Positions 1-64,000 of a stretch of 64,000 nucleotides of DNA are shown here, piece by piece; position 1 is the stretch's first letter; every line of letters begins with the position of its first letter. This DNA comes from a bacterium HR11 (GTDB taxonomy: Bacteria; Acidobacteriota; HRBIN11). The translations under genes were made by a program, and so were the position numbers. Below the pieces are notes generated by a model that was given only the letters and a program-made list of their open reading frames with translations, ran no database searches and was not told the DNA's origin. The stretch spans positions 62,001 to 126,000 of the forward strand of contig BEHN01000002.1 of NCBI GenBank assembly GCA_002898535.1. Direction: 5' to 3'.

Positions 1-1
1 C

Positions 2-1036
2 CGGCTGTGGGGCCTGACCGTCCCCGACCGGTCGCCCTTCCAGAATCCCCTGGACATCCATCAGGCCTACCTCGACGTCCGGTGGGGGCCGAAGGAAGCC
101 GTCGTCCTCCGGATGGGCCGTCAAAAGCTGTCCTACGGGGACGAACGACTCCTCGGGGGCTTCGAGTGGTCCAACGTGGCCCAGGCCTTTGACGCCGTCC
201 GGCTCATGGCGAAGGCCGGCGCCTGGTCCTTCCATGCCTTCATCGGCCGTCGCGTGGTCTCCCGCCCGGACCGACTCGACCGATGGGACCGGCAGGACAC
301 GCTGGGGGGCCTCTACGTCACGGCGTCCCGCCCGACGATGACGCTGGACCTGTATCTCCTGTATCGGCATACGAACCGACCGGTCTTATTCCACAGCCAC
401 ATGGAGCCGGGGACCCTCCGGGAGCCGACCCTGGGGTTTCGGTTCCGCCGGCCCCGGGCGCCGGGTCGCTGGGATGCGACCGTCGAGGGGGCCTTCCAGA
501 CGGGTCGGTACGGACGGCAGGACATCCGGGCTTACGCACTTGCGGCTATCGTAGGTTATACCTGGGACGTCTGGGGTCGGCCCCGGGTCGGCCTCGAAGT
601 CGACGGGGCCAGTGGGGACCGGAACCCTCAAGACGGCGTCCGGGAGACCTTCGACAACCTGTTCCCGACGAACCATCCTCATTACGGCTACATGGACTTC
701 CTGGGCTGGCAAAATATGTGGGACGCCCGTCTGGTGATGAGCCTGAATCCCCACCCCTGGTGGTCCATGGAGGTGAATCTCCACCGCATGGGCCTGTATC
801 GGACGACCGACGCCCTCTACAACGCGGCCCGGCGGGCCGTCCGCCTTGCCACCGGCCCGGTCGACAGCCACACGGTCGGGACCGAGTTCGACGCCCTGGT
901 CCGGTTCGCCCCCTCCTCTCGATGGCAGGTTCTGGCCGGATACTCCCGGTTCTGGCCCGGCGCCTACCTCCGGCAGACGGGCCCCGCCGACCCGGCGACT
1001 TTCTTTTACGGACAGGTCAACGTGACGCTTCCGTGA
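2..1036 (+). CDS. Alginate-export-type outer-membrane beta-barrel protein, 5' truncated
   Basis: The reading frame is already open at the window edge (an RLWGLTVPDR... frame from base 2) and stops at 1034-1036, so the N-terminus lies outside. The visible 344 residues are rich in alternating aromatic/hydrophobic strands typical of a porin. They contain the run GRQKLSYGDERLLGGFEWSN followed by a FDAVRL segment, which I recognise from the alginate_exp (AlgE-like) family of outer-membrane proteins. The family forms an outer-membrane channel for anionic polysaccharide or other solutes. The C-terminus ends with a strand (FYGQVNVTLP), as expected for a barrel, although the last residue is not aromatic. 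The substrate cannot be read from sequence. It converges with the DUF5916 gene at 1053 across a 16-bp gap. Confidence 0.75.
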   Translation, partial: RLWGLTVPDRSPFQNPLDIHQAYLDVRWGPKEAVVLRMGRQKLSYGDERLLGGFEWSNVAQAFDAVRLMAKAGAWSFHAFIGRRVVSRPDRLDRWDRQDTLGGLYVTASRPTMTLDLYLLYRHTNRPVLFHSHMEPGTLREPTLGFRFRRPRAPGRWDATVEGAFQTGRYGRQDIRAYALAAIVGYTWDVWGRPRVGLEVDGASGDRNPQDGVRETFDNLFPTNHPHYGYMDFLGWQNMWDARLVMSLNPHPWWSMEVNLHRMGLYRTTDALYNAARRAVRLATGPVDSHTVGTEFDALVRFAPSSRWQVLAGYSRFWPGAYLRQTGPADPATFFYGQVNVTLP

Positions 1037-1052
1037 TTCGCAGGCCGGAGGC

Positions 1053-3380
1053 CTACGCGCCCTTAAGGGGCCAGAGGAAGAGGTAGGCGAACTTGGCGAA
1101 GACCGTCCAGGTCACGGCCCGGCCTGTGGCCGTATCGGCGGGTGTCGCCCACCGACCATAAAAGCCGATGTACAGGGCAGTCGCATAGTTCCAGCGGTAT
1201 CGAACCAATGTCTGGGTCTCCAGGACCTGCTGGCGGGCCGGATAGCCTTCCGCCTGGTAGCGGGCGTCCGGGAACCGATACTGAAGCCACTGGACCGTCT
1301 GCCGCAGGCCCAACGCCGGCGTGACCTGCCATTCGAGACGGGCATATTGAATCCATGCATCCTGGAGCGTCGCCGTCTGACTCAGCCGCCGATAGGTCGT
1401 CCGGTACGTGACCTGAAAGCCCTCGGTGAGCTTCAAGGTCAGGCCGGGGGCGACCCGGAACTGGCGGGCTTTCTCATTCAGGAAGTAGTCGACGGCGTCC
1501 CCTGCCGAGAAATTCACCTGGAGCGTGAGCCAAGAGCGGGGTTGCGAGTAAAGCTCACCAAACAGCCGGTGGCCGTGAAAGAGGACCGTCCCGGACCGCT
1601 CGCTGAAGTTTTCGACACCGAGCCAGCCGTTGGTCTGCCCGACCGCATGAAAGAACATCCCGACGGTCGCCTCATGGCCCTGCTGATGCCAGGCACCGTC
1701 CCACAGGAACTCCCCGCCGGCCGCCCACCCGAAGCGACTGACCCAACGACCCTCGGGCCAGAGGGTCCACTCCTGCCACGTGCCGACTTGTCGGACGCCG
1801 ACCTGCTGGATGAAGCCCAGGTCGGCCCGGAACCCTTCGGTCCGGGTCTCCCATCGCCATCTCCCGCTCCAGTGCTTGCCGTCCCGGAGTAGCTGAAACC
1901 GGTAGGCCCAGCCCCAGAAGTCGTCTTCCGGTTGGGCATACGTCCGGGCCACGTCCCGGGGATAGGCCGTCCAGGTCCCGACGGCCTGGGCCGAAAGCGA
2001 CCACTGCCGGCTCAAAAACCACCGGCCGTCGAGACCCCCCAGCCGGTTGAATCCGCCGGCATACTCTTTGTCTGTCAGGAGGACGCCGACGGTCGACTGC
2101 TGGCCCAGGTCGAGACGGTACCGGAAGACGTTGTTCAGTGAACGCGCCTCCACGACGGTGCTGTCCGAGGCCTGGACGCCCGGAAACCACAGGAGGGTCC
2201 GACGGTCCATGAGGTGAAGGAAGGCCACCGTGTGGCGGCCCGTCTGACCGGTCACCCGCACACCGTAGATGGGGTCGAGAATCGTCCGGGTGTACAGCAC
2301 CTGCAGGGGCGTCGTCCAGAGGTCGCTCCGCTCCATAAAGAAGGGCCGCTTCTCGGGATAGAAGGGCGCAAATCGGATGTTCGTCGTGATCTGGAAGACG
2401 TCCGTCTCGACCTGACTGAAGTCGGGACGGACCGTGGCATCGGCCGTCCACGTCGGCGACGGCTGATACTTGAGGTCGAGGCCGACGGCGGCACCCCGGG
2501 CGTACGTGCCGTCGTCGGTCCGCTCAGTCGTCATCCGGCCGTAGGGCAGGACCTGCATAAGGTCCGATGAAGCTTCCGGAGCCGGAAACGTCAGGACCGG
2601 GAACTGACAAATCGTACAATTGCGGTTAAAGTCGACGGCGATCGGCGACGTCAGGTAGCGGTAGTCCCGGGGATAGTTGCGGAACGCCATGACCCGCCAG
2701 GCGGCCCGACCGTCGGGCCCGACCCGATAGCGAATGGACGAAAAGGGAATGCGGATTTCGACGAGATACCCGTCCGGGAATCGACGGACGCCGGACTCCC
2801 AGAGAAAGTCGAAGTTCATGTCCTCCTCTTGGCGGCCGGCCTCCGACCGCAGGCCGTCGGCCTGGACGCCGACGGGATTGACGAAGACTTCGTAGGCATG
2901 CCGCCGGTCGCCGAAGGTATCGACGATGAGGCCGACGAAGTCGTCGTCGAACATCCGGTCCCGGTCGGTCTTGCTGACCCGCATCCGGTCGGGTCGGGGG
3001 TCCGGGCAGAGGAAGGCGACGACGAAGGCCCGGGACGTCACGCCGAGGAGGACGAGCGTCTCGACGGGGGCCGGCCGGTTTTCGCCTCGCTGGATTTCAT
3101 AGGGCAGGCGCACGACCATCGCCCGGGCCCAGGCCGGTTCGAGGACGCCGTCGGCCCGGACGTCTTCGTCCAGGACGGGGACCTCGTAGGACGCCTCCGC
3201 CTTCCACTCCATCGCCCGCTCCTGCCACGGCCGGACGAGTTCGGCCAAGCGGGTCGTCGCCGAAGCGACCGCCGACGGCGGGTTGGGCGACATCCCACGG
3301 TCCTGCGCGACGGCGGGGCCGATCAGGCCGAAGGCCCAAACGGCCAGGACGGTCGTCCACCTGTGGCCCAGGCCTTGCAT
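1053..3380 (-). CDS. DUF5916 / carbohydrate-binding-family-9-like exported protein
   Basis: 775 aa. An N-terminal signal peptide (hydrophobic residues about 9-25, cleavage probably after AVAQ) is followed by a CBM9-like beta-sandwich (about 55-250). The long C-terminal region carries the DUF5916 hallmark around residues 300-345 (DFSQVETDVFQI, then FYPEKRPFFMERSDL). The remainder alternates short aromatic strands and ends in FLWPLKGA, so it is probably an outer-membrane barrel. The ATG at 3380 is preceded by GGAGG 8 nt upstream. Family members are common in Bacteroidota, Acidobacteriota and Gemmatimonadota; their function is unknown, and surface sugar or metabolite binding is only a guess. Confidence 0.85.
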   Translation of the reverse strand: MQGLGHRWTTVLAVWAFGLIGPAVAQDRGMSPNPPSAVASATTRLAELVRPWQERAMEWKAEASYEVPVLDEDVRADGVLEPAWARAMVVRLPYEIQRGENRPAPVETLVLLGVTSRAFVVAFLCPDPRPDRMRVSKTDRDRMFDDDFVGLIVDTFGDRRHAYEVFVNPVGVQADGLRSEAGRQEEDMNFDFLWESGVRRFPDGYLVEIRIPFSSIRYRVGPDGRAAWRVMAFRNYPRDYRYLTSPIAVDFNRNCTICQFPVLTFPAPEASSDLMQVLPYGRMTTERTDDGTYARGAAVGLDLKYQPSPTWTADATVRPDFSQVETDVFQITTNIRFAPFYPEKRPFFMERSDLWTTPLQVLYTRTILDPIYGVRVTGQTGRHTVAFLHLMDRRTLLWFPGVQASDSTVVEARSLNNVFRYRLDLGQQSTVGVLLTDKEYAGGFNRLGGLDGRWFLSRQWSLSAQAVGTWTAYPRDVARTYAQPEDDFWGWAYRFQLLRDGKHWSGRWRWETRTEGFRADLGFIQQVGVRQVGTWQEWTLWPEGRWVSRFGWAAGGEFLWDGAWHQQGHEATVGMFFHAVGQTNGWLGVENFSERSGTVLFHGHRLFGELYSQPRSWLTLQVNFSAGDAVDYFLNEKARQFRVAPGLTLKLTEGFQVTYRTTYRRLSQTATLQDAWIQYARLEWQVTPALGLRQTVQWLQYRFPDARYQAEGYPARQQVLETQTLVRYRWNYATALYIGFYGRWATPADTATGRAVTWTVFAKFAYLFLWPLKGA

Positions 3381-3500
3381 ACCACGCCTCCGGTAAGTCA
3401 GCAGAACGGCGATGGGTCCGACCGAACGTGCAAACTTAGAACGATCCGCGAGTCTCGAAGGTTAACGACGGTGGGGGGTCTCGAAATGGGCCCATCGGGC

Positions 3501-3572
3501 TTGCATCCTGCATCTTGCATCCTGTATCTTGCACTCTGCATCTTGTATCGTGCATCTTGCATCCCCGGGACC
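3501..3572. repeat. 7-bp short tandem repeat (GCATCYT-like)
   Basis: About ten imperfect copies of a heptamer of the form GCATCTT/GCATCCT/GTATCTT lie head to tail just upstream of bshA. In the bshA frame they can be translated, which falsely extends the ORF. It is one of many short intergenic tandem repeats in this window. Confidence 0.8.
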
Positions 3573-3585
3573 CCTATTGGCATCC

Positions 3586-4719
3586 ATGCCATACCGCATC
3601 GGCATCCTGTGTTTTCCGACTTACGGCGGGAGCGGCGTCGTCGCCACCGAGTTGGCCCGGAGCCTGGCCGAACGCGGTCACGAGGTCCACGTCATCAGCT
3701 ATGCCCAGCCGGTCCGCCTCCAGCGGTATTCCCCCCACATCGTGTTCCACGAGGTCCCCGTCTTCGAGTATCCCCTCTTCGAGTCCCCCCTTTACACGAT
3801 TCATGCGGCGGCGACCATCGCCAACCTCGTGCAGTACGCCGACCTCCAGGTCGTCCATGCCCATTACGCCCTGCCCCACGGGATCTCGGCCTTCCTGGCC
3901 CGGGCCAGCCTGGACGACCCCCGTTTCGCCGTCGTCACGACCCTCCACGGGACGGACGTGACCTTTGTCGGCCAGCACCCGAGCTTCTTTCCCATCACGC
4001 GCTTGGCCCTCCTGCAGAGCGATCACCTCTCGTGCGTCTCCCGGTTTCTGGAGGGCATCGTGCGGGACCGCTTCCGGGTCCCCCCCGAACGGGTCACGGT
4101 CATCCCCAACTTCGTGGACACGGCGGCCCTCGTCCCGAAGCCCCTGGAGGAGCGTCGGCGTCAGTGGCGGACCGACCGGCGGATCGTGCACGTCTCCAAC
4201 TTCCGGCCCGTCAAGCGGGTCCTGGACGTCCTCCGGGTGTTCGAGCGGGTCCGGGCCCGGGTCCCCTGCGAGCTGGTCCTGATCGGGGACGGTCCGGACC
4301 GCATCCTGGCCGAGCAGTACTGCATGGAACGGGGTCTGTACCGATACGTCCACTTCCTCGGCAAGCAGGAAGACGTCGGCCCGCCTCTGCGGGATGCTTC
4401 AGTATTTCTGCTCCCCAGCGAACTGGAGAGCTTCGGCCTGGCCGCCCTGGAGGCGATGAGCTGCGGCGTCCCCGTCGTGGCGACGGCCGTCGGGGGCGTC
4501 CCCGAGGTCATCGAGGACGGCGTCCAGGGGTTTCTTCACGCCGTCGGCGACGTCGAAGCGATGGCCGCCAGCGTGGAACGGCTCCTGACGGACGAGGACC
4601 TCTGGGTCCGGACGTCCGAGGCGGCCCGCCGGCGGGCCCTCCAGTTCGACCGAAGCCGGGTGGTCCCTCAGTACGAAGTCCTGTATCATCAGGTGATGGC
4701 TTTGTCTCTGGGGTCTTAG
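3586..4719 (+). CDS. bshA: N-acetyl-alpha-D-glucosaminyl L-malate synthase (bacillithiol biosynthesis)
   Basis: GT4-family glycosyltransferase of 377 aa. BshA transfers GlcNAc from UDP-GlcNAc to L-malate, the first step of bacillithiol synthesis. The sequence opens with MPYRIGILCFPTYGGSG, the glycine-rich N-domain loop. Residues about 85-130 hold HAHYALPHG and TLHGTDVTFVG, strongly BshA-like. The GT4 E-x7-E motif is in SELESFGLAALEAM near residue 286. I chose the ATG at 3586 because upstream codons come from the tandem repeat and the family begins here. bshB and bshC are not in the window. A general GT4 function cannot be wholly excluded. Confidence 0.9.
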   Translation: MPYRIGILCFPTYGGSGVVATELARSLAERGHEVHVISYAQPVRLQRYSPHIVFHEVPVFEYPLFESPLYTIHAAATIANLVQYADLQVVHAHYALPHGISAFLARASLDDPRFAVVTTLHGTDVTFVGQHPSFFPITRLALLQSDHLSCVSRFLEGIVRDRFRVPPERVTVIPNFVDTAALVPKPLEERRRQWRTDRRIVHVSNFRPVKRVLDVLRVFERVRARVPCELVLIGDGPDRILAEQYCMERGLYRYVHFLGKQEDVGPPLRDASVFLLPSELESFGLAALEAMSCGVPVVATAVGGVPEVIEDGVQGFLHAVGDVEAMAASVERLLTDEDLWVRTSEAARRRALQFDRSRVVPQYEVLYHQVMALSLGS

Positions 4720-4797
4720 GTGTCGAGGTCTGGGAAAAGCCTGATCCCTAACCCCCGAGCATCCGGGACCTTACACCGAGCCGGCGGGAGGCGACCG

Positions 4798-5100
4798 ATG
4801 CCGACCTACATTTTGGTCACCAAGCTGGCTCCGGAGGTCATGCAAGACCTCAAGCGGCGGGAGGAACTCGGCCGGCAGTGGCGGGAAAAGGTGAAGGCGC
4901 ATTGTCCTGGTGTGAAGTTCATCGCCCACTACGCCATCCTGGGTCACTATGATTTCTTGGACATCTTCGAGGCCAGTAGCGAGGAGGAAGCCGCGAAGGT
5001 GTCGCTCATCTCTTTAGCCAACGGCGCCCTTCAGGCCGAGACGTGGACGGCCATTCCGTACCGCCGCTTCTTGGAGATCGTCCAGGAGCTGGAGAGCTAA
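4798..5100 (+). CDS. GYD-domain protein
   Basis: 100 aa. It begins MPTYILVTKLAPEVM and contains HYAILGHYDFLDIFEA, the alpha+beta barrel-like pattern of GYD-domain proteins (PF08734), here GHYD instead of GYD. The ATG at 4798 was chosen because conserved sequence starts there; a longer in-frame version from 4720 would only add unconserved residues. It follows bshA after 78 bp, probably in the same transcript. The biochemical function is unknown. Confidence 0.8.
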   Translation: MPTYILVTKLAPEVMQDLKRREELGRQWREKVKAHCPGVKFIAHYAILGHYDFLDIFEASSEEEAAKVSLISLANGALQAETWTAIPYRRFLEIVQELES

Positions 5101-5104
5101 GCGG

Positions 5105-5216
5105 GATGTGGTAGAGATGCGATGGGGATGCGGTAGAGATGCAGTGGGGATGCGGTAGAGATGCCATTGCATCCCCACGTATCTCCATGCATAACCATGC
5201 ATCTCTATACATTCTA
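5105..5216. repeat. 22-bp direct repeats followed by a complementary arm
   Basis: Three near-identical 22-bp units of the form GATGCGGTAGAGATGCAGTGGG start at about 5105, 5127 and 5149. They are followed by sequence complementary to them (GCATCCCCACGTATCTCCAT from about 5171) and by further ATGCATCTC units. The RNA would form alternative hairpins just upstream of argS. Confidence 0.7.
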
Positions 5217-5259
5217 TGCATCTCACGCTTTTCTGAAAGGCTGGAAAAGCCGAGCGGCC

Positions 5260-7230
5260 ATGTTGTACGAAGTCAAGGAACGTTTGCGTGCGTGGCTTCA
5301 TGACTGGGCCGGCCAGCGATGGGGGCCGGACGTGGCGGACCGTCTGCCGGTCCGTTACGAAATCCGCATCCCCGAGCCCCATTGGGGGGACCTGGCCCTG
5401 AACGTGGCCCTCGTGTGGGCGAAGGCCGTCGGCGAGCCGGCTTCGGCATTGGCCCAAGCGATGGCCGAGGCGCTCAAGACGTGGCCGGGGGTCGCCGACG
5501 TCCGGGTCGCCGGCCCCGGGTTCATCAACATCCGTTGGGACCGCTCGGCCTGGGTGCGCCGGTGGGTCGACCGTTTGGGTCAGCCCGTCGAGACGGCGCC
5601 CCGCTTTCGGAAGGTCGTCGTCGAGCACACGGCTATCAACCCGAATAAAGCGGCTCATGTCGGACATTTACGGAATGCCGTCCTGGGGGATACGCTCGTC
5701 CGGGCCTGGCGGTTTCTGGGCGAGAACGTCGAGGTCCAGAACTACATCGACGACACGGGCGTCCAGGTCGCCGACGTCGTCGTGGGCTTTTACTACATGG
5801 AAGGCCGGAAGACGGTCGCTGACCTCCGGTCGGTCCCGCCGCCCTTCGACCATTACTGCTGGGACCTCTACACGCGGGTCCAGCACTGGTACGAAGAAGA
5901 CCCCCAGCGGACCCGGCTTCGGGATGAGGCTCTTCACGCTTTGGAGCGAGGCGAGGGCCCCCTGGCCGAGCTGGGCCGGTGGATCAGCGAGACGATCCTG
6001 CGGGCCCACCTGGCGACGATGGAGCGGATCGGGATCCGTTACGATGTCCTCCCCAAGGAGAGCGACATCATCGCCCTGCGCTTTTGGGACCACGCCTTCG
6101 AGCTCCTGAAACAGCGGGGGGCGGCCGTCTATGCGACGGAGGGACCCTACCGGGGCTGTTGGATCCTGCCCCTGCGGGGCCGACCCGAGTGGGACGCCCT
6201 CGAGGAGCCCGACAAGGTCCTGGTCCGCTCGAACGGGACCGTGACGTACGTCGCCAAGGACATCGCCTACCAGTTGTGGAAGCTCGGCCTTCTGGGGCAG
6301 GACTTCGGCTACCGGCTCTTCCACGTCTACCCCGACGGCCACGAGGTCTACACGACGACGGCCGACCCGACCCAGCGGCCGCCGGGCCGGTCCTTCGGCG
6401 GAGGCGAGCGGGTCTACAACGTCATCGACGTCCGCCAGTCGTACCTTCAGCAGATCGTCGTCGAGGCCCTTCGCCGGATGGGCTACGAGGCGGCCGCCGA
6501 TCAGTCCATCCACTTTGCCTACGAGATGGTCGCCCTGAGCGCCCGCAGTTGCGAAAAGATGGGCATCCCCGTCGAGTCCGACCAGAAGCTGATCGCCTTC
6601 TCGGGCCGTCGCGGAATCGGCGTGAAGGCCGACGACCTCCTGGACGCCCTGGAAGCCCAGGCCCGGCACGAGGTCCGGGCCCGGCATCCCGACCTGCCGC
6701 CGGACGAGCAGACCCGGGTCGCCCGACAGATCGCCTGCGGAGCCGTCCGATACTACCTCCTCCGGTACGGCCGCCAGACGGTCATCGCCTTCGACATCGA
6801 CGAGGCCCTCCAGATGGAGGGCGAGACGGGGCCCTACCTGCAGTACGCCTGGGTCCGGGCCCGGAACATCTTCGAGCGCCTGGGCGTCTGGCCCGACTGG
6901 GTCGGCTACCTGCGGGCGACCCGGCCGGCCGACCTGCCTGAAGACTATTGGGCGTCCGAGGAAGGCGCGGCGACCTGGCAACTCTTTTACCAGGCCCAGC
7001 ACCTGCGGGACTGGGTCTGGAAAGCCGTGAACGCCTTAGAGCTGAACCTGATCACGCAGTACGTCTACCAGCTCTGTCAGCAGTTCCACCGGTACTACCT
7101 GAAGTACCGGATCAAGCAGGCTCCGGACCCGACCCTCCGGTGGCTCCGGGCCGCCGCCGTCGGGGCCGTCGTCCACAGCCTGGCCCAGGGCCTGGACGTC
7201 CTGGGCATCCCGCGGCCGGACCTGATGTGA
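5260..7230 (+). CDS. argS: Arginyl-tRNA synthetase
   Basis: Class I aminoacyl-tRNA synthetase of 656 aa that charges tRNA-Arg. The N-terminal additional domain (about 1-115) is followed by the HIGH-box region as HVGHLRNAVLGDT (about residues 132-144). The KMSKS position reads FSGRRGIGVKADDLL, the usual degenerate ArgS form. The C-terminal DALR anticodon-binding domain ends near PRPDLM. The start at 5260 was preferred over 5161 because the upstream codons encode repeat DNA and family alignments begin with a short basic helix like MLYEVKERL. Length is somewhat above the usual 550-590 aa, partly through an insertion around residues 190-300. Confidence 0.96.
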   Translation: MLYEVKERLRAWLHDWAGQRWGPDVADRLPVRYEIRIPEPHWGDLALNVALVWAKAVGEPASALAQAMAEALKTWPGVADVRVAGPGFINIRWDRSAWVRRWVDRLGQPVETAPRFRKVVVEHTAINPNKAAHVGHLRNAVLGDTLVRAWRFLGENVEVQNYIDDTGVQVADVVVGFYYMEGRKTVADLRSVPPPFDHYCWDLYTRVQHWYEEDPQRTRLRDEALHALERGEGPLAELGRWISETILRAHLATMERIGIRYDVLPKESDIIALRFWDHAFELLKQRGAAVYATEGPYRGCWILPLRGRPEWDALEEPDKVLVRSNGTVTYVAKDIAYQLWKLGLLGQDFGYRLFHVYPDGHEVYTTTADPTQRPPGRSFGGGERVYNVIDVRQSYLQQIVVEALRRMGYEAAADQSIHFAYEMVALSARSCEKMGIPVESDQKLIAFSGRRGIGVKADDLLDALEAQARHEVRARHPDLPPDEQTRVARQIACGAVRYYLLRYGRQTVIAFDIDEALQMEGETGPYLQYAWVRARNIFERLGVWPDWVGYLRATRPADLPEDYWASEEGAATWQLFYQAQHLRDWVWKAVNALELNLITQYVYQLCQQFHRYYLKYRIKQAPDPTLRWLRAAAVGAVVHSLAQGLDVLGIPRPDLM

Positions 7231-7260
7231 AGCGGGATACGGGATGCGAGATGCTAAGCC

Positions 7261-7356
7261 ATTTGCCCATCTGCCCATCTGCCGACCTGCCCATCTGCCC
7301 ATCTGCCGACCTGCCTATCTGCCCAATGCCAGATTCTCACGGACCGAACGGCTGTG
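7261..7356. repeat. 8-bp tandem repeat (GCCNAYCT) with truncated repeat arm
   Basis: Seven or so copies of GCCCATCT/GCCGACCT/GCCTATCT run from 7261 to about 7325. They are followed by ATTCTCACGGACCGAACGGC (7333-7352), the distal end of the dispersed arm repeat seen at 24530, 48736 and 62933. It fills the argS-glycosyltransferase gap. Confidence 0.8.
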
Positions 7357-7364
7357 TGAAGGCC

Positions 7365-8420
7365 ATGCCGAAGATTTCCGTCGTCATCCCGTTTTATAAC
7401 GAAGAGTCGAACGTCGCCCCGGTCTTGAGCGAGCTCCTGACGGTCTTGGACGACCTGCGGGCCCGCCGGGGCTGGGACTTCGAGGTCCTGTGCATCGACG
7501 ACGGGAGCTCGGACGGGACGCTGGCCGAGATCCTGACCTTCGTCCGACGCCGACCCGAGGTCCGGGCCCTCCAGTTTGGCGTCAACTACGGCCAGACGGC
7601 GGCCCTGTCGGCCGGATTCCATCAGGCCCGGGGGGAATGGGTCGTCACGATGGACGGCGACGGCCAAAACGATCCCCGGGACATTCCCCGGCTCCTGGAG
7701 CTGATGGAGCAGTCCGACTACGACGTCATCAGCGGGTGGCGCAAGGACCGGAAGGACCCCTGGCTGACCCGGCGGCTCCCCTCGCGGGTCGCCAACGCCC
7801 TCATCTCCCGCATCACGGGCGTCCGCCTGCGGGACTACGGGTGCACGCTCAAGGCCTATCGGCGGGAGCTCTTGCAGGACCTGCACCTGTACGGGGAGAT
7901 GCACCGCTTCATCCCCGCCCTGGCCCGCTGGCTGGGCGCCCGCATCGCCGAGGTCCCCGTCGGCCACCGGCCCCGGACGCGGGGAGCGTCCAAGTACGGC
8001 CTCTCCCGGGTCTTTCGGGTCTTGCTGGACTTGCTGGTCGTCAAGTTCCTCCTGCACTACTCGACCCGACCGATCCACTTCTTCGGGATCGTCGGGATCG
8101 GGGTCGCCGTCTTGGGGTTCATCGCCCTGACCTGGGTCGTCGGCCTGAAGCTGTGGGACCCCGTGACATACCGCATCAACCGGAATCCCCTGCTTTACGT
8201 GGGCTTGACTTTTGAGATGATCGCCTGTCAATTAATCCTCATGGGCCTGCTGGGGGAGATGCTCGTCCGGATTTATCATGAAACGCAACGTAAGCCGATC
8301 TACCGAATCAAATCCGTCTATGCCCATGACGGGGCCGCCGTCGACGACCGACTCGTTCGGGGGAGCCCTGTGGATGCCCATGTCGTGGGTCCAGATGATC
8401 CGGGCCCGGGCCCCCTTTGA
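7365..8420 (+). CDS. Membrane glycosyltransferase family 2 (polyprenyl-phosphate type)
   Basis: 351 aa. The GT2 fold starts at once (KISVVIPFYNEESN), with the nucleotide-sugar/metal site TMDGDGQND near residue 100. Two C-terminal membrane helices follow (FFGIVGIGVAVLGFIALTWV at about 240-260 and the LLYVGLTFEMIACQLILMGL segment at about 275-295). This is the architecture of DPM1/ArnC/GtrB-like enzymes that load a sugar onto polyprenyl phosphate for envelope glycan assembly. The sugar is unknown. The ATG at 7365 sits just before the conserved beta strand. The tail overlaps the next gene by 47 bp. Confidence 0.88.
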   Translation: MPKISVVIPFYNEESNVAPVLSELLTVLDDLRARRGWDFEVLCIDDGSSDGTLAEILTFVRRRPEVRALQFGVNYGQTAALSAGFHQARGEWVVTMDGDGQNDPRDIPRLLELMEQSDYDVISGWRKDRKDPWLTRRLPSRVANALISRITGVRLRDYGCTLKAYRRELLQDLHLYGEMHRFIPALARWLGARIAEVPVGHRPRTRGASKYGLSRVFRVLLDLLVVKFLLHYSTRPIHFFGIVGIGVAVLGFIALTWVVGLKLWDPVTYRINRNPLLYVGLTFEMIACQLILMGLLGEMLVRIYHETQRKPIYRIKSVYAHDGAAVDDRLVRGSPVDAHVVGPDDPGPGPL

Positions 8421-8748
8421 GCGGGCCTATCGCCACGGTCTGATGGAGGGCCTCCAGGTCCACCGCCTCTGGTACGTGACCCGCCTGTGGCCGGGCGTCC
8501 CCCACCGGCCCGACGAGACGCCCATCCCGTGGGAGCGGATCGTCGGCTGTTTCGTGTGGACCGAGGGCCGCCGATTCCGGCATCGGGGCGAGCTCCCGGC
8601 CGGATGCGTCCTGGCCGTCGGACCCCAAACCGTCGAGGCGTACTGGTCCGGCCCTCTGCCTGAAACGCGGGCCGGGGTCCTCCGGTTTCCCCGGGCTCCC
8701 CAACGGGTCCCCCTTCGACTGGAATGGGTCGGACATGAAGCCGTCTGA
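8374..8748 (+). CDS. Hypothetical protein between glycosyltransferase and AMMECR1 genes
   Basis: 124 aa, not recognised. The ATG at 8374 has a good Shine-Dalgarno sequence (GGGGGAG) 8 nt upstream. It overlaps the preceding glycosyltransferase by 47 bp and the following gene by 14 bp, which argues for a real, translationally coupled gene. It is rich in Trp, Arg, Pro and Gly, has no membrane segment, and looks like a small beta-rich domain (IVGCFVWTEGRRFRHRGELP). No catalytic motif was seen. Confidence 0.6.
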   Translation: MPMSWVQMIRARAPFERAYRHGLMEGLQVHRLWYVTRLWPGVPHRPDETPIPWERIVGCFVWTEGRRFRHRGELPAGCVLAVGPQTVEAYWSGPLPETRAGVLRFPRAPQRVPLRLEWVGHEAV

Positions 8749-9319
8749 GGCGAAGCAACCTTTACCGCCTTCGGTTCGAAAATATCTCGTGCAAGTCGCT
8801 CGGGAGAGTATCGTCCGATACTGCACCGAAGGTCGAAAGCCGGCGCCGCGCTTTCCGGACCCGATCTGCCAAGCGCCGCGCGGGGTCTTCGTGACCCTCA
8901 CGCAGGGCGAGGCCCTGCGGGGGTGCGTCGGTTTGCCCTGGCCCGTCTTCCCCCTGGAAGAGGCGACCATCGAGGCCGCCGTCCGGGCCGCCCGGGACCC
9001 GCGGTTTCCGCCCCTGGTGTCCGAAGAGGTCCCCCTCGTCCATGTAGAAGTCTCCGTCCTGACGGTGCCCGAGCCGGTCGAGGCCGACCGGGCGCTTGAG
9101 GCGGTCCGGGTCGGTCGGGATGGCCTTATCGTGCGGTGGGGCGAGGTCCAGGGCCTCCTGCTCCCGCAGGTCGCCGCCCGGTACGGGTGGGACGCCGAGA
9201 CCTTCTTGGCGCACACGTGCCGGAAGGCGGGCCTCCCGCCGGAAGCCTGGCGCTGGCCCGATGTGCAGATCTTTACCTTTCAAGCCGAAATTATTCATGA
9301 AGGAGAGGAAGCCCCATGA
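8735..9319 (+). CDS. AmmeMemoRadiSam system protein A (AMMECR1 domain)
   Basis: 194 aa. Contains the AMMECR1 signature pattern around residues 50-110: GVFVTLTQGEALRGCVGLPW, then an RAARDPRFPPL segment and VHVEVSVL. It ends with a short strand (IFTFQAEII). In many genomes this domain is linked to a Memo-like protein and a radical SAM enzyme (the AmmeMemoRadiSam system), whose chemistry is unresolved. Neither partner is adjacent here. The start overlaps the upstream gene and the stop overlaps the next start (ATGA at 9316-9319). Confidence 0.9.
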   Translation: MKPSEAKQPLPPSVRKYLVQVARESIVRYCTEGRKPAPRFPDPICQAPRGVFVTLTQGEALRGCVGLPWPVFPLEEATIEAAVRAARDPRFPPLVSEEVPLVHVEVSVLTVPEPVEADRALEAVRVGRDGLIVRWGEVQGLLLPQVAARYGWDAETFLAHTCRKAGLPPEAWRWPDVQIFTFQAEIIHEGEEAP

Positions 9320-10227
9320 TTCGACGTGGATTCGTCATCGCGCTGGTCCTCAGCCTGATCGCCGGTCTGGCCTGGGGTCAGGCCCGGCCTGGTAAAGTCC
9401 GGGTCGCCGTCTTAGACTTTGAGAGCAACGTCCCCCACATCTGGTGGACGTGGGATACCCGCCTCCTGGGCCGGGCCGCCGCCGACCAGCTCGTCACCCA
9501 GCTCGTGCAGTCCGGCAAGTTCTCGGTCATCGAGCGGGACAAGCTGGACCTGGTCCTGAAGGAACAGTCCCTGAGCGCCTCGGGCGCCATCGACCCGAAG
9601 ACGGCCGTCCGCCTCGGCAAACTCCTGGGCGTTCAGCTCATCCTGACGGGTTCCATCACGAAGTTCAGCATTAAGCGGCACGGCGGCGGGATCGGTCCCC
9701 TGCGGGCCGAATTCGGGCAGGCCCAGTCGGCCTTAGACGTGCGGCTCATCGACACGTCGACGGGCGAGATCGTCCTGGTCGCCAGCGGCGAGGGTGAGAA
9801 GAAGTTCGGCGGGGCCGCCTTTAAAAACGTCGACTTCGAAAAGCAGTTCGATGAGGGCGTGATCACGGAGGCCCTGCGGCCGGCCGTCGAGAAGACCGTC
9901 ACCCAGATCTTAGCCCAGTACGACCAGCTCGGCGCCCATGCGGCGGCCGCCACACCGGCCCTCGGGAAGGTCGTCAGCGCCGACTCGCCGACGTCGGTCT
10001 ACATCGACATGGGCGAGAACGCCGGCGTGAAGGTCGGGGACCGCTTCGAGGTCGTCCGGGTCGTCAAGGAAATCCGAGACGAGAACGGGGAGCTCCTGGA
10101 CACCGTAGAGGACACCGTCGGGACCATCGAGGTCGTGAAGGTCCTGTCCAAGTCGTCCGTCTGCCGGGTCGTCCGGGGCGGCGTTCAGAAGGGCGACAAG
10201 GTCCAGAAAGTCCAGAAGTCGGGATGA
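9316..10227 (+). CDS. CsgG/HfaB-like secreted protein
   Basis: 303 aa with a Sec signal peptide (IALVLSLIAGLAWG, cleavage near GQA). The CsgG-type domain (about 28-200) shows VAVLDFES, the helix ending SGKFSVIERDKLDLVLKEQ, and the strand LGVQLILTGSITKF. A C-terminal domain (about 215-300), GMENAGVKVGDRFEV-like, resembles the FlgT C-terminal or SH3-like fold. There is no lipobox cysteine, unlike true curli CsgG, so it is probably periplasmic or outer-membrane associated rather than the curli pore. Translation is coupled to the AMMECR1 gene by ATGA. Confidence 0.82.
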   Translation: MIRRGFVIALVLSLIAGLAWGQARPGKVRVAVLDFESNVPHIWWTWDTRLLGRAAADQLVTQLVQSGKFSVIERDKLDLVLKEQSLSASGAIDPKTAVRLGKLLGVQLILTGSITKFSIKRHGGGIGPLRAEFGQAQSALDVRLIDTSTGEIVLVASGEGEKKFGGAAFKNVDFEKQFDEGVITEALRPAVEKTVTQILAQYDQLGAHAAAATPALGKVVSADSPTSVYIDMGENAGVKVGDRFEVVRVVKEIRDENGELLDTVEDTVGTIEVVKVLSKSSVCRVVRGGVQKGDKVQKVQKSG

Positions 10228-10440
10228 CGCTCTTCGATACGGGGGATGCGGGATGCGAGATACGGAAACGATGGACGGAGGCTTGAGACCTCGACGATGG
10301 CTTTGCCCGTCCCCCAGGTCCATCGGCAGAATGGCGAACGGCGAATAGCCCCCATCCCCCCTATCTGCCTATCTGCCTATCTGCCTATCTGCCGACCTGC
10401 CCATCTTACTTCTATCGCCGCCCGCCCCTGGGAGTCGCGT
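10228..10440. repeat. 213-bp intergenic stretch with short tandem repeats
   Basis: Contains GGGATGCGGGATGCGAGATAC-type heptamer units near 10242-10264 and five to six 8-bp GCCTATCT units at about 10363-10408. No gene is seen. Confidence 0.7.
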
Positions 10441-12576
10441 ATGTCGAAGAGAACGCCAAAGTCGGAAGTCGTCGGCCGGCGGCCGAATCGCTTGATTCAC
10501 GAGAAGAGCCCGTACTTGCGGCAACACGCCTACAACCCCGTCGACTGGTACCCCTGGGGCCCCGAGGCCTTCGAGAAGGCCCGTCAGGAAGATAAACCCA
10601 TCTTCCTCAGTAGCGGCTATTCGAGTTGCCACTGGTGCCACGTCATGGAACGGGAATCCTTCGAGGACCCCGGGATCGCCGACCTCCTGAACCGTTTCTT
10701 CGTGCCCGTCAAGGTCGACCGGGAAGAGCGGCCCGACGTGGACCAGATTTACATGCAGGCCGTGATGGCCATGACGGGCACGGGCGGATGGCCCTTGAAC
10801 GTCTTCCTGACGCCGGACCTGAAGCCCTTTTTTGGGGGGACATACTTTCCGCCCGACGACCGGTGGGGTCGGCCCGGCTTCCGGCAGGTCCTGGAGGCCG
10901 TCGCCCGGGCCTGGCGGGAACGGCGTTCCGAGGTCGAACGCTCCGCCGAGGGCCTGGCCCAGGCCCTTCAAGCCGCTGTCCGGCGCTGGCTCCCGTCTGA
11001 GCCGCCGCCCGAAGACGTGCCGGACCGCCTGGTCCACCAGCTCGAACGGACGTTCGACCCCGAGCGGGGCGGCTTCGGGACGGCCCCGAAGTTTCCGCCC
11101 CACGCCCAGCTCCGATTCCTGCTCCGGTATGCCTTCCAGACCGGGTCGGCGTCTGCCCGGACGATGGTCGAGACGACCCTGACGGCGATGGCCTACGGCG
11201 GCCTCTACGACCAGGTCGGTGGGGGATTTCACCGGTACAGCGTGGACGCCGACTGGCTCGTGCCCCATTTCGAAAAGATGCTTTACGACAACGCCCAACT
11301 GGCCGTCGTCTATGCCGAGGCTTATGCGGCCATGGGGAACCCCCTGTACGGGCGGATCGCCACCGAGACGCTGGACTACCTCCTCCGGGACATGCGGTCG
11401 CCCGAGGGTGCCTTCTACAGCGCCGAGGACGCCGACTCGGACGGCCGGGAGGGCGCCTTCTACGTGTGGACCCGGGACGAAGTCCTCGCCGTCCTGGGAC
11501 CCGAACGGGGCGAGTGGTTCGCCGAACAGTACGGCGTCACGCCGGAGGGGAATTTCGAGCACGGCGCCAGCGTCCTCCACGTGGCCCGCCCCTTCCATGA
11601 AGTGGCCGACCGCTACGGCATGCCCCTCGACCGGTGGCTGGACGAGATGGACCAGGCCCGTCGGGCCCTCCGGGTCGCTCGGGAAGCCCGGCCCCGGCCC
11701 TTACGGGATGAGAAAATCCTGACCGACTGGAACGGCCTGGCCCTGTCGGCCTTCGCCCTGGGCGGCTTCTACCTCCGGCGCCCGGACTACGTCGAGGTCG
11801 CCGAACGACTCGCCGACGGGCTGTGGACGACCCTGTGGGACGAGGCCTCGGGCGCCCTCTTCCACCGCTTCATGGAGGGCGAGCGGGCCGTCCCGGGCCT
11901 CCTGACCGACTATACGTACCTGGCCCAGGGCCTCCTGGACCTCTACGAGGTCGCCGGGCGCCCGCAGGACCTGGACCGGGCCGTCCGCCTCATGGACGCG
12001 GCCCTGGCGCGCTTCTGGGACGTCTCGGGCGGCGGCTTTTTCGACGCCGACCCCCAGGCCCCGGACCTCATCGCCCCGATAAAGGAAGTCTTCGACGGCG
12101 CCACGCCGGCGGGCAACTCGGTCGCCCTCGGGTGCCTGTACCGCCTGTTTGAAATCACGGGCATCGACCGGTACCGGGCCTATGCGGAGACGACGGTCCG
12201 GACGTTCGCCCCCGCCCTCCGGGAGTATCCAGCCGGTCTGGCTTACATGGCGATGGCCTGGGACTTTGCGCTCCAGAAGCCGGCCCAGGTCGTGTTCGTC
12301 GGGACGCCCGACGAACTGGCCGCCACCCGGGCCGAATTGCAAGGCCGATGGCTTCCTTACCGAGTCTTTGCCTGGCAGATAGCCGGAGGGCCCACGGCCT
12401 ACCCGGCCCTGGCGGACAAGGCCCGCCTTCAGGACCGGCTGACGATTTACGTATGCCGAGACTTCACGTGCCGACCCCCCGTCCACGACCTGAACGACCT
12501 CTGGACGGCCCTGGGCGGGGGCCGTGAATCGACCGGAATCGGCGGCCCGCCCCTGCACCGTCCGGGCGGTCTTTGA
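10441..12576 (+). CDS. Thioredoxin-domain protein, YyaL/SSP411 (DUF255) family
   Basis: 711 aa, full length for the family. The N-terminal thioredoxin-like domain has [16 protein letters not shown] and the conserved [14 protein letters not shown] (CxxC near residues 62-65), then [10 protein letters not shown] and [11 protein letters not shown]. The rest is an (alpha/alpha)6 barrel like N-acylglucosamine 2-epimerases, with [12 protein letters not shown] and [13 protein letters not shown]. The family is widespread but its reaction is unknown. The ATG at 10441 precedes the conserved [10 protein letters not shown]; the longer in-frame extension is repeat DNA. Confidence 0.95.
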
Positions 12577-12912
12577 TCTCAGATGGAACCTATGGATACA
12601 GGCCATACGAGTGACCGCCGATCCTGCATCTCGTCGTACCTTGCATCCTGCACCGATCAGACCGGGCAGAGGCATCCGGCGGGCGTACTGGACGGGACCG
12701 GCCGGGGGAAATATGTTATATAGGCGAATTTGGGGGCGGGACTGTAGATTCCTTAGGCCCGGGGCCTCCGGAAAAGAGAGCCACGAGCTACGGACCGGCC
12801 TTCAGGAGAGCACCTTGGACACGGCGGGTCGACGGGCGGGTCCGTAATCCGTGGTCCTCCCTCCTGCGCCTGGGACCCAGGGCCCGTCCCGCATCCGTCG
12901 AGCCGAGCGGAC
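12577..12912. other. 336-bp gap upstream of lgt
   Basis: No convincing gene. It begins with heptamer-like CATCCTGCA units (about 12620-12655). An AT-rich island in otherwise GC-rich DNA (AAATATGTTATATAGGCG, near 12709-12726) is a plausible core promoter for lgt, although no good -35 box is visible. Confidence 0.5.
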
Positions 12913-13683
12913 ATGTGGCCCGTCTTTTTGCGCCTCGGTCCCATTACGATTTACACGTACGGCGTCCTGGTCGCCGCCGGTTTCTTGGCGGCCCTGCTCC
13001 TGGCCCTTCGGCAAGCGCCCCGCTTTGGCGTCGATAAGGCCTTCGTATGGGACTGGTCGTTCTATGTCCTGTTGGGTTCCATCCTGGGGGCCCGCCTCCT
13101 GTACCTGGTCGTCGAGCGCCCCCTGATCCGCTGGGACTGGCGGGGCATCGCCGACGTCTTCCTCCACGCCGGCGGCGTGTTTTACGGGGGCTTCCTCGGG
13201 GCCGTCCTGGTTTCCCTGTGGTTCTTACGGCGGCGGGGCGTGTCGGTCTGGACGGCCGGGGACCTGGTCGCCGCCCCCCTGGCCCTGGGACATGCCATCG
13301 GCCGGCTCGGCTGTCTTTCGGCCGGATGCTGTTATGGCCGGCCGACGCATGTCGCCTGGGCCGTCACCTTCACGAATCCCCTGGCCGGGGAGCTGATCGG
13401 GACGCCCCTGAACGTCCCCCTGCATCCGACCCAGGTTTACGAGAGCCTGTGGAATCTCCTGCTGGCCGGGGCCTTGATGGGCCTGGCCCGCTGGCGGGGC
13501 CGGCGGTCCGGCGACCTCTGGTGGGCTTACGTCGGGCTGTATGCCGTCGGTCGTTTCGTGATCGAGTTTTACCGGGGGGACCCCCGGGGAGCCTGGGGCG
13601 GGTTTTCGACGTCCCAATGGATTGCGATGGGGGCCTTGGGGGCGGCCCTGGTCGGTCTCTGGAGCCGGCGGGGCCGTCCGTAG
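12913..13683 (+). CDS. lgt: Prolipoprotein diacylglyceryl transferase
   Basis: 256 aa polytopic membrane enzyme that transfers diacylglycerol from phosphatidylglycerol to the lipobox cysteine. Seven hydrophobic segments are visible. Conserved pieces include GGVFYGGFLGAV, the signature region HAIGRLGCLSAGCCYGRPTH (about 129-148), and HPTQVYESLWNL. The CxxGCCYG form replaces the G-N-F-x-N of enterobacterial Lgt and is seen in many non-proteobacterial Lgts. Several lipoprotein candidates in this window (ActA, RlpA, the ankyrin protein) would be substrates. Confidence 0.95.
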   Translation: MWPVFLRLGPITIYTYGVLVAAGFLAALLLALRQAPRFGVDKAFVWDWSFYVLLGSILGARLLYLVVERPLIRWDWRGIADVFLHAGGVFYGGFLGAVLVSLWFLRRRGVSVWTAGDLVAAPLALGHAIGRLGCLSAGCCYGRPTHVAWAVTFTNPLAGELIGTPLNVPLHPTQVYESLWNLLLAGALMGLARWRGRRSGDLWWAYVGLYAVGRFVIEFYRGDPRGAWGGFSTSQWIAMGALGAALVGLWSRRGRP

Positions 13684-13758
13684 GTGCTGGGGGCTGGGCT
13701 GACAGGATGCGGAGAATCTTTTGAAGACCTGATCCAATACTCAAAAACTAAGACACAA

Positions 13759-13802
13759 TATAATAAAAATGCTTGACATTCGGCAGACGGATCGGGTAAG
13801 CT
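13759..13802 (+). promoter_or_regulatory. Promoter region of the Crp/Fnr gene
   Basis: TTGACA at 13773-13778 and TAAGCT at 13797-13802 are separated by 18 bp. A perfect TATAAT (13759-13764) lies just upstream in a very AT-rich patch but without a matching -35. Either could start the crp-rnc transcript. GGAGG at 13822-13826 is the ribosome binding site. Confidence 0.6.
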
Positions 13803-13832
13803 GGGGATGAAGGTGCTTCTCGGAGGTTGGCC

Positions 13833-14573
13833 ATGGAGACATGGTCGCACGACTACTGTTTGAAGATCACCGACTTCGTGAAGGAGCACATCGGATACTT
13901 CGAGTATGCCTTCTTCGCCCAGCGGGTCCGGCGCAACCAGATCATCTATCTGATGGACGACCCGGCCGACCGGCTCTTCCGGGTCCAAGAGGGGAGTGTG
14001 CGGCTGACGACCATCGGGGAGGACGGTCGGGAGGAGCTTCTGCACATCGTCCGGGCCGGTGAGTTCTTCGGGGCCGTGTGTCTGTGTCCAGACTACCGCT
14101 GGGACCATCAGGCGACGGTCCACGAAGACGGGGTCATATCCAGCATGAAGGCCGAGACCTTTCTGCGGGTCTTCTTCCGGCACGAGGACCTGCTCCAGCG
14201 GTTTCTGGCCTTCTTTGCCGAGCGGATGGTCCGCTTAGAGGACCGGCTTCGCCAGCTCACGGAGACGCTGGTTCAGCTTCGCCTGCTTCACTTCCTGGAC
14301 CAGCAGGTCCAGCAAGCCGGGGTCGAGGGGCCGGAGGTCCGGGTCACCGTCAGCGGCTGGAGCCGGGTCGTCGGCCAAGTCACCGAACTTCCGGTCTGGG
14401 AGGCCGAGAAGCTCCTCCAGCAGTACCGGCAGGAGGGCCTGCTGGACTGGAAGCGGAACACGGTCCTGATCCGCGTCGACCGACTCCGGGCCCGGCTTCA
14501 GGAACTTCTGGCGCGGCCCATCGGGCCGGTCGCCGAGACCCCGGCCCGAGAACTTTCGGAGGCGGTGTCTTGA
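13833..14573 (+). CDS. Crp/Fnr-family transcriptional regulator
   Basis: 246 aa. The N-terminal cyclic-nucleotide-binding-type beta-roll (about 25-130) has DDPADRLFRVQEGSVRL and GREELLHIVRAGEFFG. A long dimerisation helix follows (about 130-160), then a C-terminal winged helix (about 165-225). The phosphate-binding arginine cassette typical of cAMP-binding Crp is absent, so the ligand is uncertain; no Fnr cysteine cluster is present. The start ATG at 13833 is set by GGAGG 6 nt upstream. rnc follows 2 bp after the stop, so it is probably cotranscribed. Confidence 0.85.
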   Translation: METWSHDYCLKITDFVKEHIGYFEYAFFAQRVRRNQIIYLMDDPADRLFRVQEGSVRLTTIGEDGREELLHIVRAGEFFGAVCLCPDYRWDHQATVHEDGVISSMKAETFLRVFFRHEDLLQRFLAFFAERMVRLEDRLRQLTETLVQLRLLHFLDQQVQQAGVEGPEVRVTVSGWSRVVGQVTELPVWEAEKLLQQYRQEGLLDWKRNTVLIRVDRLRARLQELLARPIGPVAETPARELSEAVS

Positions 14574-14575
14574 AC

Positions 14576-15403
14576 ATGGCGGAAGCCGTCAGTTCTTATC
14601 CCGACTGGGCCGAGTGTCAGCAGGTCATCGGCTATGTCTTTCGGGACCTGCACTTGCTCCAACGGGCCATGACCCATAAGTCGATGGCCGTCCGGCCGGC
14701 GGACCCCCTGAGTCACAACGAGGTCCTGGAGTTTCTGGGCGATGCCGTCCTGGAGTTGGCCGTGACGGACTATCTCGTCCGCAAATGGGGCCATCAGTAT
14801 CTGGAAGGGGAGCTGACCAAGCGCCGGACATACGTCATCAACAGCACGGTCCTCACGCAGGTCAGCCAGCGGCTGGGCCTCGACCGGTTCATCCGGACGC
14901 GGCCCGAGAAGACGGCGCCCGAGCGCTTCCTCCGCCAGCTCCTGGCCGATACCTTCGAGGCCCTCGTCGGGGCCATCTATCTGGACAGCGACTTTGAGAC
15001 GGCCCGAGCGTGGGTCTTGCGGGTCCTCCGGCCCGAGCTGGAGGCGCTCGAGCAAAACGCCCTCCCCTGGGTCGACTACCGGAGCCTTCTCCAGGAGTAC
15101 ATCCAGGCCTTCTCGCCCGAATTGCCCGAGTATCGGCTGGTCAACGTCTCGGGCCCGGAGCACGCCCGGTGGTTTGAGATCGCCATCTACTACAAGGGCC
15201 AGCTCCTGGGCCAGGGGGTGGGGGCGACCAAAAAGCAGGCGGCCCAGGCGGCCGCTCGGGCTACCCTGCTTCTCCTGCAGGACCCCGAGCGTCGAGCGGC
15301 CCTGGGTCTGACAGCGCCGCCACCGCCTGTCGAACCCGGTGAAGGTGCCGATAGCGCTCCGTCCGGTGCTCCGGACGATGAATATCCGAGCCCCGAGTCA
15401 TAA
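14576..15403 (+). CDS. rnc: Ribonuclease III
   Basis: 275 aa. Endonuclease of double-stranded RNA in rRNA and mRNA processing. The RNase III signature is HNEVLEFLGDAVLELAVTDY (about 43-62), with the second metal site in LLADTFEALVGAIYLD. The dsRBD (about 165-235) has DYRSLLQEYIQAF and a typical GATKKQAAQAAA end. A Pro/Ser-rich tail beyond 240 is unusual; it is encoded in DNA that also encodes the C-terminus of the opposing PHP gene. GGAGG at 14558-14562 precedes the ATG. Confidence 0.95.
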   Translation: MAEAVSSYPDWAECQQVIGYVFRDLHLLQRAMTHKSMAVRPADPLSHNEVLEFLGDAVLELAVTDYLVRKWGHQYLEGELTKRRTYVINSTVLTQVSQRLGLDRFIRTRPEKTAPERFLRQLLADTFEALVGAIYLDSDFETARAWVLRVLRPELEALEQNALPWVDYRSLLQEYIQAFSPELPEYRLVNVSGPEHARWFEIAIYYKGQLLGQGVGATKKQAAQAAARATLLLLQDPERRAALGLTAPPPPVEPGEGADSAPSGAPDDEYPSPES

Positions 15404-16196
15404 GCAGGCGGAACTCCTGACCCCACTGGTAGAGGGTCAGGACCGTCTCGATGGCGGCGGTTTCGGTAGGGAACTCGGGGGCGTTGGGCTGATAGTAGGG
15501 ATAAAACACCTCCAGGCCGTCCAGGCCCATCTCCTTCATGACCCGAAGACTCTCCGGGAAGGCCATCCCGTGCTTCCAGTAGTACCCCGGATGGGCCAGG
15601 ACGGCATAGCCTCCGGCCCGATGGATGAGGTCGATGCCCTCAGCCAGCGTCGGTCGGGGGATTTCGACCCGTAGGCCCCGGTCGGCCAGCCATTCCTTGA
15701 AAAACCGGTACCGGTCCTCGGGGTCCAGGTGCTGAAACCGGGGGTGCTGGCCGAGGCGCTGGAAGATGTGGGGCTTCATCCACGTATCCGTCTCGGGCGG
15801 AAAGACCGTCTCGGGCGTCAGGAATTCCTCCCGGAGTTCTCGATTGATGGCCTCCATCAGGCGCAGGTACTGGACCCGCCGGACCCGGTGGATGTGGTCC
15901 AGGTAAGCCTCCAGGTCCGGGTGGTCCGGCCGAAAGTCGAGACCCAGCAGGTGGACCTCAAAGTCCTGCCACTGGCAGTCCAGCTCGATACCCGGATGAA
16001 GTTCCAGGCCCGTCGGGATCCGGTGGACGTCCAGCTCCCGATAGGCCCGGACGGACTCGTGGTCCGTGATGGCGACGTGGCGGACCCCCAGACCGACCAG
16101 CGATTCTAAAAGCTCCATCGGCCGAAGGCTCCCGTCCGAGTACGTCGTATGGAGGTGAAAGTCCTGCTCCCACCAGTCCTGATTGAGACGTGTCAT
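15261..16196 (-). CDS. PHP-domain metal-dependent phosphoesterase
   Basis: 311 aa. The metal-ligand motifs of the PHP fold occur in order: DFHLHTTYSDGS (residues 12-23), ITDHES, a GIELDC segment, AHPGYYWKHG and GSDIHRPEH. Family members include YciV/TrpH 3',5'-nucleotide phosphatases; the exact substrate is unknown. The ATG at 16196 has GGGGAG 6 nt upstream. The gene overlaps the 3' end of rnc by 143 bp on the other strand. The final 20 or so residues after the last motif are low complexity, so the overlap concerns dispensable tails. Confidence 0.88.
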   Translation of the reverse strand: MTRLNQDWWEQDFHLHTTYSDGSLRPMELLESLVGLGVRHVAITDHESVRAYRELDVHRIPTGLELHPGIELDCQWQDFEVHLLGLDFRPDHPDLEAYLDHIHRVRRVQYLRLMEAINRELREEFLTPETVFPPETDTWMKPHIFQRLGQHPRFQHLDPEDRYRFFKEWLADRGLRVEIPRPTLAEGIDLIHRAGGYAVLAHPGYYWKHGMAFPESLRVMKEMGLDGLEVFYPYYQPNAPEFPTETAAIETVLTLYQWGQEFRLLMTRGSDIHRPEHRTERYRHLHRVRQAVAALSDPGPLDARGPAGEAG

Positions 16197-16310
16197 CGAG
16201 GCTCCCCTGTCTTTCCTCATCGTTCCGCAAAAGAGGGCGACATTATAGGGACTTCGGGAGGGCTTTTCAAAATTCGGGGCGGAGGGTCTGCGGTCCGGAG
16301 TCCGGGGTCC

Positions 16311-17174
16311 TCACCGGCATCCAGGCCCCTTGCGTCGAGGGGCAGGGCTCGGCCCATTCCGCAAGTGGGCCGCCGTCGCCAGAGACCGTAGAGGCCGGCC
16401 GACCAGGGATTCGGTCCGTCGGATCAAGAATTCCCAGAGGTCCCGGTGACGGGCCAGGGCCCGGGCGACCTCGGGATGTCGGCCCAATCGGGTGAGGCCG
16501 CCGGCTTGAAGGCGGGCCAATTCCCGTCGCAAGACCGCCGACGTCGTAAACCGGTAGGCCTTGGGGTCCGGTCCGCAGGTCGGATGCCAGAGGTGGCCCT
16601 CGACGTCCCACACGGCGTCCGACCCCTCGAGGCCCCCGACGGGCCGACCGCAGGCCGGGCACGTTCCCTCCAGGCTGAGGTCCCCCAACCGCACCAGGAG
16701 GGTCCACAGCCACCCGACGGCCAGGGCCCGGTAGGGGACGGCTTGGGCCATCAGGCGGCTGACTTCAGACAGTCGGTCGAACACGTAGGCGTCCCCCGGA
16801 TGCCCCGGCAGGAGCGCCAGGGCCGTCTCGGCGACCAGGTCCACGAACACGAGGGTCGTCGGCTCGATGGGCCGTCCGGCCGCATGGAGCGTCACGTAGG
16901 GACTCCAGGTCAGGTCAAAGCCGATGAGCCGGTGAGTCGGGGCGTCCCGGGTCGCCCGATAGGTCAGCCACCCGACCGAGAGGGGCTCCAGGGTCCCGGC
17001 GACCGTCTTACGGGACCGGCGGACCGCCTCGGCGATGACCTCCAGGAGACCGCTCTGTTCTCCGTAGAACCATACCCACTGGGACGTTCGGGGGCCCGGC
17101 CGCCGGCTCAGGACGACCGCCGGCTCTCGGAGGAAGGCCCGGGGACGGGCAGTCATCGTGCGGAGGCGAGGCAT
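16311..17174 (-). CDS. recO: DNA repair protein RecO (divergent)
   Basis: 287 aa. The N-terminal OB-fold part reads AFLREPAVVLSRR, then YGEQSGLLEVIAEAVRRSRK and AGTLEPLSVGW, closely following RecO (an EAxVL strand, a GL start, a RRSRS-like loop and LEPF). A helical middle is followed by a zinc site (CPACGRP at about 190 and HPTCG about 30 residues on). RecO mediates RecA loading with RecR. Divergence is high, so this is a fold-level assignment supported by motif order and length. Confidence 0.75.
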   Translation of the reverse strand: MPRLRTMTARPRAFLREPAVVLSRRPGPRTSQWVWFYGEQSGLLEVIAEAVRRSRKTVAGTLEPLSVGWLTYRATRDAPTHRLIGFDLTWSPYVTLHAAGRPIEPTTLVFVDLVAETALALLPGHPGDAYVFDRLSEVSRLMAQAVPYRALAVGWLWTLLVRLGDLSLEGTCPACGRPVGGLEGSDAVWDVEGHLWHPTCGPDPKAYRFTTSAVLRRELARLQAGGLTRLGRHPEVARALARHRDLWEFLIRRTESLVGRPLRSLATAAHLRNGPSPAPRRKGPGCR

Positions 17175-17204
17175 AGGCTGAGCTCTCCCAGCGGGTCCGT
17201 CATC

Positions 17205-18350
17205 CTACCCGGTCCCCTCGTCGCCGATGGGGAACTGCCGGTGCGTCTCCTCGAGGAGGGCCTCGCCGCGGTCGTACAGTTCCCGAAGCCACACCTCGGC
17301 GACTTCCGGGTGAAATTGCGTCCCGGCACAGCGTTCGATCTCGGCGACGACGTGGGGTAGCGGCAGGGCCCGCCGGTAGCTCCGGTGGCTCGTCATGGCG
17401 TCGAAGGCGTCGGCCAGGATGACGCAGTGACTGCTGATGGAGATTTCGTCGCCCTTCTTGCCGTGAGGATAGCCCTTGCCGTCGTACCGTTCGTGGTGCT
17501 CTCCGGCGATTTGGGCGACCTCCCGTAAGAAGGGAATTTCGACCAAAAGCTCGTAACTCAGGGCCGGATGCCGCCGGATCTCAGCCCATTCTTCGTCGGT
17601 CAGCGTGTGAGGCTTGCGGATGATGCAACGGTCGACGCCGACCTTTCCCAAGTCATGGAACGTCCCACCCAGCTCTAAGGTTCGCAGTTCCTCGTGGGTC
17701 AACCCCAGGCGGCGGCCCATCATGACGGCGTATGCGCCGACCCGCTGGGAGTGGCCCGCCGTGTACCGCTCGTTCGTTTCCAAGATGCGGATGATACTGT
17801 GGATCGTGTAAATGACTATCTCCTCGATAAGCTTGGCCTGCTGGCCCATCAGGACCGTCTTGCGGTTCAGCTCCTCGACGTAGCGCCACAAGTCATAGGC
17901 CATCTCCCGGGTCAACCGTCGCAGGTGCGTCAGCTCGACCGCCGGGTCGGCGACCGCCGGGGCCGGCTCGGGCCGCTCGGCGTCCAAGTATCGGCGGACG
18001 ATTTCCCGGAGGGCTTGGACTGAGAAGGGCTTCTGCAGGAGCGTATCGAAGCCGGCCGCCGCTATCCAGGGAATCAGCTCGGTCGAGTAAGCGCCCGTCA
18101 GGGCCACGATGGGAATCGTCTGGTATTGGGTCATGTTGCGGATGAAGGCCGCCAGGGCGTAGCCCATGACGTCCGGGAGCTGTAAGTCGATGAGGGCCAT
18201 GTGGATGGTCGCCTCCCGCAGGCGTTGAATGCCCGCCAAGCCCGTGTCGGCCTCGACGACCCGGAAGCCCTGCGGCTCCAGGATGAGCCGGACCAGCTCC
18301 CGGATCCGGGGGTCATCGTCCACGCACAGGATCACGCGGGGTTCCGCCAT
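17205..18350 (-). CDS. Response regulator with HD-GYP phosphodiesterase domain
   Basis: 381 aa. The receiver (about 5-120) has the acidic pair in ILCVDDDPR, phosphoacceptor Asp in ALIDLQLPDVMG, and KPFS. The linker is helical. HD-GYP (about 170-360) has FHDLGKVGV (HD), HHERYDGKGYPHG (GYP) and ADAFDAMTSHRSYR, all catalytic residues intact, so a cyclic-di-GMP phosphodiesterase is expected. The start is ATG 18350; an in-frame TTG 3 codons upstream is less likely. The atypical kinase 100 bp upstream in the same direction may be its partner. Confidence 0.92.
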   Translation of the reverse strand: MAEPRVILCVDDDPRIRELVRLILEPQGFRVVEADTGLAGIQRLREATIHMALIDLQLPDVMGYALAAFIRNMTQYQTIPIVALTGAYSTELIPWIAAAGFDTLLQKPFSVQALREIVRRYLDAERPEPAPAVADPAVELTHLRRLTREMAYDLWRYVEELNRKTVLMGQQAKLIEEIVIYTIHSIIRILETNERYTAGHSQRVGAYAVMMGRRLGLTHEELRTLELGGTFHDLGKVGVDRCIIRKPHTLTDEEWAEIRRHPALSYELLVEIPFLREVAQIAGEHHERYDGKGYPHGKKGDEISISSHCVILADAFDAMTSHRSYRRALPLPHVVAEIERCAGTQFHPEVAEVWLRELYDRGEALLEETHRQFPIGDEGTG

Positions 18351-18450
18351 AGTGTTCAACTCGTAGGGTGCGGTACACCCTTCATGGCCGCAAACTCGAT
18401 GTGTTCATCGGGACAGGGTCCTCCCCCTGGGTATCCCAGCACGCCGGCCG

Positions 18451-20130
18451 TCATGCGGGCGTCTTCGGGCCCAGCGGGCCCCGTTCAGTCGGCCGGCCGA
18501 CTCCCAAACGGCCCGGCAGGACCACGTAGAACGTGCTCCCGACGCCGTACCGGCTTTCGACCCACAGGGCCCCGCCCATCTGCTCGACGAGGCCCCGCAC
18601 GATGGCCAAACCCAGGCCCAGGCCCTGATGGCCGCCGTATTCCACGTCGGATATCTGCTGGAAGGGCTCGAAAATCCGGGCCTGGTCCTCCGGCCGGATC
18701 CCGATGCCCGTGTCCTGCACGGCCAGGACGAACAGGTCATGCTGTTGACGCAAGTGGAGGGGAATCCGCTCGCTCTTGGCCCGCCCGGCCGGGTAGTAGC
18801 TCAGGCTTACGCGAACCGACCCGCCCGCCGGGGTGAAGCGGACCGCATTACTGATGAGACACTGCAGGATGACCCGGAATTTCCCCTCGTCGCCGTACCA
18901 GTCCGGCAGGCCGTCGGGCACGTCCAAGTCCAACCGGAGGTTTCGCTGACGCACATCGGCTTGGAACCGTTCCAGGACGGACCGGAGGACCGCCGCCAGC
19001 GTCACCGGCCGCACTTGAAAATCCAAGGCCCTCCGTTGAATCGCCAGGCCCACGTCCAGATTGTCCAGGACCTGCTGGATATCCCAGACGACCTGGAGCA
19101 GGCCCTCCAGATACTGCCGCCACCCGGGCTCCAGGTCCGCCTGTCGCTCCAGCATCAGGTCGGCGTGGCCCTGGGCGAAGGCCAGCAGGCCCCGGACGCG
19201 GGCGATCAGGCGCTCGGCCAGCCGGAAGTACTGCTCGATCCGGCCCGACAGGGTCTCGACCCGCCGGGCCAGCCGCGGGACCTCCTCCGTGAGTCGGCGG
19301 TTCTGCTGGGCCAACTCCCGAAGGACGGCCTGGGCATGTTCCCAGCAGGTTTCCCACTGACGGCGCCGCAGGGTCTGCCAGAACCAGTCGTAGACCAGGG
19401 GCCATGATTCCGAAAGCAACGGCGGTCCCGGCAGACGGCCGTCAAGGCCGGCGGTCGTCTCGCTGGATTCTCCGTCGGTCACGGCAAAGACGACGGCCTG
19501 AGGGTCGACGGCCCGAATTTGCGTGACGACCTCAGGGACCGCCATGTCCGGCAAGCGGGGCCCCAGGAGGACCATATCGGGCAGGACCTGCTCGTACCGG
19601 TGCACGGCGTCGGCACCCGTCGGGGCATGAACGACAGACACGCCCGCACGACTCCAGCGGTCGGCGATGGCCTCGACGGCCGATACGTCGGCGCTGGCCA
19701 TCAGGACGACGGGCATCGTCGCCCCCGTCCCGCCCAGGAGCGTACCGATCAGGGGCCGCAGGAGGTCCGGCTCCAGGGGCTTTTGAAGCAAGAGCGGGGG
19801 GCGAACCAGACGGGCCAGTCTTTCAGATCCGAAGACCGCCAGGAGGTCCTCCCAGTCAGTCCGAAGGCACGAGAGGGCCAGGACGGGGACGTCCGACAGA
19901 CCGGCTTCCTGCATGAACTGGAGGACCCGGAAACCGGCCCCCTCCGCCATCGGGAGGCCCACGACGAGGAGCCGGGGCGGTGCTTCCTGCAGACGCCGGA
20001 TCCCGGTCTCGACGTCGGCGACCAAGACCAGGTCGCCCCACCCCCGGAAGCAGGCCCGGAAGAGGTGGTGCACGCTCCGGTCGTCGTCGATAACCAAGAC
20101 CCGACCGCCCGGCGAGATACGCTCGACCAT
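18451..20130 (-). CDS. Atypical sensor histidine kinase with two degenerate receiver domains
   Basis: 559 aa. Two receiver-like domains are N-terminal (about 10-125 and 140-255). The first keeps the acidic pocket (LVIDDDRS) but has Gly where the phosphoacceptor Asp belongs (LLVVGLPMAEG); the second also has Gly (MVLLGPRLPD). A coiled-coil follows, then a dimerisation region without a canonical H-box; the only candidate His lies in FAQGHADLML. The HATPase is well preserved: N-box ISNAVRFTPAGG, DTGIGI, and GLGLGLAIV. It may be a pseudo-sensor or use a non-canonical His. The ATG at 20130 was chosen over a GTG at 20181. No transmembrane segment, so it is cytoplasmic. Confidence 0.82.
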   Translation of the reverse strand: MVERISPGGRVLVIDDDRSVHHLFRACFRGWGDLVLVADVETGIRRLQEAPPRLLVVGLPMAEGAGFRVLQFMQEAGLSDVPVLALSCLRTDWEDLLAVFGSERLARLVRPPLLLQKPLEPDLLRPLIGTLLGGTGATMPVVLMASADVSAVEAIADRWSRAGVSVVHAPTGADAVHRYEQVLPDMVLLGPRLPDMAVPEVVTQIRAVDPQAVVFAVTDGESSETTAGLDGRLPGPPLLSESWPLVYDWFWQTLRRRQWETCWEHAQAVLRELAQQNRRLTEEVPRLARRVETLSGRIEQYFRLAERLIARVRGLLAFAQGHADLMLERQADLEPGWRQYLEGLLQVVWDIQQVLDNLDVGLAIQRRALDFQVRPVTLAAVLRSVLERFQADVRQRNLRLDLDVPDGLPDWYGDEGKFRVILQCLISNAVRFTPAGGSVRVSLSYYPAGRAKSERIPLHLRQQHDLFVLAVQDTGIGIRPEDQARIFEPFQQISDVEYGGHQGLGLGLAIVRGLVEQMGGALWVESRYGVGSTFYVVLPGRLGVGRPTERGPLGPKTPA

Positions 20131-20222
20131 CGGTCGTATCCAGACGGGGATTCGGTGTTGACCGCGACCAAATCCCGACACCCGACGCCGAAGCCATTAT
20201 AGCCGCGGGCATTCTCCGGACG

Positions 20223-20810
20223 CTATGGGCGGTCCTGTTCGGCGTGCCGAAGGATGCGGGCGATGTCCGCGTACCCGGCCTCGGCCGCATAGGCGGCCGC
20301 CGTCAATCCGTCCGTGTCCGGCTGTCGGGGGTCGGCACCGGCTTCCAGGAGAAGGAGGACGACGGCCCCGCATCCTCGATTGGCCGCCCAGTGGAGGGCC
20401 GTCCACCGGTCCCGGTCGACGGCGTGAACGTCAGCGCCGGCCGCAAGCAGACGTCGCGCCGCCTCGGGTCGGCACCGGTCGGAAGCCCAGTGGAGGGCCG
20501 TCATGCCGGCCGGGTCCGGGGCGTTGGGGTCGGCCCCGGCCTCAAGCAGGACGTTCAAGACGCCCGGCTGGTTCATGACGACGGCGACGGCCAGGGCGTC
20601 CAGTCCATAGGGGTTCCGGACCGTCAGGGGCATCCCGGCCCACAGGAAGAGCCGGACGGCTTCGACATCGCCGCTTCCGACCTTGCCCAGAAAGGCCGCC
20701 GGCGTGAAGGGAATGCCCCGGCGGGCCAGCTCCGCCCGGGCCGCCGAGTCGCTCCGCGCACACCCCAGCGCCGCCAAAATCACGCCGGACCATAGAAAGC
20801 CCTTGTTCAT
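20223..20810 (-). CDS. Ankyrin-repeat lipoprotein
   Basis: 195 aa from ATG 20810. A short signal ending in the lipobox LAALGC indicates a lipid-anchored, exported protein. Four to five ankyrin repeats follow (for example GMTALHWASDRCRPEAARRL, then RWTALHWAANRGCG with GADP turns). The start overlaps the stop of the methylase upstream by ATGA, so it is the last gene of the modification cassette. An exported ankyrin protein in such an operon is unexpected; it may simply be cotranscribed. Its ligand is unknown. Confidence 0.8.
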   Translation of the reverse strand: MNKGFLWSGVILAALGCARSDSAARAELARRGIPFTPAAFLGKVGSGDVEAVRLFLWAGMPLTVRNPYGLDALAVAVVMNQPGVLNVLLEAGADPNAPDPAGMTALHWASDRCRPEAARRLLAAGADVHAVDRDRWTALHWAANRGCGAVVLLLLEAGADPRQPDTDGLTAAAYAAEAGYADIARILRHAEQDRP

Positions 20811-21673
20811 GCCTTCGAGCCTCTCGCTGGCTTCGTCCCCGCCTCCTGAAGACGACTCCATGTTTCCAAAAGTCCCACGAGCTGGGGGTTGTCCTCCCGA
20901 TTCAGCCGGCCCGCACCGTCGACCCGGATCCAAGAGACTTCTGCCAGCAGGACCTCATGGCCCTCCCTTGGAGACCGCTTTTCCAAATACAGAATGGCTG
21001 TCTTAGCCGTCGTCCCGACGGCTTTGAATGTCTCCCTCGGCAAGCCGATGACCGCCCGGATCATAAAGTTCTGGACAAGCCATTCCCGTACATGCTGAAG
21101 ACTGCGATTCGCGAAAATCCCCTCCGGCAAGATGATGCATACCCGGCCGCCAGGCTTGCAGAGCTGGATGAACCGTTCCAAAAACAGGACCTCAATGGCC
21201 TGAGAGGGCTTGGGACGCTCCAGATCGATCTCCAGCAGAGGCTGTTGTAGCAGGCGCTCCCGCCCGACCCGGACCTTCGAAAGTTGGAACCGTTTCAGGA
21301 CCCGGGGGTCCCGCACTCGAGCGCCCGTCGCCGCAAAGGGCGGGTTTCCGATGACCAGGTCATAATCGCCCCGCCAGAAGGCATTTTCGTCGCGGACGTC
21401 CTCTAAGCCGTCTTGACAGTACAGCCGGACCTTGGTCAGGTGGTCTCGGAGGAGACGCCGGGCCTGTTCCAGGGCCCCCGGGTCGATGTCGATGCCGGCT
21501 ACGGCTCCGGCCCCTCTCTCCAGGGCCTTCCACAGAAACACCCCTTCCCCGCAGGCCGGGTCCATGACCTTCCATAAGGGGTCGAACCCGACCAGGTCCA
21601 ACATGAACTCCGCCACGACAGGCGGTGTCCAGAATTGGCTCAAGGCTTTCTGCGTCGTACGCGTCGCCTTCAC
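20807..21673 (-). CDS. N6-adenine DNA methyltransferase (short, catalytic motif intact)
   Basis: 288 aa. SAM motif I is VMDPACGEGVFLWKAL (about 33-48), and catalytic motif IV is DLVIGNPPFAATG (about 105-117), the canonical NPPF of gamma-class N6-adenine methylases. EVLFLERFIQLCKPGG and a CIILPEGIFANRS segment are typical of HsdM/PglX-like enzymes. It lacks its own target-recognition domain. It overlaps the upstream long methylase gene by 4 bp (ATGA) and the ankyrin gene by 4 bp, so the three are translationally coupled. It probably depends on the HsdS-like protein for specificity. Confidence 0.88.
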   Translation of the reverse strand: MKATRTTQKALSQFWTPPVVAEFMLDLVGFDPLWKVMDPACGEGVFLWKALERGAGAVAGIDIDPGALEQARRLLRDHLTKVRLYCQDGLEDVRDENAFWRGDYDLVIGNPPFAATGARVRDPRVLKRFQLSKVRVGRERLLQQPLLEIDLERPKPSQAIEVLFLERFIQLCKPGGRVCIILPEGIFANRSLQHVREWLVQNFMIRAVIGLPRETFKAVGTTAKTAILYLEKRSPREGHEVLLAEVSWIRVDGAGRLNREDNPQLVGLLETWSRLQEAGTKPARGSKA

Positions 21674-23142
21674 CCCATGGATGCTCCTACCCGTTCGGCC
21701 AAGACCCGGAGTTGCTCCGCCATCTTCGGGCGCGTGACTTCAGCCAGCAAAGTCTTGAAATGGCGAGCTGGCTGACGTTTCTCGAGGACGACGGCGCACA
21801 TCTTGCTCGGCGTAAAGGGGAAAGCCCCTCGCGGCAGGCCCACGACGGCCCGAACGGTGATTTGGCTCAGGAGCCAATTCCGTAGGGGTCGGAGCTGAAC
21901 GTTCGTCCAGACGCCTTCAGGCAATACCAATCCGATCCGGCCGCCCTCTCGGGTCAGCCGAAGGGCCTGCTCCAGGAAGGCGACTTCGTATAAATTCTGA
22001 CGCCCCCCGCCACGTCCGGCCCATCGATAGCCCTCTCGTTCTAAACCTTCCCAATTCTCGGGTAGGTCTCCGGCCGGTGGATTGCTGAGCACTACGTCAA
22101 ACTTTTGAGGGCCTCGATCATTCCGGTGGATCCGCAAGCTGTCGCCTCCCGAAATATTCAACGGCCCCTGATAGCGGGGTAGGAGCAGTCCTATGAAGGT
22201 CTGGGCTATCTGGACACATATAGCATCTCTATCATACCCAAAGAGCTGACCGGCGATATCCACGGGGTCTGCCTCATGCCGTTCCATTAGATGAAGGGCC
22301 GCATAACACAGGAAACCGCCGGTCCCGCAGGCAAAGTCCAGGATCCGCTCGCCGGGCTTTGGATCAATGGCTTGGACCAGGAATTGGATGACCTCCGGCG
22401 GCGTGAAGTACCGACCGTACCGCCGGACCGGGTCCGTCTGGCCAGGGCTGAGAGGACGCATATATCGGCGCATGACCCAGCGAAACGCATGGGCTAAAGC
22501 CGGGTTGGCCGAGCCGCTACTTATGGTAGATTTCAGGAGGCCGACCGCCTTCTGAAAGACTCTGGAAGTCCGGTGGCGGAAGGAGCCATGCAAGGCATTC
22601 AGGAGAGCCCGACAGCGCTGATGGTCATTCCATGAAGGGGGTAGAGCTCGGAGGGCATCGAGAAGCGTCTGCCGATGACGGAGCTCGCCGGCACCCGAGT
22701 GACCCAGGGAGGCCCCTTGTCGTTTCAAATAATCACCGATCCGGGTCGCCAGTTGGTGTGGACGAAGGAGCCGGTCCGGGGGATCGTTCAAGGGAACATA
22801 ACGAACGCCGGCCCGACGGTCGGGCCTGACGGCCTGATAGCACCGGTCCTGCTCGCCAGCGGCGACCCAGATAAGGGGGATCAGGTCTTCCAGATTCCAG
22901 GCGACGGCCTTGAACCGGGCCTCGGCCAGGCCCGTGGGCTCATCGGTTGCATGACCTTCCACTTCGATCAGGACGACTGGAATGCTCCCGTCCCATAGGA
23001 CGGCGTCGGCCCAAAGCCGCTGGGTGCCGTAGAGGCGGATTTCGACCTCATAATCAAAGTCGGTGTGCTCCGTATACCCCAGACGCTCCAGGATGTGTCG
23101 GACCCGGGTCATGACCCGAGGTGATGGTTTAGTCCGCGGCAA
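21670..23142 (-). CDS. HsdM-like methylase with N-terminal HSDR_N-like domain and altered motif IV
   Basis: 490 aa. The N-terminal 120 residues resemble the type I restriction HSDR_N (PD-(D/E)xK-like) fold: ADAVLWDG followed by VLIEVEG. The usual ExK is ExE here, so nuclease activity is doubtful. The remainder is HsdM-like: YFTPPEVIQFLVQAI, motif I ILDFACGTGGFLCYAAL, and motif IV VVLSNPPAGDLPE. The aromatic residue that stacks on the flipped adenine (NPPF/Y) is replaced by Ala, confirmed by codons AAT CCA CCG GCC. Catalysis is therefore questionable and a structural or SAM-binding partner role is possible. It overlaps the HsdS-like gene by 14 bp. Confidence 0.85.
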   Translation of the reverse strand: MPRTKPSPRVMTRVRHILERLGYTEHTDFDYEVEIRLYGTQRLWADAVLWDGSIPVVLIEVEGHATDEPTGLAEARFKAVAWNLEDLIPLIWVAAGEQDRCYQAVRPDRRAGVRYVPLNDPPDRLLRPHQLATRIGDYLKRQGASLGHSGAGELRHRQTLLDALRALPPSWNDHQRCRALLNALHGSFRHRTSRVFQKAVGLLKSTISSGSANPALAHAFRWVMRRYMRPLSPGQTDPVRRYGRYFTPPEVIQFLVQAIDPKPGERILDFACGTGGFLCYAALHLMERHEADPVDIAGQLFGYDRDAICVQIAQTFIGLLLPRYQGPLNISGGDSLRIHRNDRGPQKFDVVLSNPPAGDLPENWEGLEREGYRWAGRGGGRQNLYEVAFLEQALRLTREGGRIGLVLPEGVWTNVQLRPLRNWLLSQITVRAVVGLPRGAFPFTPSKMCAVVLEKRQPARHFKTLLAEVTRPKMAEQLRVLAERVGASMG

Positions 23143-24292
23143 CCTTCACGCCTCGCAGGCTGTCGACTAAGCGGAGCACCCGCTGGGCTTCCTCCCGAAC
23201 CTCGGGGAGCCGTTCCGAAGGAATCCCAAGCAGGCGCATACCATTCTCTTCGGTCGGACGGACCGGACCGTTCGTCCGGGCAAGCCGACCGATGCGCTCA
23301 TACTCGTCTTCCAGAAACTTCTGCAAGGCCTCAGGAAGTCCGGTCGGGATGAGGGGCGTGATAGCCCTTCGCTGCCTTTCGATCAACTCTTCCACCTGGA
23401 GGATCAAAGTCTCCAGGAGGCCGAGAGCGATGGAAGTCCAACGGGCCGCCGTCGTCTCATCCCCTCGGTCTCGGGCGGCCACGGCCTGGCTGTGATAATG
23501 AGCCATCTGACGATAGGCCGCCGCGACGGCCGTCTGGACTTTATGCGCAGGGACGGGAATCCGGAGAGCCCGGATTTCGGCGAAATCGATTTTGACCTGC
23601 CCCGAGACGCCCGCCAGCCATCGTTCCAGTTGACCGGCCCCATAACGACTCTGGATAAAGACGACGACCCACTCCGGGGTCACGTTCTCCACGACAATCC
23701 GATCGATGTCTTGGCTGATGTTGGCCAGGCCGATGTCCGCAGGTACGACGGCGCATCGGCCTAAGGAGCCGACGCCGCTGTTGACGATCACGATGTCGCC
23801 GGCTTGCAAACGGCTCCGGGGAAGGTCGTTGTAACTCCCCTCGGCGATGAAGCGTCGCTGGGGCGGGGTCTCCCAGAGGTCCAGACCGGTCCGGCGCAGG
23901 TTCCGGACCTGGTAGTAGGCGACGCCCCGGACTTGAGACCCATTCGGAAGGCGAAGCCAGATCCCGTCCCTTTGGCGTTTTACCCGTGTCCCCTGTGGGG
24001 GGTACTCCCGACGGCCGACCTGGCCGTACGTGATGCCCGGGACCTCTTGGCCGAATCGCTCGACGGTCTCCGGGATGAAGCCACCCAATGGACGGACCGG
24101 AAAGGGACTCCGGTTTAAGGTCTCATAAAGGGGCTCCCATCGAGGGCTCCAGAAAGCCGGGTTGGCCCGCTCGACCAGACGGCGCTGTTCGACTAAGACC
24201 ATCATCGGGTCCTGGTCCTGAAGGACGGTGACAGGACCCTCAGGCAATCGGACGACTCGTTCCCGGATTTCGGGGTGAACCGGCACTGCCAT
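23129..24292 (-). CDS. HsdS-like specificity protein, single target-recognition domain
   Basis: 387 aa. The middle (about 165-265) shows the type I S-subunit TRD pattern: GDIVIVNSGVGSLGRCAVVP, then NISQDIDRI, VVVFIQSRYG and KIDFAEIRALRIPVP. A long amphipathic helix follows, as in the conserved spacers of HsdS. Only one TRD is visible, so a dimer or a half-site would be needed. The first 100 residues are not recognised. It is first in the cassette; downstream come two methylases and no HsdR translocase. Base composition is a little less GC-rich than neighbours, hinting at transfer. Confidence 0.8.
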   Translation of the reverse strand: MAVPVHPEIRERVVRLPEGPVTVLQDQDPMMVLVEQRRLVERANPAFWSPRWEPLYETLNRSPFPVRPLGGFIPETVERFGQEVPGITYGQVGRREYPPQGTRVKRQRDGIWLRLPNGSQVRGVAYYQVRNLRRTGLDLWETPPQRRFIAEGSYNDLPRSRLQAGDIVIVNSGVGSLGRCAVVPADIGLANISQDIDRIVVENVTPEWVVVFIQSRYGAGQLERWLAGVSGQVKIDFAEIRALRIPVPAHKVQTAVAAAYRQMAHYHSQAVAARDRGDETTAARWTSIALGLLETLILQVEELIERQRRAITPLIPTGLPEALQKFLEDEYERIGRLARTNGPVRPTEENGMRLLGIPSERLPEVREEAQRVLRLVDSLRGVKVAAD

Positions 24293-24340
24293 GGGGCACC
24301 TCGGGACCTCTTAGTGTTAGGTGTCGAGTGGTGAGAGTCA

Positions 24341-24602
24341 ACAGAACGTTCGGCTCGTGGGAATTCGGATGGACTCGACCTTTCCCATCCTCCGAGAAAG
24401 ACGATAGTTCAAGCATTCGGCAGATGGGCAGGTCGGCAGTCGGCAGATGGAGCCACGGGACGGGAAACGCCGTCCCCGAGGCCCAAAGTGCCCTCTGGAT
24501 CCCGTATCTCGCATCTCGTATCCCGTATCCTTGAACAAACGTGCTTTCCGAGCGATGGGAAAGGTTGGCCTGACGCCCTTCTCACGAACCGAACGGCTCT
24601 GC
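24341..24602. mobile_element. MITE-like intergenic unit: inverted ~72-bp arms flanking short tandem repeats
   Basis: The left arm (24341-24413) is the inverted counterpart of the right arm (24530-24602). Each runs from TTGAA...GGGAAAGGT to an outer end CGAACGGCTCT/AGAACGTTCGG. Between them lie 8-bp GGCAGATG units and 7-bp CGTATCC units. There is no ORF. The same arm occurs at 44092 (-), 48736 (+), 62768 (-) and 62933 (+), and truncated at 7333 and 60597. It fills the gap between purA and the HsdS-like gene. Confidence 0.7.
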
Positions 24603-24628
24603 CAAGGGATGCAGGAACGGCCCGGCGC

Positions 24629-25939
24629 TCACCTTCCCTCCACGGGTCGGAGGACTTCGTCGGGGGGGCGGAACCAGGCCGTCTCGTGACGCTGGGGGCC
24701 GCTGGACAGGAGGACGACGGGTCGACCCGTGTAGGTCTCGATCCGACGAATGTAGGCCCGGGCCGCCTCGGGCAGTTCGTCGGCGCGGGTCGCCCCGTAG
24801 GTCGAGGCGGACCAGCCGGGCCAGTCTTCGTAAACGGGCTGGACGCGCGCCAGCAGGTCGGCCCGGACGGGACAGCCCTCGACGGGCCGTCCGTCGAGGG
24901 TATAGCCGACGCACAGGCGGACCCGGGGCAGGCCGTCCAGGATGTCGAGCTTCGTCAGGATGATGCCGTCGACGTCGTTGAGGTCGCAGGCGTATTTCAG
25001 GGCGACCAGGTCGAGCCATCCGCACCGGCGGGGGCGGCCCGTCGTGGCGCCGTACTCGGCGCCTCGTTCTCGAATGTATTGGCCGACCTCGTCGTGAAGT
25101 TCCGTCGGAAAGGGGCCGGCGCCGACGCGGGTGCAGTACGCCTTGCTGACGCCGAACACCCGGTGGACCCATCGGGGGCTGATGCCGAGACCGATGCTGA
25201 TCCCGCCGGCACTGCAGTGCGACGACGTCACGAAGGGGTATGTCCCGTGATCGACGTCCAGGAGGGTCCCCTGAGCGCCCTCGAAGAGCACGCGGGCGCC
25301 CTGCCGGAGCCGGTCCCGGAGCCAGAGGTCCGTCTGGGTCACGCAGTCGGCCAGGTAGGTCTCGGCCCGCGCCAGGGCGGTCCGGAAGCGGTCCCACTCG
25401 GCCCGAAGCTCGGGCGGCACCGACGGTCCGAACATACGGACGTGTCGGTCCCACAGCCACTCGACGTGCGACCGCCAGGTCCCGTCGACGACCTGACCCA
25501 TCAGGAGGCCCCGGCGACCGTACTTGTCCTCGTAGGCCGGGCCGATGCCCCGACGGGTCGTCCCGATGGAATGGCACCCCCGCAGGGCCTCCTCCTGCGT
25601 CTCCAGCCACCGGTGGACCGGGGTGATGACGTGGGCCCGGTCGCTGATCCAGAGGCGCCCCCGCCAGGCCACGCCGGCGGTCTCCAGGTCGGCGATTTCC
25701 CGCAGGAGAGCCTCGACGTCGATGACCATCCCGTTGCCCATGACGTTCTGGACGTGGGGATGAAAGATGCCGGCCGGGACGTGGTGGACGACGAATTTCC
25801 GGCCGTCTCGATAGACCGTATGGCCGGCGTTGTGGCCCCCCTGGTAGCGGGCGACGATGTCGAAGTGCTCGGCCAGGAGGTCGACGACCTTGCCCTTGCC
25901 CTCATCACCCCACTGAAGTCCCACGACGGCGACGTTCAA
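24629..25939 (-). CDS. purA: Adenylosuccinate synthetase
   Basis: 436 aa. Converts IMP and aspartate to adenylosuccinate with GTP, the committed AMP step. The N-terminal P-loop region is VVGLQWGDEGKGK, followed by YQGGHNAGHTV and the catalytic/IMP-binding GNGMVIDVEAL, then SIGTTRRGIGPAYEDK, FEGAQGTLLD and TGRPRRCGWLD. It ends ..GRPVVLLSSGPQRHET. The start is TTG at 25939, directly before NVAVVGLQWGDEG, forming a TTGA overlap with the stop of the upstream cysteine-cluster gene. Confidence 0.96.
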   Translation of the reverse strand: MNVAVVGLQWGDEGKGKVVDLLAEHFDIVARYQGGHNAGHTVYRDGRKFVVHHVPAGIFHPHVQNVMGNGMVIDVEALLREIADLETAGVAWRGRLWISDRAHVITPVHRWLETQEEALRGCHSIGTTRRGIGPAYEDKYGRRGLLMGQVVDGTWRSHVEWLWDRHVRMFGPSVPPELRAEWDRFRTALARAETYLADCVTQTDLWLRDRLRQGARVLFEGAQGTLLDVDHGTYPFVTSSHCSAGGISIGLGISPRWVHRVFGVSKAYCTRVGAGPFPTELHDEVGQYIRERGAEYGATTGRPRRCGWLDLVALKYACDLNDVDGIILTKLDILDGLPRVRLCVGYTLDGRPVEGCPVRADLLARVQPVYEDWPGWSASTYGATRADELPEAARAYIRRIETYTGRPVVLLSSGPQRHETAWFRPPDEVLRPVEGR

Positions 25940-26250
25940 GACCGGCCTCCGTCGTCGAACCAGTAACTGCACATGGGCACGCTCAAGAGGTCCCGGGGAT
26001 GGCGGGGAAAAAGCTGACACGGTCGGGGCCGGACGTGGTAAATCCGGCAGACGCCCGTTCCGTCCGCCCGTTCGGCATAGAAGGGACACCGGTAAATGAT
26101 CTTACAGCAGGCCCCGCACCGCATGCAGTCCCCCCGGCGGGCCGACGAGCCGTCCGACTGAAACCACGCGATGACCCCACGACGGACCTTATCAAACAAG
26201 ATGCGGCTTTGCCACTGCAGGCGGGATGCCCACACGTAGTAAGGGACCAT
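25936..26250 (-). CDS. YkgJ-family cysteine-cluster protein
   Basis: 104 aa. Contains CMRCGACCKIIYRCPFY and later CRIYHVRPRPCQLFPRHP, the Cx2Cx2CC plus distal cysteines of the YkgJ/UPF0153 family, thought to bind zinc or an Fe-S cluster. Function is unknown. Its stop overlaps the purA TTG start by 4 bp, and trxA lies only 5 bp upstream. Confidence 0.85.
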   Translation of the reverse strand: MVPYYVWASRLQWQSRILFDKVRRGVIAWFQSDGSSARRGDCMRCGACCKIIYRCPFYAERADGTGVCRIYHVRPRPCQLFPRHPRDLLSVPMCSYWFDDGGRS

Positions 26251-26255
26251 GCGGT

Positions 26256-26594
26256 TTACTCAAAGGAGGGTTTCAAGTGCCGGTGGAAGGCCTGGACGAT
26301 ACGTTCTTTAGTCGTCAGGCCCACGAACTGCTCGGCGACCTTACCGTTGACGAAGAGGATGAGCGTCGGAATCCCCCGGATGCCGTACCGGATGGCCGTC
26401 TCCGGGTTATCGTCCACGTTGAGCTTCACGACCTTGACCTGGTCTTTGAACTCCTGGGCAACCTCCTCCACGATTGGTGCCAGGGCCCGGCAGGGGGCGC
26501 ACCAAGGGGCCCAGAAGTCGACCAGCACGGGGATGGAAGACTCGAGGACCTCTTTCTGGAAGTCCTGGTCGGTCACGTTTTGGACCGTGCCCAT
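26256..26594 (-). CDS. trxA: Thioredoxin
   Basis: 112 aa. The redox site is WCAPC (VDFWAPWCAPCRALAPI, about residues 24-40), cis-Pro is in GIRGIPTLILF, and length and fold match classical thioredoxin. WCAPC replaces the usual WCGPC, which is common in some lineages. It would reduce cytosolic disulfides and could donate electrons to the CysH-type reductase at 63130. It lies 3 bp downstream of the glgA coding end. Confidence 0.96.
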   Translation of the reverse strand: MGTVQNVTDQDFQKEVLESSIPVLVDFWAPWCAPCRALAPIVEEVAQEFKDQVKVVKLNVDDNPETAIRYGIRGIPTLILFVNGKVAEQFVGLTTKERIVQAFHRHLKPSFE

Positions 26595-26597
26595 GGG

Positions 26598-28049
26598 TCA
26601 CCTCCGGACGATTCGCTCGTAGAGGTCGACGTAATGTCGGGCGGCCCGTCGCCAACTGAAGTCCTGGGCCATGCCGCGCAATATTAAAGTATGCCACAGG
26701 TCGGGGGCCTTGTAAAAGTCGAAGGCGTCCCGCAGGGTCGCCACGAGGGCCTCCGTCGTCGGCGGCTCAAAGCGGAAGCCCGTGCCCTCCTGCGGGCGCT
26801 CCCGCACGTCGATGACGGTGTCCCGGAGGCCGCCGACGGCCCGCACGACGGGGACCGTCCCGTAGCGCAGGCTGTACATCTGATTGAGGCCGCAGGGCTC
26901 GAACCGGGACGGCATCAGGTAGATGTCGGCCCCGGCCTCGATCTGATGGGCCATCGCCTCGTCGTAGCGGTCCACGTAGGCCACGCGGCCGGGAAACGAA
27001 CGGACGGCCCGTCGGAGGCCGTCCTCATAGACGGGTTCCCCGGTCCCCTGAACGACCAGACCGGCGCCCTGCTCGACGATCCAGGGGACGGCCCCCAGTA
27101 GGATATCGATCCCCTTCTGATAGGTCAGCCGGGAAATCATCCCACAGAGGGGCGCCTCGGCCGGGGCCGTCAAGCCGAGGGTTTGCAAGAGATGGGCCTT
27201 GCAGACCCGCTTCCCTGTAAGGTCCTGGGCGTCATAATGAGCCGGCAGATGGGGATCCCGCGCCGGGTCCCATACGTCCGTGTCGATGCCGTTCAGGATG
27301 CCCACCAGCTTCCCCCGCAGGCGACGCAGGACGCCGTCCAGGCCGTGGCCGTAGGCCGGCGTCTGAATCTCCTCCGCATACGACGGGCTGACCGTCGTGA
27401 CGGCGTCGGCGGCCAAGAGGGCCGCCTTCAGGAGATTGACCCGCCCGTAAAACTCGAAGGCCTCCGGGTGGAAGAACCGCTCCGGCAGGTTCAGCCACGG
27501 CCAGAGGTCCTTAAAAAATACGCCCTGATAGGCCAGATTGTGAACCGTCAGGACGATAGGCGCGGCCTCCAGGGTCGGGAACACGCCCGGGTCGTATCGG
27601 AGCCAGGCCACGGCCGGGGCGGCGTGCCAGTCGTGCAGATGGATGACGTCGGGGACCCACCGGCGCGCCTCCAGGGCCCGCAGGGCCATCCGGGCAAAGG
27701 CGACGTACCGGGCCATGTCGTCGAAGTACTCGCCCCGCCGGGGGTCGGCGTAGATGCCGGACCGGTCGAAGTATTCAGGGATGTCGATGACCCAAAGGCG
27801 GAAGGGCTGGGCCTCCCGCAGACTCCAGACAAAGGCCCGCACGGGCTGGAAGGCCAAACGGTCGTAGAGGACCTCCGGCCATCGGTCGAAGCGGTCGGAC
27901 GTCAGAGAGACCGACCGGTAACCCGGCAAGAGGAGGGTCACCTCATGGCCCTCCTCGGCCAGCGCCCGGACCAGACCCGTGACGGCGTCGGCCAGACCGC
28001 CGACCTTGGCCCACGGGAACGCTTCGGCGGCGATGTGGGCAATCCGCAT
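26598..28049 (-). CDS. glgA: Glycogen synthase (ADP-glucose, GT5)
   Basis: 483 aa. The N-terminal KxGGL motif is in FPWAKVGGLADAV; further landmarks are HLHDWHAAPAVAWL, the LTVHNLAYQGVFF segment, and the C-terminal E-x7-E in PSRFEPCGLNQMYSLRYG. It elongates alpha-1,4-glucan from ADP-glucose. Other glycogen genes are not in the window. Confidence 0.94.
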   Translation of the reverse strand: MRIAHIAAEAFPWAKVGGLADAVTGLVRALAEEGHEVTLLLPGYRSVSLTSDRFDRWPEVLYDRLAFQPVRAFVWSLREAQPFRLWVIDIPEYFDRSGIYADPRRGEYFDDMARYVAFARMALRALEARRWVPDVIHLHDWHAAPAVAWLRYDPGVFPTLEAAPIVLTVHNLAYQGVFFKDLWPWLNLPERFFHPEAFEFYGRVNLLKAALLAADAVTTVSPSYAEEIQTPAYGHGLDGVLRRLRGKLVGILNGIDTDVWDPARDPHLPAHYDAQDLTGKRVCKAHLLQTLGLTAPAEAPLCGMISRLTYQKGIDILLGAVPWIVEQGAGLVVQGTGEPVYEDGLRRAVRSFPGRVAYVDRYDEAMAHQIEAGADIYLMPSRFEPCGLNQMYSLRYGTVPVVRAVGGLRDTVIDVRERPQEGTGFRFEPPTTEALVATLRDAFDFYKAPDLWHTLILRGMAQDFSWRRAARHYVDLYERIVRR

Positions 28050-28064
28050 GAGGTATATCGTCCG

Positions 28065-28859
28065 TCATACCGCCGGCGCCAAGCCGCCGTCCACGACGAG
28101 GACCTGGCCCGTGACGTAGGACGCCAGGTCCGACGCCAAAAACAGGACGGCGTGGGCGATCTCGGCCGGCTCGGCCAGCCGCTTCAAGGGCGTGGCCTGG
28201 GCCCATCCGTCGAGGACAGCCTCGGGCGTCGTCCCCCGCTGACGGGCCGCTTGCGCCGCCAGCTCCAGCAGGCGCTCCGTGCGGGTATAGCCCGGCGCCA
28301 CGACATTAACCAGGACGTTGGACGGGGCGACCTCCCGGGCCAGCGTCTTCAGGAAGCCGACGACGGCCAAGCGGAGGCTGTTGGAGAGCATGAGTCGGTC
28401 CAGGGGAAAGCGGACGGACACGGACTCGATGGCGATCAACCGGCCCCACCCCTGCGCCTGCATGTGGGGCAGGACGGCCTGAGCGATGTGGACGACGCTC
28501 CGGAGCGTCAGTCGATATGTGGCGTCCCACTGGTCCAGGGTCAGCTCCTGAAAGGTCCCGGCCGGCGGTCCCCCGGCGTTGGCCACGGCGATGTGGACCG
28601 TCCCCCATCGGTCGACGACCTCCTGGACCCAGGCCCGCACGTCGGCTTCCCGCGTGACGTCGGCTACGTAGGCGTGCACGTCCTGGCCGGTCGCCGCATG
28701 GATGTGGCGGCGGGCCTGTTCCAGCCGTTCCGGACTGCGGGCGCATATCGAAACGGTCGCCCCGGCCCGGGCCAGGGCCTCGGCGACGGCCCGGCCGATG
28801 CCCTGACTCGCCGCGGCGACGAGGGCGACCCTCCCCGTTAAATCCACGACGACGGCCAT
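28065..28859 (-). CDS. SDR-family oxidoreductase with atypical catalytic residues
   Basis: 264 aa Rossmann protein with the cofactor loop in ALVAAASQGIGRAVAEAL, VADVTREADV, and NAGGPPAG. The catalytic Ser region (AIESVSVRF) is present. The YxxxK element is replaced by LSNSLR, so Tyr is missing and Lys is Arg. It ends GQVLVVDGGLAPAV. A subfamily annotated as 3-oxoacyl-ACP reductase-like shares this LSN-LR form. Whether it is an active reductase is uncertain. It is 15 bp upstream of glgA. Confidence 0.85.
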   Translation of the reverse strand: MAVVVDLTGRVALVAAASQGIGRAVAEALARAGATVSICARSPERLEQARRHIHAATGQDVHAYVADVTREADVRAWVQEVVDRWGTVHIAVANAGGPPAGTFQELTLDQWDATYRLTLRSVVHIAQAVLPHMQAQGWGRLIAIESVSVRFPLDRLMLSNSLRLAVVGFLKTLAREVAPSNVLVNVVAPGYTRTERLLELAAQAARQRGTTPEAVLDGWAQATPLKRLAEPAEIAHAVLFLASDLASYVTGQVLVVDGGLAPAV

Positions 28860-28949
28860 CCAAAGCCTCCTGGATAAGGTCCCCGGTGCCGGGCCTCGGG
28901 TCCCGATGGAACCTTCCGGTTCCTCCGGGACCGGGGCTCAGGACCGGAC

Positions 28950-30470
28950 CTACCGGCCCGTCGCCCGCAGGGCCATCCCGAACGTCTCGACGACGTAGGA
29001 CGAACGGGCCGTCCACCCGTAAATCGGGGAGAACAGGATCCCCAGGACTAAGACGGCCACGCCCAGGACGAGGACCGTCCGATAGGCCGGACTCCACGAA
29101 AAGACGGGCCGGAACTCGCCGGGCCGCTCGATGACCATGTTCTTGATGACGTACACGTAGTAGAACAGGGACACGACGCTGTTCAAGACGGCCAGGACGG
29201 CCAGCCACGCCCAGCCGCCCCGGATGGCCGCCGCAAAGAGGAAGAACTTCCCGAAGAATCCGATGAACGGCGGGATCCCCGCCAGCGACAGCAGGAAGAA
29301 GGCCATGACCCACGTCAGCTCGGGAAAACGGGCCGCCAGACCCTGATAGGCCGCGATGTCCTCGTACTGGTCCGTCACGTCCGAGAGGGCCTGGACCGTG
29401 AAGAAGGCCCCCATGTTCATGATCAGGTAGGCCACGACGTAAAACAGCAGGGCCTGGAGCCCCTCCCGCGTCCCCGTCAGGACGGCCATCAGCATGTAGC
29501 CGGCGTGGGAGATACTCGAATAGGCCAACATCCGCTTGATGTTCTTCTGCCAGAGGGCGACCGTATTTCCCCACGTCATCGTGACGGCCGCCACGACACT
29601 CAGAAACAAGGGCCAACCGAGGCCCGGGATGGCCTCCCAGGTCTCGGCCTCGGGCCGGTAGACCGAAAAGCCGTGATAGAAGATCCGGACCAGCATGACA
29701 AAGCCCGCCGCCTTGGGGGCGACCGTCAGGAAGGCCGCCACGGGCGTCGCCGCGCCCTGGTAGGCGTCCGGCGCCCAGAAGTGGAACGGCACGGCCGCAA
29801 TCTTGAAGGCCAGGCCCGCCGACAGCAGGAGCATGACGACGAGCCAACCTGGTGAGATCGTCATCGTCTGAAGCCGTCGGGCGACCTCCGAGAGGTACAG
29901 CGTGCCGGTCAGCCCGTAAATCCAGCTCACGGCATACAGCATGGCTCCCGTAGCGGCCGCCCCGAATACGATGTACTTCAGGCCGGCCTCGATGGAGGGC
30001 TGATGCGCTTTCCGGTAGGCGACCAGCAGGTACGAGCTCACGCTGACCATCTCGAGGGCCAGCATGATCATCACAAAGTGGACGGCCCCGACCAGGAGCA
30101 TGCAGGCCAGTTGAAGCCCCAGCAAGAGGACGTAGTACTCCCCGACCGGATAGTCGGCCAGCTCTCGGTTTCGGACGGAGACCAGAATCGTCAGGAGGGT
30201 CGCCACGCCGATGACGACCTTCAGGTAGGTCCCGAAGGGGTCGACGACCAGCAGGCCCGAGAAGATCTCCGTCGGCGCATGGGAAAGGAGGGGTATGGCC
30301 AGGATGATCGCTCCCAAGGCGATGCCAAAGGCCGTCCCCGGGAGGACCGCCCGCTTGCGGCCGTCCCGAAGCACCAGGTCCAGGACGAGCAGGACCAGAA
30401 GCCCGACCGTCAGCCACGCCTCGGGTCCAAAGAGACGGAGCGAAGCCTGGGTCGACCGCACGATTTCCAT
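28950..30470 (-). CDS. nuoN: NADH-quinone oxidoreductase subunit N
   Basis: 506 aa antiporter-like complex I subunit with about 14 membrane helices. The conserved charged residues of proton-translocating helices are visible, for example in AIKMLAYSS-type NIKRMLAYSSISHAGYM and LAFKIAAVPFHFWAPDAYQG. ATG 30470 is chosen because GGAAGG lies 11 nt upstream; earlier in-frame codons come from an intergenic repeat. nuoL and nuoM, usually just before nuoN, are absent from this locus. Confidence 0.95.
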   Translation of the reverse strand: MEIVRSTQASLRLFGPEAWLTVGLLVLLVLDLVLRDGRKRAVLPGTAFGIALGAIILAIPLLSHAPTEIFSGLLVVDPFGTYLKVVIGVATLLTILVSVRNRELADYPVGEYYVLLLGLQLACMLLVGAVHFVMIMLALEMVSVSSYLLVAYRKAHQPSIEAGLKYIVFGAAATGAMLYAVSWIYGLTGTLYLSEVARRLQTMTISPGWLVVMLLLSAGLAFKIAAVPFHFWAPDAYQGAATPVAAFLTVAPKAAGFVMLVRIFYHGFSVYRPEAETWEAIPGLGWPLFLSVVAAVTMTWGNTVALWQKNIKRMLAYSSISHAGYMLMAVLTGTREGLQALLFYVVAYLIMNMGAFFTVQALSDVTDQYEDIAAYQGLAARFPELTWVMAFFLLSLAGIPPFIGFFGKFFLFAAAIRGGWAWLAVLAVLNSVVSLFYYVYVIKNMVIERPGEFRPVFSWSPAYRTVLVLGVAVLVLGILFSPIYGWTARSSYVVETFGMALRATGR

Positions 30471-30544
30471 CACCGTCCCGCCTTCCATGATGACGCTCCC
30501 AACCCGGCAGTTCGGGATTTCGGCAGTTCGGCCATTGGGCAATT

Positions 30545-30655
30545 CAGCCTGGACAGCAAGGCGTCCGAAGGGGAAAGGCAACAAATACGTCAGAGGAGGG
30601 TCCGACCGGTCCTACTTTCTTGTCCTCTTGCCTTCGGCCTCCTCGTCCGCTATGC
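30545..30655. repeat. ~105-bp dispersed repeat in the nuoK-nuoN gap
   Basis: Matches, in inverted orientation, the sequence at about 32776-32880 in the nuoH-nuoJ gap. Shared landmarks are AGCCTGGA, GAAAGGCAACA, AGGAGGGTC and TTCTTGTC. It fills most of the 244-bp gap between nuoK and nuoN. No gene. Confidence 0.75.
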
Positions 30656-30714
30656 CCATCTGCCTACATGCCAAACGGCCGAATGGCCGGACTCCCGAGT
30701 TCCCGATCCACCGA

Positions 30715-31026
30715 CTACCCCTGTAGTTCCCGAATCTGGTCGGCGGCGATGTCCCGGAATCGCCGATAGATGGCCAGACAGATCGCCAGGAAGACGGCCG
30801 CCTCGATGGCCGCCAGGAGGATGACGAAAAGGACAAAGACGTGCCCGTTCAGGTCCAGGCCGTTGAACCGGGCAAAGGCGACCAGGTTCAGATTCGCCGA
30901 GTTCAAGACCAGCTCGACGCCCATCAGGATACCGATGGCGTTTTTCCGGGTGAAGATGGCGACCAAGCCCAGGACGAAGAGGGCGGCCGCTACGGTCAAG
31001 ACTTCCGGTAACGTCACCGCCGTCAT
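30715..31026 (-). CDS. nuoK: NADH-quinone oxidoreductase subunit K
   Basis: 103 aa with three membrane helices. Key acidic residues are in GILMGVELVLNSANLN and ILLAAIEAAVFLAICLAIYR. The start ATG overlaps the stop of the coiled-coil gene (ATGA, 31023-31026), so translation of nuoK is coupled to that foreign-looking gene rather than to nuoJ. Confidence 0.96.
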   Translation of the reverse strand: MTAVTLPEVLTVAAALFVLGLVAIFTRKNAIGILMGVELVLNSANLNLVAFARFNGLDLNGHVFVLFVILLAAIEAAVFLAICLAIYRRFRDIAADQIRELQG

Positions 31027-32201
31027 CGATTCGCCTCCTGGGATGTAGGCGCAAAGACCTGCCCGTCCTCCACGACCCAGACGCCCGTACGAAGGGCGCC
31101 CTCTCGGACCTCTTCAGGACAGCGCATACCCGCTACGACGGGGATGACTTCGTCAGGGACGCATCGCGCCAGCAGAATCGACCGCTCCAAGGCCCGTTGG
31201 ATGTCGTCCCGATCGATCGTGCCCGAAACCTCCACGGTCAGCCACACCGTCCGGCCCTCCCGGAGGCCCCGGACGATGACGTCCGTCACCCGCAAGATTT
31301 GCATTTCCTTCTCCGTAATCCGACCCGTCTGGCGGGCCGTCTCCAGGAGGTCCTCCAACTCGTCGCCCGCGACCCAATGGGCCCGCCGCAGAATGCCTCC
31401 AAAGTAGCCATAGGGGTGCTGGCGATACTTGATTTCCAGCAGTCCCCCGACCTCCTCCGACAACCGGCCGACCTGGCCCGTCAGCCGGCTGACCTGAAGC
31501 GTGAGTTGACGTACGTCCTCCGTCAGCTGGTCGACCCGAGCCGTCAGGGCCTCCATGCGCACCGTCAGCTGGTCGACTCGAGCCGTCAGGGCTCGCACGT
31601 CCTCCGTCAGCTGGTCGACCCGGGCCGTCAGGGCTCGCAGGTCCTCCGTCAACTGGTCGACCCGAGCCGTCAGGGCTCGCACGTCCTCCGTCAGCTGGTC
31701 GACTCGGGCCGTCAGGGCCTCCATGCGCACCGTCAGCTGGTCGACCCGAGCCGTCAGGACCCGCACGTCCTCCGTCAACTGGTCGACCCGGGCCGTCAGG
31801 ACCCGCAGACCCTCCGTCAGCTGGTCGACCCGAGCCGTCAGGGCTCGCACGTCCTCCGTCAGCTGGTCGACTCGGGCCGTCAGGGCCTCCATGCGCACCG
31901 TCAGCTGGTCGACTCGGGCCGTCAGGACCCGCAGACCCTCCGTCAGCTGGTCGACCCGAGCCGTCAGGGCTCGCACGTCCTCCGTCAGCCGGTCGACCCG
32001 GGCCGTCAGGACCTGCAGACTCTCCGTCAGTTGAGCGATTTGCCGGTCGGTCCGCTCGGCAGACTCCCGAACGGCCTGGGTGAGTTCCCGAACCAGAGCC
32101 GGCAGATTCAGGAGCTCGTCGGTCAGGACCGTCCGACGGACCTCCTCGTAAAATTCGGGGTCCGTCCGCAAGAGTTCTAAGAAGTCTTTCTTCAACTTCA
32201 T
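31023..32201 (-). CDS. Coiled-coil tandem-repeat protein with C-terminal PD-(D/E)xK-like domain, inserted in nuo operon
   Basis: 392 aa. Residues about 1-50 form a helical head (FLELLRTDPEFYEEVRRTVL). Residues about 60-235 are roughly 12 copies of a 14-residue double heptad of the form LTARVDQLTEDVRA with variants DVRA, GLRV and RMEA. The C-terminal 150 residues are globular, with LEIKYRQHPYGYFGGIL, VWLTVEVSGTIDRDDIQRAL and EVIPVVAGM, resembling the DUF3782-type nuclease-like domain of repeat-rich proteins in cyanobacteria and thermophiles. The start overlaps nuoJ and the stop overlaps nuoK, each by ATGA. It is not a known complex I subunit; function is unknown. Confidence 0.88.
   Translation of the reverse strand: MKLKKDFLELLRTDPEFYEEVRRTVLTDELLNLPALVRELTQAVRESAERTDRQIAQLTESLQVLTARVDRLTEDVRALTARVDQLTEGLRVLTARVDQLTVRMEALTARVDQLTEDVRALTARVDQLTEGLRVLTARVDQLTEDVRVLTARVDQLTVRMEALTARVDQLTEDVRALTARVDQLTEDLRALTARVDQLTEDVRALTARVDQLTVRMEALTARVDQLTEDVRQLTLQVSRLTGQVGRLSEEVGGLLEIKYRQHPYGYFGGILRRAHWVAGDELEDLLETARQTGRITEKEMQILRVTDVIVRGLREGRTVWLTVEVSGTIDRDDIQRALERSILLARCVPDEVIPVVAGMRCPEEVREGALRTGVWVVEDGQVFAPTSQEANR
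31500..32035. repeat. 42-bp tandem repeats within the coiled-coil gene
   Basis: About a dozen 42-bp units (core GTCAGCTGGTCGACCCGAGC on the + strand) encode the 14-aa double heptad. Some units differ by only one or two bases, so the array is young or kept homogeneous and probably varies in copy number between strains. Confidence 0.9.
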
Positions 32202-32707
32202 CGGGACGTCTCCCGCCGGCCGATGACGATGGCCCCGACGAGGGCGATCACCAGGGCCACCGAGGCGATCTCGAAGGGAAGTAAGTAGGTCGACAGAAGC
32301 AGGCGCCCGATCCCGGACGCCGTCGCCCGGTAAGGGGCCGGCGTCCGGGCCGCCAGGTCAAAACTCCGGATGGTCAGCCCCAAGAGGCCCATCAGGACGA
32401 GGCCCAGAATCACGCCGGGGACGAGTTGAATCCGGCCGGCCCGGATGTCCAGGTCGATGACCCGATGGGTCAGCCAGATGCCGAACAGGATCAAGACCAG
32501 GATGCCCCCGATGTAGACCAGAATGTGCACGACGGCCACGAAGTCGGCCGCCAGATACACAAACATGGCCGCCATGCCCATCAGGGTGAAGAACAGGGCA
32601 AAGGCCGACCGGACCAGATTCCGACCGAAGGTCACGACGAGAGCCGACCCCAGGGTCACCAGGGCGAGGCCGTAGAACAGAATCCGCTCCAGCCAGACGT
32701 CGACCAT
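32198..32707 (-). CDS. nuoJ: NADH-quinone oxidoreductase subunit J
   Basis: 169 aa with five membrane helices (ILFYGLALVTLGSALVVTF; AALFFTLMG-like second helix; VAVVHILVYIGGILVLILFG). The pi-bulge helix motif of NuoJ (FVAVVHILVYIGG) is present. The ATG at 32707 has GGAGG 9 nt upstream; longer in-frame codons derive from repeat DNA. The stop overlaps the coiled-coil gene start (ATGA). Confidence 0.94.
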   Translation of the reverse strand: MVDVWLERILFYGLALVTLGSALVVTFGRNLVRSAFALFFTLMGMAAMFVYLAADFVAVVHILVYIGGILVLILFGIWLTHRVIDLDIRAGRIQLVPGVILGLVLMGLLGLTIRSFDLAARTPAPYRATASGIGRLLLSTYLLPFEIASVALVIALVGAIVIGRRETSR

Positions 32708-32775
32708 AGCGAAGACCTCCGGGAGTTCGGCCGTCCGGCCATTTCGGGAATCCGGCAGTTCAGGCGTCCGGCAGG

Positions 32776-32880
32776 TAGACATAGAAGGCGAGGCGCAGAA
32801 GACAAGAAGGTGGGTCAGGTAGACCCTCCTTGGACGAATCTGTTGCCTTTCACCTTCTAACTCCTTGTCTTCCAGGCCGA
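32776..32880. repeat. ~105-bp dispersed repeat in the nuoH-nuoJ gap
   Basis: Inverted partner of the copy at about 30545-30655. Together with short GCCGG-type repeat units it accounts for the 214-bp gap between nuoH and nuoJ. Confidence 0.75.
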
Positions 32881-32921
32881 ATCGCTCGACTGCCGAATTG
32901 CCGAACTCCCGAACTGACGAA

Positions 32922-34184
32922 TTAAAGTAGCGCCCACACGGCATTCCCCAGCAGGCACACAAAGCCCAGGGGGATCAGGAACTTCCAGCAAAAGGCCATC
33001 AACTGGTCGACCCGAAACCGGGGGAACGTCCACCGGACCAGCATCGTCAGGAAGACCAGCGCCAGGGCCTTCAGGACGACCCACACGGGACCCGGCAGGA
33101 CCGGTCCGTGCCATGCACCCAGGAATACGACGGCCGCCAGGACCGAGACGGCGAACATGTTGGCGTATTCTGCCAGGAAGAACATCGAAAAGCGGATGCT
33201 CGTGTACTCCGTGAAATAGCCGGCGACCAGCTCCGACTCCGCTTCCGGCAGGTCGAAGGGCGTCCGATTCGTCTCGGCCAGCGAGGCGATGTAGTAAATC
33301 AGGAAGGCGATGAACGAAAAGGGACTCGACCAGACGAGCCACCGCCCGCCGGCCTGGGCCCGTCCGATCTCGACGAGGTCCAGGGACCCGACCAGTGTCA
33401 GGGCCGCCAGGAGCGCCAGGCCGCCTGGAATCTCGTAACTCACGACCTGGGCCGCCGAACGCATCCCCCCGAAAAGGGCCCACTTGTTGTTCTGGGCCCA
33501 GCCGGCCATCAGGATGCCGATGACCGTCAGGGACCCCAGGGCGACGACCCACAGGAGGCCCACATTCATCCGGGCGATGACCAGGGACTCGCTGAACGGC
33601 AGGGCCGCATACAACCCAAAGGACGCCGCCACGATGACGCACGGGGCCAGCGTGAACAGGATGGGGTCCGCCCCGGCCGGGATGATGTCCTCCTTGTTGA
33701 GGAGCTTGATGCCGTCGGCCAGCGTCTGGAGCAGGCCATACCAGCCCGTCTCGGTCGGTCCGTAGCGATTCTGAATGTGACCCGAGATCTTCCGCTCCCA
33801 CCAGACCAGGAACAGGACGAGGACCGTGATGAGGACCAGGACGACGACGACCCCCAGCAGGGACAGGATCAGGTAATGAACCCCCCGGGGCCACTCCGCA
33901 AAGCGCCACCGCTGAAGCAGGCCCCACCGCTGAAGCAGGTACGCCCCGCCGATGCCGACCAGGGCCAGGCCTGCCATGACGCCCAGGAGCATCATGAGGG
34001 GGACCGTCAGACTGGCCACGACGTCGGCGACCCAGTTCCGGCCCCGGAAGGCCTGGACCAGGATGAGGCCCCCCAGAAACGCCAGGAACAGGCCAAACCA
34101 GAAAACGATGTCCCATACCAGGGCGGACGGAATCGCCGCCTCGCCCGTAGCCATACGTTGCAGGGTCTCAAGAAGCCGCTCCAT
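32922..34184 (-). CDS. nuoH: NADH-quinone oxidoreductase subunit H
   Basis: 420 aa. The quinone-site subunit of complex I, linking the hydrophilic arm to the membrane arm. Recognised by ERKISGHIQNRYGPTETG, DGIKLLNKEDIIP, SYEIPGGLALL and NRTPFDLPEAESELVAGYFT (acidic loop). About 70-90 residues at the N-terminus, including two extra hydrophobic segments, exceed the usual NuoH start. It overlaps the nuoA stop by 17 bp. Confidence 0.95.
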   Translation of the reverse strand: MERLLETLQRMATGEAAIPSALVWDIVFWFGLFLAFLGGLILVQAFRGRNWVADVVASLTVPLMMLLGVMAGLALVGIGGAYLLQRWGLLQRWRFAEWPRGVHYLILSLLGVVVVLVLITVLVLFLVWWERKISGHIQNRYGPTETGWYGLLQTLADGIKLLNKEDIIPAGADPILFTLAPCVIVAASFGLYAALPFSESLVIARMNVGLLWVVALGSLTVIGILMAGWAQNNKWALFGGMRSAAQVVSYEIPGGLALLAALTLVGSLDLVEIGRAQAGGRWLVWSSPFSFIAFLIYYIASLAETNRTPFDLPEAESELVAGYFTEYTSIRFSMFFLAEYANMFAVSVLAAVVFLGAWHGPVLPGPVWVVLKALALVFLTMLVRWTFPRFRVDQLMAFCWKFLIPLGFVCLLGNAVWALL

Positions 34185-34620
34185 CGGTCCGCACCTCCCG
34201 GGTCCCGACGGCCGCTACGACCGGACCCGCCTGATACATCGGCTGGGGCTTGTCCCACACGAGGGCTTCCTTCCGCCAGGCATAGGCCAGCCCAAAGAGG
34301 AGGACGGCGATGAACACCAAGACCTCGATGAACCCGAACCAGCCGAACTCCCGGAAGACGACGACCCACGGGAACAGCAGGACGACCTCGACGTCGAAGA
34401 CGACGAACGCCAAGGCCAGCAGGTAAAACCGATGATTGAACTGAATCCAGGCCCCGCCGACGGGGTCCTCGCCGCATTCGTAAGCGACGTACTTCTCGTG
34501 CGTCCGCACGTGGGGATGAATCAAGTGAGACAGGATGACGTTCAGGATGACAAAGGCAATCCCGCCGACAAAGAGGACCAGGCCGGGCAGATACATCCAC
34601 AGCGCATAGGAACCCTGCAT
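34168..34620 (-). CDS. nuoA: NADH-quinone oxidoreductase subunit A
   Basis: 150 aa with three membrane helices. The conserved Cys loop is EKYVAYECGEDPVGGAW, and the second helix is FYLLALAFVVFDVEVVLLFPW. ATG 34620 has GGAAGGG upstream and begins at a family-typical position. It is the first gene of the nuoA-H-J-X-K-N transcript. Subunits B, C, D, E, F, G, I, L and M are not in the window. Confidence 0.95.
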   Translation of the reverse strand: MQGSYALWMYLPGLVLFVGGIAFVILNVILSHLIHPHVRTHEKYVAYECGEDPVGGAWIQFNHRFYLLALAFVVFDVEVVLLFPWVVVFREFGWFGFIEVLVFIAVLLFGLAYAWRKEALVWDKPQPMYQAGPVVAAVGTREVRTDGAAS

Positions 34621-34663
34621 GGGCCTTCCCTTCCGATGGGGGATGCAAGAACGGCGCCCCTCC

Positions 34664-34692
34664 AACATAGGGCAATCTCCCGCCCCTGTCAA
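34664..34692 (-). promoter_or_regulatory. Promoter of the nuoA-N operon
   Basis: On the minus strand, TTGACA (34692-34687) and TATGTT (34669-34664) are separated by 17 bp, about 44 bp upstream of the nuoA ATG. Confidence 0.6.
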
Positions 34693-34922
34693 GAATCGGG
34701 CCCTCTGACCCATCTTCAGTATATAGGCCCATTGGGTCGTCTGACCGCTTATCCCTTTGGGTCGTTCGATAGGTATGGGAAGCCCGGTCGGGACAGGCTT
34801 CTCCAAACCGTCCCGGATCTTCTGACCATAGAAGCCCAGGAAAATCTCGCTCAGCCCGGATGAGCCAGGGTGAACACGCCGTGGGCCGCTCTAAAGTGAT
34901 AAGCGCCCGGTCCAGTCGTGCC

Positions 34923-34950
34923 TTGACTTTTTTGTAATGTATATTGTAAT
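34923..34950 (+). promoter_or_regulatory. Promoter of the cysteine-rich exported protein gene
   Basis: TTGACT (34923-34928), 16-bp spacer, TGTAAT (34945-34950), in the most AT-rich stretch of the area with repeated TGTAAT/GTATA elements. GGAGGTGA just before the ATG at 34984 is a strong ribosome binding site. Confidence 0.65.
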
Positions 34951-34983
34951 GTATACACCTACTCGGATACTCGGAGGTGAGCT

Positions 34984-35676
34984 ATGCCCCGTCTTGTTCG
35001 TCAGCTCCCATGGGTGGCCGTCGGCCTGCCGATGGCCGCGACCCTCCTCATCGCCGGTGTCGGGATCCTTCGCTCGAAGGATGACGGCAGCTCTGAAGGG
35101 GCGTGGGTCATGATGACCGTGTCTACGCGGGAAAGCCCCATCCGGTGGAATGGCCGTCCGATCTCCTATATCCGCTGTGACTTGGTGGGCCTCTACCTGG
35201 GTTTCAACGTCCGTGACCTCGGCTTTGTCGTCGTTTCGCCTCGGCCGTTTACCGGAGCCCAGGAGGCTGGCTTCTGGGAAGGACAAGTCTTGCATTTCAC
35301 GATCCCGGGCACCGGGACTTTCGAAATTCCGACAAAGAACCGACCCGACTCTCGGGTTCCCCTATGGGCCCGCTTGGACCCGACGTTTCCGAAGGGGAAT
35401 CCATCGGAACTCCAGTGCTATGCCTCCATTTTCGACCCCTTCCTCTGTGAGCCGGAGCTCTCGGGAGCTGAATGCAAGAAGCGCCATCTGGAGGTAGAAT
35501 CGGATACGATCCCGATGCTCCTTCGCCGGAGCCGGGGTGACGGCATGGTCCCGGTTCGGATGATGCCGGCCGGGGGTGTGACGATTCAAGCTTGTTGCGG
35601 CGCTTGTTGCGGACTGTGTTGTGGTACTATAGGCGGGGAATGCTGGGCGAGTGACACGACCCGCATACCCAGGTAA
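34984..35676 (+). CDS. Exported protein with C-terminal CCG-repeat cysteine cluster
   Basis: 230 aa, no recognised family. An N-terminal signal or anchor helix (LPWVAVGLPMAATLLIAGVGIL) is followed by a beta-rich body (about 40-195) with two separated cysteines. A striking tail follows at about 204-220: ACCGACCGLCCGTIGGEC, seven cysteines in 18 residues. The tail could bind a metal or cluster, form disulfides, or be post-translationally modified. A dedicated promoter and strong ribosome site precede it, and the ABC-2 export module starts 107 bp downstream on the same strand. The codons are less GC-biased than in neighbours, suggesting transfer. Confidence 0.75.
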   Translation: MPRLVRQLPWVAVGLPMAATLLIAGVGILRSKDDGSSEGAWVMMTVSTRESPIRWNGRPISYIRCDLVGLYLGFNVRDLGFVVVSPRPFTGAQEAGFWEGQVLHFTIPGTGTFEIPTKNRPDSRVPLWARLDPTFPKGNPSELQCYASIFDPFLCEPELSGAECKKRHLEVESDTIPMLLRRSRGDGMVPVRMMPAGGVTIQACCGACCGLCCGTIGGECWASDTTRIPR

Positions 35677-35782
35677 GGAATCGGAGGCCCGAACCTATCC
35701 GGGCGGCTGGGGCTCGACTCCTGGAGACAGACTACCGGCCGCCCGGAGGGTCGGACCTGTATTGGCGGGACAGGGGGCGGGC

Positions 35783-37258
35783 ATGTTCCGCATAATTTCC
35801 AAGGAGCTCTTGGAGGCCCTCGTCAGCTACCGGTTGGCCGCCGCCGTGGTCCTCTGCCTGCTGATGATTCCCCTGAGCCTGTATATCCACGCCCAGGACT
35901 ATCGTCAGCGGTGGTCCTTCTATGAGGCTTCTCGGGCCAACTATCAGGAGCGGGCCCGGGGGCATGTGGGACCGGAGCTTCAGGCCGAGGGGTACCGTCC
36001 GCCGTCGCCGTGGCTGTGGGTCGCCAGCGGACTGGAGCCGGTCCTGCCGACGAAGGTCGTGGTCTCCCGGGAAGGCGGCGTCCAGGTCCGGCACGAGGGG
36101 GAGGTCTCGAACCCCCTGGCCCTCGTCTTTGGGCCGGCGGACCTGGCGTTCATCGTCGGCGCCGTCCTCTCGCTGTTGGCGATGGTCTTTACGTTCGACA
36201 GCATCGCCGGCGAGAAGGAGCGGGGCACGCTGGGTCTGCTGATGGCCCAGCCGGTGGCCCGCTGGCAGGTCCTCCTGGGCAAGGTCCTGGGCGCTTACGT
36301 CTTACTCCTGGTCCCGACGGTCCTGGGCGGGATCGTCGGCCTGATCGCTCTGATCCTGACGGGTTCGGCGGCAGTCCTGCAGGGTCCTTATGGGGCGGCG
36401 GCGCTGGGCCTGGTCTTTGGGATGACGCTCCTTTTCCTGCTGGCCATGGTGGCCCTGGGCGTCTTCGTTTCGGCCCGGACCGTTCGCTCGACGACGGCCC
36501 TGGTGACGCTCCTGCTCCTGTGGACCCTCATGGTCTTGGTCGTCCCCAAAGTCAGCCCGATGGTCGCCGCCGTCGTGTATCCCGTCGAGTCGCCCCAGGT
36601 GCATGACCTCCGGAAACAGCTCGTCCGGCAGAATATCACTCAGGAGTGGGAGCGGGCCCGGCGGGAGCTCTTCGACCGGACGCTCCTGGGATTTGGCCTG
36701 GACCCCAAGGAAAGGGGTTGGGACGTGATGTACGCTAAAGAAGGAGGGCTCCTGCAGGTTCGGCAGGCTTACGAGGACGCCCGTCAGAATCTCGACCGGG
36801 TCTTTGAGGGCCGGCTTCAGGCCGAGCTGGACCGGCTGGAGCAGGACTACGTCAACCGGCGCAACGTGCAGGTCCGCATCGCCCGCCGTCTGGCCCGTCT
36901 GTCGCCGGTCAGTTGCTATGCGTTGGTCCTCACGGAGGTGGCCGGGACGGGCGTCACGGCCGTCGATACCCTGCGGGCGAACGCCCGGCGGTTTCTCACG
37001 GAGGTCTGGGACCAGGTATACAGCAAATGGATCCTCCACTGGTACGGTTCGGCCGCCGGCGGGTACATGAGCATTCGGACAGAAATCGTGAAGGGCTTTG
37101 ACCCGAAGCAGGCACCGGTCCCCCACCTGCGATACCAGTGGGCGGCCTGGCCGGAGGTCTGGCAGGCGATATGGGTGGACGTCCTCCTGCTGGGCTTTTA
37201 CGCCGTGGCCTTCCTGGCCGGGGCCTATGTCAGCTTTCTACGATATGACGTGCGTTAG
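35783..37258 (+). CDS. ABC-2 type transporter permease
   Basis: 491 aa. One N-terminal membrane helix (LAAAVVLCLLMIPLSLYI) is followed by an extracytoplasmic part, then a cluster of five helices (about 130-300: LAFIVGAVLSLLAMVFTFD, EKERGTLGLLMAQPVARWQ, and so on), another external region of about 170 residues (300-455), and a last helix before SFLRYDVR. SIAGEKERGTL is a hallmark of ABC-2 permeases of the NosY/DUF3526 type. It forms one transcript with the following NEW3 protein (14-bp overlap) and ATPase. Confidence 0.9.
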   Translation: MFRIISKELLEALVSYRLAAAVVLCLLMIPLSLYIHAQDYRQRWSFYEASRANYQERARGHVGPELQAEGYRPPSPWLWVASGLEPVLPTKVVVSREGGVQVRHEGEVSNPLALVFGPADLAFIVGAVLSLLAMVFTFDSIAGEKERGTLGLLMAQPVARWQVLLGKVLGAYVLLLVPTVLGGIVGLIALILTGSAAVLQGPYGAAALGLVFGMTLLFLLAMVALGVFVSARTVRSTTALVTLLLLWTLMVLVVPKVSPMVAAVVYPVESPQVHDLRKQLVRQNITQEWERARRELFDRTLLGFGLDPKERGWDVMYAKEGGLLQVRQAYEDARQNLDRVFEGRLQAELDRLEQDYVNRRNVQVRIARRLARLSPVSCYALVLTEVAGTGVTAVDTLRANARRFLTEVWDQVYSKWILHWYGSAAGGYMSIRTEIVKGFDPKQAPVPHLRYQWAAWPEVWQAIWVDVLLLGFYAVAFLAGAYVSFLRYDVR

Positions 37259-38756
37259 GCGCTTTCGTCCGTGCCGGTCTCCTCGAGGCGCCTGGGTCGG
37301 TCGGTGGGGGATTCTTTGGGCTCTCGGGCTCCTCCTGGGATGGCTCCCGGGATGGGCGCTCCCGGCGAGGGCGCAGGACGTTCAGAAGGTCTTCCAGCTC
37401 CAGCGGGCCCAGATTCAACTCGACGAGGCCCGGAGGGACTACGAGCGGGCCGTCCGGATGCGGGAGGTCGGCCTCATCTCGGAGGAAGACTTTTCTCGTA
37501 AAGAAGCCGCTTACCGGCGGGCCCAGGTCGAGTTCCAGGCGGCCTTCCTCGAGGCCCTCGGCGGCCTCCATCGGGTCCTCGTGACGGCTTCCCAGAAGTG
37601 GGTCGACGGCCGGGGCCGGATCCACGTCCGGGTCGTCCTCCGGCACGTCGGGCCCGACGCGGACCTGTGGCGGCGTCTGGACCTCGGAGACAACCCGCTC
37701 CCGGTGCCCTTAGAACTGCGAGACGTCTATGTGTCGCTCCTTCAGGACGGTCTCGTCGTGTCGGACCCCTATCAAGTGCGGATTCCCCTCCTGTCGCCGG
37801 GTCAGACCGTCAGCGTGGACTTCGGCCTCCTGAAGGACGCCGAGGCCGTCGAGGTCCTGCTCCTGTACGCCGGTCGGGAAGACCGTCAGAAGGTCCTCCT
37901 GATGCAGGTCGCCGCCCAGGGCGTGCGGGTCACGGTCACGCCGCCCTCTCAGGAGGCCGACCTCGGGGGGACGGCCGCCTGGGAGGTCGGCCTGGAGCGC
38001 TTTGCGGGGGCCGACCCCGTGTGCCACCTGCGGGTCGTCGGTCTTCCGGCCGAGGTCGCCGCCGAGTTCCTCGACCCTCAAACGTCGGCCCGGTGGACGC
38101 AGGTTCGGTTCCCCGAGGGCGTCACGACCCTGCGGTTGACCCTGCGGCTTCATCTGCCGCCGGAGCCGACCGAGCGGATTCGACCAGACCGACCCGTCCG
38201 CTGGGCCGTCCTGTGCCTGCCGGAAGCCGAGGCCGCCCGGCTTCCGACGGCGTCGGACCTTGCGGACCTCGAGCGGACCGGACTCCGAAGCCCCTGGGCC
38301 GTCGTCGAGGTCATCCCCCGGGGCATCGGTCGGCTGGCCGTCGAGATACCGAACTTCTATCACGTCGTTCGGCCGGGCCAGCCGGCTGAAGTCGAGCTCA
38401 CCGTCCAGAACGCCGGGACCCGCCGCGTGGATGACGTGCGGTTGCCGGTCCAAGTCCCCCTGGATTGGCGCTTTGAGGTCGTCCCGCCGTCGATTCCTTC
38501 CCTGGAGCCGGCCGCCGCGGCGCGGGTCCGTCTTCGGCTGTGGCCGCCCCGAGACGTGCCGATGGGGGACTACGAGGCTCGACTCCGGGCGGAGGCCGTA
38601 TCCGTCGGCCGGCCGGTCACGACCGACGAGAAGGTCCTCCGGATTCACGTGACGGGTCGTTCCGGCGGATGGGGGCTGGGGCTTCTCATCGTGGCCCTCG
38701 TGGGCCTCTGCCTGGGGATCGTCCTGTGGGGGATCCGGCTGACCCGTCATCACTGA
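37245..38756 (+). CDS. Exported coiled-coil/NEW3-domain protein anchored at its C-terminus
   Basis: 503 aa. A Sec signal (WGILWALGLLLGWLPGWALPARA) is followed by an alpha-hairpin (about 45-105) with LISEEDFSRKEAAYRRAQ as in periplasmic adaptor/TolC-type hairpins, then several Ig-like beta domains. The last of these (about 390-470) resembles NPCBM-associated NEW3, with a final membrane helix (GLLIVALVGLCLGIVLWGI). It sits between the ABC permease and ATPase genes, so it is probably the periplasmic part of that exporter. Start 37245 is the first ATG before the signal peptide. Confidence 0.75.
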   Translation: MTCVRRFRPCRSPRGAWVGRWGILWALGLLLGWLPGWALPARAQDVQKVFQLQRAQIQLDEARRDYERAVRMREVGLISEEDFSRKEAAYRRAQVEFQAAFLEALGGLHRVLVTASQKWVDGRGRIHVRVVLRHVGPDADLWRRLDLGDNPLPVPLELRDVYVSLLQDGLVVSDPYQVRIPLLSPGQTVSVDFGLLKDAEAVEVLLLYAGREDRQKVLLMQVAAQGVRVTVTPPSQEADLGGTAAWEVGLERFAGADPVCHLRVVGLPAEVAAEFLDPQTSARWTQVRFPEGVTTLRLTLRLHLPPEPTERIRPDRPVRWAVLCLPEAEAARLPTASDLADLERTGLRSPWAVVEVIPRGIGRLAVEIPNFYHVVRPGQPAEVELTVQNAGTRRVDDVRLPVQVPLDWRFEVVPPSIPSLEPAAAARVRLRLWPPRDVPMGDYEARLRAEAVSVGRPVTTDEKVLRIHVTGRSGGWGLGLLIVALVGLCLGIVLWGIRLTRHH

Positions 38757-38769
38757 GGGAGGCTCGCCG

Positions 38770-39525
38770 ATGCTGAAGGCCGAGGGTCTGACCAAGGTCT
38801 ATGAAGACGGGACGCAGGCCCTGATCGATTTCCACGTCGAGGTCCGGAATGGAGAAGTCTACGCCCTCCTGGGAGCCAACGGGGCCGGCAAGACGACGGC
38901 TCTCCACCTCTTCCTGGGCCTTCTGCCGCCGACGTCGGGGACGGCTTATGTCAACGGCATCGACGTGCGGGTCGCCCCGGCCGAGGCCAAGCGGTGCCTG
39001 GCCTACATCCCGGAAAACGTGCGGCTCTATGACGGCCTGACGGCGCTTCAGAATCTGGACTTCTTCGCCCGCCTGGGCCGGACGGCGCCGCCCGACCCGG
39101 CAGTCTACGCCGAGGCCCTGCGACGGGTCGGGCTGGACGAGCGGGACTGGCACCGACGGGTCCGCCACTTCTCGAAGGGGATGCGCCAGAAGCTGGCCCT
39201 GGCCATCGCCTTCGTCCGGCAGGCCGACCACCTGCTCCTGGACGAGCCGACGGCCGGCCTGGACCCCCAGGCGACGGCGGAACTCCTGGCGCTCCTCCGC
39301 CAGTTTCGGGACGAGGGCCGGGCCATCCTGATGGCGACCCATGACGTCTTCCGGGTCAAGGCCCTCGCCGACCGGGTCGGCATCCTGAAGGCGGGCCGGC
39401 TCGTCGCCGAGTACGGCCGGTCCGAATTCCTCCACGAGGACCTGGAGGCCCTCTACCTGCGGTTCATGACCCTCGAAGCGGCGGCCCCGTCGTCGGGCGG
39501 TCCGGCAGACCGGCCGGTCTCGTGA
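38770..39525 (+). CDS. ABC transporter ATP-binding protein
   Basis: 251 aa. Walker A is GANGAGKTTALH (about 37-48), the signature is HFSKGMRQKLALAIAF (ABC-2 exporter form), Walker B is LLLDEPTAGLDP, and the switch His is in MATHDVFRV. CcmA/NatA/NosF-type ATPase, pairing with the permease two genes upstream. The exported cargo is not evident. Confidence 0.95.
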   Translation: MLKAEGLTKVYEDGTQALIDFHVEVRNGEVYALLGANGAGKTTALHLFLGLLPPTSGTAYVNGIDVRVAPAEAKRCLAYIPENVRLYDGLTALQNLDFFARLGRTAPPDPAVYAEALRRVGLDERDWHRRVRHFSKGMRQKLALAIAFVRQADHLLLDEPTAGLDPQATAELLALLRQFRDEGRAILMATHDVFRVKALADRVGILKAGRLVAEYGRSEFLHEDLEALYLRFMTLEAAAPSSGGPADRPVS

Positions 39526-39604
39526 CTGTTATGGCATCGGACCGGCCTTTCCCGTGGCCCGAAAAGTACGATTTTCAGGCTTCGTGACGACGGACGGGGC
39601 CGGT

Positions 39605-39656
39605 CCCCCGTCTTCCGTCTTCGGCCGACCGGAGACCGGAGACAGAAGACCGGGGG
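39605..39656. terminator. Hairpin between convergent ABC ATPase and phosphorylase-like genes
   Basis: CCCCCGTCTTC (39605-39615) pairs with GAAGACCGGGGG (39645-39656) with one bulge, plus an inner GTCT/AGAC pair. There is no T-run, but the location between convergent ends fits a bidirectional terminator. Confidence 0.5.
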
Positions 39657-39674
39657 CGTCACGACGTTACGAGG

Positions 39675-40406
39675 TCACGGATCTTGAAAAACCGTCTTCC
39701 TCGAGGGGTCCGAAAACGGCGGGCTCATTCCCCGGCCGGACCAAGCAGGCCCTTCCGAGAAGGGGCCGCACCACAGCCTCCGCAAGGCCCGTTCGATACG
39801 GTCCGCACGCCGTTCCAGGAGGACCCGGCGGCGCTCAAGGCGCCAAGCCGGGTCGTCCGGCAACGTCCGTTCCTGGACCGTATCCAGGATCCAGAGGAGG
39901 ACGCCGACGGGGCTATATCTTTGGATGACCTCCAGCCAATGTTCGCCTTCCGGCCGGACGGCCCACGCCCCGGTCGGCCGATAGAGGGCCTGCCGTTGAC
40001 GGGGCGTCCCGGGTACAGGGGACGCGACCAGGAGAGGCGCCGCCACGACCCCGACGCCGAGTTCGATCCCCGGGACCGGGTCGGGCCACAGCGCTGCAGA
40101 GACCCCGGAAGTTGAGCCCTCGATGACCGCCGTGGCCATCAGGACGTCCCCGACGGCCAGGGAAGGACTCAGGGCATGGGCATAACCCGTCAGGACGCGC
40201 CCGACGGCGTTTCGCAGGAAGGTCGCCCCCCGTAGAGGCCCGCGACTGAGCTCCATCACCCAGAGTCCGACGGCCGGACCGTCGGACCGGACCCAGTGGA
40301 AGTAGCCCCATCGGGAGACCCCGCAGTCACAGGGAAGCCACAGGCCATACCGGCGGACGACCGCCGCTTCATCGGCGGCCTCACATATGACCCAGCCCAC
40401 GTGCAT
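39675..40406 (-). CDS. Divergent nucleoside-phosphorylase-superfamily-like protein
   Basis: 243 aa. The order GYAHALSPSLAVGDVLMATAVIEG, ASPVPGTPRQRQALYRPTGAWAV, and IQRYSPVGVLLWILDTVQERTLPDD mirrors the PNP/UDP phosphorylase-type fold, where SFGVAGGL-, GDLV-, K-ALY-x-TGA-AVDME and D-ADRSLP elements occur. The usual catalytic E-x-E of the ME(S/T) region reads RPEGEHW, so substrate and activity are unclear; HpnG-like or MTA nucleosidase-like relatives are possible. A basic low-complexity tail follows residue 200. Confidence 0.5.
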   Translation of the reverse strand: MHVGWVICEAADEAAVVRRYGLWLPCDCGVSRWGYFHWVRSDGPAVGLWVMELSRGPLRGATFLRNAVGRVLTGYAHALSPSLAVGDVLMATAVIEGSTSGVSAALWPDPVPGIELGVGVVAAPLLVASPVPGTPRQRQALYRPTGAWAVRPEGEHWLEVIQRYSPVGVLLWILDTVQERTLPDDPAWRLERRRVLLERRADRIERALRRLWCGPFSEGPAWSGRGMSPPFSDPSRKTVFQDP

Positions 40407-40504
40407 AGCCTATCCCATAGCGGCCAGACCCCGCTCTCGGGTGAGCCGAAGCGGGATGAGAATGCCCATCGGCCTAACTGCCTATCCGCCGAATTCCCGA
40501 ACGG

Positions 40505-40915
40505 CTACGGCCTCCCCGGTCGAACGACCTCGACCCGGACCGGGACGACGCCCTTGTCGACCATCCCCAAGGCCCGGGCGGCCCCGTATGAAAGGTCAAT
40601 GATCCGGTCGGGTCGATGCGGTCCCCGGTCGACGATGCGGACGATGACGGTCTGGCCGTTTTCCAGGTTCGTCACCCGGACGTAGGTCCCGAACGGGAGC
40701 GTCGGATGGGCCGCCACGTAAGCATACATATCAAAGACCTCGCCGCTGGCCGTCTGCTGACCATGCCGCTCCGGACCATACCACGAGGCCAGACCCACAA
40801 GGGGCGTCCCGACTTCCGTCCACCGAGGCCCCCGACCGGCGCATCCGGCGACTATAACCAGGGTCAGGCCGAAAAGCCCGATGGCCTTGACTGGCCCCCA
40901 CTGAATCTGCCACAC
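40505..40915 (-). CDS. rlpA: RlpA-family lipoprotein (septal ring lytic transglycosylase type)
   Basis: 136 aa. The DPBB domain has GLASWYGPERHGQQTASGE, the FGTYVRVTNLENGQ segment, and VRIVDRGPHRPDRIIDLSYG with the catalytic-site Asp. A GTG start at 40915 is set by GGAGG 6-10 nt upstream, giving a signal ending at the lipobox IVAGC. There is no SPOR domain. Length is short, DPBB only. Confidence 0.92.
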   Translation of the reverse strand: MWQIQWGPVKAIGLFGLTLVIVAGCAGRGPRWTEVGTPLVGLASWYGPERHGQQTASGEVFDMYAYVAAHPTLPFGTYVRVTNLENGQTVIVRIVDRGPHRPDRIIDLSYGAARALGMVDKGVVPVRVEVVRPGRP

Positions 40916-41209
40916 GCTCACCCTCCACACGAATGAGGATTCGGGCCGGATCCTGGGGAGGGATATAAGATGCAGGATACAGGACGCTGGATGCAAGATG
41001 CGGGATAGGGGAGCGGGGCGTCGAATCCAAAGTCCGCCCTTTAGAGCGGGGGCCTCGAAAGGGGGGCAAGGCAGGTACCGGGGTTCAGGCGTCGGGTCGC
41101 AGATTCTACCGGGATTCGATGCTGGGTATGGAGCCCGAACCTAACACCCAGCATCTAACGCCTATAATACGCATCCTGGATCTCGCATCATATTCTGAAT
41201 CCTGATTTA
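40916..41209. repeat. ~290-bp gap between rlpA and actF with heptamer repeats
   Basis: Units such as GGATGCAAGATGCGGGATAG (about 40988-41007) and TATAAGATGCAGGATAC near 40964, and on the other side CATCCTGGATCTCGCATCAT (41168-41187), are diverged 7-bp repeats. No gene. Confidence 0.6.
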
Positions 41210-42481
41210 CTATTCACCATTCGCTATGCGCGCCTCTCGGTAAGGTTCGACGGCGGGAGGGGGAAACCACCGGGCCAAGGCGAGGAACGACAAGCCATAG
41301 GCGCCCAGAAAGCCTATCGTGATCAGGATCTCCGGCCATCCAAAGGGGAGCGTCCCGCCGGGAATGGCCTCCCGCCCCAAGGAGGGAACGACCAGGAGGT
41401 ACCGTTCCATCCACATCCCGACGGCTACGACGGCGCACAGGGTGAACAGGCCCCATGGCCGCCGCTTCAGCGCCCGACTCAAGCCGGCGACGAAGGGAAC
41501 GACGAAGCCGAGCACCAGGACGGCCTTCGCCCAGAAGGCCCACGGTGCCGTCTCCGTCCGCAAAATCACGAATCCCGTCTCCTCTGGCAGGTTGCCGTAC
41601 CAGATGGGCAGATACTGAGACCAAGCGAGATAGGCCGTCAGCAGACAGAAGCCGAACACGAGCTTCCCCAGGTCGTGAAACTGGTCGGCTGTAAAGGGGG
41701 ACGCCGGCCCCATCCTCCGGTGAAGCCCGACGGTCGCCAGGCCGAGGACGGCCAGGCCCGCATACAGATTCCCCACGAAGAAGTAGCCCCCGAAGAGAGT
41801 GCTCGACCACGTGGGGTCCAGAGACATCACCAGGTCCCAGGCCAGCAGGGTGAAGACGACACCGTACAGGATGAGGACGGCGGCCGCCAGGACGGTGGTC
41901 TGTCGGTGCCGGCGGGCCGCCGTCCGGTCCAGCGCTCGGACGATTTCCGTCTCCCAGAGGGTTTCTACGCTTGAGGGCGTCGCCGTCCCGGGGTCCGAGC
42001 CGGAAGCCCGGAATGCCGGCACCGGAAGCCAACTTCGGTACACGAGCCCTAAGCTTACGCCGTAGAGGACCAGCAGGCCCAGGCCGTCCCGCAAGAAGAG
42101 GAACGGGACGTTCAGCCACCACGTCTTGTCGGAGGCCGGCGTCCGGACCCACGGGAAGAGGACCTCCCGACCCAAGTACAGGACCCAGAACAGGAGGAAG
42201 GAGACCGGCAGGAAGGCCGCATTCGCCTCGGCCACCCGTCGCACGAAGCGGCTCCACCGGGCACCTGTCAGGTGCCAGACGGCGGCCCACACGACGCCGG
42301 CCTGGGCGACGCCCGACCAGAAGAGGAAATTCACGAGGAACGCCGACCAGGCCCGCAGACGGGCTGGCCCCGCCGCCCCGACGATGAAGGCCGTCGTCCC
42401 TACGACCAATAGACCCAGCAGGCCGCCGATAATCCAAGCCGGCCATTCAGGTACCGATGGGACTCGAGCTCGCTGATTCAC
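41210..42481 (-). CDS. actF: Alternative complex III subunit F (membrane quinone-site homologue)
   Basis: 423 aa, ten membrane helices. ActF is an NrfD-like integral subunit of the quinol:cytochrome c oxidoreductase. Typical segments are FLFWSGVAQAGVVWAAVWHLTGARW, AWDLVMSLDPTWSSTLFGGYF, and SQYLPIWYGNLPEET. The start overlaps the actE stop (ATGA). Shorter in the N-terminus than ActC, as expected. Confidence 0.9.
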   Translation of the reverse strand: MNQRARVPSVPEWPAWIIGGLLGLLVVGTTAFIVGAAGPARLRAWSAFLVNFLFWSGVAQAGVVWAAVWHLTGARWSRFVRRVAEANAAFLPVSFLLFWVLYLGREVLFPWVRTPASDKTWWLNVPFLFLRDGLGLLVLYGVSLGLVYRSWLPVPAFRASGSDPGTATPSSVETLWETEIVRALDRTAARRHRQTTVLAAAVLILYGVVFTLLAWDLVMSLDPTWSSTLFGGYFFVGNLYAGLAVLGLATVGLHRRMGPASPFTADQFHDLGKLVFGFCLLTAYLAWSQYLPIWYGNLPEETGFVILRTETAPWAFWAKAVLVLGFVVPFVAGLSRALKRRPWGLFTLCAVVAVGMWMERYLLVVPSLGREAIPGGTLPFGWPEILITIGFLGAYGLSFLALARWFPPPAVEPYREARIANGE

Positions 42482-42960
42482 GGAGATGTCCCCTTACGCT
42501 GGAGGGATCGGACATAGCTCAGCACGGCCCAGGTCTCCGCCGGCGACAGGACCTCCCGGTAGGGCGGCATGACGACGCCCCCGCCCCGAATGGTCTCGTA
42601 AAGCGAAGCGTCCTTCTTGCGGCCGACGAACTGACCCGTGATGTCATAGGGCCGGGACTTCAGTTTCTTGGCGACCGGGCCCGTGCCCTTCGCGTCCGGA
42701 CCGTGACAGACGATGCAGTACGTCCGAAAGAGCTGGCGGCCCGTCTCGACGGCCGCCGGTGCGACGGCCGTCGGACCCCGCTGCCAGGCCGCCGGCTGAG
42801 GGACGGTCCCCGCCGGCGGCAGGGGCATCCAGGCCTCAAAGGGCCGGACGGCCGGCTGTTCGACCATGTCCCGGCTCCAGGGCCAGCCGAAGACAAATCC
42901 GGCCATCAGGCCCAGGCCGAGGGCCGGTAATCCGAGTCGCACGAGTCTACGGAACCTCAA
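42478..42960 (-). CDS. actE: Alternative complex III subunit E, mono-haem cytochrome c
   Basis: 160 aa with an N-terminal signal anchor (LVRLGLPALGLGLMAGFVFG), one CIVCH haem site (about residue 85), and a distal Met in GGGVVMPPYRE. It delivers electrons to the terminal oxidase side. I propose TTG 42960 as start because AAGGGAAG lies upstream and the signal anchor begins there; a longer in-frame start is possible. Confidence 0.88.
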   Translation of the reverse strand: MRFRRLVRLGLPALGLGLMAGFVFGWPWSRDMVEQPAVRPFEAWMPLPPAGTVPQPAAWQRGPTAVAPAAVETGRQLFRTYCIVCHGPDAKGTGPVAKKLKSRPYDITGQFVGRKKDASLYETIRGGGVVMPPYREVLSPAETWAVLSYVRSLQRKGTSP

Positions 42961-43449
42961 GGCATGCTTCCCTTTAAGATTCGGGGATTCCGATCCTAAG
43001 TCCTGGCCTTGGCCATCCACACCCATCGGGGCATCTCTTCAGCCCCTTCCCACGACAGAGGCCCTCCCTTTCGCCCGCGGGCCCTCCCCCGCCGCCACCG
43101 CCGAAACTCCGTGCTTCCACCACCAGGTAGACGCCCCCCGCCCACCCGCTCACGGGACTCCGGCGTACGGCCACCCGCCAGACCAGACGTCCTGACGCGC
43201 GCATCCGCCGCCTGCTGGCGGCACGTCGGGTCTTCTTCAACAAGTTCCGTGCCATCGATTCGGGCCGCTTCCCAGACCCCAAAACGTCTCCCCTGCAACC
43301 CGGCCGAGCCTCCAAGTGTCTACGTCCATAGACATCGTGTTTAACCGGCTAAACAAGGCCGGACTGCCCAAGCCCGGCCCCGCACCTCCGTAGGGGCCAA
43401 AAGTGTCGTTTAGAACGAACAAAGGTGGACGGTTCGATTCTGCCCCGGG
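42961..43449. other. 490-bp gap between actE and actD, no recognised gene
   Basis: ACT operons usually have D and E adjacent. The minus strand can encode a basic 93-residue frame (43255-42974, MARNLLKKTRRAASRRR...) with a weak GGAAG site, but it has a poly-Gly run and no family resemblance, so I do not call it. A GGCCGG/CCGGCC hairpin is at about 43361-43383. No haem motif, tRNA or known structured RNA was found. Confidence 0.5.
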
Positions 43450-43947
43450 TCAGATCGGGGCTACCTCCTCGGCACCGGCGTTTTGCAAAATCACTTGCAC
43501 GACGGACTGGCGGTCCGCAGGACACGGCACGAAGACGCCGAAGCGGTCCTCGGCCAGTCTCGGGTCGTAGGCCGCCGGAACCCCTCGCCTCGGTAGACGG
43601 CTGTGGACCAGGAACCCGACCAGGGTCCCCAGGGCACCCAAGAGGATCGTCAGTTCGAAGGCGATGACGATGAACGGCGGAATCGACACGATGGGCTTGC
43701 CGCCCGTCGGAATCGGCCAGTCCAGGGACGTCCCGACCGTCAGAGCGAAGCCGCCGAGGCACCCCAAGAGGCCGCCGACCAGCGTCCACAGCCGCACGGG
43801 GCTGGGCCGTTCGTCCAGCACGGCCAGGACCGACGGGTCCGGTACGGGCAGGAAGACCGTGACGTCCCGAAAGCCGGCCCGCCGCAGGTCTTGCACGGCC
43901 CGGCCGACGGCGGCCGCTTCGGTGAAAATGCCGCGGACGACCATCAT
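43450..43947 (-). CDS. actD: Alternative complex III subunit D (DUF3341)
   Basis: 165 aa. The N-terminal ferredoxin-like part (MVVRGIFTEAAAVGRAVQDLRRAGF, VTVFLPVP) is followed by two membrane helices with the DUF3341 pattern (GGLLGCLGGFALTVGTSLDWPIPTGG and IPPFIVIAFELTILLGAL). ATG 43947 or 43944 fits the family start; upstream codons come from repeat-rich DNA. Confidence 0.92.
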   Translation of the reverse strand: MMVVRGIFTEAAAVGRAVQDLRRAGFRDVTVFLPVPDPSVLAVLDERPSPVRLWTLVGGLLGCLGGFALTVGTSLDWPIPTGGKPIVSIPPFIVIAFELTILLGALGTLVGFLVHSRLPRRGVPAAYDPRLAEDRFGVFVPCPADRQSVVQVILQNAGAEEVAPI

Positions 43948-44180
43948 GGCGTCAGCCTTTTTTGTATCTTTTAGTGTTTTGTCCGCTGTATTTGGGGGAA
44001 TCCAGACGTTCGGGAAGCCGGGAAACTCGTCGTGAAGTCGCCGAACTCCCGAACTGCCGGGTCCCCGAAAAGACTTAATGGACAAAGCAATAGCCGTTCG
44101 GCCCGTGAGAATGGCGTCAGACCAGCCTTACCCATCGGCAAATAGGCAGATGGCTTGCTTCGTGACCACCGTCGATCAAA
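43948..44180. repeat. Gap actD-actC with dispersed arm repeat and 8-bp repeats
   Basis: An inverted copy of the dispersed arm (AGCCGTTCGGCCCGTGAGAA, 44093-44112, continuing to about 44144) is followed by GGCAAATAGGCAGATGG units. The 8-bp CTGCCCATCTGTCTATCT repeats just beyond (about 44185-44215) are translated as the last codons of actC. Confidence 0.75.
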
Positions 44181-45512
44181 CTACCTGCCCATCTGTCTAT
44201 CTGCCGATCTGCCCAAGATACTTGCACTTTCTTTCACCTCGGCCATCGGGACGGCCGGAAAGTGCCTCACGAACAGGAGAAACCACAAGAGGAACCAGGC
44301 GAAACTGCCGGCCGTGATGCTGTACTCGACCCACCGGGGCCGGTAGACGGCGTCCGCCCAGTACCAGGGCTCGTAGTCAAAGGACAGGGAGCCCGTGATG
44401 ATGACGAACCGCTCGAGCCACATCCCGACGTTGACGAGCAGGGCGACGGCCCACAGGGCCCGGACGTTCGTCCGCACCCGCCGGGCCAGGAGCGTCAGGG
44501 GAACGACCGAATTGCAAAAGACCATCATCCAGAACAAGGGTGCATAGGTCCCCAGGGCTCGCTCCCGGAAGACGGCTTGCTCGAAGGCATTCCCGCTGTA
44601 CCACGCCATGAAGAACTCGCAAGCGTACGCGTATGTGACGATAAGCGAAGTCACGACGATGAGTTTGGCCACGTTCTCCAGGTGGCGGTCCGTGATGTAG
44701 GCCTCCAACCCGAGGAGCCGACGGAGGGGAATCGTCAGCGTGAGGACCATCGCCAGGCCTGAAAAGATGGCGCCCGCCACGAAGTAGGGGGCAAAGATCG
44801 TGCTGTGCCAACCCGGCACGAGGGCCATCGCAAAGTCCCAGGAGACGACGCTGTGGACCGACACGACCAGGGGCGTCGCCAGGGCGGCCAGAAAGAGATA
44901 GGCGCTCCGGTAGTGCCGCCACTCCTCCTGCGTGCCCTGCCAGCCCAGCGACAGGAGCCGGTACATCCGGCGCCGCCATCCCGTCGTCCGCTCCCGGACG
45001 GCCGCCAGGTCGGGGATCAGGCCGACGTATAGAAAGACGGCGCTCACCGTGAAGTAGGTCCCGACGGCAAACACGTCCCATATCAGGGGCGACCGAAAGT
45101 TCACCCACAGGCCCCGTTGGTTCGGATAGGGAATCAGCCAGTAAAAGTACCAGGGCCGCCCCAGGTGGATGATGGGGAACAGGCCGGCCGTCATGACGGC
45201 GAAAACGGTCATCGCTTCGGAAGTCCTCGAGATGGCCGCCCGCCAACGGGCCCGGAAGAGATACAGGATGGCCGAAATCAGCGTCCCCGAGTGGGCGATC
45301 CCGATCCAGAACACGAAGTTCGTGATATAGACGGCCCAGAAGACGCCCCGGTGGAAGCCCGCCACGCCGAGGCCCCGGGCCAGCTGGACGGACCACGCAT
45401 AGAGGGCCCACGCCAGAACGGCCCCGACGAAGGCCAGGGCCGTGTAGTACCCCCGTCCCGGGGGCGCCAGGGTTCGCAAGACGTCCGCATGGATGCGACC
45501 GTAAGGCGTCAT
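44181..45512 (-). CDS. actC: Alternative complex III subunit C (NrfD/PsrC-like)
   Basis: 443 aa, about ten membrane helices; the proposed quinol-oxidising membrane subunit. Landmarks are FWIGIAHSGTLISAILYLFRARW, ADAVYRPRWVEYSIT, a LVPGWHSTIFAPYFVAGAIFSG-type loop (PGWHSTIFAPYF), and GMWLERFVIITGSL. The final 12 or so residues (ILGRSADRQMGR) are encoded by intergenic tandem-repeat DNA, indicating that the repeat has invaded the stop-codon region. Start 45512; actB ends 31 bp upstream. Confidence 0.93.
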   Translation of the reverse strand: MTPYGRIHADVLRTLAPPGRGYYTALAFVGAVLAWALYAWSVQLARGLGVAGFHRGVFWAVYITNFVFWIGIAHSGTLISAILYLFRARWRAAISRTSEAMTVFAVMTAGLFPIIHLGRPWYFYWLIPYPNQRGLWVNFRSPLIWDVFAVGTYFTVSAVFLYVGLIPDLAAVRERTTGWRRRMYRLLSLGWQGTQEEWRHYRSAYLFLAALATPLVVSVHSVVSWDFAMALVPGWHSTIFAPYFVAGAIFSGLAMVLTLTIPLRRLLGLEAYITDRHLENVAKLIVVTSLIVTYAYACEFFMAWYSGNAFEQAVFRERALGTYAPLFWMMVFCNSVVPLTLLARRVRTNVRALWAVALLVNVGMWLERFVIITGSLSFDYEPWYWADAVYRPRWVEYSITAGSFAWFLLWFLLFVRHFPAVPMAEVKESASILGRSADRQMGR

Positions 45513-45543
45513 ATTCGGCAGTTCGGCAGATGGGCCGACCTGC

Positions 45544-48474
45544 CTATCGGCCCACCTTCTTCAAATACGTGACCGCCGGCCGGGTATTCAACTCGGCCAG
45601 GACGTGGTACCCTCGCGGGTCCCGGGCCAAGCGGGCGACCCGACTCTCGGGGTCATTGAGGTCGCCGAAGATGATGGCGTCCGTCGGACACGTCTGGGCA
45701 CAGGCGGGCACGACGTCGCCGTCCCGTAGAGGCCGACCCTCGTCCTTCGCCTGGTCCTTGGCCGCCTGGATACGCTGGACGCAGAACGTACACTTCTCCA
45801 TGACCCCCTTGGACCGGACCGTCACGTCGGGGTTCAGTTGAAGGTGCAGGGGCTCGGGCCACACGGGGTCCAGCCAGTTAAAACGCCGGACCTTGTATGG
45901 ACAGTTGTTGGCACAGTAGCGGGTCCCGACGCATCGATTGTAGACCATGGCATTCAGGCCCTCGGGGTTGTGGTACGTCGCATAGACGGGGCACACCGAT
46001 TCGCAGGGTGCGTTGTCGCAGTGCTGGCACAGCATGGGGACGAACCGGACATCGGGCCGTTCCCCGACGGCCTCGAAGTATCGCTCGACCCGAATCCAGG
46101 CCATCTCCCGCCGGAGGGCGACCTCCATCTTGCCGACGACGGGGATGTTGTTTTCAGCGTAACAGGCGGCCACACAGGCATTGCAACCGATGCAGGCGTT
46201 GAGGTCGATGACCATCCCCCACCGATGGCCCGGATGCTCGTGCTTCGGGTACATGTCCGGGACCGATGTCCCCGCCGGCGGATGCCGCTCGGGCGACCGC
46301 CCTTCCCCCACGGCGACGGCCTGGGCGATGCCCCGCCCGAGCTGGCGGTCCCGGGCCGCCGTCGAGACCAGGAGATGCCGCCGGCCCGTCTTCGTCAGGC
46401 GGACCCGCACCGAAAGCCAGACCCGGCCGCCGGCGACGGCCTCCGGCCGGGGGCTCAGGAGCTCGATGGGGTTCGCCCCCCGGGCCCGCGCATAGCGCCC
46501 GTAGTGCGTATGCCCCTGTCCGATGGGGACCGCCACGACGTCCGGCCGGAGGCCCTCATACACGTATACGGGAAGCTCGATCTTCCCGTACGGGGAGGCC
46601 AGCTCGACGACATCTCCCATGGCGACGCCCAGTCGGCGGGCCGTCTCGGGATGGACCTCGACCCAGGCGTCCCAGACGACCTTTGTCACGGGGTCCGGGA
46701 TCTCCTGAAGCCACGGACGGTCGGCCCCCCGGCCGTCAAAGTGATGCACGGACGGATAGACCAGGAGCGCCGGGCCTTCGGAGGGCCCCTCCAGGGTCGG
46801 CGGCTCGAACTTCATCTGAAAGACTTCCGGGGCGAGCCGGACCGATTCGGGCGCAACGGCCTCCCACACGCCGCCCTGCCGGAGGGCGTCCTGCCAGAAG
46901 GCCTCAAAGTCCCGGTCCGGGGCCAGCCGCCGGTGGAGCTCCTGCCATCGCGTCCGGAGATACGTATAGAAGTCGGACCACGGAAGTTTCGAGGCGACGT
47001 CCTCGCCCATCGAGCGGGCGACCGCCAGGAGGATGTCGCCCGGGGCCCGCGTCCGAAAGAGGGGCCGCAGGACGGGCTGGAGCAGGCCGTGGACGCCGAC
47101 CTGGGGCTCGTAATCCCCCCACGATTCCAGGGGCGTATGAATCGGCAGGACCAGATGAGCCCGGGCCGTCGTCTCATCCATAAAACTTGCCAGGGCCACG
47201 ACAAGGGGCACCTTCGCCAGGGCCGACTCGAAGCCCAGACCCCGGGGCAGGGTAAACACTGGGTTGACGTCCAAGAAGAGGAGCGCCTCGACCTGGCCGG
47301 CCTCCATCGCCGCGACCAGTTCGCAGACCTCGCTGAATCGGCTGACCCGGCCGAGACTGAAGTCAGGCCCAAAGACGACGGTCCGACCGACGAAGCCGGC
47401 GACGTAATTGAGCAAGTGGACGGCCACGAGGGTCGCCGTCGCATTCGACCCCGTCCCGGCCACGCCGCCGCCGATGGCGAGGCCCGGGTCGGCCTCGGCA
47501 AAGAGCCGGGCCAGCCGACGGATTTGTTCGGGCGGGACGTCGGTCTGGGCGGCGACGGTCTCCGGGTCGTAGGGCCGGACGAATTCCGTAAGGCGTCGAA
47601 CTTCGTCGGCCGGCAGGGACGGCGAGGCCCGGCCCTCGGTGAGGATGACGTGAATCATCGCCAGGGCCAGGAAGGCCTCCGCACCGGGCCGGACGGGAAT
47701 CCATTCGTCGGCATTCGCCGCCGTCAGAGACAAGCGGGGCTCGATGTGGATGAACCGACCCACCCGGGTCCCGTCCCGGACGGCGCGGATCCCCTCGGCG
47801 AAGGCCCGGGCAAAGCGGACGTTGGACAGCCAGGTCTCCAGGAAGTCGGCCCCGAAGGAGATGAGCACGCGGGCCGTCTCGATGCGATAGTCAGGAATGG
47901 CGTCTCGGCCGAAGGCGACCCGGCTGGCCGTCCGCAGGGCCTCGTAAGCAAAGGGCTCGTAGACGATCCGCCGGCCGACGCCGAGGGCCTCCGTCCAGTC
48001 CTGAACGAGACGGTCCAGGCTTCCCGTCAGGAGGGGCGTGACGAGGACGATTCGGTCGGCCCGGCCCCGGTGCCGGAGGTCGGCCAGCCGCTCGACGAGG
48101 AGCCGCTCGGCTTCTTCCCACGAGACGGGCCGAAATTCCCCGGACGGCCGCTTCTGCAAGGGCTGGCGAATTCGGTCCGGGTCGTATAAACCCTGCAGGG
48201 CGGCCTGGCCCCGGACGCAGAGGCGGCCCCGATTGACAGGATGGGCCGGATTCCCCTCGACCTTGACGGCCCGGCCCTCCCGCGTCTTGACGAGCAGACC
48301 GCACCCGGCCGGGCACTCCCGGCATACGGTCGCATACCAGGCCGCCACGCCGGGGACGACGTCCTCCGGTGGGATCACGTAGGGGATGAGCTTGTGGACG
48401 CTCCGACGACAGCCGTCCAGAGTCGCCGCGGCTGTCGTGACGCCCAAGGCCTTCAGAAAGTCCCGACGCCGCAT
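45544..48474 (-). CDS. actB: Alternative complex III subunit B (molybdopterin-like plus Fe-S domain)
   Basis: 976 aa. A twin-arginine-like signal (MRRRDFLKALG) is followed by a molybdopterin oxidoreductase-like region (CRECPAGCGLLVKTREGRA, then about 600 residues) and a C-terminal ferredoxin-like region with four cysteine clusters (CIGCNACVAACYAENN; CQHCDNAPCESVCPVYAT; CVGTRYCANNCPYKVRRF; CTFCVQRI). These hold three [4Fe-4S] and one [3Fe-4S] in known ACIII. In characterised complexes the Mo site is empty. The start is taken at the ATG directly before RRRDF; GTG 48483 is in frame. Confidence 0.95.
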   Translation of the reverse strand: MRRRDFLKALGVTTAAATLDGCRRSVHKLIPYVIPPEDVVPGVAAWYATVCRECPAGCGLLVKTREGRAVKVEGNPAHPVNRGRLCVRGQAALQGLYDPDRIRQPLQKRPSGEFRPVSWEEAERLLVERLADLRHRGRADRIVLVTPLLTGSLDRLVQDWTEALGVGRRIVYEPFAYEALRTASRVAFGRDAIPDYRIETARVLISFGADFLETWLSNVRFARAFAEGIRAVRDGTRVGRFIHIEPRLSLTAANADEWIPVRPGAEAFLALAMIHVILTEGRASPSLPADEVRRLTEFVRPYDPETVAAQTDVPPEQIRRLARLFAEADPGLAIGGGVAGTGSNATATLVAVHLLNYVAGFVGRTVVFGPDFSLGRVSRFSEVCELVAAMEAGQVEALLFLDVNPVFTLPRGLGFESALAKVPLVVALASFMDETTARAHLVLPIHTPLESWGDYEPQVGVHGLLQPVLRPLFRTRAPGDILLAVARSMGEDVASKLPWSDFYTYLRTRWQELHRRLAPDRDFEAFWQDALRQGGVWEAVAPESVRLAPEVFQMKFEPPTLEGPSEGPALLVYPSVHHFDGRGADRPWLQEIPDPVTKVVWDAWVEVHPETARRLGVAMGDVVELASPYGKIELPVYVYEGLRPDVVAVPIGQGHTHYGRYARARGANPIELLSPRPEAVAGGRVWLSVRVRLTKTGRRHLLVSTAARDRQLGRGIAQAVAVGEGRSPERHPPAGTSVPDMYPKHEHPGHRWGMVIDLNACIGCNACVAACYAENNIPVVGKMEVALRREMAWIRVERYFEAVGERPDVRFVPMLCQHCDNAPCESVCPVYATYHNPEGLNAMVYNRCVGTRYCANNCPYKVRRFNWLDPVWPEPLHLQLNPDVTVRSKGVMEKCTFCVQRIQAAKDQAKDEGRPLRDGDVVPACAQTCPTDAIIFGDLNDPESRVARLARDPRGYHVLAELNTRPAVTYLKKVGR

Positions 48475-48483
48475 CGAAACCAC

Positions 48484-48807
48484 TCAGAAAGGGGGAATCC
48501 GGGAATTCGGCAGTTCGGGAATCCGGGAAGACCGTTCGGCGGCCGACGTGGAAAGCGAGGGGGCATCCATCGTTCCCAGTCCCTACGTCTTACTCTTCGC
48601 CGCCTCCTGTCGCCGACCGCCGGCCCCGGCCGAAAGGACTCATCCCTGCCCCGACCGGCCCATCGGCCGACCTGCCCATCTGCCGACCTGCCCACTGCCC
48701 ATCTGCCAACCTGCCGACTGCCCATCTGCCGAATGCTTGAAACATCATGCTTTCCGAGGGATGGGAAAGGTTGTTCCGACGCCATTCTCACGAACCGAGC
48801 GGGTCTG
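48484..48807. repeat. Gap actB-actA: tandem repeats plus dispersed arm
   Basis: GGGAATTCGG/CAGTTCGG-like units (48495-48530), 8-bp GCCGACCT/GCCCATCT units (48655-48735), then a full + copy of the dispersed arm (48736-48810: CTTGAAACATCATGC to CCGAGCGGGTCTG). The arm touches the end of actA. Confidence 0.8.
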
Positions 48808-49353
48808 TTAATAGTGACACGTTAGGCAGTCCGTGGAAGCCTTCCGCTGACGGTGGCACTCGATGCACCATCCCATCTCGAGGGACGCCGCCTGGCGGAC
48901 CCGGACCATGCGCTCGACGGGCCCGTGACAGGTCTGACAGGCGATGTCGGCCCGGACATGCCGCTTGTGACTGAAGCGGACGAACGCCGGAAGCCGATAG
49001 ACCCGGACCCATGGGATGGGCTCCTTCCGCTCCCAGTAAGCCTTCAGCTTCCCGATCTCGGGATGGTCCGACTCGATGGCGGCGTGGCAACCCATACAGC
49101 GCTCCATCGAGGGGACGCCGGCGACGGGCGACCGCCGGGCATACGAATGACAGTACAAGCAGGGAATCTGATAGTCTCCGGCGTGGACCTTATGACTGAA
49201 GGCCACCGGCTGGGCGGGTGCGCTGGCTCGGAACGAACACCCGAAGAGGGCGCCGGCGAGGACCGCCCATCCGATGACGATCCCCCACGGCGAGGCGTGA
49301 GTGGCCCATCGGGAATGGCGAGTGGCGAATGGCGCATCGCGAATCGTTCTCAT
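48808..49353 (-). CDS. actA: Alternative complex III subunit A, pentahaem cytochrome c
   Basis: 181 aa. Five CxxCH sites are visible: CLYCH, CMGCH, CQTCH, CIECH and CLTCH, with distal His in FSHKVHAGDY and FSHKRHVRAD. A signal segment (GIVIGWAVLAGALFGC) ends in a lipobox-like Cys, so the protein may be lipid anchored. The first 20 residues overlap heptamer-repeat DNA, so the true start could be a little downstream. Confidence 0.92.
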   Translation of the reverse strand: MRTIRDAPFATRHSRWATHASPWGIVIGWAVLAGALFGCSFRASAPAQPVAFSHKVHAGDYQIPCLYCHSYARRSPVAGVPSMERCMGCHAAIESDHPEIGKLKAYWERKEPIPWVRVYRLPAFVRFSHKRHVRADIACQTCHGPVERMVRVRQAASLEMGWCIECHRQRKASTDCLTCHY

Positions 49354-49522
49354 CTTCCATTCGTCACCTGCTTTGTCGCAATAAGGGGGTGGCCTCGGGC
49401 CTGTGGGTCAGGCCGACGCCCCCGTCGGCCCGTGTCGCCCCGTCGCCAACGGTCCGGGCGAATGGCGTCTGATCGGCCCTATAGGGGGCAGACGTAAAGC
49501 CTGCCCCCCAGGTCCATCGGGC

Positions 49523-49912
49523 TTACCGGGCCGGCTGGACGGATTGAACCACCAAGAGTTTCGTCCCGTCCTTCTCGATCACCGTCCCCGTGACGGAGAC
49601 CCGCTTGGCGGCGTACTCTTTCGCCTTCTGGAAGGCTTCCGGGTTCTCCATCATGTCGCCGGCCAGGATGTAAACCTTGCCGTCGTCCGTGAACAAGCCG
49701 GCCGGGACGCCGCCCTCGATGCACATCTTGGCACACTTCTCATGGCCACTGCCCTTGGCGCCCTTGGCGAAGAAGCAGGCCATGTCGATGACCTCTCCCG
49801 TGACCGTCACGGCCTTGCCGCCCTTTTCGGCCGCCCAGCTTCCGAGGACGGGCAGGAAGGCCATCGAAGCGACCCACAGGGCACTCAGGCCCAGGACCGT
49901 CCATCGTTTCAT
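49523..49912 (-). CDS. Small periplasmic OB-like protein of unknown function
   Basis: 129 aa from ATG 49912. Signal peptide WTVLGLSALWVASMAFLPVLGSWA. The mature part has two repeats of a beta motif (AVTVTGEVIDMACFF and RVSVTGTVIEKDGTKLLVV) around a cysteine-bearing loop GHEKCAKMCIEGGVPAG. I know similar short proteins in ACIII- and cytochrome-bearing bacteria but no function. It lies upstream of the act cluster on the same strand. Confidence 0.72.
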   Translation of the reverse strand: MKRWTVLGLSALWVASMAFLPVLGSWAAEKGGKAVTVTGEVIDMACFFAKGAKGSGHEKCAKMCIEGGVPAGLFTDDGKVYILAGDMMENPEAFQKAKEYAAKRVSVTGTVIEKDGTKLLVVQSVQPAR

Positions 49913-49979
49913 GGTGCACCTCCGAAAAAAGTTTGATGCCGGGGACCGAGTGTTAGGATATAAGTTCGAAACGCGAACG

Positions 49980-50110
49980 GCGAACAGCGAATGGCGAACA
50001 GCGAATGGCGAATGGTCGGTGGTCTGGGGTCCATAGTCTGTATCTCGCGACCCCGCTCTGGCGAGCGGGGCTTGGATCAAAAACTCCCGGACTCCCGATT
50101 CTGGAATCCG
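49980..50110. repeat. Heptamer repeats and hairpin repeat copy 1
   Basis: GCGAATG/GCGAACA heptamers occupy about 49976-50014. A perfect hairpin CCCCGCTC-TGGC-GAGCGGGG (50051-50070) followed by CTTGGAT is the inverted copy of the hairpin at 59946. The flank CACCCGGGACCTGG is also shared. Confidence 0.8.
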
Positions 50111-50244
50111 GCACCCGGGACCTGGAACCGATTTTTGAGACGAGTTGAACCGTATCTCTCGAGGGGTCCCGATAATGCTCAAGCCCCCTCCACCGAGACG
50201 AACCGTATCTGTTCATGTAATTACCGGGGAGGGGCGGCCTTTCG

Positions 50245-53200
50245 TTACAGGGGCTGGGGTCGTCCCCAGAGGAATCCCTGCGCATAGTCGACGCCGACTT
50301 CCCGTAAGACGGCGGCCGTCCGCTCGTCCTCGACGCCCTTGGCGACGACCTTCAGGCCCAGCGCTTGGGCGACCCGGCAGATGGCCTCGACGGCGGCCCG
50401 GCCGGGCGGCGTCCAGTTCAGGGCCGCCAGGGGCCGCACGTCGACCTTTACGTAATCGAAGGGCGTGGACTGCAGGGATTCCAGGAGCGAAAGTGGGCCC
50501 CCGAAGCCGTCGAGGGCCCAGCGGCTCCCCATCTCACGCCATTTTCGAATCAGGGACTGGGCGTGGGGCGCCCGTTGAAGGAGGACCGACTCGGGGATTT
50601 CCACGATGAGGCGACCCGAAGCCCCCCACTGCTGGATGAGCCTCTCCACCAGCTCGAGGCCCGCCGGGTCGCCGAACAAAGCGCCCGATACGTTCACGGA
50701 CAATCCCCACGGGGACGACCATCGATGGACCGCCTCGAGGAGGCGGGCCAGGACCCACCGGTCCACCTCGTGGATGAAGTCGTACCGTTCGGCCAGGGGC
50801 AGGAACTCCTGGGCGGCCACGAGGGTCCCGTCGTCCCGGACCATCCGGACGAGGGCCTCATAAAACACGGGCGTCCCCGTCGAGAGCTGGACGACCGGCT
50901 GAAAGACGAGGGCCATTCGGCCCTGCTGAAGGGCTTCCCGGACTTGCTGGACCCGCCGGACCTCGTCCATGACCCGATGGGACCACCGGACGTCGTCGGG
51001 CGTGTAGCGGTGGACCCGGTTGCGGCCCGACATCTTGGCGACGTAGCAGGCCAGGTCGGCCCGCATCAGGACGTCGGCGACCGTCGCGACGTCCGGTGTG
51101 ATGGGGGCGACGCCGATGCTGGCCGTAAAACGGAACTCGTAGCTTCCCGTCTGGAAGCGGTAGCCCTCGACGGCCTGCCGAAAGCCCTCGGCCGCCTGCT
51201 CGGCCGCCGCCACGTCCCGGTGGTAGACCAGGACGGCGAACTCGTCGCCGCCCACGCGGGCCAGCAGGTCGCTCTTCCGGGTCCGCTGAAGGAGATGCTG
51301 GGCCAGGTCCCGCAGGACGTTGTCGCCGGCGAAGTGGCCCAGGACGTCATTGACGACCTTGAACTTGTCCAGGTCGATGTACAACAAGGCATGAGGGCCG
51401 GCACCCCGACGGACCGAAGCCAGGGCCCGTTCCAAAGCGTCTTCCAGGTACCGACGGTTGTAAACGCCGGTCAAGGGGTCCAGGATGGCCCTCTGCTGGA
51501 GCTCGGTCATCAGGCGGGCGTTCTCCAGGGCGATGGCCGCCTGCCGGGTATAGGCCTGCATGAGCTCTCGCTCGTCGTCGGACCATGAGCGGTCCCGGTC
51601 GTAGACGCACTCGATAAAAGCCCGAGTCCGGGCCTCATAGACGACGGGCCAGACGGCCATCGACCGAACGCCCTCCCGGCGGGCCGCCGCCGGGAAGGTC
51701 TCGGCCGGCCAGCCCGTCTCGAAGGAAGCCCAGAGGGGCTCGGTCCCCGCCGTCGAGCCGACCCTCTGCCCATACCAACGGACCGCATGGCGGGTCCAGG
51801 CCTCAGAGACGCCCTGGGACCAGGCGCAGGTGACCGTACCGTCGGGATGGACCAGATAGACGGCCACCCGGTCGGTGTCGGCCAGGCGAGCCGCCTCCCG
51901 ACCGATGACCTCGGCCGTCATCGGGAAGGGCCGGGGCACGCTGAGGGCCTCGCTGGCCCGATGGAGCCGGATGGCCCGGTCGGCCCGCTTCTGGACCTCC
52001 TCGGCCAGACGGCGGACCTCGGCGTTTAAAAAGGCTTGCGCGATGAGGTCGGCGACCTCCGTGACGAAGGCGACCTCGTCGGGCGCCCACGTCCGGGGCG
52101 TCCCCACGTGCTCACAGCAGAGGACCCCGACGACCCGGCCCCGCAGGCGGATCGGAGCGTCTAACGACGAGGCGATCCCCAGCGGCGCCCAGTAGTCGGC
52201 CGTCAGTTCGGCCGTCCGGGGGTCCTGATGAACGTCGGGCGCCTCGATGACCAGGCCCGACTGGAGGGCCTCCAGGTAACGGGGATACCTGTACATGGGA
52301 AGGACGTCCCCCGCCGAGTGCCGGCGGGCCGTGCGCTCGAAGCCCATCCGACAACGGAGTTCGGACCCGTCCGGCGAGAACTCCCATACGTTGACCCGTT
52401 CGACCCCCAGGACGTCGGCCACGGTCGCCGTCAGGACGGGCCAGAGATCGTCCAGCCGACCCTCCGCCAGGGCCGGTTCTGTAGCCAGACGGACTAAGGC
52501 CGCCTGCTGCGCCTTCATGCGATCCAAGAGGCGGCTTCGTTCCGCCTCGGCGCGCTTGCGCTCTGTGACGTCCCGGACGACGACCATCACGGCCGTTCGG
52601 CCCCGGTATGGGATCGCCGTCGCCGCCACCTCCACGTCGATGACTTGCCCGTCCAGGCGGACGAACTTCTCCTCGATGAGCTCGACCGAGCCGCCGACCG
52701 TCAACATGCGGCGAATGCGCTCCTCGACCAAGGCCCGATAGTCTGGATGGACGAAGTCCGCGACGGGCCGACCGATGATTTCCTCGGGCGAGGCGGCGCC
52801 CAAGATGCGGGCGCCGGCCGGGTTCACGTACACGAGTCGGCCGTCTAAGTGGACGCCGACCCCCTCGGGCGACAGCTCGACGAGGCGACGATAGCGGGCC
52901 TCGCTCTCCTGCAGGGCCTCCTCGGCCTGACGGGCGGCCGTCACGTCCTCCAGGACGCCCTCCAGGTAAACGACCTGACCGGCCGCGTCCCGGATAGCCC
53001 GGGCGCTGTCCCGGACCCACAGGACCTGACCGTCCTTTCGGCGCATGGGGGCGACAAAATCAAGGACCTCGCCCTGCTCCTGGAGCATCTGAAGCCACCG
53101 CCGGCGGTCTTCAGGGTCCACGTAGAGCTGGGTGGCGTTCAGGGCACAGAATTCCTCTTCCCGCTCGTATCCGAACATCCGGACGGCGGCCGGATTGGCG

Positions 53201-53736
53201 GTGATGATCCGACCCTCCGGCGTGGAGCGGTAGATGCCGACGGGGAGACGCTCAAAGAGCTGGCGGTACAGACCCCGGAGAGCCGTCACTTCGGCGACAC
53301 CGGCCAAGACGGCCCCCAGCCAGCCCTGAAGGAACGTGCGGGTTTCCGCCGAGAGCCGAGGTTGCCGACGCTCCCGACCGTAAAGACGAACGACCCCGAT
53401 GAGCGAGCCGCCCGAGTGCAGGGGAATCTCCATGGCCTGCAGAGGAGGCCCATTCCCCTCAGCGGCCCGAAACGCGCACGCCGGACCCCCTGGCCACGCC
53501 GCTTCCTGACTTCGACAACAGGCCCCCGGCGTAACCGGCCCCTGACGGGCCACGACCTGCCAGCGACCGGGGGTCGGCGTGTTCACACAGACCCAGCCCC
53601 CGACGCTCCCCGTCCGGCGGACCAAGACCTCCAGGACGGCCTGCGCAAGGGCCTCCAGGTCCAGCCCCCTATCGACCTGCGCCGCCAGCTCGTCCAGGAG
53701 TCCCCCTTCGACGGCCCGGCCACGCCTGTGCCTCAT
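50245..53736 (-). CDS. GAF-PAS-PAS-GAF-GAF-GGDEF-EAL signalling protein
   Basis: 1163 aa, no membrane helix. In order: GAF-like (about 10-150), two PAS domains (about 155-280 and 285-400; ANPAAVRMFGYE and YVNPAGARILGA), two GAF domains (about 415-575 and 585-735), GGDEF (about 745-905, motif RVGGDEFAVL intact) and EAL (about 925-1163). In EAL the signature is present (FYEALVRM), but metal/catalytic positions are altered: ALDGFGG instead of xxDDFG and VAKGVEDE instead of AEGVE. I infer an active diguanylate cyclase with an impaired phosphodiesterase, possibly a c-di-GMP sensor. Contrast the intact HD-GYP at 17205. Confidence 0.9.
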   Translation of the reverse strand: MRHRRGRAVEGGLLDELAAQVDRGLDLEALAQAVLEVLVRRTGSVGGWVCVNTPTPGRWQVVARQGPVTPGACCRSQEAAWPGGPACAFRAAEGNGPPLQAMEIPLHSGGSLIGVVRLYGRERRQPRLSAETRTFLQGWLGAVLAGVAEVTALRGLYRQLFERLPVGIYRSTPEGRIITANPAAVRMFGYEREEEFCALNATQLYVDPEDRRRWLQMLQEQGEVLDFVAPMRRKDGQVLWVRDSARAIRDAAGQVVYLEGVLEDVTAARQAEEALQESEARYRRLVELSPEGVGVHLDGRLVYVNPAGARILGAASPEEIIGRPVADFVHPDYRALVEERIRRMLTVGGSVELIEEKFVRLDGQVIDVEVAATAIPYRGRTAVMVVVRDVTERKRAEAERSRLLDRMKAQQAALVRLATEPALAEGRLDDLWPVLTATVADVLGVERVNVWEFSPDGSELRCRMGFERTARRHSAGDVLPMYRYPRYLEALQSGLVIEAPDVHQDPRTAELTADYWAPLGIASSLDAPIRLRGRVVGVLCCEHVGTPRTWAPDEVAFVTEVADLIAQAFLNAEVRRLAEEVQKRADRAIRLHRASEALSVPRPFPMTAEVIGREAARLADTDRVAVYLVHPDGTVTCAWSQGVSEAWTRHAVRWYGQRVGSTAGTEPLWASFETGWPAETFPAAARREGVRSMAVWPVVYEARTRAFIECVYDRDRSWSDDERELMQAYTRQAAIALENARLMTELQQRAILDPLTGVYNRRYLEDALERALASVRRGAGPHALLYIDLDKFKVVNDVLGHFAGDNVLRDLAQHLLQRTRKSDLLARVGGDEFAVLVYHRDVAAAEQAAEGFRQAVEGYRFQTGSYEFRFTASIGVAPITPDVATVADVLMRADLACYVAKMSGRNRVHRYTPDDVRWSHRVMDEVRRVQQVREALQQGRMALVFQPVVQLSTGTPVFYEALVRMVRDDGTLVAAQEFLPLAERYDFIHEVDRWVLARLLEAVHRWSSPWGLSVNVSGALFGDPAGLELVERLIQQWGASGRLIVEIPESVLLQRAPHAQSLIRKWREMGSRWALDGFGGPLSLLESLQSTPFDYVKVDVRPLAALNWTPPGRAAVEAICRVAQALGLKVVAKGVEDERTAAVLREVGVDYAQGFLWGRPQPL

Positions 53737-53830
53737 GACCTGAAATTCTCCTCGAGCCGATGATTATACCCCTCTTTCGGGGCCTTTCCAAGACCGCCGC
53801 CGGGCCGCAGGGGACTTCCCGATAGGAATG

Positions 53831-54343
53831 TCACAGGACGCCGGCGTTCCCGCCGGAGGGCCCGCCGTTTTCGACGCCGTTCCGGGCCAGGGCCGCCGCC
53901 AGGCCGCTGAGCAGACGGGCCCGATTCGCATAGGGGTCCGTCCCGGCCGGGTCGAGTTCGACGGCCCGGGCCAGATGGCGCAGGGCCGCCTCGACGGCTC
54001 CCTGGGTCAGGTAGAGTTCGCCTAAATACGTATGGGCGGCGACGTCCGTCGGGTCCCGGGTCAGGGCGCACTGAAAGGCGGCGACGGCGTCTTCGGCCCA
54101 ACCTTTCCGCATGTAGACGCACCCCAGGGCCGTATGCAGATAGGCCTCTTGGGGATACAGCACGACCAGCCCCTCCAGGAGGGTCTGGGCTTCGTCGAGC
54201 CGGCCCTGCTCGACCAGCTGACGGGCCGTCTGGACGAGGACCGAGACGGCCTCGGGGGTCAGCCCGAGGGCTTCTTCCCATCGGCCCTCGCCCAAGACCG
54301 TTCGGAGGGCCTCTTGGAGGTCTTGCCACGCCTGCGGGTTCAT
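53831..54343 (-). CDS. TPR protein resembling SycD/LcrH-type secretion chaperones
   Basis: 170 aa from ATG 54343. Three tetratricopeptide repeats (about 50-155) in the arrangement AVSVLVQTARQLVEQGRLDE, LVVLYPQEAYLHTALGCVY, and DPTDVAAHTYLGELYLTQG. Size, three-TPR content and the preceding helix match class II type III secretion chaperones. Generic TPR proteins can look alike, so this depends partly on its neighbour, whose C-terminus resembles a needle subunit. The tail is Gly/Asn rich. Its ATG is 157 bp beyond the end of the needle-like gene. Confidence 0.6.
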   Translation of the reverse strand: MNPQAWQDLQEALRTVLGEGRWEEALGLTPEAVSVLVQTARQLVEQGRLDEAQTLLEGLVVLYPQEAYLHTALGCVYMRKGWAEDAVAAFQCALTRDPTDVAAHTYLGELYLTQGAVEAALRHLARAVELDPAGTDPYANRARLLSGLAAALARNGVENGGPSGGNAGVL

Positions 54344-54425
54344 GACGCACCTCCATGGGAGTGTTCTGATGCGAGATACGAGATGCACGATGGGTCCCCA
54401 GGACTGGATTTGGGGAAAGGACTTC

Positions 54426-54484
54426 AGACCACGAACCATCGACCCAGACCCCAGCTGGAGTCCACGGTCTGGGGTCCGTGGTCT
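54426..54484. repeat. Inverted repeat between the needle-like and TPR genes
   Basis: AGACCAC/GTGGTCT (54426-54432 with 54478-54484) and ACCCAGACC/GGTCTGGGGT form a two-part stem. It could be a processing or attenuation hairpin. The GGTCTGGGGTCCGTGGTC motif recurs near 50020 and 55450. Confidence 0.5.
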
Positions 54485-54499
54485 TTTCGGGACCTACGC

Positions 54500-55318
54500 T
54501 CATCGGATATTACGGATGATGGCCATCGAGGTGTCGTGCAGGGCCTTTCGCATCTCGGCGATGAGGTTGATCATCTGGGTCAGCCTCTGCATCTTCTGCT
54601 GGAGTTGCATGAGGCGGAACTGGGCCTTCGGGTCGTTAGGGTCCAGGCCGTTGATCTGAGACTCGACGCTATTCATGTCGTCGAAGAGGCGCGCCAGGGT
54701 CCGGCCGCCGAGGCCCTCCGTCGAGACGGGCGTCGAATCAGCGCGTCCCTTCGGGGCCGGGGCAGGTGCGGGAGCTCCGCCGGGAGGCGCGGACCCGGTC
54801 GGAGACGGGGTTTCCGACGGACGGGCCGCCCCCCCAGCCGGCGGAGTAGCCGGGGGTTCTTCGGTCCGAGCCATGTCCGTGTAAAGGCCGCCGGAGGACG
54901 GCGGCTTGTCCTGGATGGGCCCCGGCCCTTGAGGGAAGAGGTCCTTGAAGAGGCTTGTGAGGAGGTTTGTGATGCGGGTCAGGCCTTCCAGCAAGCGGTC
55001 GACCTGGGTCATCAGGCGGTCCAAGACCAGGCGGTTTAGGTCCGGCGGGAAGACGATGGGGAGTTTCCAGTTTTTCGAGAGTTCGGGCGGCGGGATGCAT
55101 CCCCCGGGCATGATGGCCGGGAGGCTTCCCAGGAGCTCGGTCCGGTTCACGAGACGGCTCAGGAAGTCTCCTGAGATACGGGAGAACTCGTCGGCCATGC
55201 CCGGCAGGTCCGGACGTGACTGTTTCGTAAGGCCCCGGACGACGCTGGTAGCGACGTCTTTCACGACGGGGGCTACCACGGGGGCCAACTTGGCGAGGGT
55301 CGCCACGATGGGAAGCAT
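54500..55318 (-). CDS. Pro-rich protein with C-terminal type III secretion needle-like domain
   Basis: 272 aa. The N-terminus is a hydrophobic/amphipathic helix (MLPIVATLAKLAPVVAPVV) without a clear cleavage site. A middle helical part (about 90-130) leads to a Pro/Ala/Gly linker (about 140-195). The last 65 residues, with LDPNDPKAQFRLMQLQQKMQ and ending SMAIIRNIR, match the helix-(PxxP turn)-helix plan and C-terminal xAIIxNxR of PrgI/MxiH/YscF needle proteins. The fusion with a long N-terminal region is not the normal 80-aa needle. Role is inferred; an unrelated helical hairpin is the alternative. Confidence 0.5.
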   Translation of the reverse strand: MLPIVATLAKLAPVVAPVVKDVATSVVRGLTKQSRPDLPGMADEFSRISGDFLSRLVNRTELLGSLPAIMPGGCIPPPELSKNWKLPIVFPPDLNRLVLDRLMTQVDRLLEGLTRITNLLTSLFKDLFPQGPGPIQDKPPSSGGLYTDMARTEEPPATPPAGGAARPSETPSPTGSAPPGGAPAPAPAPKGRADSTPVSTEGLGGRTLARLFDDMNSVESQINGLDPNDPKAQFRLMQLQQKMQRLTQMINLIAEMRKALHDTSMAIIRNIR

Positions 55319-55481
55319 GGCCTACCTCCGCAGGAAGGGTCTTCACGAGACCCGTGCGGACGGCCGCAAGGGGCGACGGGGGTCGACGGTTTGCAGGGAA
55401 GCGTATGGAGGGGGGCTCAGGGCCCGGACGCCGGGTCTCGGGCAATGTGGTCCGTGGTCTCTTTTCCTGGGGCCCGAATCC

Positions 55482-56558
55482 CTATGCATCCAGCAACAAC
55501 ATGCAGTCCCCGTAACTGTAAAAGCGGTAGCGCTCCCGGACGGCTTCCCGGTAGGCCGCCAGGATGAAGTCCCGACCGCCCAGGGCGCAGACCAACATTA
55601 GGAGCGTGCTCCTCGGCAGGTGGAAATTCGTCAGGAGGTCCCGAACGACCCGGAATTCGTAGCCCGGATAGATGAAGACGTCGGCCCAGCCGGACAGGCA
55701 CGGGGGGTCATGACGGGCGGCCGATTCGAGGGCCCGGGTCGTCGTCGTCCCGACGACCAGGACCCGGCGGCCCCGTCGGCGGGCGGTCTCGATCGCGGCC
55801 CATACGTCGGGGGGAATCTCGTACCACTCGGGGTCCATCCGGTGGTGACGCACGTCGGGCGTCCGGACGGGCCGAAAGGTGCCGGGCCCGACGTGGAGCG
55901 TGACCTCACACCACACGACGCCCTTTTCCTGGAGGGCTTGGATCACACGGGGCGTGAAGTGGAGGCCGGCCGTCGGGGCGGCGATGGAGCCTTGGACCTT
56001 GGCGTACACCGTCTGGTACCACCGGCGGTCCCGCTCGGCCAGGCTCGGGTCCCGGCGGACGATATAGGGCGGGACGGGCATCCACCCGATGTCGTCCAGC
56101 ATGGTCTGGAGCGGCCGGGGACTCTCGAAGGCCAGGACCCAATCGCCCTCGGGGGTCCGCTCCACGACGGTCGCCCGGACGTCGGCCGGGAACCGGAGGA
56201 CATCGCCGGGACGAATCCGCCGACTCGGACGGAGCAGGGCGTGCCATCGTTCGGGGGCGGCCGCCTCCGACGAAAGGGACCGGACGAGGAGGACCTCGAC
56301 GGGACGTTCCCGGTCTCCTCGGGCGAGGCGACCGTACAGACGGGCCGGGATGACCCGGCTGTTATTGACGACGACGACGTCCCCCTCCTGCAGGAAGGCC
56401 GGCAATTCAAAAAATCGCCGGTGTTCCCAGCGCCGCTGACGGAGCCACAGGACCATCATGCGGGCCTGGTCCCGCGGCTCGACGGGCGTCTGGGCGATCA
56501 GCTCTCGGGGCAGTTCGTAATCATACGCCGATAAAGAAAAACAGGATTCCATCGGCAT
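55482..56558 (-). CDS. queA: tRNA preQ1(34) S-adenosylmethionine ribosyltransferase-isomerase
   Basis: 358 aa, full length. Converts preQ1-tRNA to epoxyqueuosine-tRNA. Landmarks are YDYELPRELIAQTPVEPRDQ (N-terminus), VVVNNSRVIPARLYG, SIAAPTAGLHFTP, VTLHVGPGTFRPV and the C-terminal FHLPRSTLLMLVCALGG. ATG 56558 starts the family-typical sequence. Confidence 0.96.
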   Translation of the reverse strand: MPMESCFSLSAYDYELPRELIAQTPVEPRDQARMMVLWLRQRRWEHRRFFELPAFLQEGDVVVVNNSRVIPARLYGRLARGDRERPVEVLLVRSLSSEAAAPERWHALLRPSRRIRPGDVLRFPADVRATVVERTPEGDWVLAFESPRPLQTMLDDIGWMPVPPYIVRRDPSLAERDRRWYQTVYAKVQGSIAAPTAGLHFTPRVIQALQEKGVVWCEVTLHVGPGTFRPVRTPDVRHHRMDPEWYEIPPDVWAAIETARRRGRRVLVVGTTTTRALESAARHDPPCLSGWADVFIYPGYEFRVVRDLLTNFHLPRSTLLMLVCALGGRDFILAAYREAVRERYRFYSYGDCMLLLDA

Positions 56559-56628
56559 GGGGCCTCGGCGTCGGAGGTTCGGTCCCCGCCCGGACCGAAA
56601 TCCTGAAGCGAACCCCGAGGACCCGAAG

Positions 56629-56952
56629 TCACTTAATGCCGTATTTCTCCTTGAATTCCGGCCATGCCAGCTGATAGAACATCTTGTTCTTTTCGATGTA
56701 GGACTCCCACTGGGCCGGGACTTCGTCCTGCGGGAAGATGGCCGAAACGGGACATACCGGCTGGCACGCCCCGCAGTCGATGCACTCCTCGGGGTGGATG
56801 TACAGCTGGTCGACCTCGTCGTAAGCGACCTGGACGTCCGGCCGATATCCGGCGGCCTCCCCCTTCTTGGGATGGATGCAGTCGACGGGGCAAGCGTCCA
56901 CGCAGGCGGTATCCTTCGTGCCGATGCAAGGCTCGCAGATGATGTACGCCAT
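56629..56952 (-). CDS. fdxA: 7Fe ferredoxin
   Basis: 107 aa. The first cluster region is CIGTKDTACVDACPVDCIHP ([3Fe-4S]-type FdxA pattern), the second is CIDCGACQPVCPVSAI ([4Fe-4S]). A C-terminal helical tail (WESYIEKNKMFYQLAW) is typical of FdxA. A low-potential electron donor, which could serve the ferredoxin-type sulfite reductase at 60821. It has its own consensus promoter. Confidence 0.95.
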   Translation of the reverse strand: MAYIICEPCIGTKDTACVDACPVDCIHPKKGEAAGYRPDVQVAYDEVDQLYIHPEECIDCGACQPVCPVSAIFPQDEVPAQWESYIEKNKMFYQLAWPEFKEKYGIK

Positions 56953-56981
56953 TGCTGACCTCCGCCCGGAATTGCCGGGTC

Positions 56982-57009
56982 ATTATAGAGGACCCGTCCG
57001 GGCTGTCAA
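56982..57009 (-). promoter_or_regulatory. Consensus promoter of fdxA
   Basis: On the minus strand a perfect TTGACA (57009-57004), 16-bp spacer and perfect TATAAT (56987-56982), about 30 bp upstream of the fdxA ATG. Confidence 0.85.
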
Positions 57010-57219
57010 ATTCGGGGGCGGTACGAGGCTTGAGGGGGCGGGGCTGTCGCCCGGGTCGGGTGGCATGACGGCGGGACGACGCCGATTCGGCAGTCCGCCA
57101 GAACGGCGCACCGCCGATCACCACTCTTATTTTAGGCCGGCGACGCATCTTTTCCATCGGCGTCGGGCCAGGCGATTCCCCCTGGGTAGAGCGGCTCACC
57201 TCAAGGGGTTTCCCCACGC

Positions 57220-57248
57220 TGGACCGGCGTCGCTCCTTTGGATAAAAT
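57220..57248 (+). promoter_or_regulatory. Promoter of the DUF4388-tatD-ccmH genes
   Basis: TGGACC (57220-57225), 17-bp spacer, TAAAAT (57243-57248), 33 bp before the ATG at 57281. The rest of the 328-bp divergent region between fdxA and this gene shows no gene. Confidence 0.55.
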
Positions 57249-57280
57249 GAGAAGCACCCTCGACAGCGGGTCCTCATCCG

Positions 57281-58675
57281 ATGTGGCCACCCCGAGACGA
57301 CTTGGGATTCTTCCTTCGGACGCTGGTCCACCAAAAGCGCTCCGGCATCGTCCGGCGGGGGCGGCCGCCGGTCCGCCGGAGTCTGTACTTTCATGAGGGC
57401 CGTCTGGTCTTCGCCCACTCCAACGTGAAACGGGAGAAGCTGGGGTTCTTCCTCGTCCAGCAGGGCATTCTCGCCTCAGAGGCGGAACTCCAGTCCGTCT
57501 TGCAGGCCAAGGGCACCGAACGTTTGGGCCATTACTTGGTCCAACAGGGGGTCTTGACTCAGCAAGACCTCCAGCGACTCCTGGAACTCCAGGTCCGGAC
57601 GATCTTCACGGCCTGTTTTTACGACGACGCCCCCTTCGAGTGGGAAGAACGGCCCCAGCCCGTCCTGCCGGACCTCATCGTGCCCGTCGACCTGAGCGCC
57701 CTGATCGAGGAAGCCGTCCTCAACGACCCCCGGCCCGAAGCCTATCTAAAGCGCTTACCGGCGGCCGCCTGGTGGGTCATTCAGAGCGACCAGGCCGTCC
57801 TTCAACGGGCGTTTTTTCACGTCGAAGACCAGCTCCTGCGGAGTCAAGTCGTGCACCCCCGGCGGGTTCAAGAGTTGCTCGACCAGAGCGGTCTACCGCC
57901 CGAGGAGGCGGCCCGGCGTCTCTACCTGGGCCTCTTGTTCGGGTACCTGGCCGCCCACCCGCCCGAGCGGTATGAAAAAGTGGCGCCCCGGTTGTGGTCG
58001 GCCGGCAGTGAGTACCTGAACCCTCTGCCGCCGGACTGGGAGGTCCTGGCCGACCGGTCGGCCGACATGACGGCCTGGGAGCTCTTGGCCCTGCCGCCGG
58101 ACTCGCCCTGGGAGCGGGTCCAGGAGCGCTACGAGCAGTTCCGGGACTGGCTCCTCCCCATCCGATATCGGAAGGACCTGAGCCCGGAGAAACAGGCGAA
58201 GCTCGAGCGCCTCCTCCAGCGGGTCGAAAACGCCTACCGGGAAATCCGCCGCGCCTTCGACATGCGGACGCCGACCTTTGGGATTCCCGTGGGGGACCTA
58301 TCCACGGAGGCTCTGCTCCAGCGGGCGGAGACCTTCATCGAACAGGGCCGCTTCGAGGAAGCCCGTCATCTCCTGACGCGGTACCGGGCCGTCCTTGAAA
58401 AGAATGCCCGCTTCCATTACCTTATGGCCCTGACCTTAGCCCATCAGGGGGAAACCCAGCCGGAAGCGGAGGCCTACCTGCAGAAGGCCCTCGAGCTGGA
58501 ACCCCTCAACTGGGACTACTGGGTCGAGTTGGCCGTGTTGTATAAGGACATGGGCCAGATCCGGCGGGCCATCGAGACGCTCGAGAGAGTCTTGCGCCAG
58601 GAGCCCCAACATTTTCGGGCCCAACAGCTCCTTCGGCTCTACCGGGCTTGGCACGAGGCGCGCCATGATCGTTGA
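57281..58675 (+). CDS. DUF4388 (PATAN-like) / J-like / TPR protein
   Basis: 464 aa. The N-terminal DUF4388 domain (about 8-120) has SGIVRRGRPPVRRSLYFHEG, then LVFAHSNVKREKLGFFLVQQG, as in response-regulator-associated PATAN domains. The middle (about 260-325) has a DnaJ-like spacing (TAWELLALPPDSPWERVQER, then ENAYREIRRAFD) but lacks HPD. The last 130 residues hold three TPRs. It probably acts as a scaffold in a signalling or motility pathway. It overlaps tatD by 11 bp. Confidence 0.8.
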   Translation: MWPPRDDLGFFLRTLVHQKRSGIVRRGRPPVRRSLYFHEGRLVFAHSNVKREKLGFFLVQQGILASEAELQSVLQAKGTERLGHYLVQQGVLTQQDLQRLLELQVRTIFTACFYDDAPFEWEERPQPVLPDLIVPVDLSALIEEAVLNDPRPEAYLKRLPAAAWWVIQSDQAVLQRAFFHVEDQLLRSQVVHPRRVQELLDQSGLPPEEAARRLYLGLLFGYLAAHPPERYEKVAPRLWSAGSEYLNPLPPDWEVLADRSADMTAWELLALPPDSPWERVQERYEQFRDWLLPIRYRKDLSPEKQAKLERLLQRVENAYREIRRAFDMRTPTFGIPVGDLSTEALLQRAETFIEQGRFEEARHLLTRYRAVLEKNARFHYLMALTLAHQGETQPEAEAYLQKALELEPLNWDYWVELAVLYKDMGQIRRAIETLERVLRQEPQHFRAQQLLRLYRAWHEARHDR

Positions 58676-59480
58676 CGGCCACGCCCATCTGGAGGACCCC
58701 CGCTTTGACGGAGACCGGCCCGAGGTCCTGGAACGGGCATGGGAAAACTACGTCCGGGCGATCCTGACCGTCCACTGCGACCTGGAGCCTCGGCGGGCGC
58801 AACTCACGCTGGACCTGACCGAGCGGTACCCCTTCGTGTGGGCGGCCTTCGGCCTCCATCCCCATGAGGCTCGCCGATGGGACGAGGCCGTCGCCCATCA
58901 ACTGGCGCAATACTGGACCCATCCTCGCGTCGTGGCCATCGGGGAAACCGGCCTGGACTACCACTACATGCATAGCCCCCGGGAGGCTCAGCGGACCGTC
59001 TTCGCCTGGCACATCGCCCAGGCCGTCGAGCGGGGCCTCCCCCTCGTGGTCCATACCCGAGAGGCCCACGACGATACCCTGGCCCTCTTGCGAGAGGCGC
59101 CCATCGAACGAACGCAGGTCGTCATCCACTGCTATACCGGCGACGCCGAAACCGTCCGACGCTACCTGGACCTGGGGTGCTACGTCTCCTTCTCGGGTAT
59201 CGTCACCTTCGACCGGGCCGCCGATGTCCAGGCCGCCGCTCGGGTCGTCCCCCTCGACCGCCTCCTCGTCGAGACCGATAGCCCCTACTTAGCCCCCGTG
59301 CCCTACCGGGGGCGACGGAACGAACCGGCCTACGTCCTGAAGGTCGTCGAGGCCATCGCCCGCCTGCGGGGCATGAAGATCGGAGACCTGAAAGATGCCG
59401 TCTACCAAAACTTTCTTCGGGCTTACCCTCGTGTACGTCCTTTCCGGGAGTCTCCTCTTGGGAACGACGCCCGCCCCTAA
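58665..59480 (+). CDS. tatD: TatD-family metal-dependent hydrolase
   Basis: 271 aa. DGHAHLEDPRF (HxH), AFGLHPHEA, AIGETGLDYHYM, LVVHTREAHDD, VIHCYTGDAE and VETDSPYLAPVPYRG are all present, giving a complete active site of the amidohydrolase-like TatD nucleases. The last 29 codons overlap the next gene in another frame. Confidence 0.94.
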   Translation: MIVDGHAHLEDPRFDGDRPEVLERAWENYVRAILTVHCDLEPRRAQLTLDLTERYPFVWAAFGLHPHEARRWDEAVAHQLAQYWTHPRVVAIGETGLDYHYMHSPREAQRTVFAWHIAQAVERGLPLVVHTREAHDDTLALLREAPIERTQVVIHCYTGDAETVRRYLDLGCYVSFSGIVTFDRAADVQAAARVVPLDRLLVETDSPYLAPVPYRGRRNEPAYVLKVVEAIARLRGMKIGDLKDAVYQNFLRAYPRVRPFRESPLGNDARP

Positions 59481-59871
59481 GGCCCGCCTGACGGTCGGCG
59501 ACGTCAACCGTCGGGTCGTCTGCCAGTGCGGGTGCAATATGGTCCTCCACGGGTGCACCTGCGAGTTCGCCCGCCGGATGAACGCCGAGATCCAGGGCCT
59601 GATCGACGAGGGCCTGGACCTGGCGGGCATCCTGCAACGCCTGCAGGCAAAATACGGGCCGACCGTCCTGGCGGCCCCGCCCAAACGGGGCTTCTTCGTC
59701 ACGGCCTGGGTCCTGCCCTTCGTCGCCCTGGGCTTCGGGGGCGGCCTCATCGCCTACTACCTGCGCCGACGGGCCCGCCCGACCCCGCCGGCGCCGGCCG
59801 AAACGCCGCCCGTCGAGGACCCGGCGCTGGACACCCGCCTCCGGTCCATCCTGGAATCCGTGGACCGATAA
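59395..59871 (+). CDS. CcmH-like cytochrome c maturation protein with CQCGC motif
   Basis: 158 aa. Signal peptide (FFGLTLVYVLSGSLLLG), then a periplasmic three-helix domain with VVCQCGCNMVLHGCTCEFA where classical CcmH has LRCxxCQ, followed by the CcmH-like helices (MNAEIQGLIDEGLDLAGILQ, YGPTVLAAPP). A membrane anchor (FVTAWVLPFVALGFGGGLIAYY) and acidic tail follow. It would reduce apocytochrome c thiols for haem attachment, consistent with the multihaem ACIII. It overlaps tatD by 86 bp. Confidence 0.78.
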   Translation: MPSTKTFFGLTLVYVLSGSLLLGTTPAPKARLTVGDVNRRVVCQCGCNMVLHGCTCEFARRMNAEIQGLIDEGLDLAGILQRLQAKYGPTVLAAPPKRGFFVTAWVLPFVALGFGGGLIAYYLRRRARPTPPAPAETPPVEDPALDTRLRSILESVDR

Positions 59872-59945
59872 AGGGACTCTGCAAGGAGCCAGGCCCCGAG
59901 ACCGGCCGTTCGGGCATTCGGGCGTTCGGCGAATGGGCTATTTTC

Positions 59946-59982
59946 ATCCAAGCCCCGCTCGCAAGAGCGGGGTCGCTTGGAT
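59946..59982. repeat. Hairpin repeat copy 2 (GNRA loop)
   Basis: ATCCAAG-CCCCGCTC-GCAA-GAGCGGGG-TCG-CTTGGAT: a stem of 8 + 7 bp with a GCAA tetraloop. It is the inverted copy of 50047-50077. The flanking CACGGTACCCGGGACCTGG resembles the flank of copy 1. Confidence 0.85.
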
Positions 59983-60066
59983 TTCTATTCCGCATCCCCC
60001 ACCGCCCATCCCGGCCGTACTTCCGGACGGCCGAATGTGGGACACGGTACCCGGGACCTGGTCCAC

Positions 60067-60094
60067 TTGACATGGATGCGGGCTTGAGTATAAT
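60067..60094 (+). promoter_or_regulatory. Consensus promoter of the sulfite reductase leader transcript
   Basis: Perfect TTGACA (60067-60072), 16-bp spacer, perfect TATAAT (60089-60094). Transcription would begin near 60101, giving a leader of about 720 nt before the reductase ATG. Confidence 0.85.
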
Positions 60095-60138
60095 GAAATC
60101 ACACTCGGAAATGGCTTCTTGAGTCCTGGAGGAGTTGC

Positions 60139-60237
60139 ATGCTTCAGCGTCCGACGGTCCGTGGCGGACGGGAACCCCTCCGCATCCTCCTCTGGGACGA
60201 GTACTGTCCCACCTGTATATGTCCCTCCCGGGCGTGA
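60139..60237 (+). CDS. Small cysteine-containing leader peptide (candidate)
   Basis: 32 codons: begins MLQRPTVRGG and ends DEYCPTCICPSRA. GGAGGAG at 60128-60134 gives a strong ribosome site 6 nt upstream, and a consensus promoter lies 45 bp before it. Three Cys codons cluster within six codons near the end, all TGT, whereas TGC would be expected from the GC bias. It precedes sulfur-assimilation genes and strong RNA hairpins, so it fits a cysteine-responsive leader peptide like the poly-Cys upstream ORFs known in mycobacteria. No experimental support is visible. Confidence 0.6.
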   Translation: MLQRPTVRGGREPLRILLWDEYCPTCICPSRA

Positions 60238-60256
60238 CCCCCGTTTGGGCTTTCCT

Positions 60257-60314
60257 CCGGTGATGACAGCTCGATCGGTTGCCTCTGCTCCTTAGTAAAG
60301 AAGCTCATCACCGG
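60257..60314 (+). promoter_or_regulatory. Leader stem-loop 1
   Basis: CCGGTGATGA (60257-60266) pairs perfectly with TCATCACCGG (60305-60314); three more pairs (GCT/AGC) continue after a CA bulge. It starts 20 nt after the leader-peptide stop, where a stalled ribosome could influence it. Confidence 0.75.
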
Positions 60315-60502
60315 TGACCGACGTTCTCCCAGGCCGGCGAGCGTGTTTCCATCGGCAGTCCCGTCTACGTCGTGTAGGCGGCCGGCCCCGGATACGGTAT
60401 GGCATCCTGGTCCTTGAATCCCCGTCGGTCCGTCCTTCCCCCGTCTTTCCTGAAGCCTGCACTGATCTCAAGCAAATCAAAACAAATAGCGGGGCGGCTT
60501 GA

Positions 60503-60538
60503 ACTTTCGGGTCTGGGCCGTGGGCCCGACCCGGAAGT
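60503..60538 (+). promoter_or_regulatory. Leader stem-loop 2 (very stable)
   Basis: A 16-bp stem (ACTTTCGGGTC with GACCCGGAAGT, then GGGCC with GGCCC after a single bulged T), loop GTG. It lies directly before the terminator-like hairpin. Confidence 0.75.
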
Positions 60539-60544
60539 CGAGAC

Positions 60545-60595
60545 GGGCCGCCAGGACCGGTCGACACCGGCATGGCGGCCCCTACCCTTTTCTTT
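60545..60595 (+). terminator. Terminator-like hairpin inside the sulfite reductase leader
   Basis: GGGCCGCCA (60545-60553) pairs with TGGCGGCCC (60573-60581) around an inner CCGGT/ACCGG stem. The T-rich TTTTCTTT follows at 60588-60595. CCCTA at 60580-60584 could alternatively pair with TAGGG at 60595-60599, disrupting the stem. It is a plausible attenuator. Confidence 0.6.
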
Positions 60596-60596
60596 A

Positions 60597-60796
60597 GGGC
60601 CGTTCGGCCCGTGAGAATCCCGATGGGATCGGCAGATAGGCAGGTCGGCGGAGAGTAGGAGAGTCGGAACGCCCCCCGGCTGGCCAGGAGGGCTTATTCC
60701 CCTGCTTGCGTCTGAACCGGCCTCACGGCGGTGTCCTGAGCCTTGGACACCGTTCTGAGGCTTCATGCCCACCGCCGACCTGCCTATCTGCCTTCT
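60597..60796. repeat. Truncated arm and 8-bp repeats in the leader
   Basis: GGGCCGTTCGGCCCGTGAGA (60597-60616) is the outer end of the dispersed arm, followed by CGGCAGATAGGCAGGTCGG. A matching inverted 8-bp unit run (GCCGACCTGCCTATCTGCC) lies at 60774-60792. This fits a decayed MITE-like unit. Confidence 0.65.
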
Positions 60797-60820
60797 CCCC
60801 AAGGCCAGGAGGGACTAACG

Positions 60821-62758
60821 ATGACGACGGCGACGGTCGAGACCGAAGTCCGCACGACCCCGGAGCCGACCTGGGAGCTCGTCCTGAAGCGGAACTCCAT
60901 CGAGCGCCTCAAGCAGGAGAAGTTTCCCCTGGATATCATTCAGGAGCTTCCGCTGTTGATCGCCCGGGGCTACGAGGCCATCCCCGAGGAGGACATCGTC
61001 CGTCTGAACTGGTGGGGCCTGACCCACGACAAGCCGAAGGTCGGGACCTTCATGGTCCGTATCAAGGTCCCGGGCGGCCGCATCACGTCCGGCCAGCTCA
61101 TCGCCGTCGGCGAGCTGGCGCGGCGGTACGGCCGGAACTACGGCGAGCTCACGACCCGTCAGGGGATCCAGCTCCACTGGGTGCGCCTCGACCAGCTCCC
61201 CGAGGTCCTGGAACAGATTCAGGCCGCCGGTCTCACGACCGTCGGCGGCGAGGGGGACACGGTCCGCAACATCACGAGTTGCCCCGTGGCCGGCGTCGAT
61301 CGGGCCGAGCTGTTCGACGTACGGCCCGTCGTCGAGGCGGCGGCCCGATTCTTCTACGGGAATCGGGACTACTCGAACCTCCCCCGGAAACACAAGTACA
61401 CCATCAGCGCCTGCCCGGCCCAGTGCAACGCCCCCGAGATCCACGACGTGGCGCTGGTCGGGACCCTCAAGGACGGCCGGCCCGGGTTCGCCGTCCGGGT
61501 CGGCGGAGGCCTGTCGGCGACGCCCCGGATTTCCCGGGACCTGGGTGTCTTTGTCCCCATCGAAGAGGCCATCGAGGTCCTGCGGGCCGTCACGGACGTA
61601 TGGCAGACGAACCTGCGCTACCGCCTCAGCCGGGCGAAGGCCCGCATCAAGTTCATGGTCGACGACTACGGCCCCGAGGGCGTCCGGGCCATGGTCGAGG
61701 CCCGCTTGGGCCGCCGACTCGAAGACGGGCAGGCGCCGGCCCCGACCCACGACACCGACCATCTGGGCGTGCATCCGCAGAAGCAGGAGGGCCTCGTTTA
61801 CGTGGGGGTTCCCGTCCCGATGGGCTGGGTCCGGGGCGACCAGCTCGTCGCCCTCGGGGAGATCGTCGGCGAGTTCGGCGGCGACGTGCGGTTCACGCGG
61901 ATGCAGAACTTCATCGTCACGGGCGTCCCGGAAGACCGACTCGAGTGGCTCACGGAGCGGCTGACGGCTATCGGATTCGACCCCCGGCGGAACCGCCTTT
62001 ATGGGCGGTCGACGGCCTGCACGGACCACCAGTTCTGCAACTACTCCGTCGCCGAGACCAAGGGCAAGCTCAAGGATATCTTAGCGGCGCTGGAGGCCCG
62101 GTTCGGCCGGGCTGTCGAGGAACTCCGGATTTACGTGGACGGATGCCCCCACGCCTGCGCCCACCACTGGGTCGGCGACATCGGCCTCCAGGGGACGACG
62201 ACCCAGCACCCCACGAAGGGCGTCCGGGTCGAGGCCTACGACGTCTGCCTGCGGGGCGGCCTCGGGACGCGGGCCGCCATCGGCAAGCCCCTGCTCCGGC
62301 GGATTCCCGAGGACCAGATCGTCGAAGTCCTCTGCCGCTTGGTCGGGGCGTGGCTCGAATGGCGGGCCGTCCAGGAGGAGGCCGACGGGACGTTCCGGGA
62401 CTTCCTGGACGCCCATACGGACGACCAGCTCCGGGCCATCGCCCTGGGGACGTCGCCCGTGGACAAAGCCGAGGCCCCCACGCGCGGGCCGGTCGTCCAC
62501 GTGCCCGGCATGTTCCTGACCTTCACGGACGGGGCCGACCGCATCGAGGTCCCGGCCCGGACGGTCCGGGAGGCCCTGGAATGGCTCCGCCAGCGGTATC
62601 CGCGACTCGTTCAGCAGGTCCTGGCGCCCGACGGAAACGTGTCTCCCCTGGTGAATCTGTTCGTAGGCGAGGAGGACATCCGCAACCTCCAAGGTCTCGA
62701 CACGCCCCTGGCGCCCGGCCAGGAACTCATCATCCTGCCGGCCCTATCGGGCGGATGA
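60821..62758 (+). CDS. Ferredoxin-type sulfite/nitrite reductase fused to a MoaD/ThiS-like sulfur carrier
   Basis: 645 aa. The reductase part (about 1-560) has two repeats with TTRQGIQLHWV, SCPVAGVDRAELFD, KYTISACPAQCNAP and the sirohaem/[4Fe-4S] cysteines in TACTDHQFCNYS (Cx5C) and VDGCPHACAHHW (Cx3C). The final 80 residues (from MFLTFTDGADRIEVP) have the beta-grasp pattern of ubiquitin-like sulfur carriers: TVREALEWLRQRYP, LVNLFVGEEDIRNL, PGQELIILPALSGG, ending exactly in Gly-Gly. I infer sulfite reduction to sulfide with transfer to the carrier as thiocarboxylate for Cys or homocysteine synthesis. GGAGGG is 6-9 nt upstream of the ATG. Confidence 0.9.
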   Translation: MTTATVETEVRTTPEPTWELVLKRNSIERLKQEKFPLDIIQELPLLIARGYEAIPEEDIVRLNWWGLTHDKPKVGTFMVRIKVPGGRITSGQLIAVGELARRYGRNYGELTTRQGIQLHWVRLDQLPEVLEQIQAAGLTTVGGEGDTVRNITSCPVAGVDRAELFDVRPVVEAAARFFYGNRDYSNLPRKHKYTISACPAQCNAPEIHDVALVGTLKDGRPGFAVRVGGGLSATPRISRDLGVFVPIEEAIEVLRAVTDVWQTNLRYRLSRAKARIKFMVDDYGPEGVRAMVEARLGRRLEDGQAPAPTHDTDHLGVHPQKQEGLVYVGVPVPMGWVRGDQLVALGEIVGEFGGDVRFTRMQNFIVTGVPEDRLEWLTERLTAIGFDPRRNRLYGRSTACTDHQFCNYSVAETKGKLKDILAALEARFGRAVEELRIYVDGCPHACAHHWVGDIGLQGTTTQHPTKGVRVEAYDVCLRGGLGTRAAIGKPLLRRIPEDQIVEVLCRLVGAWLEWRAVQEEADGTFRDFLDAHTDDQLRAIALGTSPVDKAEAPTRGPVVHVPGMFLTFTDGADRIEVPARTVREALEWLRQRYPRLVQQVLAPDGNVSPLVNLFVGEEDIRNLQGLDTPLAPGQELIILPALSGG

Positions 62759-62767
62759 CCAGTTATC

Positions 62768-63006
62768 AGAGCCGTTCGGTTGGTGGAAACCCGCATGGGT
62801 TCGGCTTTGCCGACCCTTCGGGAAGGACGGTTTTTCAAGCAAAGGGCAGTTCGGCCGAGCGTCCAAGAAGCCCTGCCATCTAGGGCTCTATCGGCCCAAG
62901 GCCGTGGCTCGTCACTCCGTCACTCCGTCACTTTGAAAAACCGTGCTTCCCGGGCGTTGGGAAAGGTTGTCCCGACGCCATTCTCACGAATCGAATGGCT
63001 CTGTTA
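62768..63006. mobile_element. MITE-like intergenic unit, second copy
   Basis: Left arm inverted at 62768-62839 (GAGCCGTTCGG to TTTTTCAAG), right arm at 62933-63006 (TTTGAAAAACCGTGC to CGAATGGCTCTG). Between the arms, next to the right one, is a short CACTCCGT 8-bp repeat. Same organisation as 24341-24602. It fills the gap before cysH. Confidence 0.72.
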
Positions 63007-63060
63007 ACGTGACGACGTGACGGTGTGAGGGGGTAACGACCACCGTTCAACCTATAAACC

Positions 63061-63112
63061 ATTCGCCATTCGCCATTCGCCGTTCGCCACTCGCCACTCG
63101 CCACTCGCCGTC
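63061..63112. repeat. Heptamer tandem repeat (GCCATTC/GCCACTC)
   Basis: Seven consecutive copies of GCCATTC, GCCGTTC and GCCACTC immediately upstream of the cysH ribosome site. Confidence 0.9.
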
Positions 63113-63129
63113 AAAGCGGAGGTCATCGG

Positions 63130-63957
63130 ATGATGCGACGGGTCGTTTTCGACGACCTCGAGATCGGTGAGATCGCCGTCGAACTGGACGACCAGCCGCC
63201 CCCGGCCGTCATCGCCTGGGCCCTAGAGACCTTCGGCGACGGCGTCGCCGTCGTCACGGCCCTGCAGGCCGAGGGGATGGCCATCCTGGACATGGCCGTC
63301 CGGATTCGGCCCGACGTGCGGGTGATCACCGTCGACACGGGCCGCCTGCCCCAGGCGACCTACGAGTTTCTGGACCGCGTCCGAGAACGCTACCCGCAGG
63401 CCCGCTTCGAGGTCCTGTTCCCGGACTACCGGGAGGTCGAGGCGATGGTCCGCCGCCACGGCGTCAACCTGTTTTACCGCTCCGTCCCTCTGCGCCTCCT
63501 CTGCTGTCAGATTCGGAAAGTGCGGCCCCTGGTCCGGGCCCTCGAGGGACTCGACGCCTGGATCACGGGCCTGCGCCGGGAGCAGTGGGCCTCCCGGGCG
63601 AACATCCGGAAGGTCGAGCTGGACCACGACCACGGCGGCATCGTAAAGGTCAATCCCCTGGCCGACTGGACGAAGGAGGAGGTCTGGGAGTACCTGGAGA
63701 CGCACGGCGTGCCGGTCCATCCCCTGTACGCCCGGGGCTACACGAGCATCGGCTGTGAACCCTGCACCCGGCCGATTCAACCCGGCGAGGACGACCGGGC
63801 CGGCCGCTGGTGGTGGGAGCAGGGCGCACCCAAGGAATGCGGCATCCACTGCCCCATCGAGACGGGCGGGTTCGAACACGAGGCGCACGCCATCCTGAAG
63901 GAAGCCCACCCGGAGACCGAAGCGGTGCCGGTCGGCGGAGGGAGCCATGAGCGGTGA
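63130..63957 (+). CDS. cysH: Assimilatory adenylyl-sulfate (APS) reductase, [4Fe-4S] type
   Basis: 275 aa. Reduces APS (or PAPS) to sulfite with thioredoxin. The PP-loop-like fold includes VITVDTGRLPQATYEF; cluster cysteines occur as LCCQIRKVRPL and GCEPCTRPIQPGEDDRAGRW, the pairs that mark the Fe-S APS-using type. The nucleophilic Cys is in KECGIH. It produces the sulfite that the fusion reductase would consume. GGAGG lies 8-10 nt before the ATG. The next gene starts 11 bp before its stop. Confidence 0.94.
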   Translation: MMRRVVFDDLEIGEIAVELDDQPPPAVIAWALETFGDGVAVVTALQAEGMAILDMAVRIRPDVRVITVDTGRLPQATYEFLDRVRERYPQARFEVLFPDYREVEAMVRRHGVNLFYRSVPLRLLCCQIRKVRPLVRALEGLDAWITGLRREQWASRANIRKVELDHDHGGIVKVNPLADWTKEEVWEYLETHGVPVHPLYARGYTSIGCEPCTRPIQPGEDDRAGRWWWEQGAPKECGIHCPIETGGFEHEAHAILKEAHPETEAVPVGGGSHER

Positions 63958-64000
63958 GCGGCCGTCCCCGACGGGCCTGGAACTCCACGAGGACGAAGCC
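63947..64000 (+). CDS. Start of the next gene, 3' truncated
   Basis: ATG 63947 with GGAGGGAG upstream, overlapping the cysH end by 11 bp. Only MSGERPSPTGLELHEDEA is visible. By position it is probably another sulfur-assimilation gene, but the visible residues do not identify it. Confidence 0.6.
   Translation, partial: MSGERPSPTGLELHEDEA

What the first reader, a model, noticed from the sequence alone, without database searches (positions are those of the whole stretch)
20223..24292. HsdR-less modification cassette pairing a motif IV-mutant HsdM with a second, intact N6-methylase
Seen: four overlapping genes: a single-TRD HsdS-like protein; a 490-aa methylase with HSDR_N-like N-terminus (ExE instead of ExK) and motif IV NPPA; a 288-aa methylase with NPPF; and an ankyrin lipoprotein. 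No translocase or helicase is present. Established: the aromatic residue of NPPF/Y stacks with the flipped adenine, so Ala should cripple catalysis. Inference: the long protein may be a pseudo-enzyme scaffold for the short catalytic one, analogous in logic to METTL14-METTL3, forming a modification-only or novel defence system.
Basis: partly seen in the sequence, partly recalled or inferred. Interest (0 to 1): 0.8.

Follow-up and report, generated by a model that had tools for sequence, protein, structure and literature searches.

The report
Paired DNA methylases, one apparently crippled
A rare Acidobacteriota lineage carries a three-gene DNA-marking cassette in which one methylase has kept its overall fold but altered a key catalytic residue, and sits beside a small intact methylase and a DNA-reading subunit; this may be a bacterial example of a 'silent partner' enzyme pair, but that is not yet tested at the bench.

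Summary
On the minus strand lie S (one target-recognition domain, 387 aa), M1 (490 aa, motif IV NPPA), M2 (288 aa, NPPF) and an ankyrin lipoprotein. NPPA is not an assembly slip: a second species of the genus has the same operon with NPPA and the same ExE, M1 is under purifying selection (dN/dS 0.29; 0.13 around motif IV), and a DNA pattern for NPPAG occurs in only these 2 of 396 Acidobacteriota genomes and in no IMG/VR contig, against at least 120 for NPPFG. The genome has no other N6_Mtase above cut-off and no HSDR_N hit. The ankyrin gene is not part of it: a third congener keeps it intact at the same place after losing S, M1 and most of M2, and S/M1/M2 alone have foreign codon composition. 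M1 is built like the RM subunit of Type IIB enzymes (best fold match BsaXI), with both active sites altered. My best reading is a modification complex in which M2 methylates, S reads DNA and M1 is a degenerate RM-derived partner. A live nuclease in M1 is not excluded, since BamHI also uses ExE. New variant of a known kind.

The parts
23132..24292 (-). S: DNA specificity subunit, 387 aa, one TRD (profile match 115-274) plus helical conserved region
   Evidence: dN/dS 0.106, TRD 0.077; lower GC3 than flanks
21673..23142 (-). M1: RM-like subunit, 490 aa; PD-(D/E)XK-like domain (res. 8-118), helical connector (122-235), N6-MTase fold (240-475) with motif IV NPPA
   Evidence: conserved in G026; dN/dS 0.291
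22072..22083 (-). M1 motif IV NPPA (codons AAT CCA CCG GCC), residues 354-357
22957..23007 (-). M1 nuclease-like motif D46...E60-V-E62 (ExE where ExK is usual)
20810..21673 (-). M2: compact N6-adenine MTase, 288 aa, intact motif IV NPPF, motif I DPACGEG, motif X FWTP
   Evidence: dN/dS 0.101
20226..20810 (-). Ankyrin-repeat lipoprotein, 195 aa: adjacent, overlapping the M2 stop, but judged NOT part of the cassette
   Evidence: retained intact in G039 after loss of S/M1; native GC3

Best explanation
S, M1 and M2 form a horizontally acquired, HsdR-less DNA methylation cassette. S reads a short DNA half-site with its single TRD. M2 is the working N6-adenine methylase. M1 derives from a Type IIB-like RM subunit (nuclease-like domain, helical connector, methylase) and now serves mainly as the second protomer: it docks on S, holds DNA and binds SAM, and probably flips the base, but transfers methyl poorly or not at all because the motif IV aromatic is Ala. 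Shown: gene content, motifs, co-inheritance, purifying selection, foreign composition, loss as a unit, absence of hsdR. Inferred: complex formation, weak M1 catalysis, m6A product, modification-only role.
For: NPPA kept in two species (75% identity over M1) and absent from all ~110 other homologues examined, which carry NPPF/Y/W apart from two other odd variants, NPWF and NYPF. NPPAG DNA pattern only in G000 and G026 of 396 Acidobacteriota and 0 in IMG/VR versus at least 120 for NPPFG. M1 keeps SAM motif I, motif X and the motif VIII Phe. Selection: M2 0.10, S 0.11, M1 0.29, motif IV-VI region of M1 0.13: M1 is constrained, but less than its partners. S, M1, M2 overlap, share low GC3 (0.67-0.75 vs 0.84-0.87 in flanks) and were lost together in G039, leaving an M2 scar. 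Only two N6_Mtase genes above cut-off in the genome and no HSDR_N. Precedents: heteromeric M1M2S in PacII (PMC9613975), single-TRD S with separate M in Type 1 1/2 MTases (PMC3874165). From my own knowledge, not checked here: M.TaqI Y108A (same position) has strongly reduced catalysis but still flips the base.
Against: No evidence of physical association. dN/dS rests on one species pair. ExE does not prove a dead nuclease: BamHI uses E in that position (PMC4081073), and M1's nuclease-like domain is among its better conserved parts (83% identity, dN/dS 0.20). Ala at motif IV lowers but may not abolish methylation. M1 and M2 are not sister proteins in the tree, so the pair is not a simple duplication with one copy decayed.
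Confidence: 0.48

Rival explanations
1. A compact restriction-modification system: M1 is the restriction subunit with a live ExE nuclease (BamHI-like), its methylase domain kept as a DNA clamp or methylation sensor, while M2 supplies the protective methylation and S the specificity.
For: M1 has Type IIB RM architecture; best fold match is BsaXI RM; nuclease-like domain is well conserved, D46/E60/E62 identical in both species; BamHI has E for K; in G085 a related two-gene system has an ETK nuclease-MTase followed by a single-TRD S.
Against: Lys to Glu usually disables HSDR_N-type sites (own knowledge); part of the connector next to the nuclease-like domain evolves fast (residues 190-238, dN/dS 0.59); both M1 active sites depart from consensus, which fits loss of function better.
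Confidence: 0.27
2. PacII-like strand-asymmetric methylase: M1 still methylates (slowly, or another base) one strand and M2 the other, with S giving specificity.
For: M1 keeps NPP, motif I, motif X Tyr245 and motif VIII Phe441; heteromeric M1M2S enzymes exist (PMC9613975).
Against: In PacII the two subunits use NPPF and NPPY, both aromatic; NPPA is not seen in any other homologue examined; PacII pocket mutants including N276A/F279A impair methylation.
Confidence: 0.14
3. M1 is a decaying remnant with no role; M2 plus S is a Type 1 1/2 methylase.
For: M1 has a long stem branch and the weakest constraint in the cassette; the whole cassette is dispensable (lost in G039).
Against: Full-length open frame in two species, dN/dS 0.29, motif IV-VI region 0.13 and nuclease-like domain 0.20; gene overlap retained.
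Confidence: 0.09

Closest known systems
Type IIB restriction-modification enzymes (BcgI, BsaXI; RM2S)
   Same: M1 has the order nuclease-like domain, helical connector, N6-MTase; S is a separate adjacent gene; BsaXI RM is the best fold match (PMC11997821)
   Different: One RM-like and one trimmed M instead of two RM; S has one TRD not two; M1 has ExE and NPPA; chain of 490 aa against 916 in BsaXI, so little room for its knob and paddle
Non-canonical Type I M1M2S (PacII)
   Same: Two different N6-MTase-family subunits with an S subunit
   Different: PacII subunits are similar in size, with NPPF and NPPY; S has two TRDs; the systems belong to Type I R-M
Type 1 1/2 MTases (M.AhdI, M.BsaBI, M.PshAI; M.AhdI is 2M+2S)
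   Same: S with a single TRD encoded apart from M (PMC3874165)
   Different: Only one kind of M there; here a second, nuclease-domain-bearing M with NPPA
MADS (MAD2 methylase + MAD5 specificity subunit)
   Same: M2 and M1 hit MAD2 models weakly; a MADS-like locus (L103/L274) pairs an intact MAD2 with a degenerate MAD2 (motif IV NPWF) next to MAD5: same logic, arisen separately
   Different: Scores here are far below the MADS cut-offs (119 vs 720 bits), and no further MADS-like genes lie beside the cassette
METTL3-METTL14
   Same: Logic only: intact plus catalytically degenerate methylase
   Different: Eukaryotic RNA enzyme of another MTase class; no homology tested or implied

Membership tests
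Type I R-M system | HsdR translocase/nuclease subunit | tested here: not met
   None in cassette; no HSDR_N in genome, SWI2_SNF2 only below cut-off; genome about 95% complete
Type I R-M system | S with two TRDs | tested here: not met
   One TRD-like stretch only
Type IIB (RM2S) | RM chain with nuclease domain, helical connector, N6-MTase | tested here: met
   AF2 topology and BsaXI top fold hit; mean pLDDT 73, connector poorly modelled
Type IIB (RM2S) | Canonical nuclease site D...ExK | tested here: not met
   D46...E60-V-E62 in both species
Type IIB (RM2S) | Cleavage on both sides of the site | not testable with these tools
   Needs protein
Type 1 1/2 MTase | Separate M and single-TRD S | tested here: met
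   M2 + S
Type 1 1/2 MTase | 2M+2S with one kind of M | not testable with these tools
   Stoichiometry unknown; two different M genes present
PacII-type M1M2S | NPPF subunit plus NPPY subunit | tested here: not met
   NPPF plus NPPA
MADS | MAD2/MAD5 above family cut-off | tested here: not met
   119 and 36 bits vs cut-offs 720 and 400
Enzyme/pseudoenzyme methylase pair | Catalysis by one partner only, obligate complex | not testable with these tools
   Sequence only

The most novel reading that the evidence does not exclude
A bacterial DNA methylase built as an obligate enzyme/degenerate-enzyme pair on a half-sized specificity subunit, in which a former Type IIB RM subunit has lost methyl transfer (NPPA) yet still binds SAM and flips the target base, acting as a methylation-state sensor or allosteric scaffold for the small catalytic partner. 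The independent NPPF/NPWF MAD2 pair in a MADS-like locus would make this a recurring design.
Probability: 0.3. Interest if true: 0.72.

Novelty: new variant of a known kind. Interest (0 to 1): 0.5.

Why it matters
Degenerate partners of methylases are well known on RNA in eukaryotes, but I know of none described for bacterial N6 DNA methylases of this family. If M1 is a maintained non-catalytic partner, it gives a natural system for separating base flipping, site recognition and methyl transfer. It also shows how a Type IIB RM subunit can be turned into a modification-only factor. The related NPWF MAD2 partner would make the idea testable in a phage-defence system.

Tried and rejected
Ankyrin lipoprotein as a fourth component: rejected (kept intact in G039 without S/M1, native GC3). 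Recent tandem duplication giving M1 and M2: rejected, they are not sisters in the tree (M1 placement weak, long branches). Assembly error for NPPA: rejected by the congener. Hidden hsdR elsewhere in the genome: not found. Relatives of the M1 N-terminus or of S outside the genus: none in 396 Acidobacteriota genomes (N-terminus; weak partial matches only), GTDB contigs and IMG/VR (narrow peptide patterns, so weak negatives) or plasmids (S only). Structure prediction of S: useless (pLDDT 34), not used. Search for published 'NPPA' DNA methylases: nothing relevant.

Full report
WHAT IS THERE. The window is G000:C2:62001-126000 of an Acidobacteriota genome (phylum taken from the congener's record title) in a class with only 5 held genomes. 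On the minus strand, between purA and a two-component gene pair, are S (24292-23132), M1 (23142-21673), M2 (21673-20810) and an ankyrin lipoprotein (20810-20226), overlapping by a few bases each. M1 and M2 are N6_Mtase proteins. M1 motif IV is NPPA and M2's is NPPF. S matches type I specificity subunits over one TRD only.

IS NPPA REAL AND KEPT. A congener (G026, JAUQPV010000116.1) has the same operon with the same neighbours. Identities are M1 75%, M2 92%, S 84%, ankyrin 90%. NPPA, D46, E60 and E62 are identical in both. dN/dS between the two (Nei-Gojobori, my script) is M2 0.101, S 0.106, ankyrin 0.096 and M1 0.291, with M1's nuclease-like domain at 0.20, its MTase domain 0.25 and its motif IV-VI region 0.134. 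M1 is thus constrained, but less than its partners. Among about 110 other homologues from genomes, plasmids and IMG/VR none has NPPA; nearly all have NPPF, NPPY or NPPW, with NPWF in L103 and NYPF in L117 as the exceptions. A degenerate DNA pattern for NPPAG hits only G000 and G026 in 396 Acidobacteriota genomes and nothing in IMG/VR, while the NPPFG version reached the 120-stretch limit.

WHAT M1 IS. Pfam does not see its N-terminus. A profile comparison with HSDR_N_2 domains of related RM proteins aligns D46 with the Asp, E60 with the Glu and E62 with the Lys position (P = 9e-4; probability score only 23% because the M1 profile has two sequences). AlphaFold2 gives the a-b-b-b-a-b topology of PD-(D/E)XK folds followed by a helical connector and an MTase domain (mean pLDDT 73; connector below 50 in places). 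The best PDB fold match is the RM subunit of the Type IIB enzyme BsaXI (E 6.8e-18), whose published layout is REase, helical connector, MTase (PMC11997821). A relative in G085 shows the unaltered form: HSDR_N_2 (with ETK) plus MTase (NPPF) followed by a single-TRD S. M1 therefore looks like a Type IIB-type RM subunit with both active sites altered.

THE UNIT. S, M1 and M2 have GC3 0.67-0.75, against 0.84-0.87 for the flanks and the ankyrin gene. In a third congener, G039, the flanking kinase and purA lie about 1.3 kb apart; the ankyrin gene is intact there, S and M1 are gone, and pieces of M2 remain (79% identity over M2 residues 43-76). So S-M1-M2 has foreign composition, was lost as a unit there, is dispensable, and does not include the ankyrin gene. 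M1 and M2 are not sister sequences (M1's position is weak and on a long branch). No compact relative of M2 was found in 396 Acidobacteriota genomes outside the genus. The own genome has no other N6_Mtase above cut-off, no HSDR_N and no SWI2_SNF2 above cut-off.

HOW IT PROBABLY WORKS. In PacII M1M2S the target base sits in a cage of a motif X Phe, the NPP[F/Y] aromatic and a further Phe, and pocket mutants including N276A/F279A reduce methylation (PMC9613975). By alignment M1 keeps likely equivalents of the first and third residues (Y245, F441) and lacks the second. From my own knowledge, M.TaqI Y108A is catalytically poor but still flips its base. I therefore infer that M1 binds SAM and DNA but transfers methyl poorly, and that M2 makes the mark. 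Single-TRD S subunits with separate M are known (Type 1 1/2 MTases, PMC3874165). The main rival is that M1 is a working nuclease: BamHI has E where most have K (PMC4081073) and M1's nuclease-like domain is well conserved.

PARALLEL. A MADS-like locus (L103/L274) has two adjacent MAD2 proteins above the family cut-off (1020.7 and 794 bits against 720) next to MAD5; the second has motif IV NPWF. Intact and degenerate methylases side by side with an S subunit have thus arisen at least twice.

LIMITS. Two species carry the cassette; dN/dS rests on one pair; S could not be modelled; no complex prediction, methylome or assay was possible.

Noticed in passing
L103:2864-7071 (= L274:3902-8109): MADS-like locus with two tandem MAD2 methylases, the second with motif IV NPWF, motif I DCSSGTG and a degenerate HSDR_N_2 domain, followed by MAD5 and a 1388-aa protein that starts with a NERD-like nuclease-type sequence.
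   Followed up: partly
L143:4053-5101 (G039): Deletion scar: ankyrin lipoprotein intact, then about 455 bp with decayed M2 fragments, then purA; natural loss of the cassette.
   Followed up: yes
L048:2778-5819: Geoalkalibacter plasmid: a compact 316-aa N6 methylase (nearest tree neighbour of M2, long branches) close to an SspD-like gene and beside a type IV CRISPR (csf) cluster.
   Followed up: no
L054:5850-8501 (G085): Two-gene system: HSDR_N_2-MTase fusion (ETK, NPPF) plus a 269-aa single-TRD S; unaltered relative of the M1+S arrangement.
   Followed up: partly
L117:3227-4801: Type I-like methylase with motif IV NYPF instead of NPPF and an HSDR_N-like domain with IEAK.
   Followed up: no
window 24293-24631: Intergenic stretch between S and purA is about 290 bp longer than in G026 and holds short direct repeats (CGTATC and GTCGGCAG types).
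   Followed up: partly
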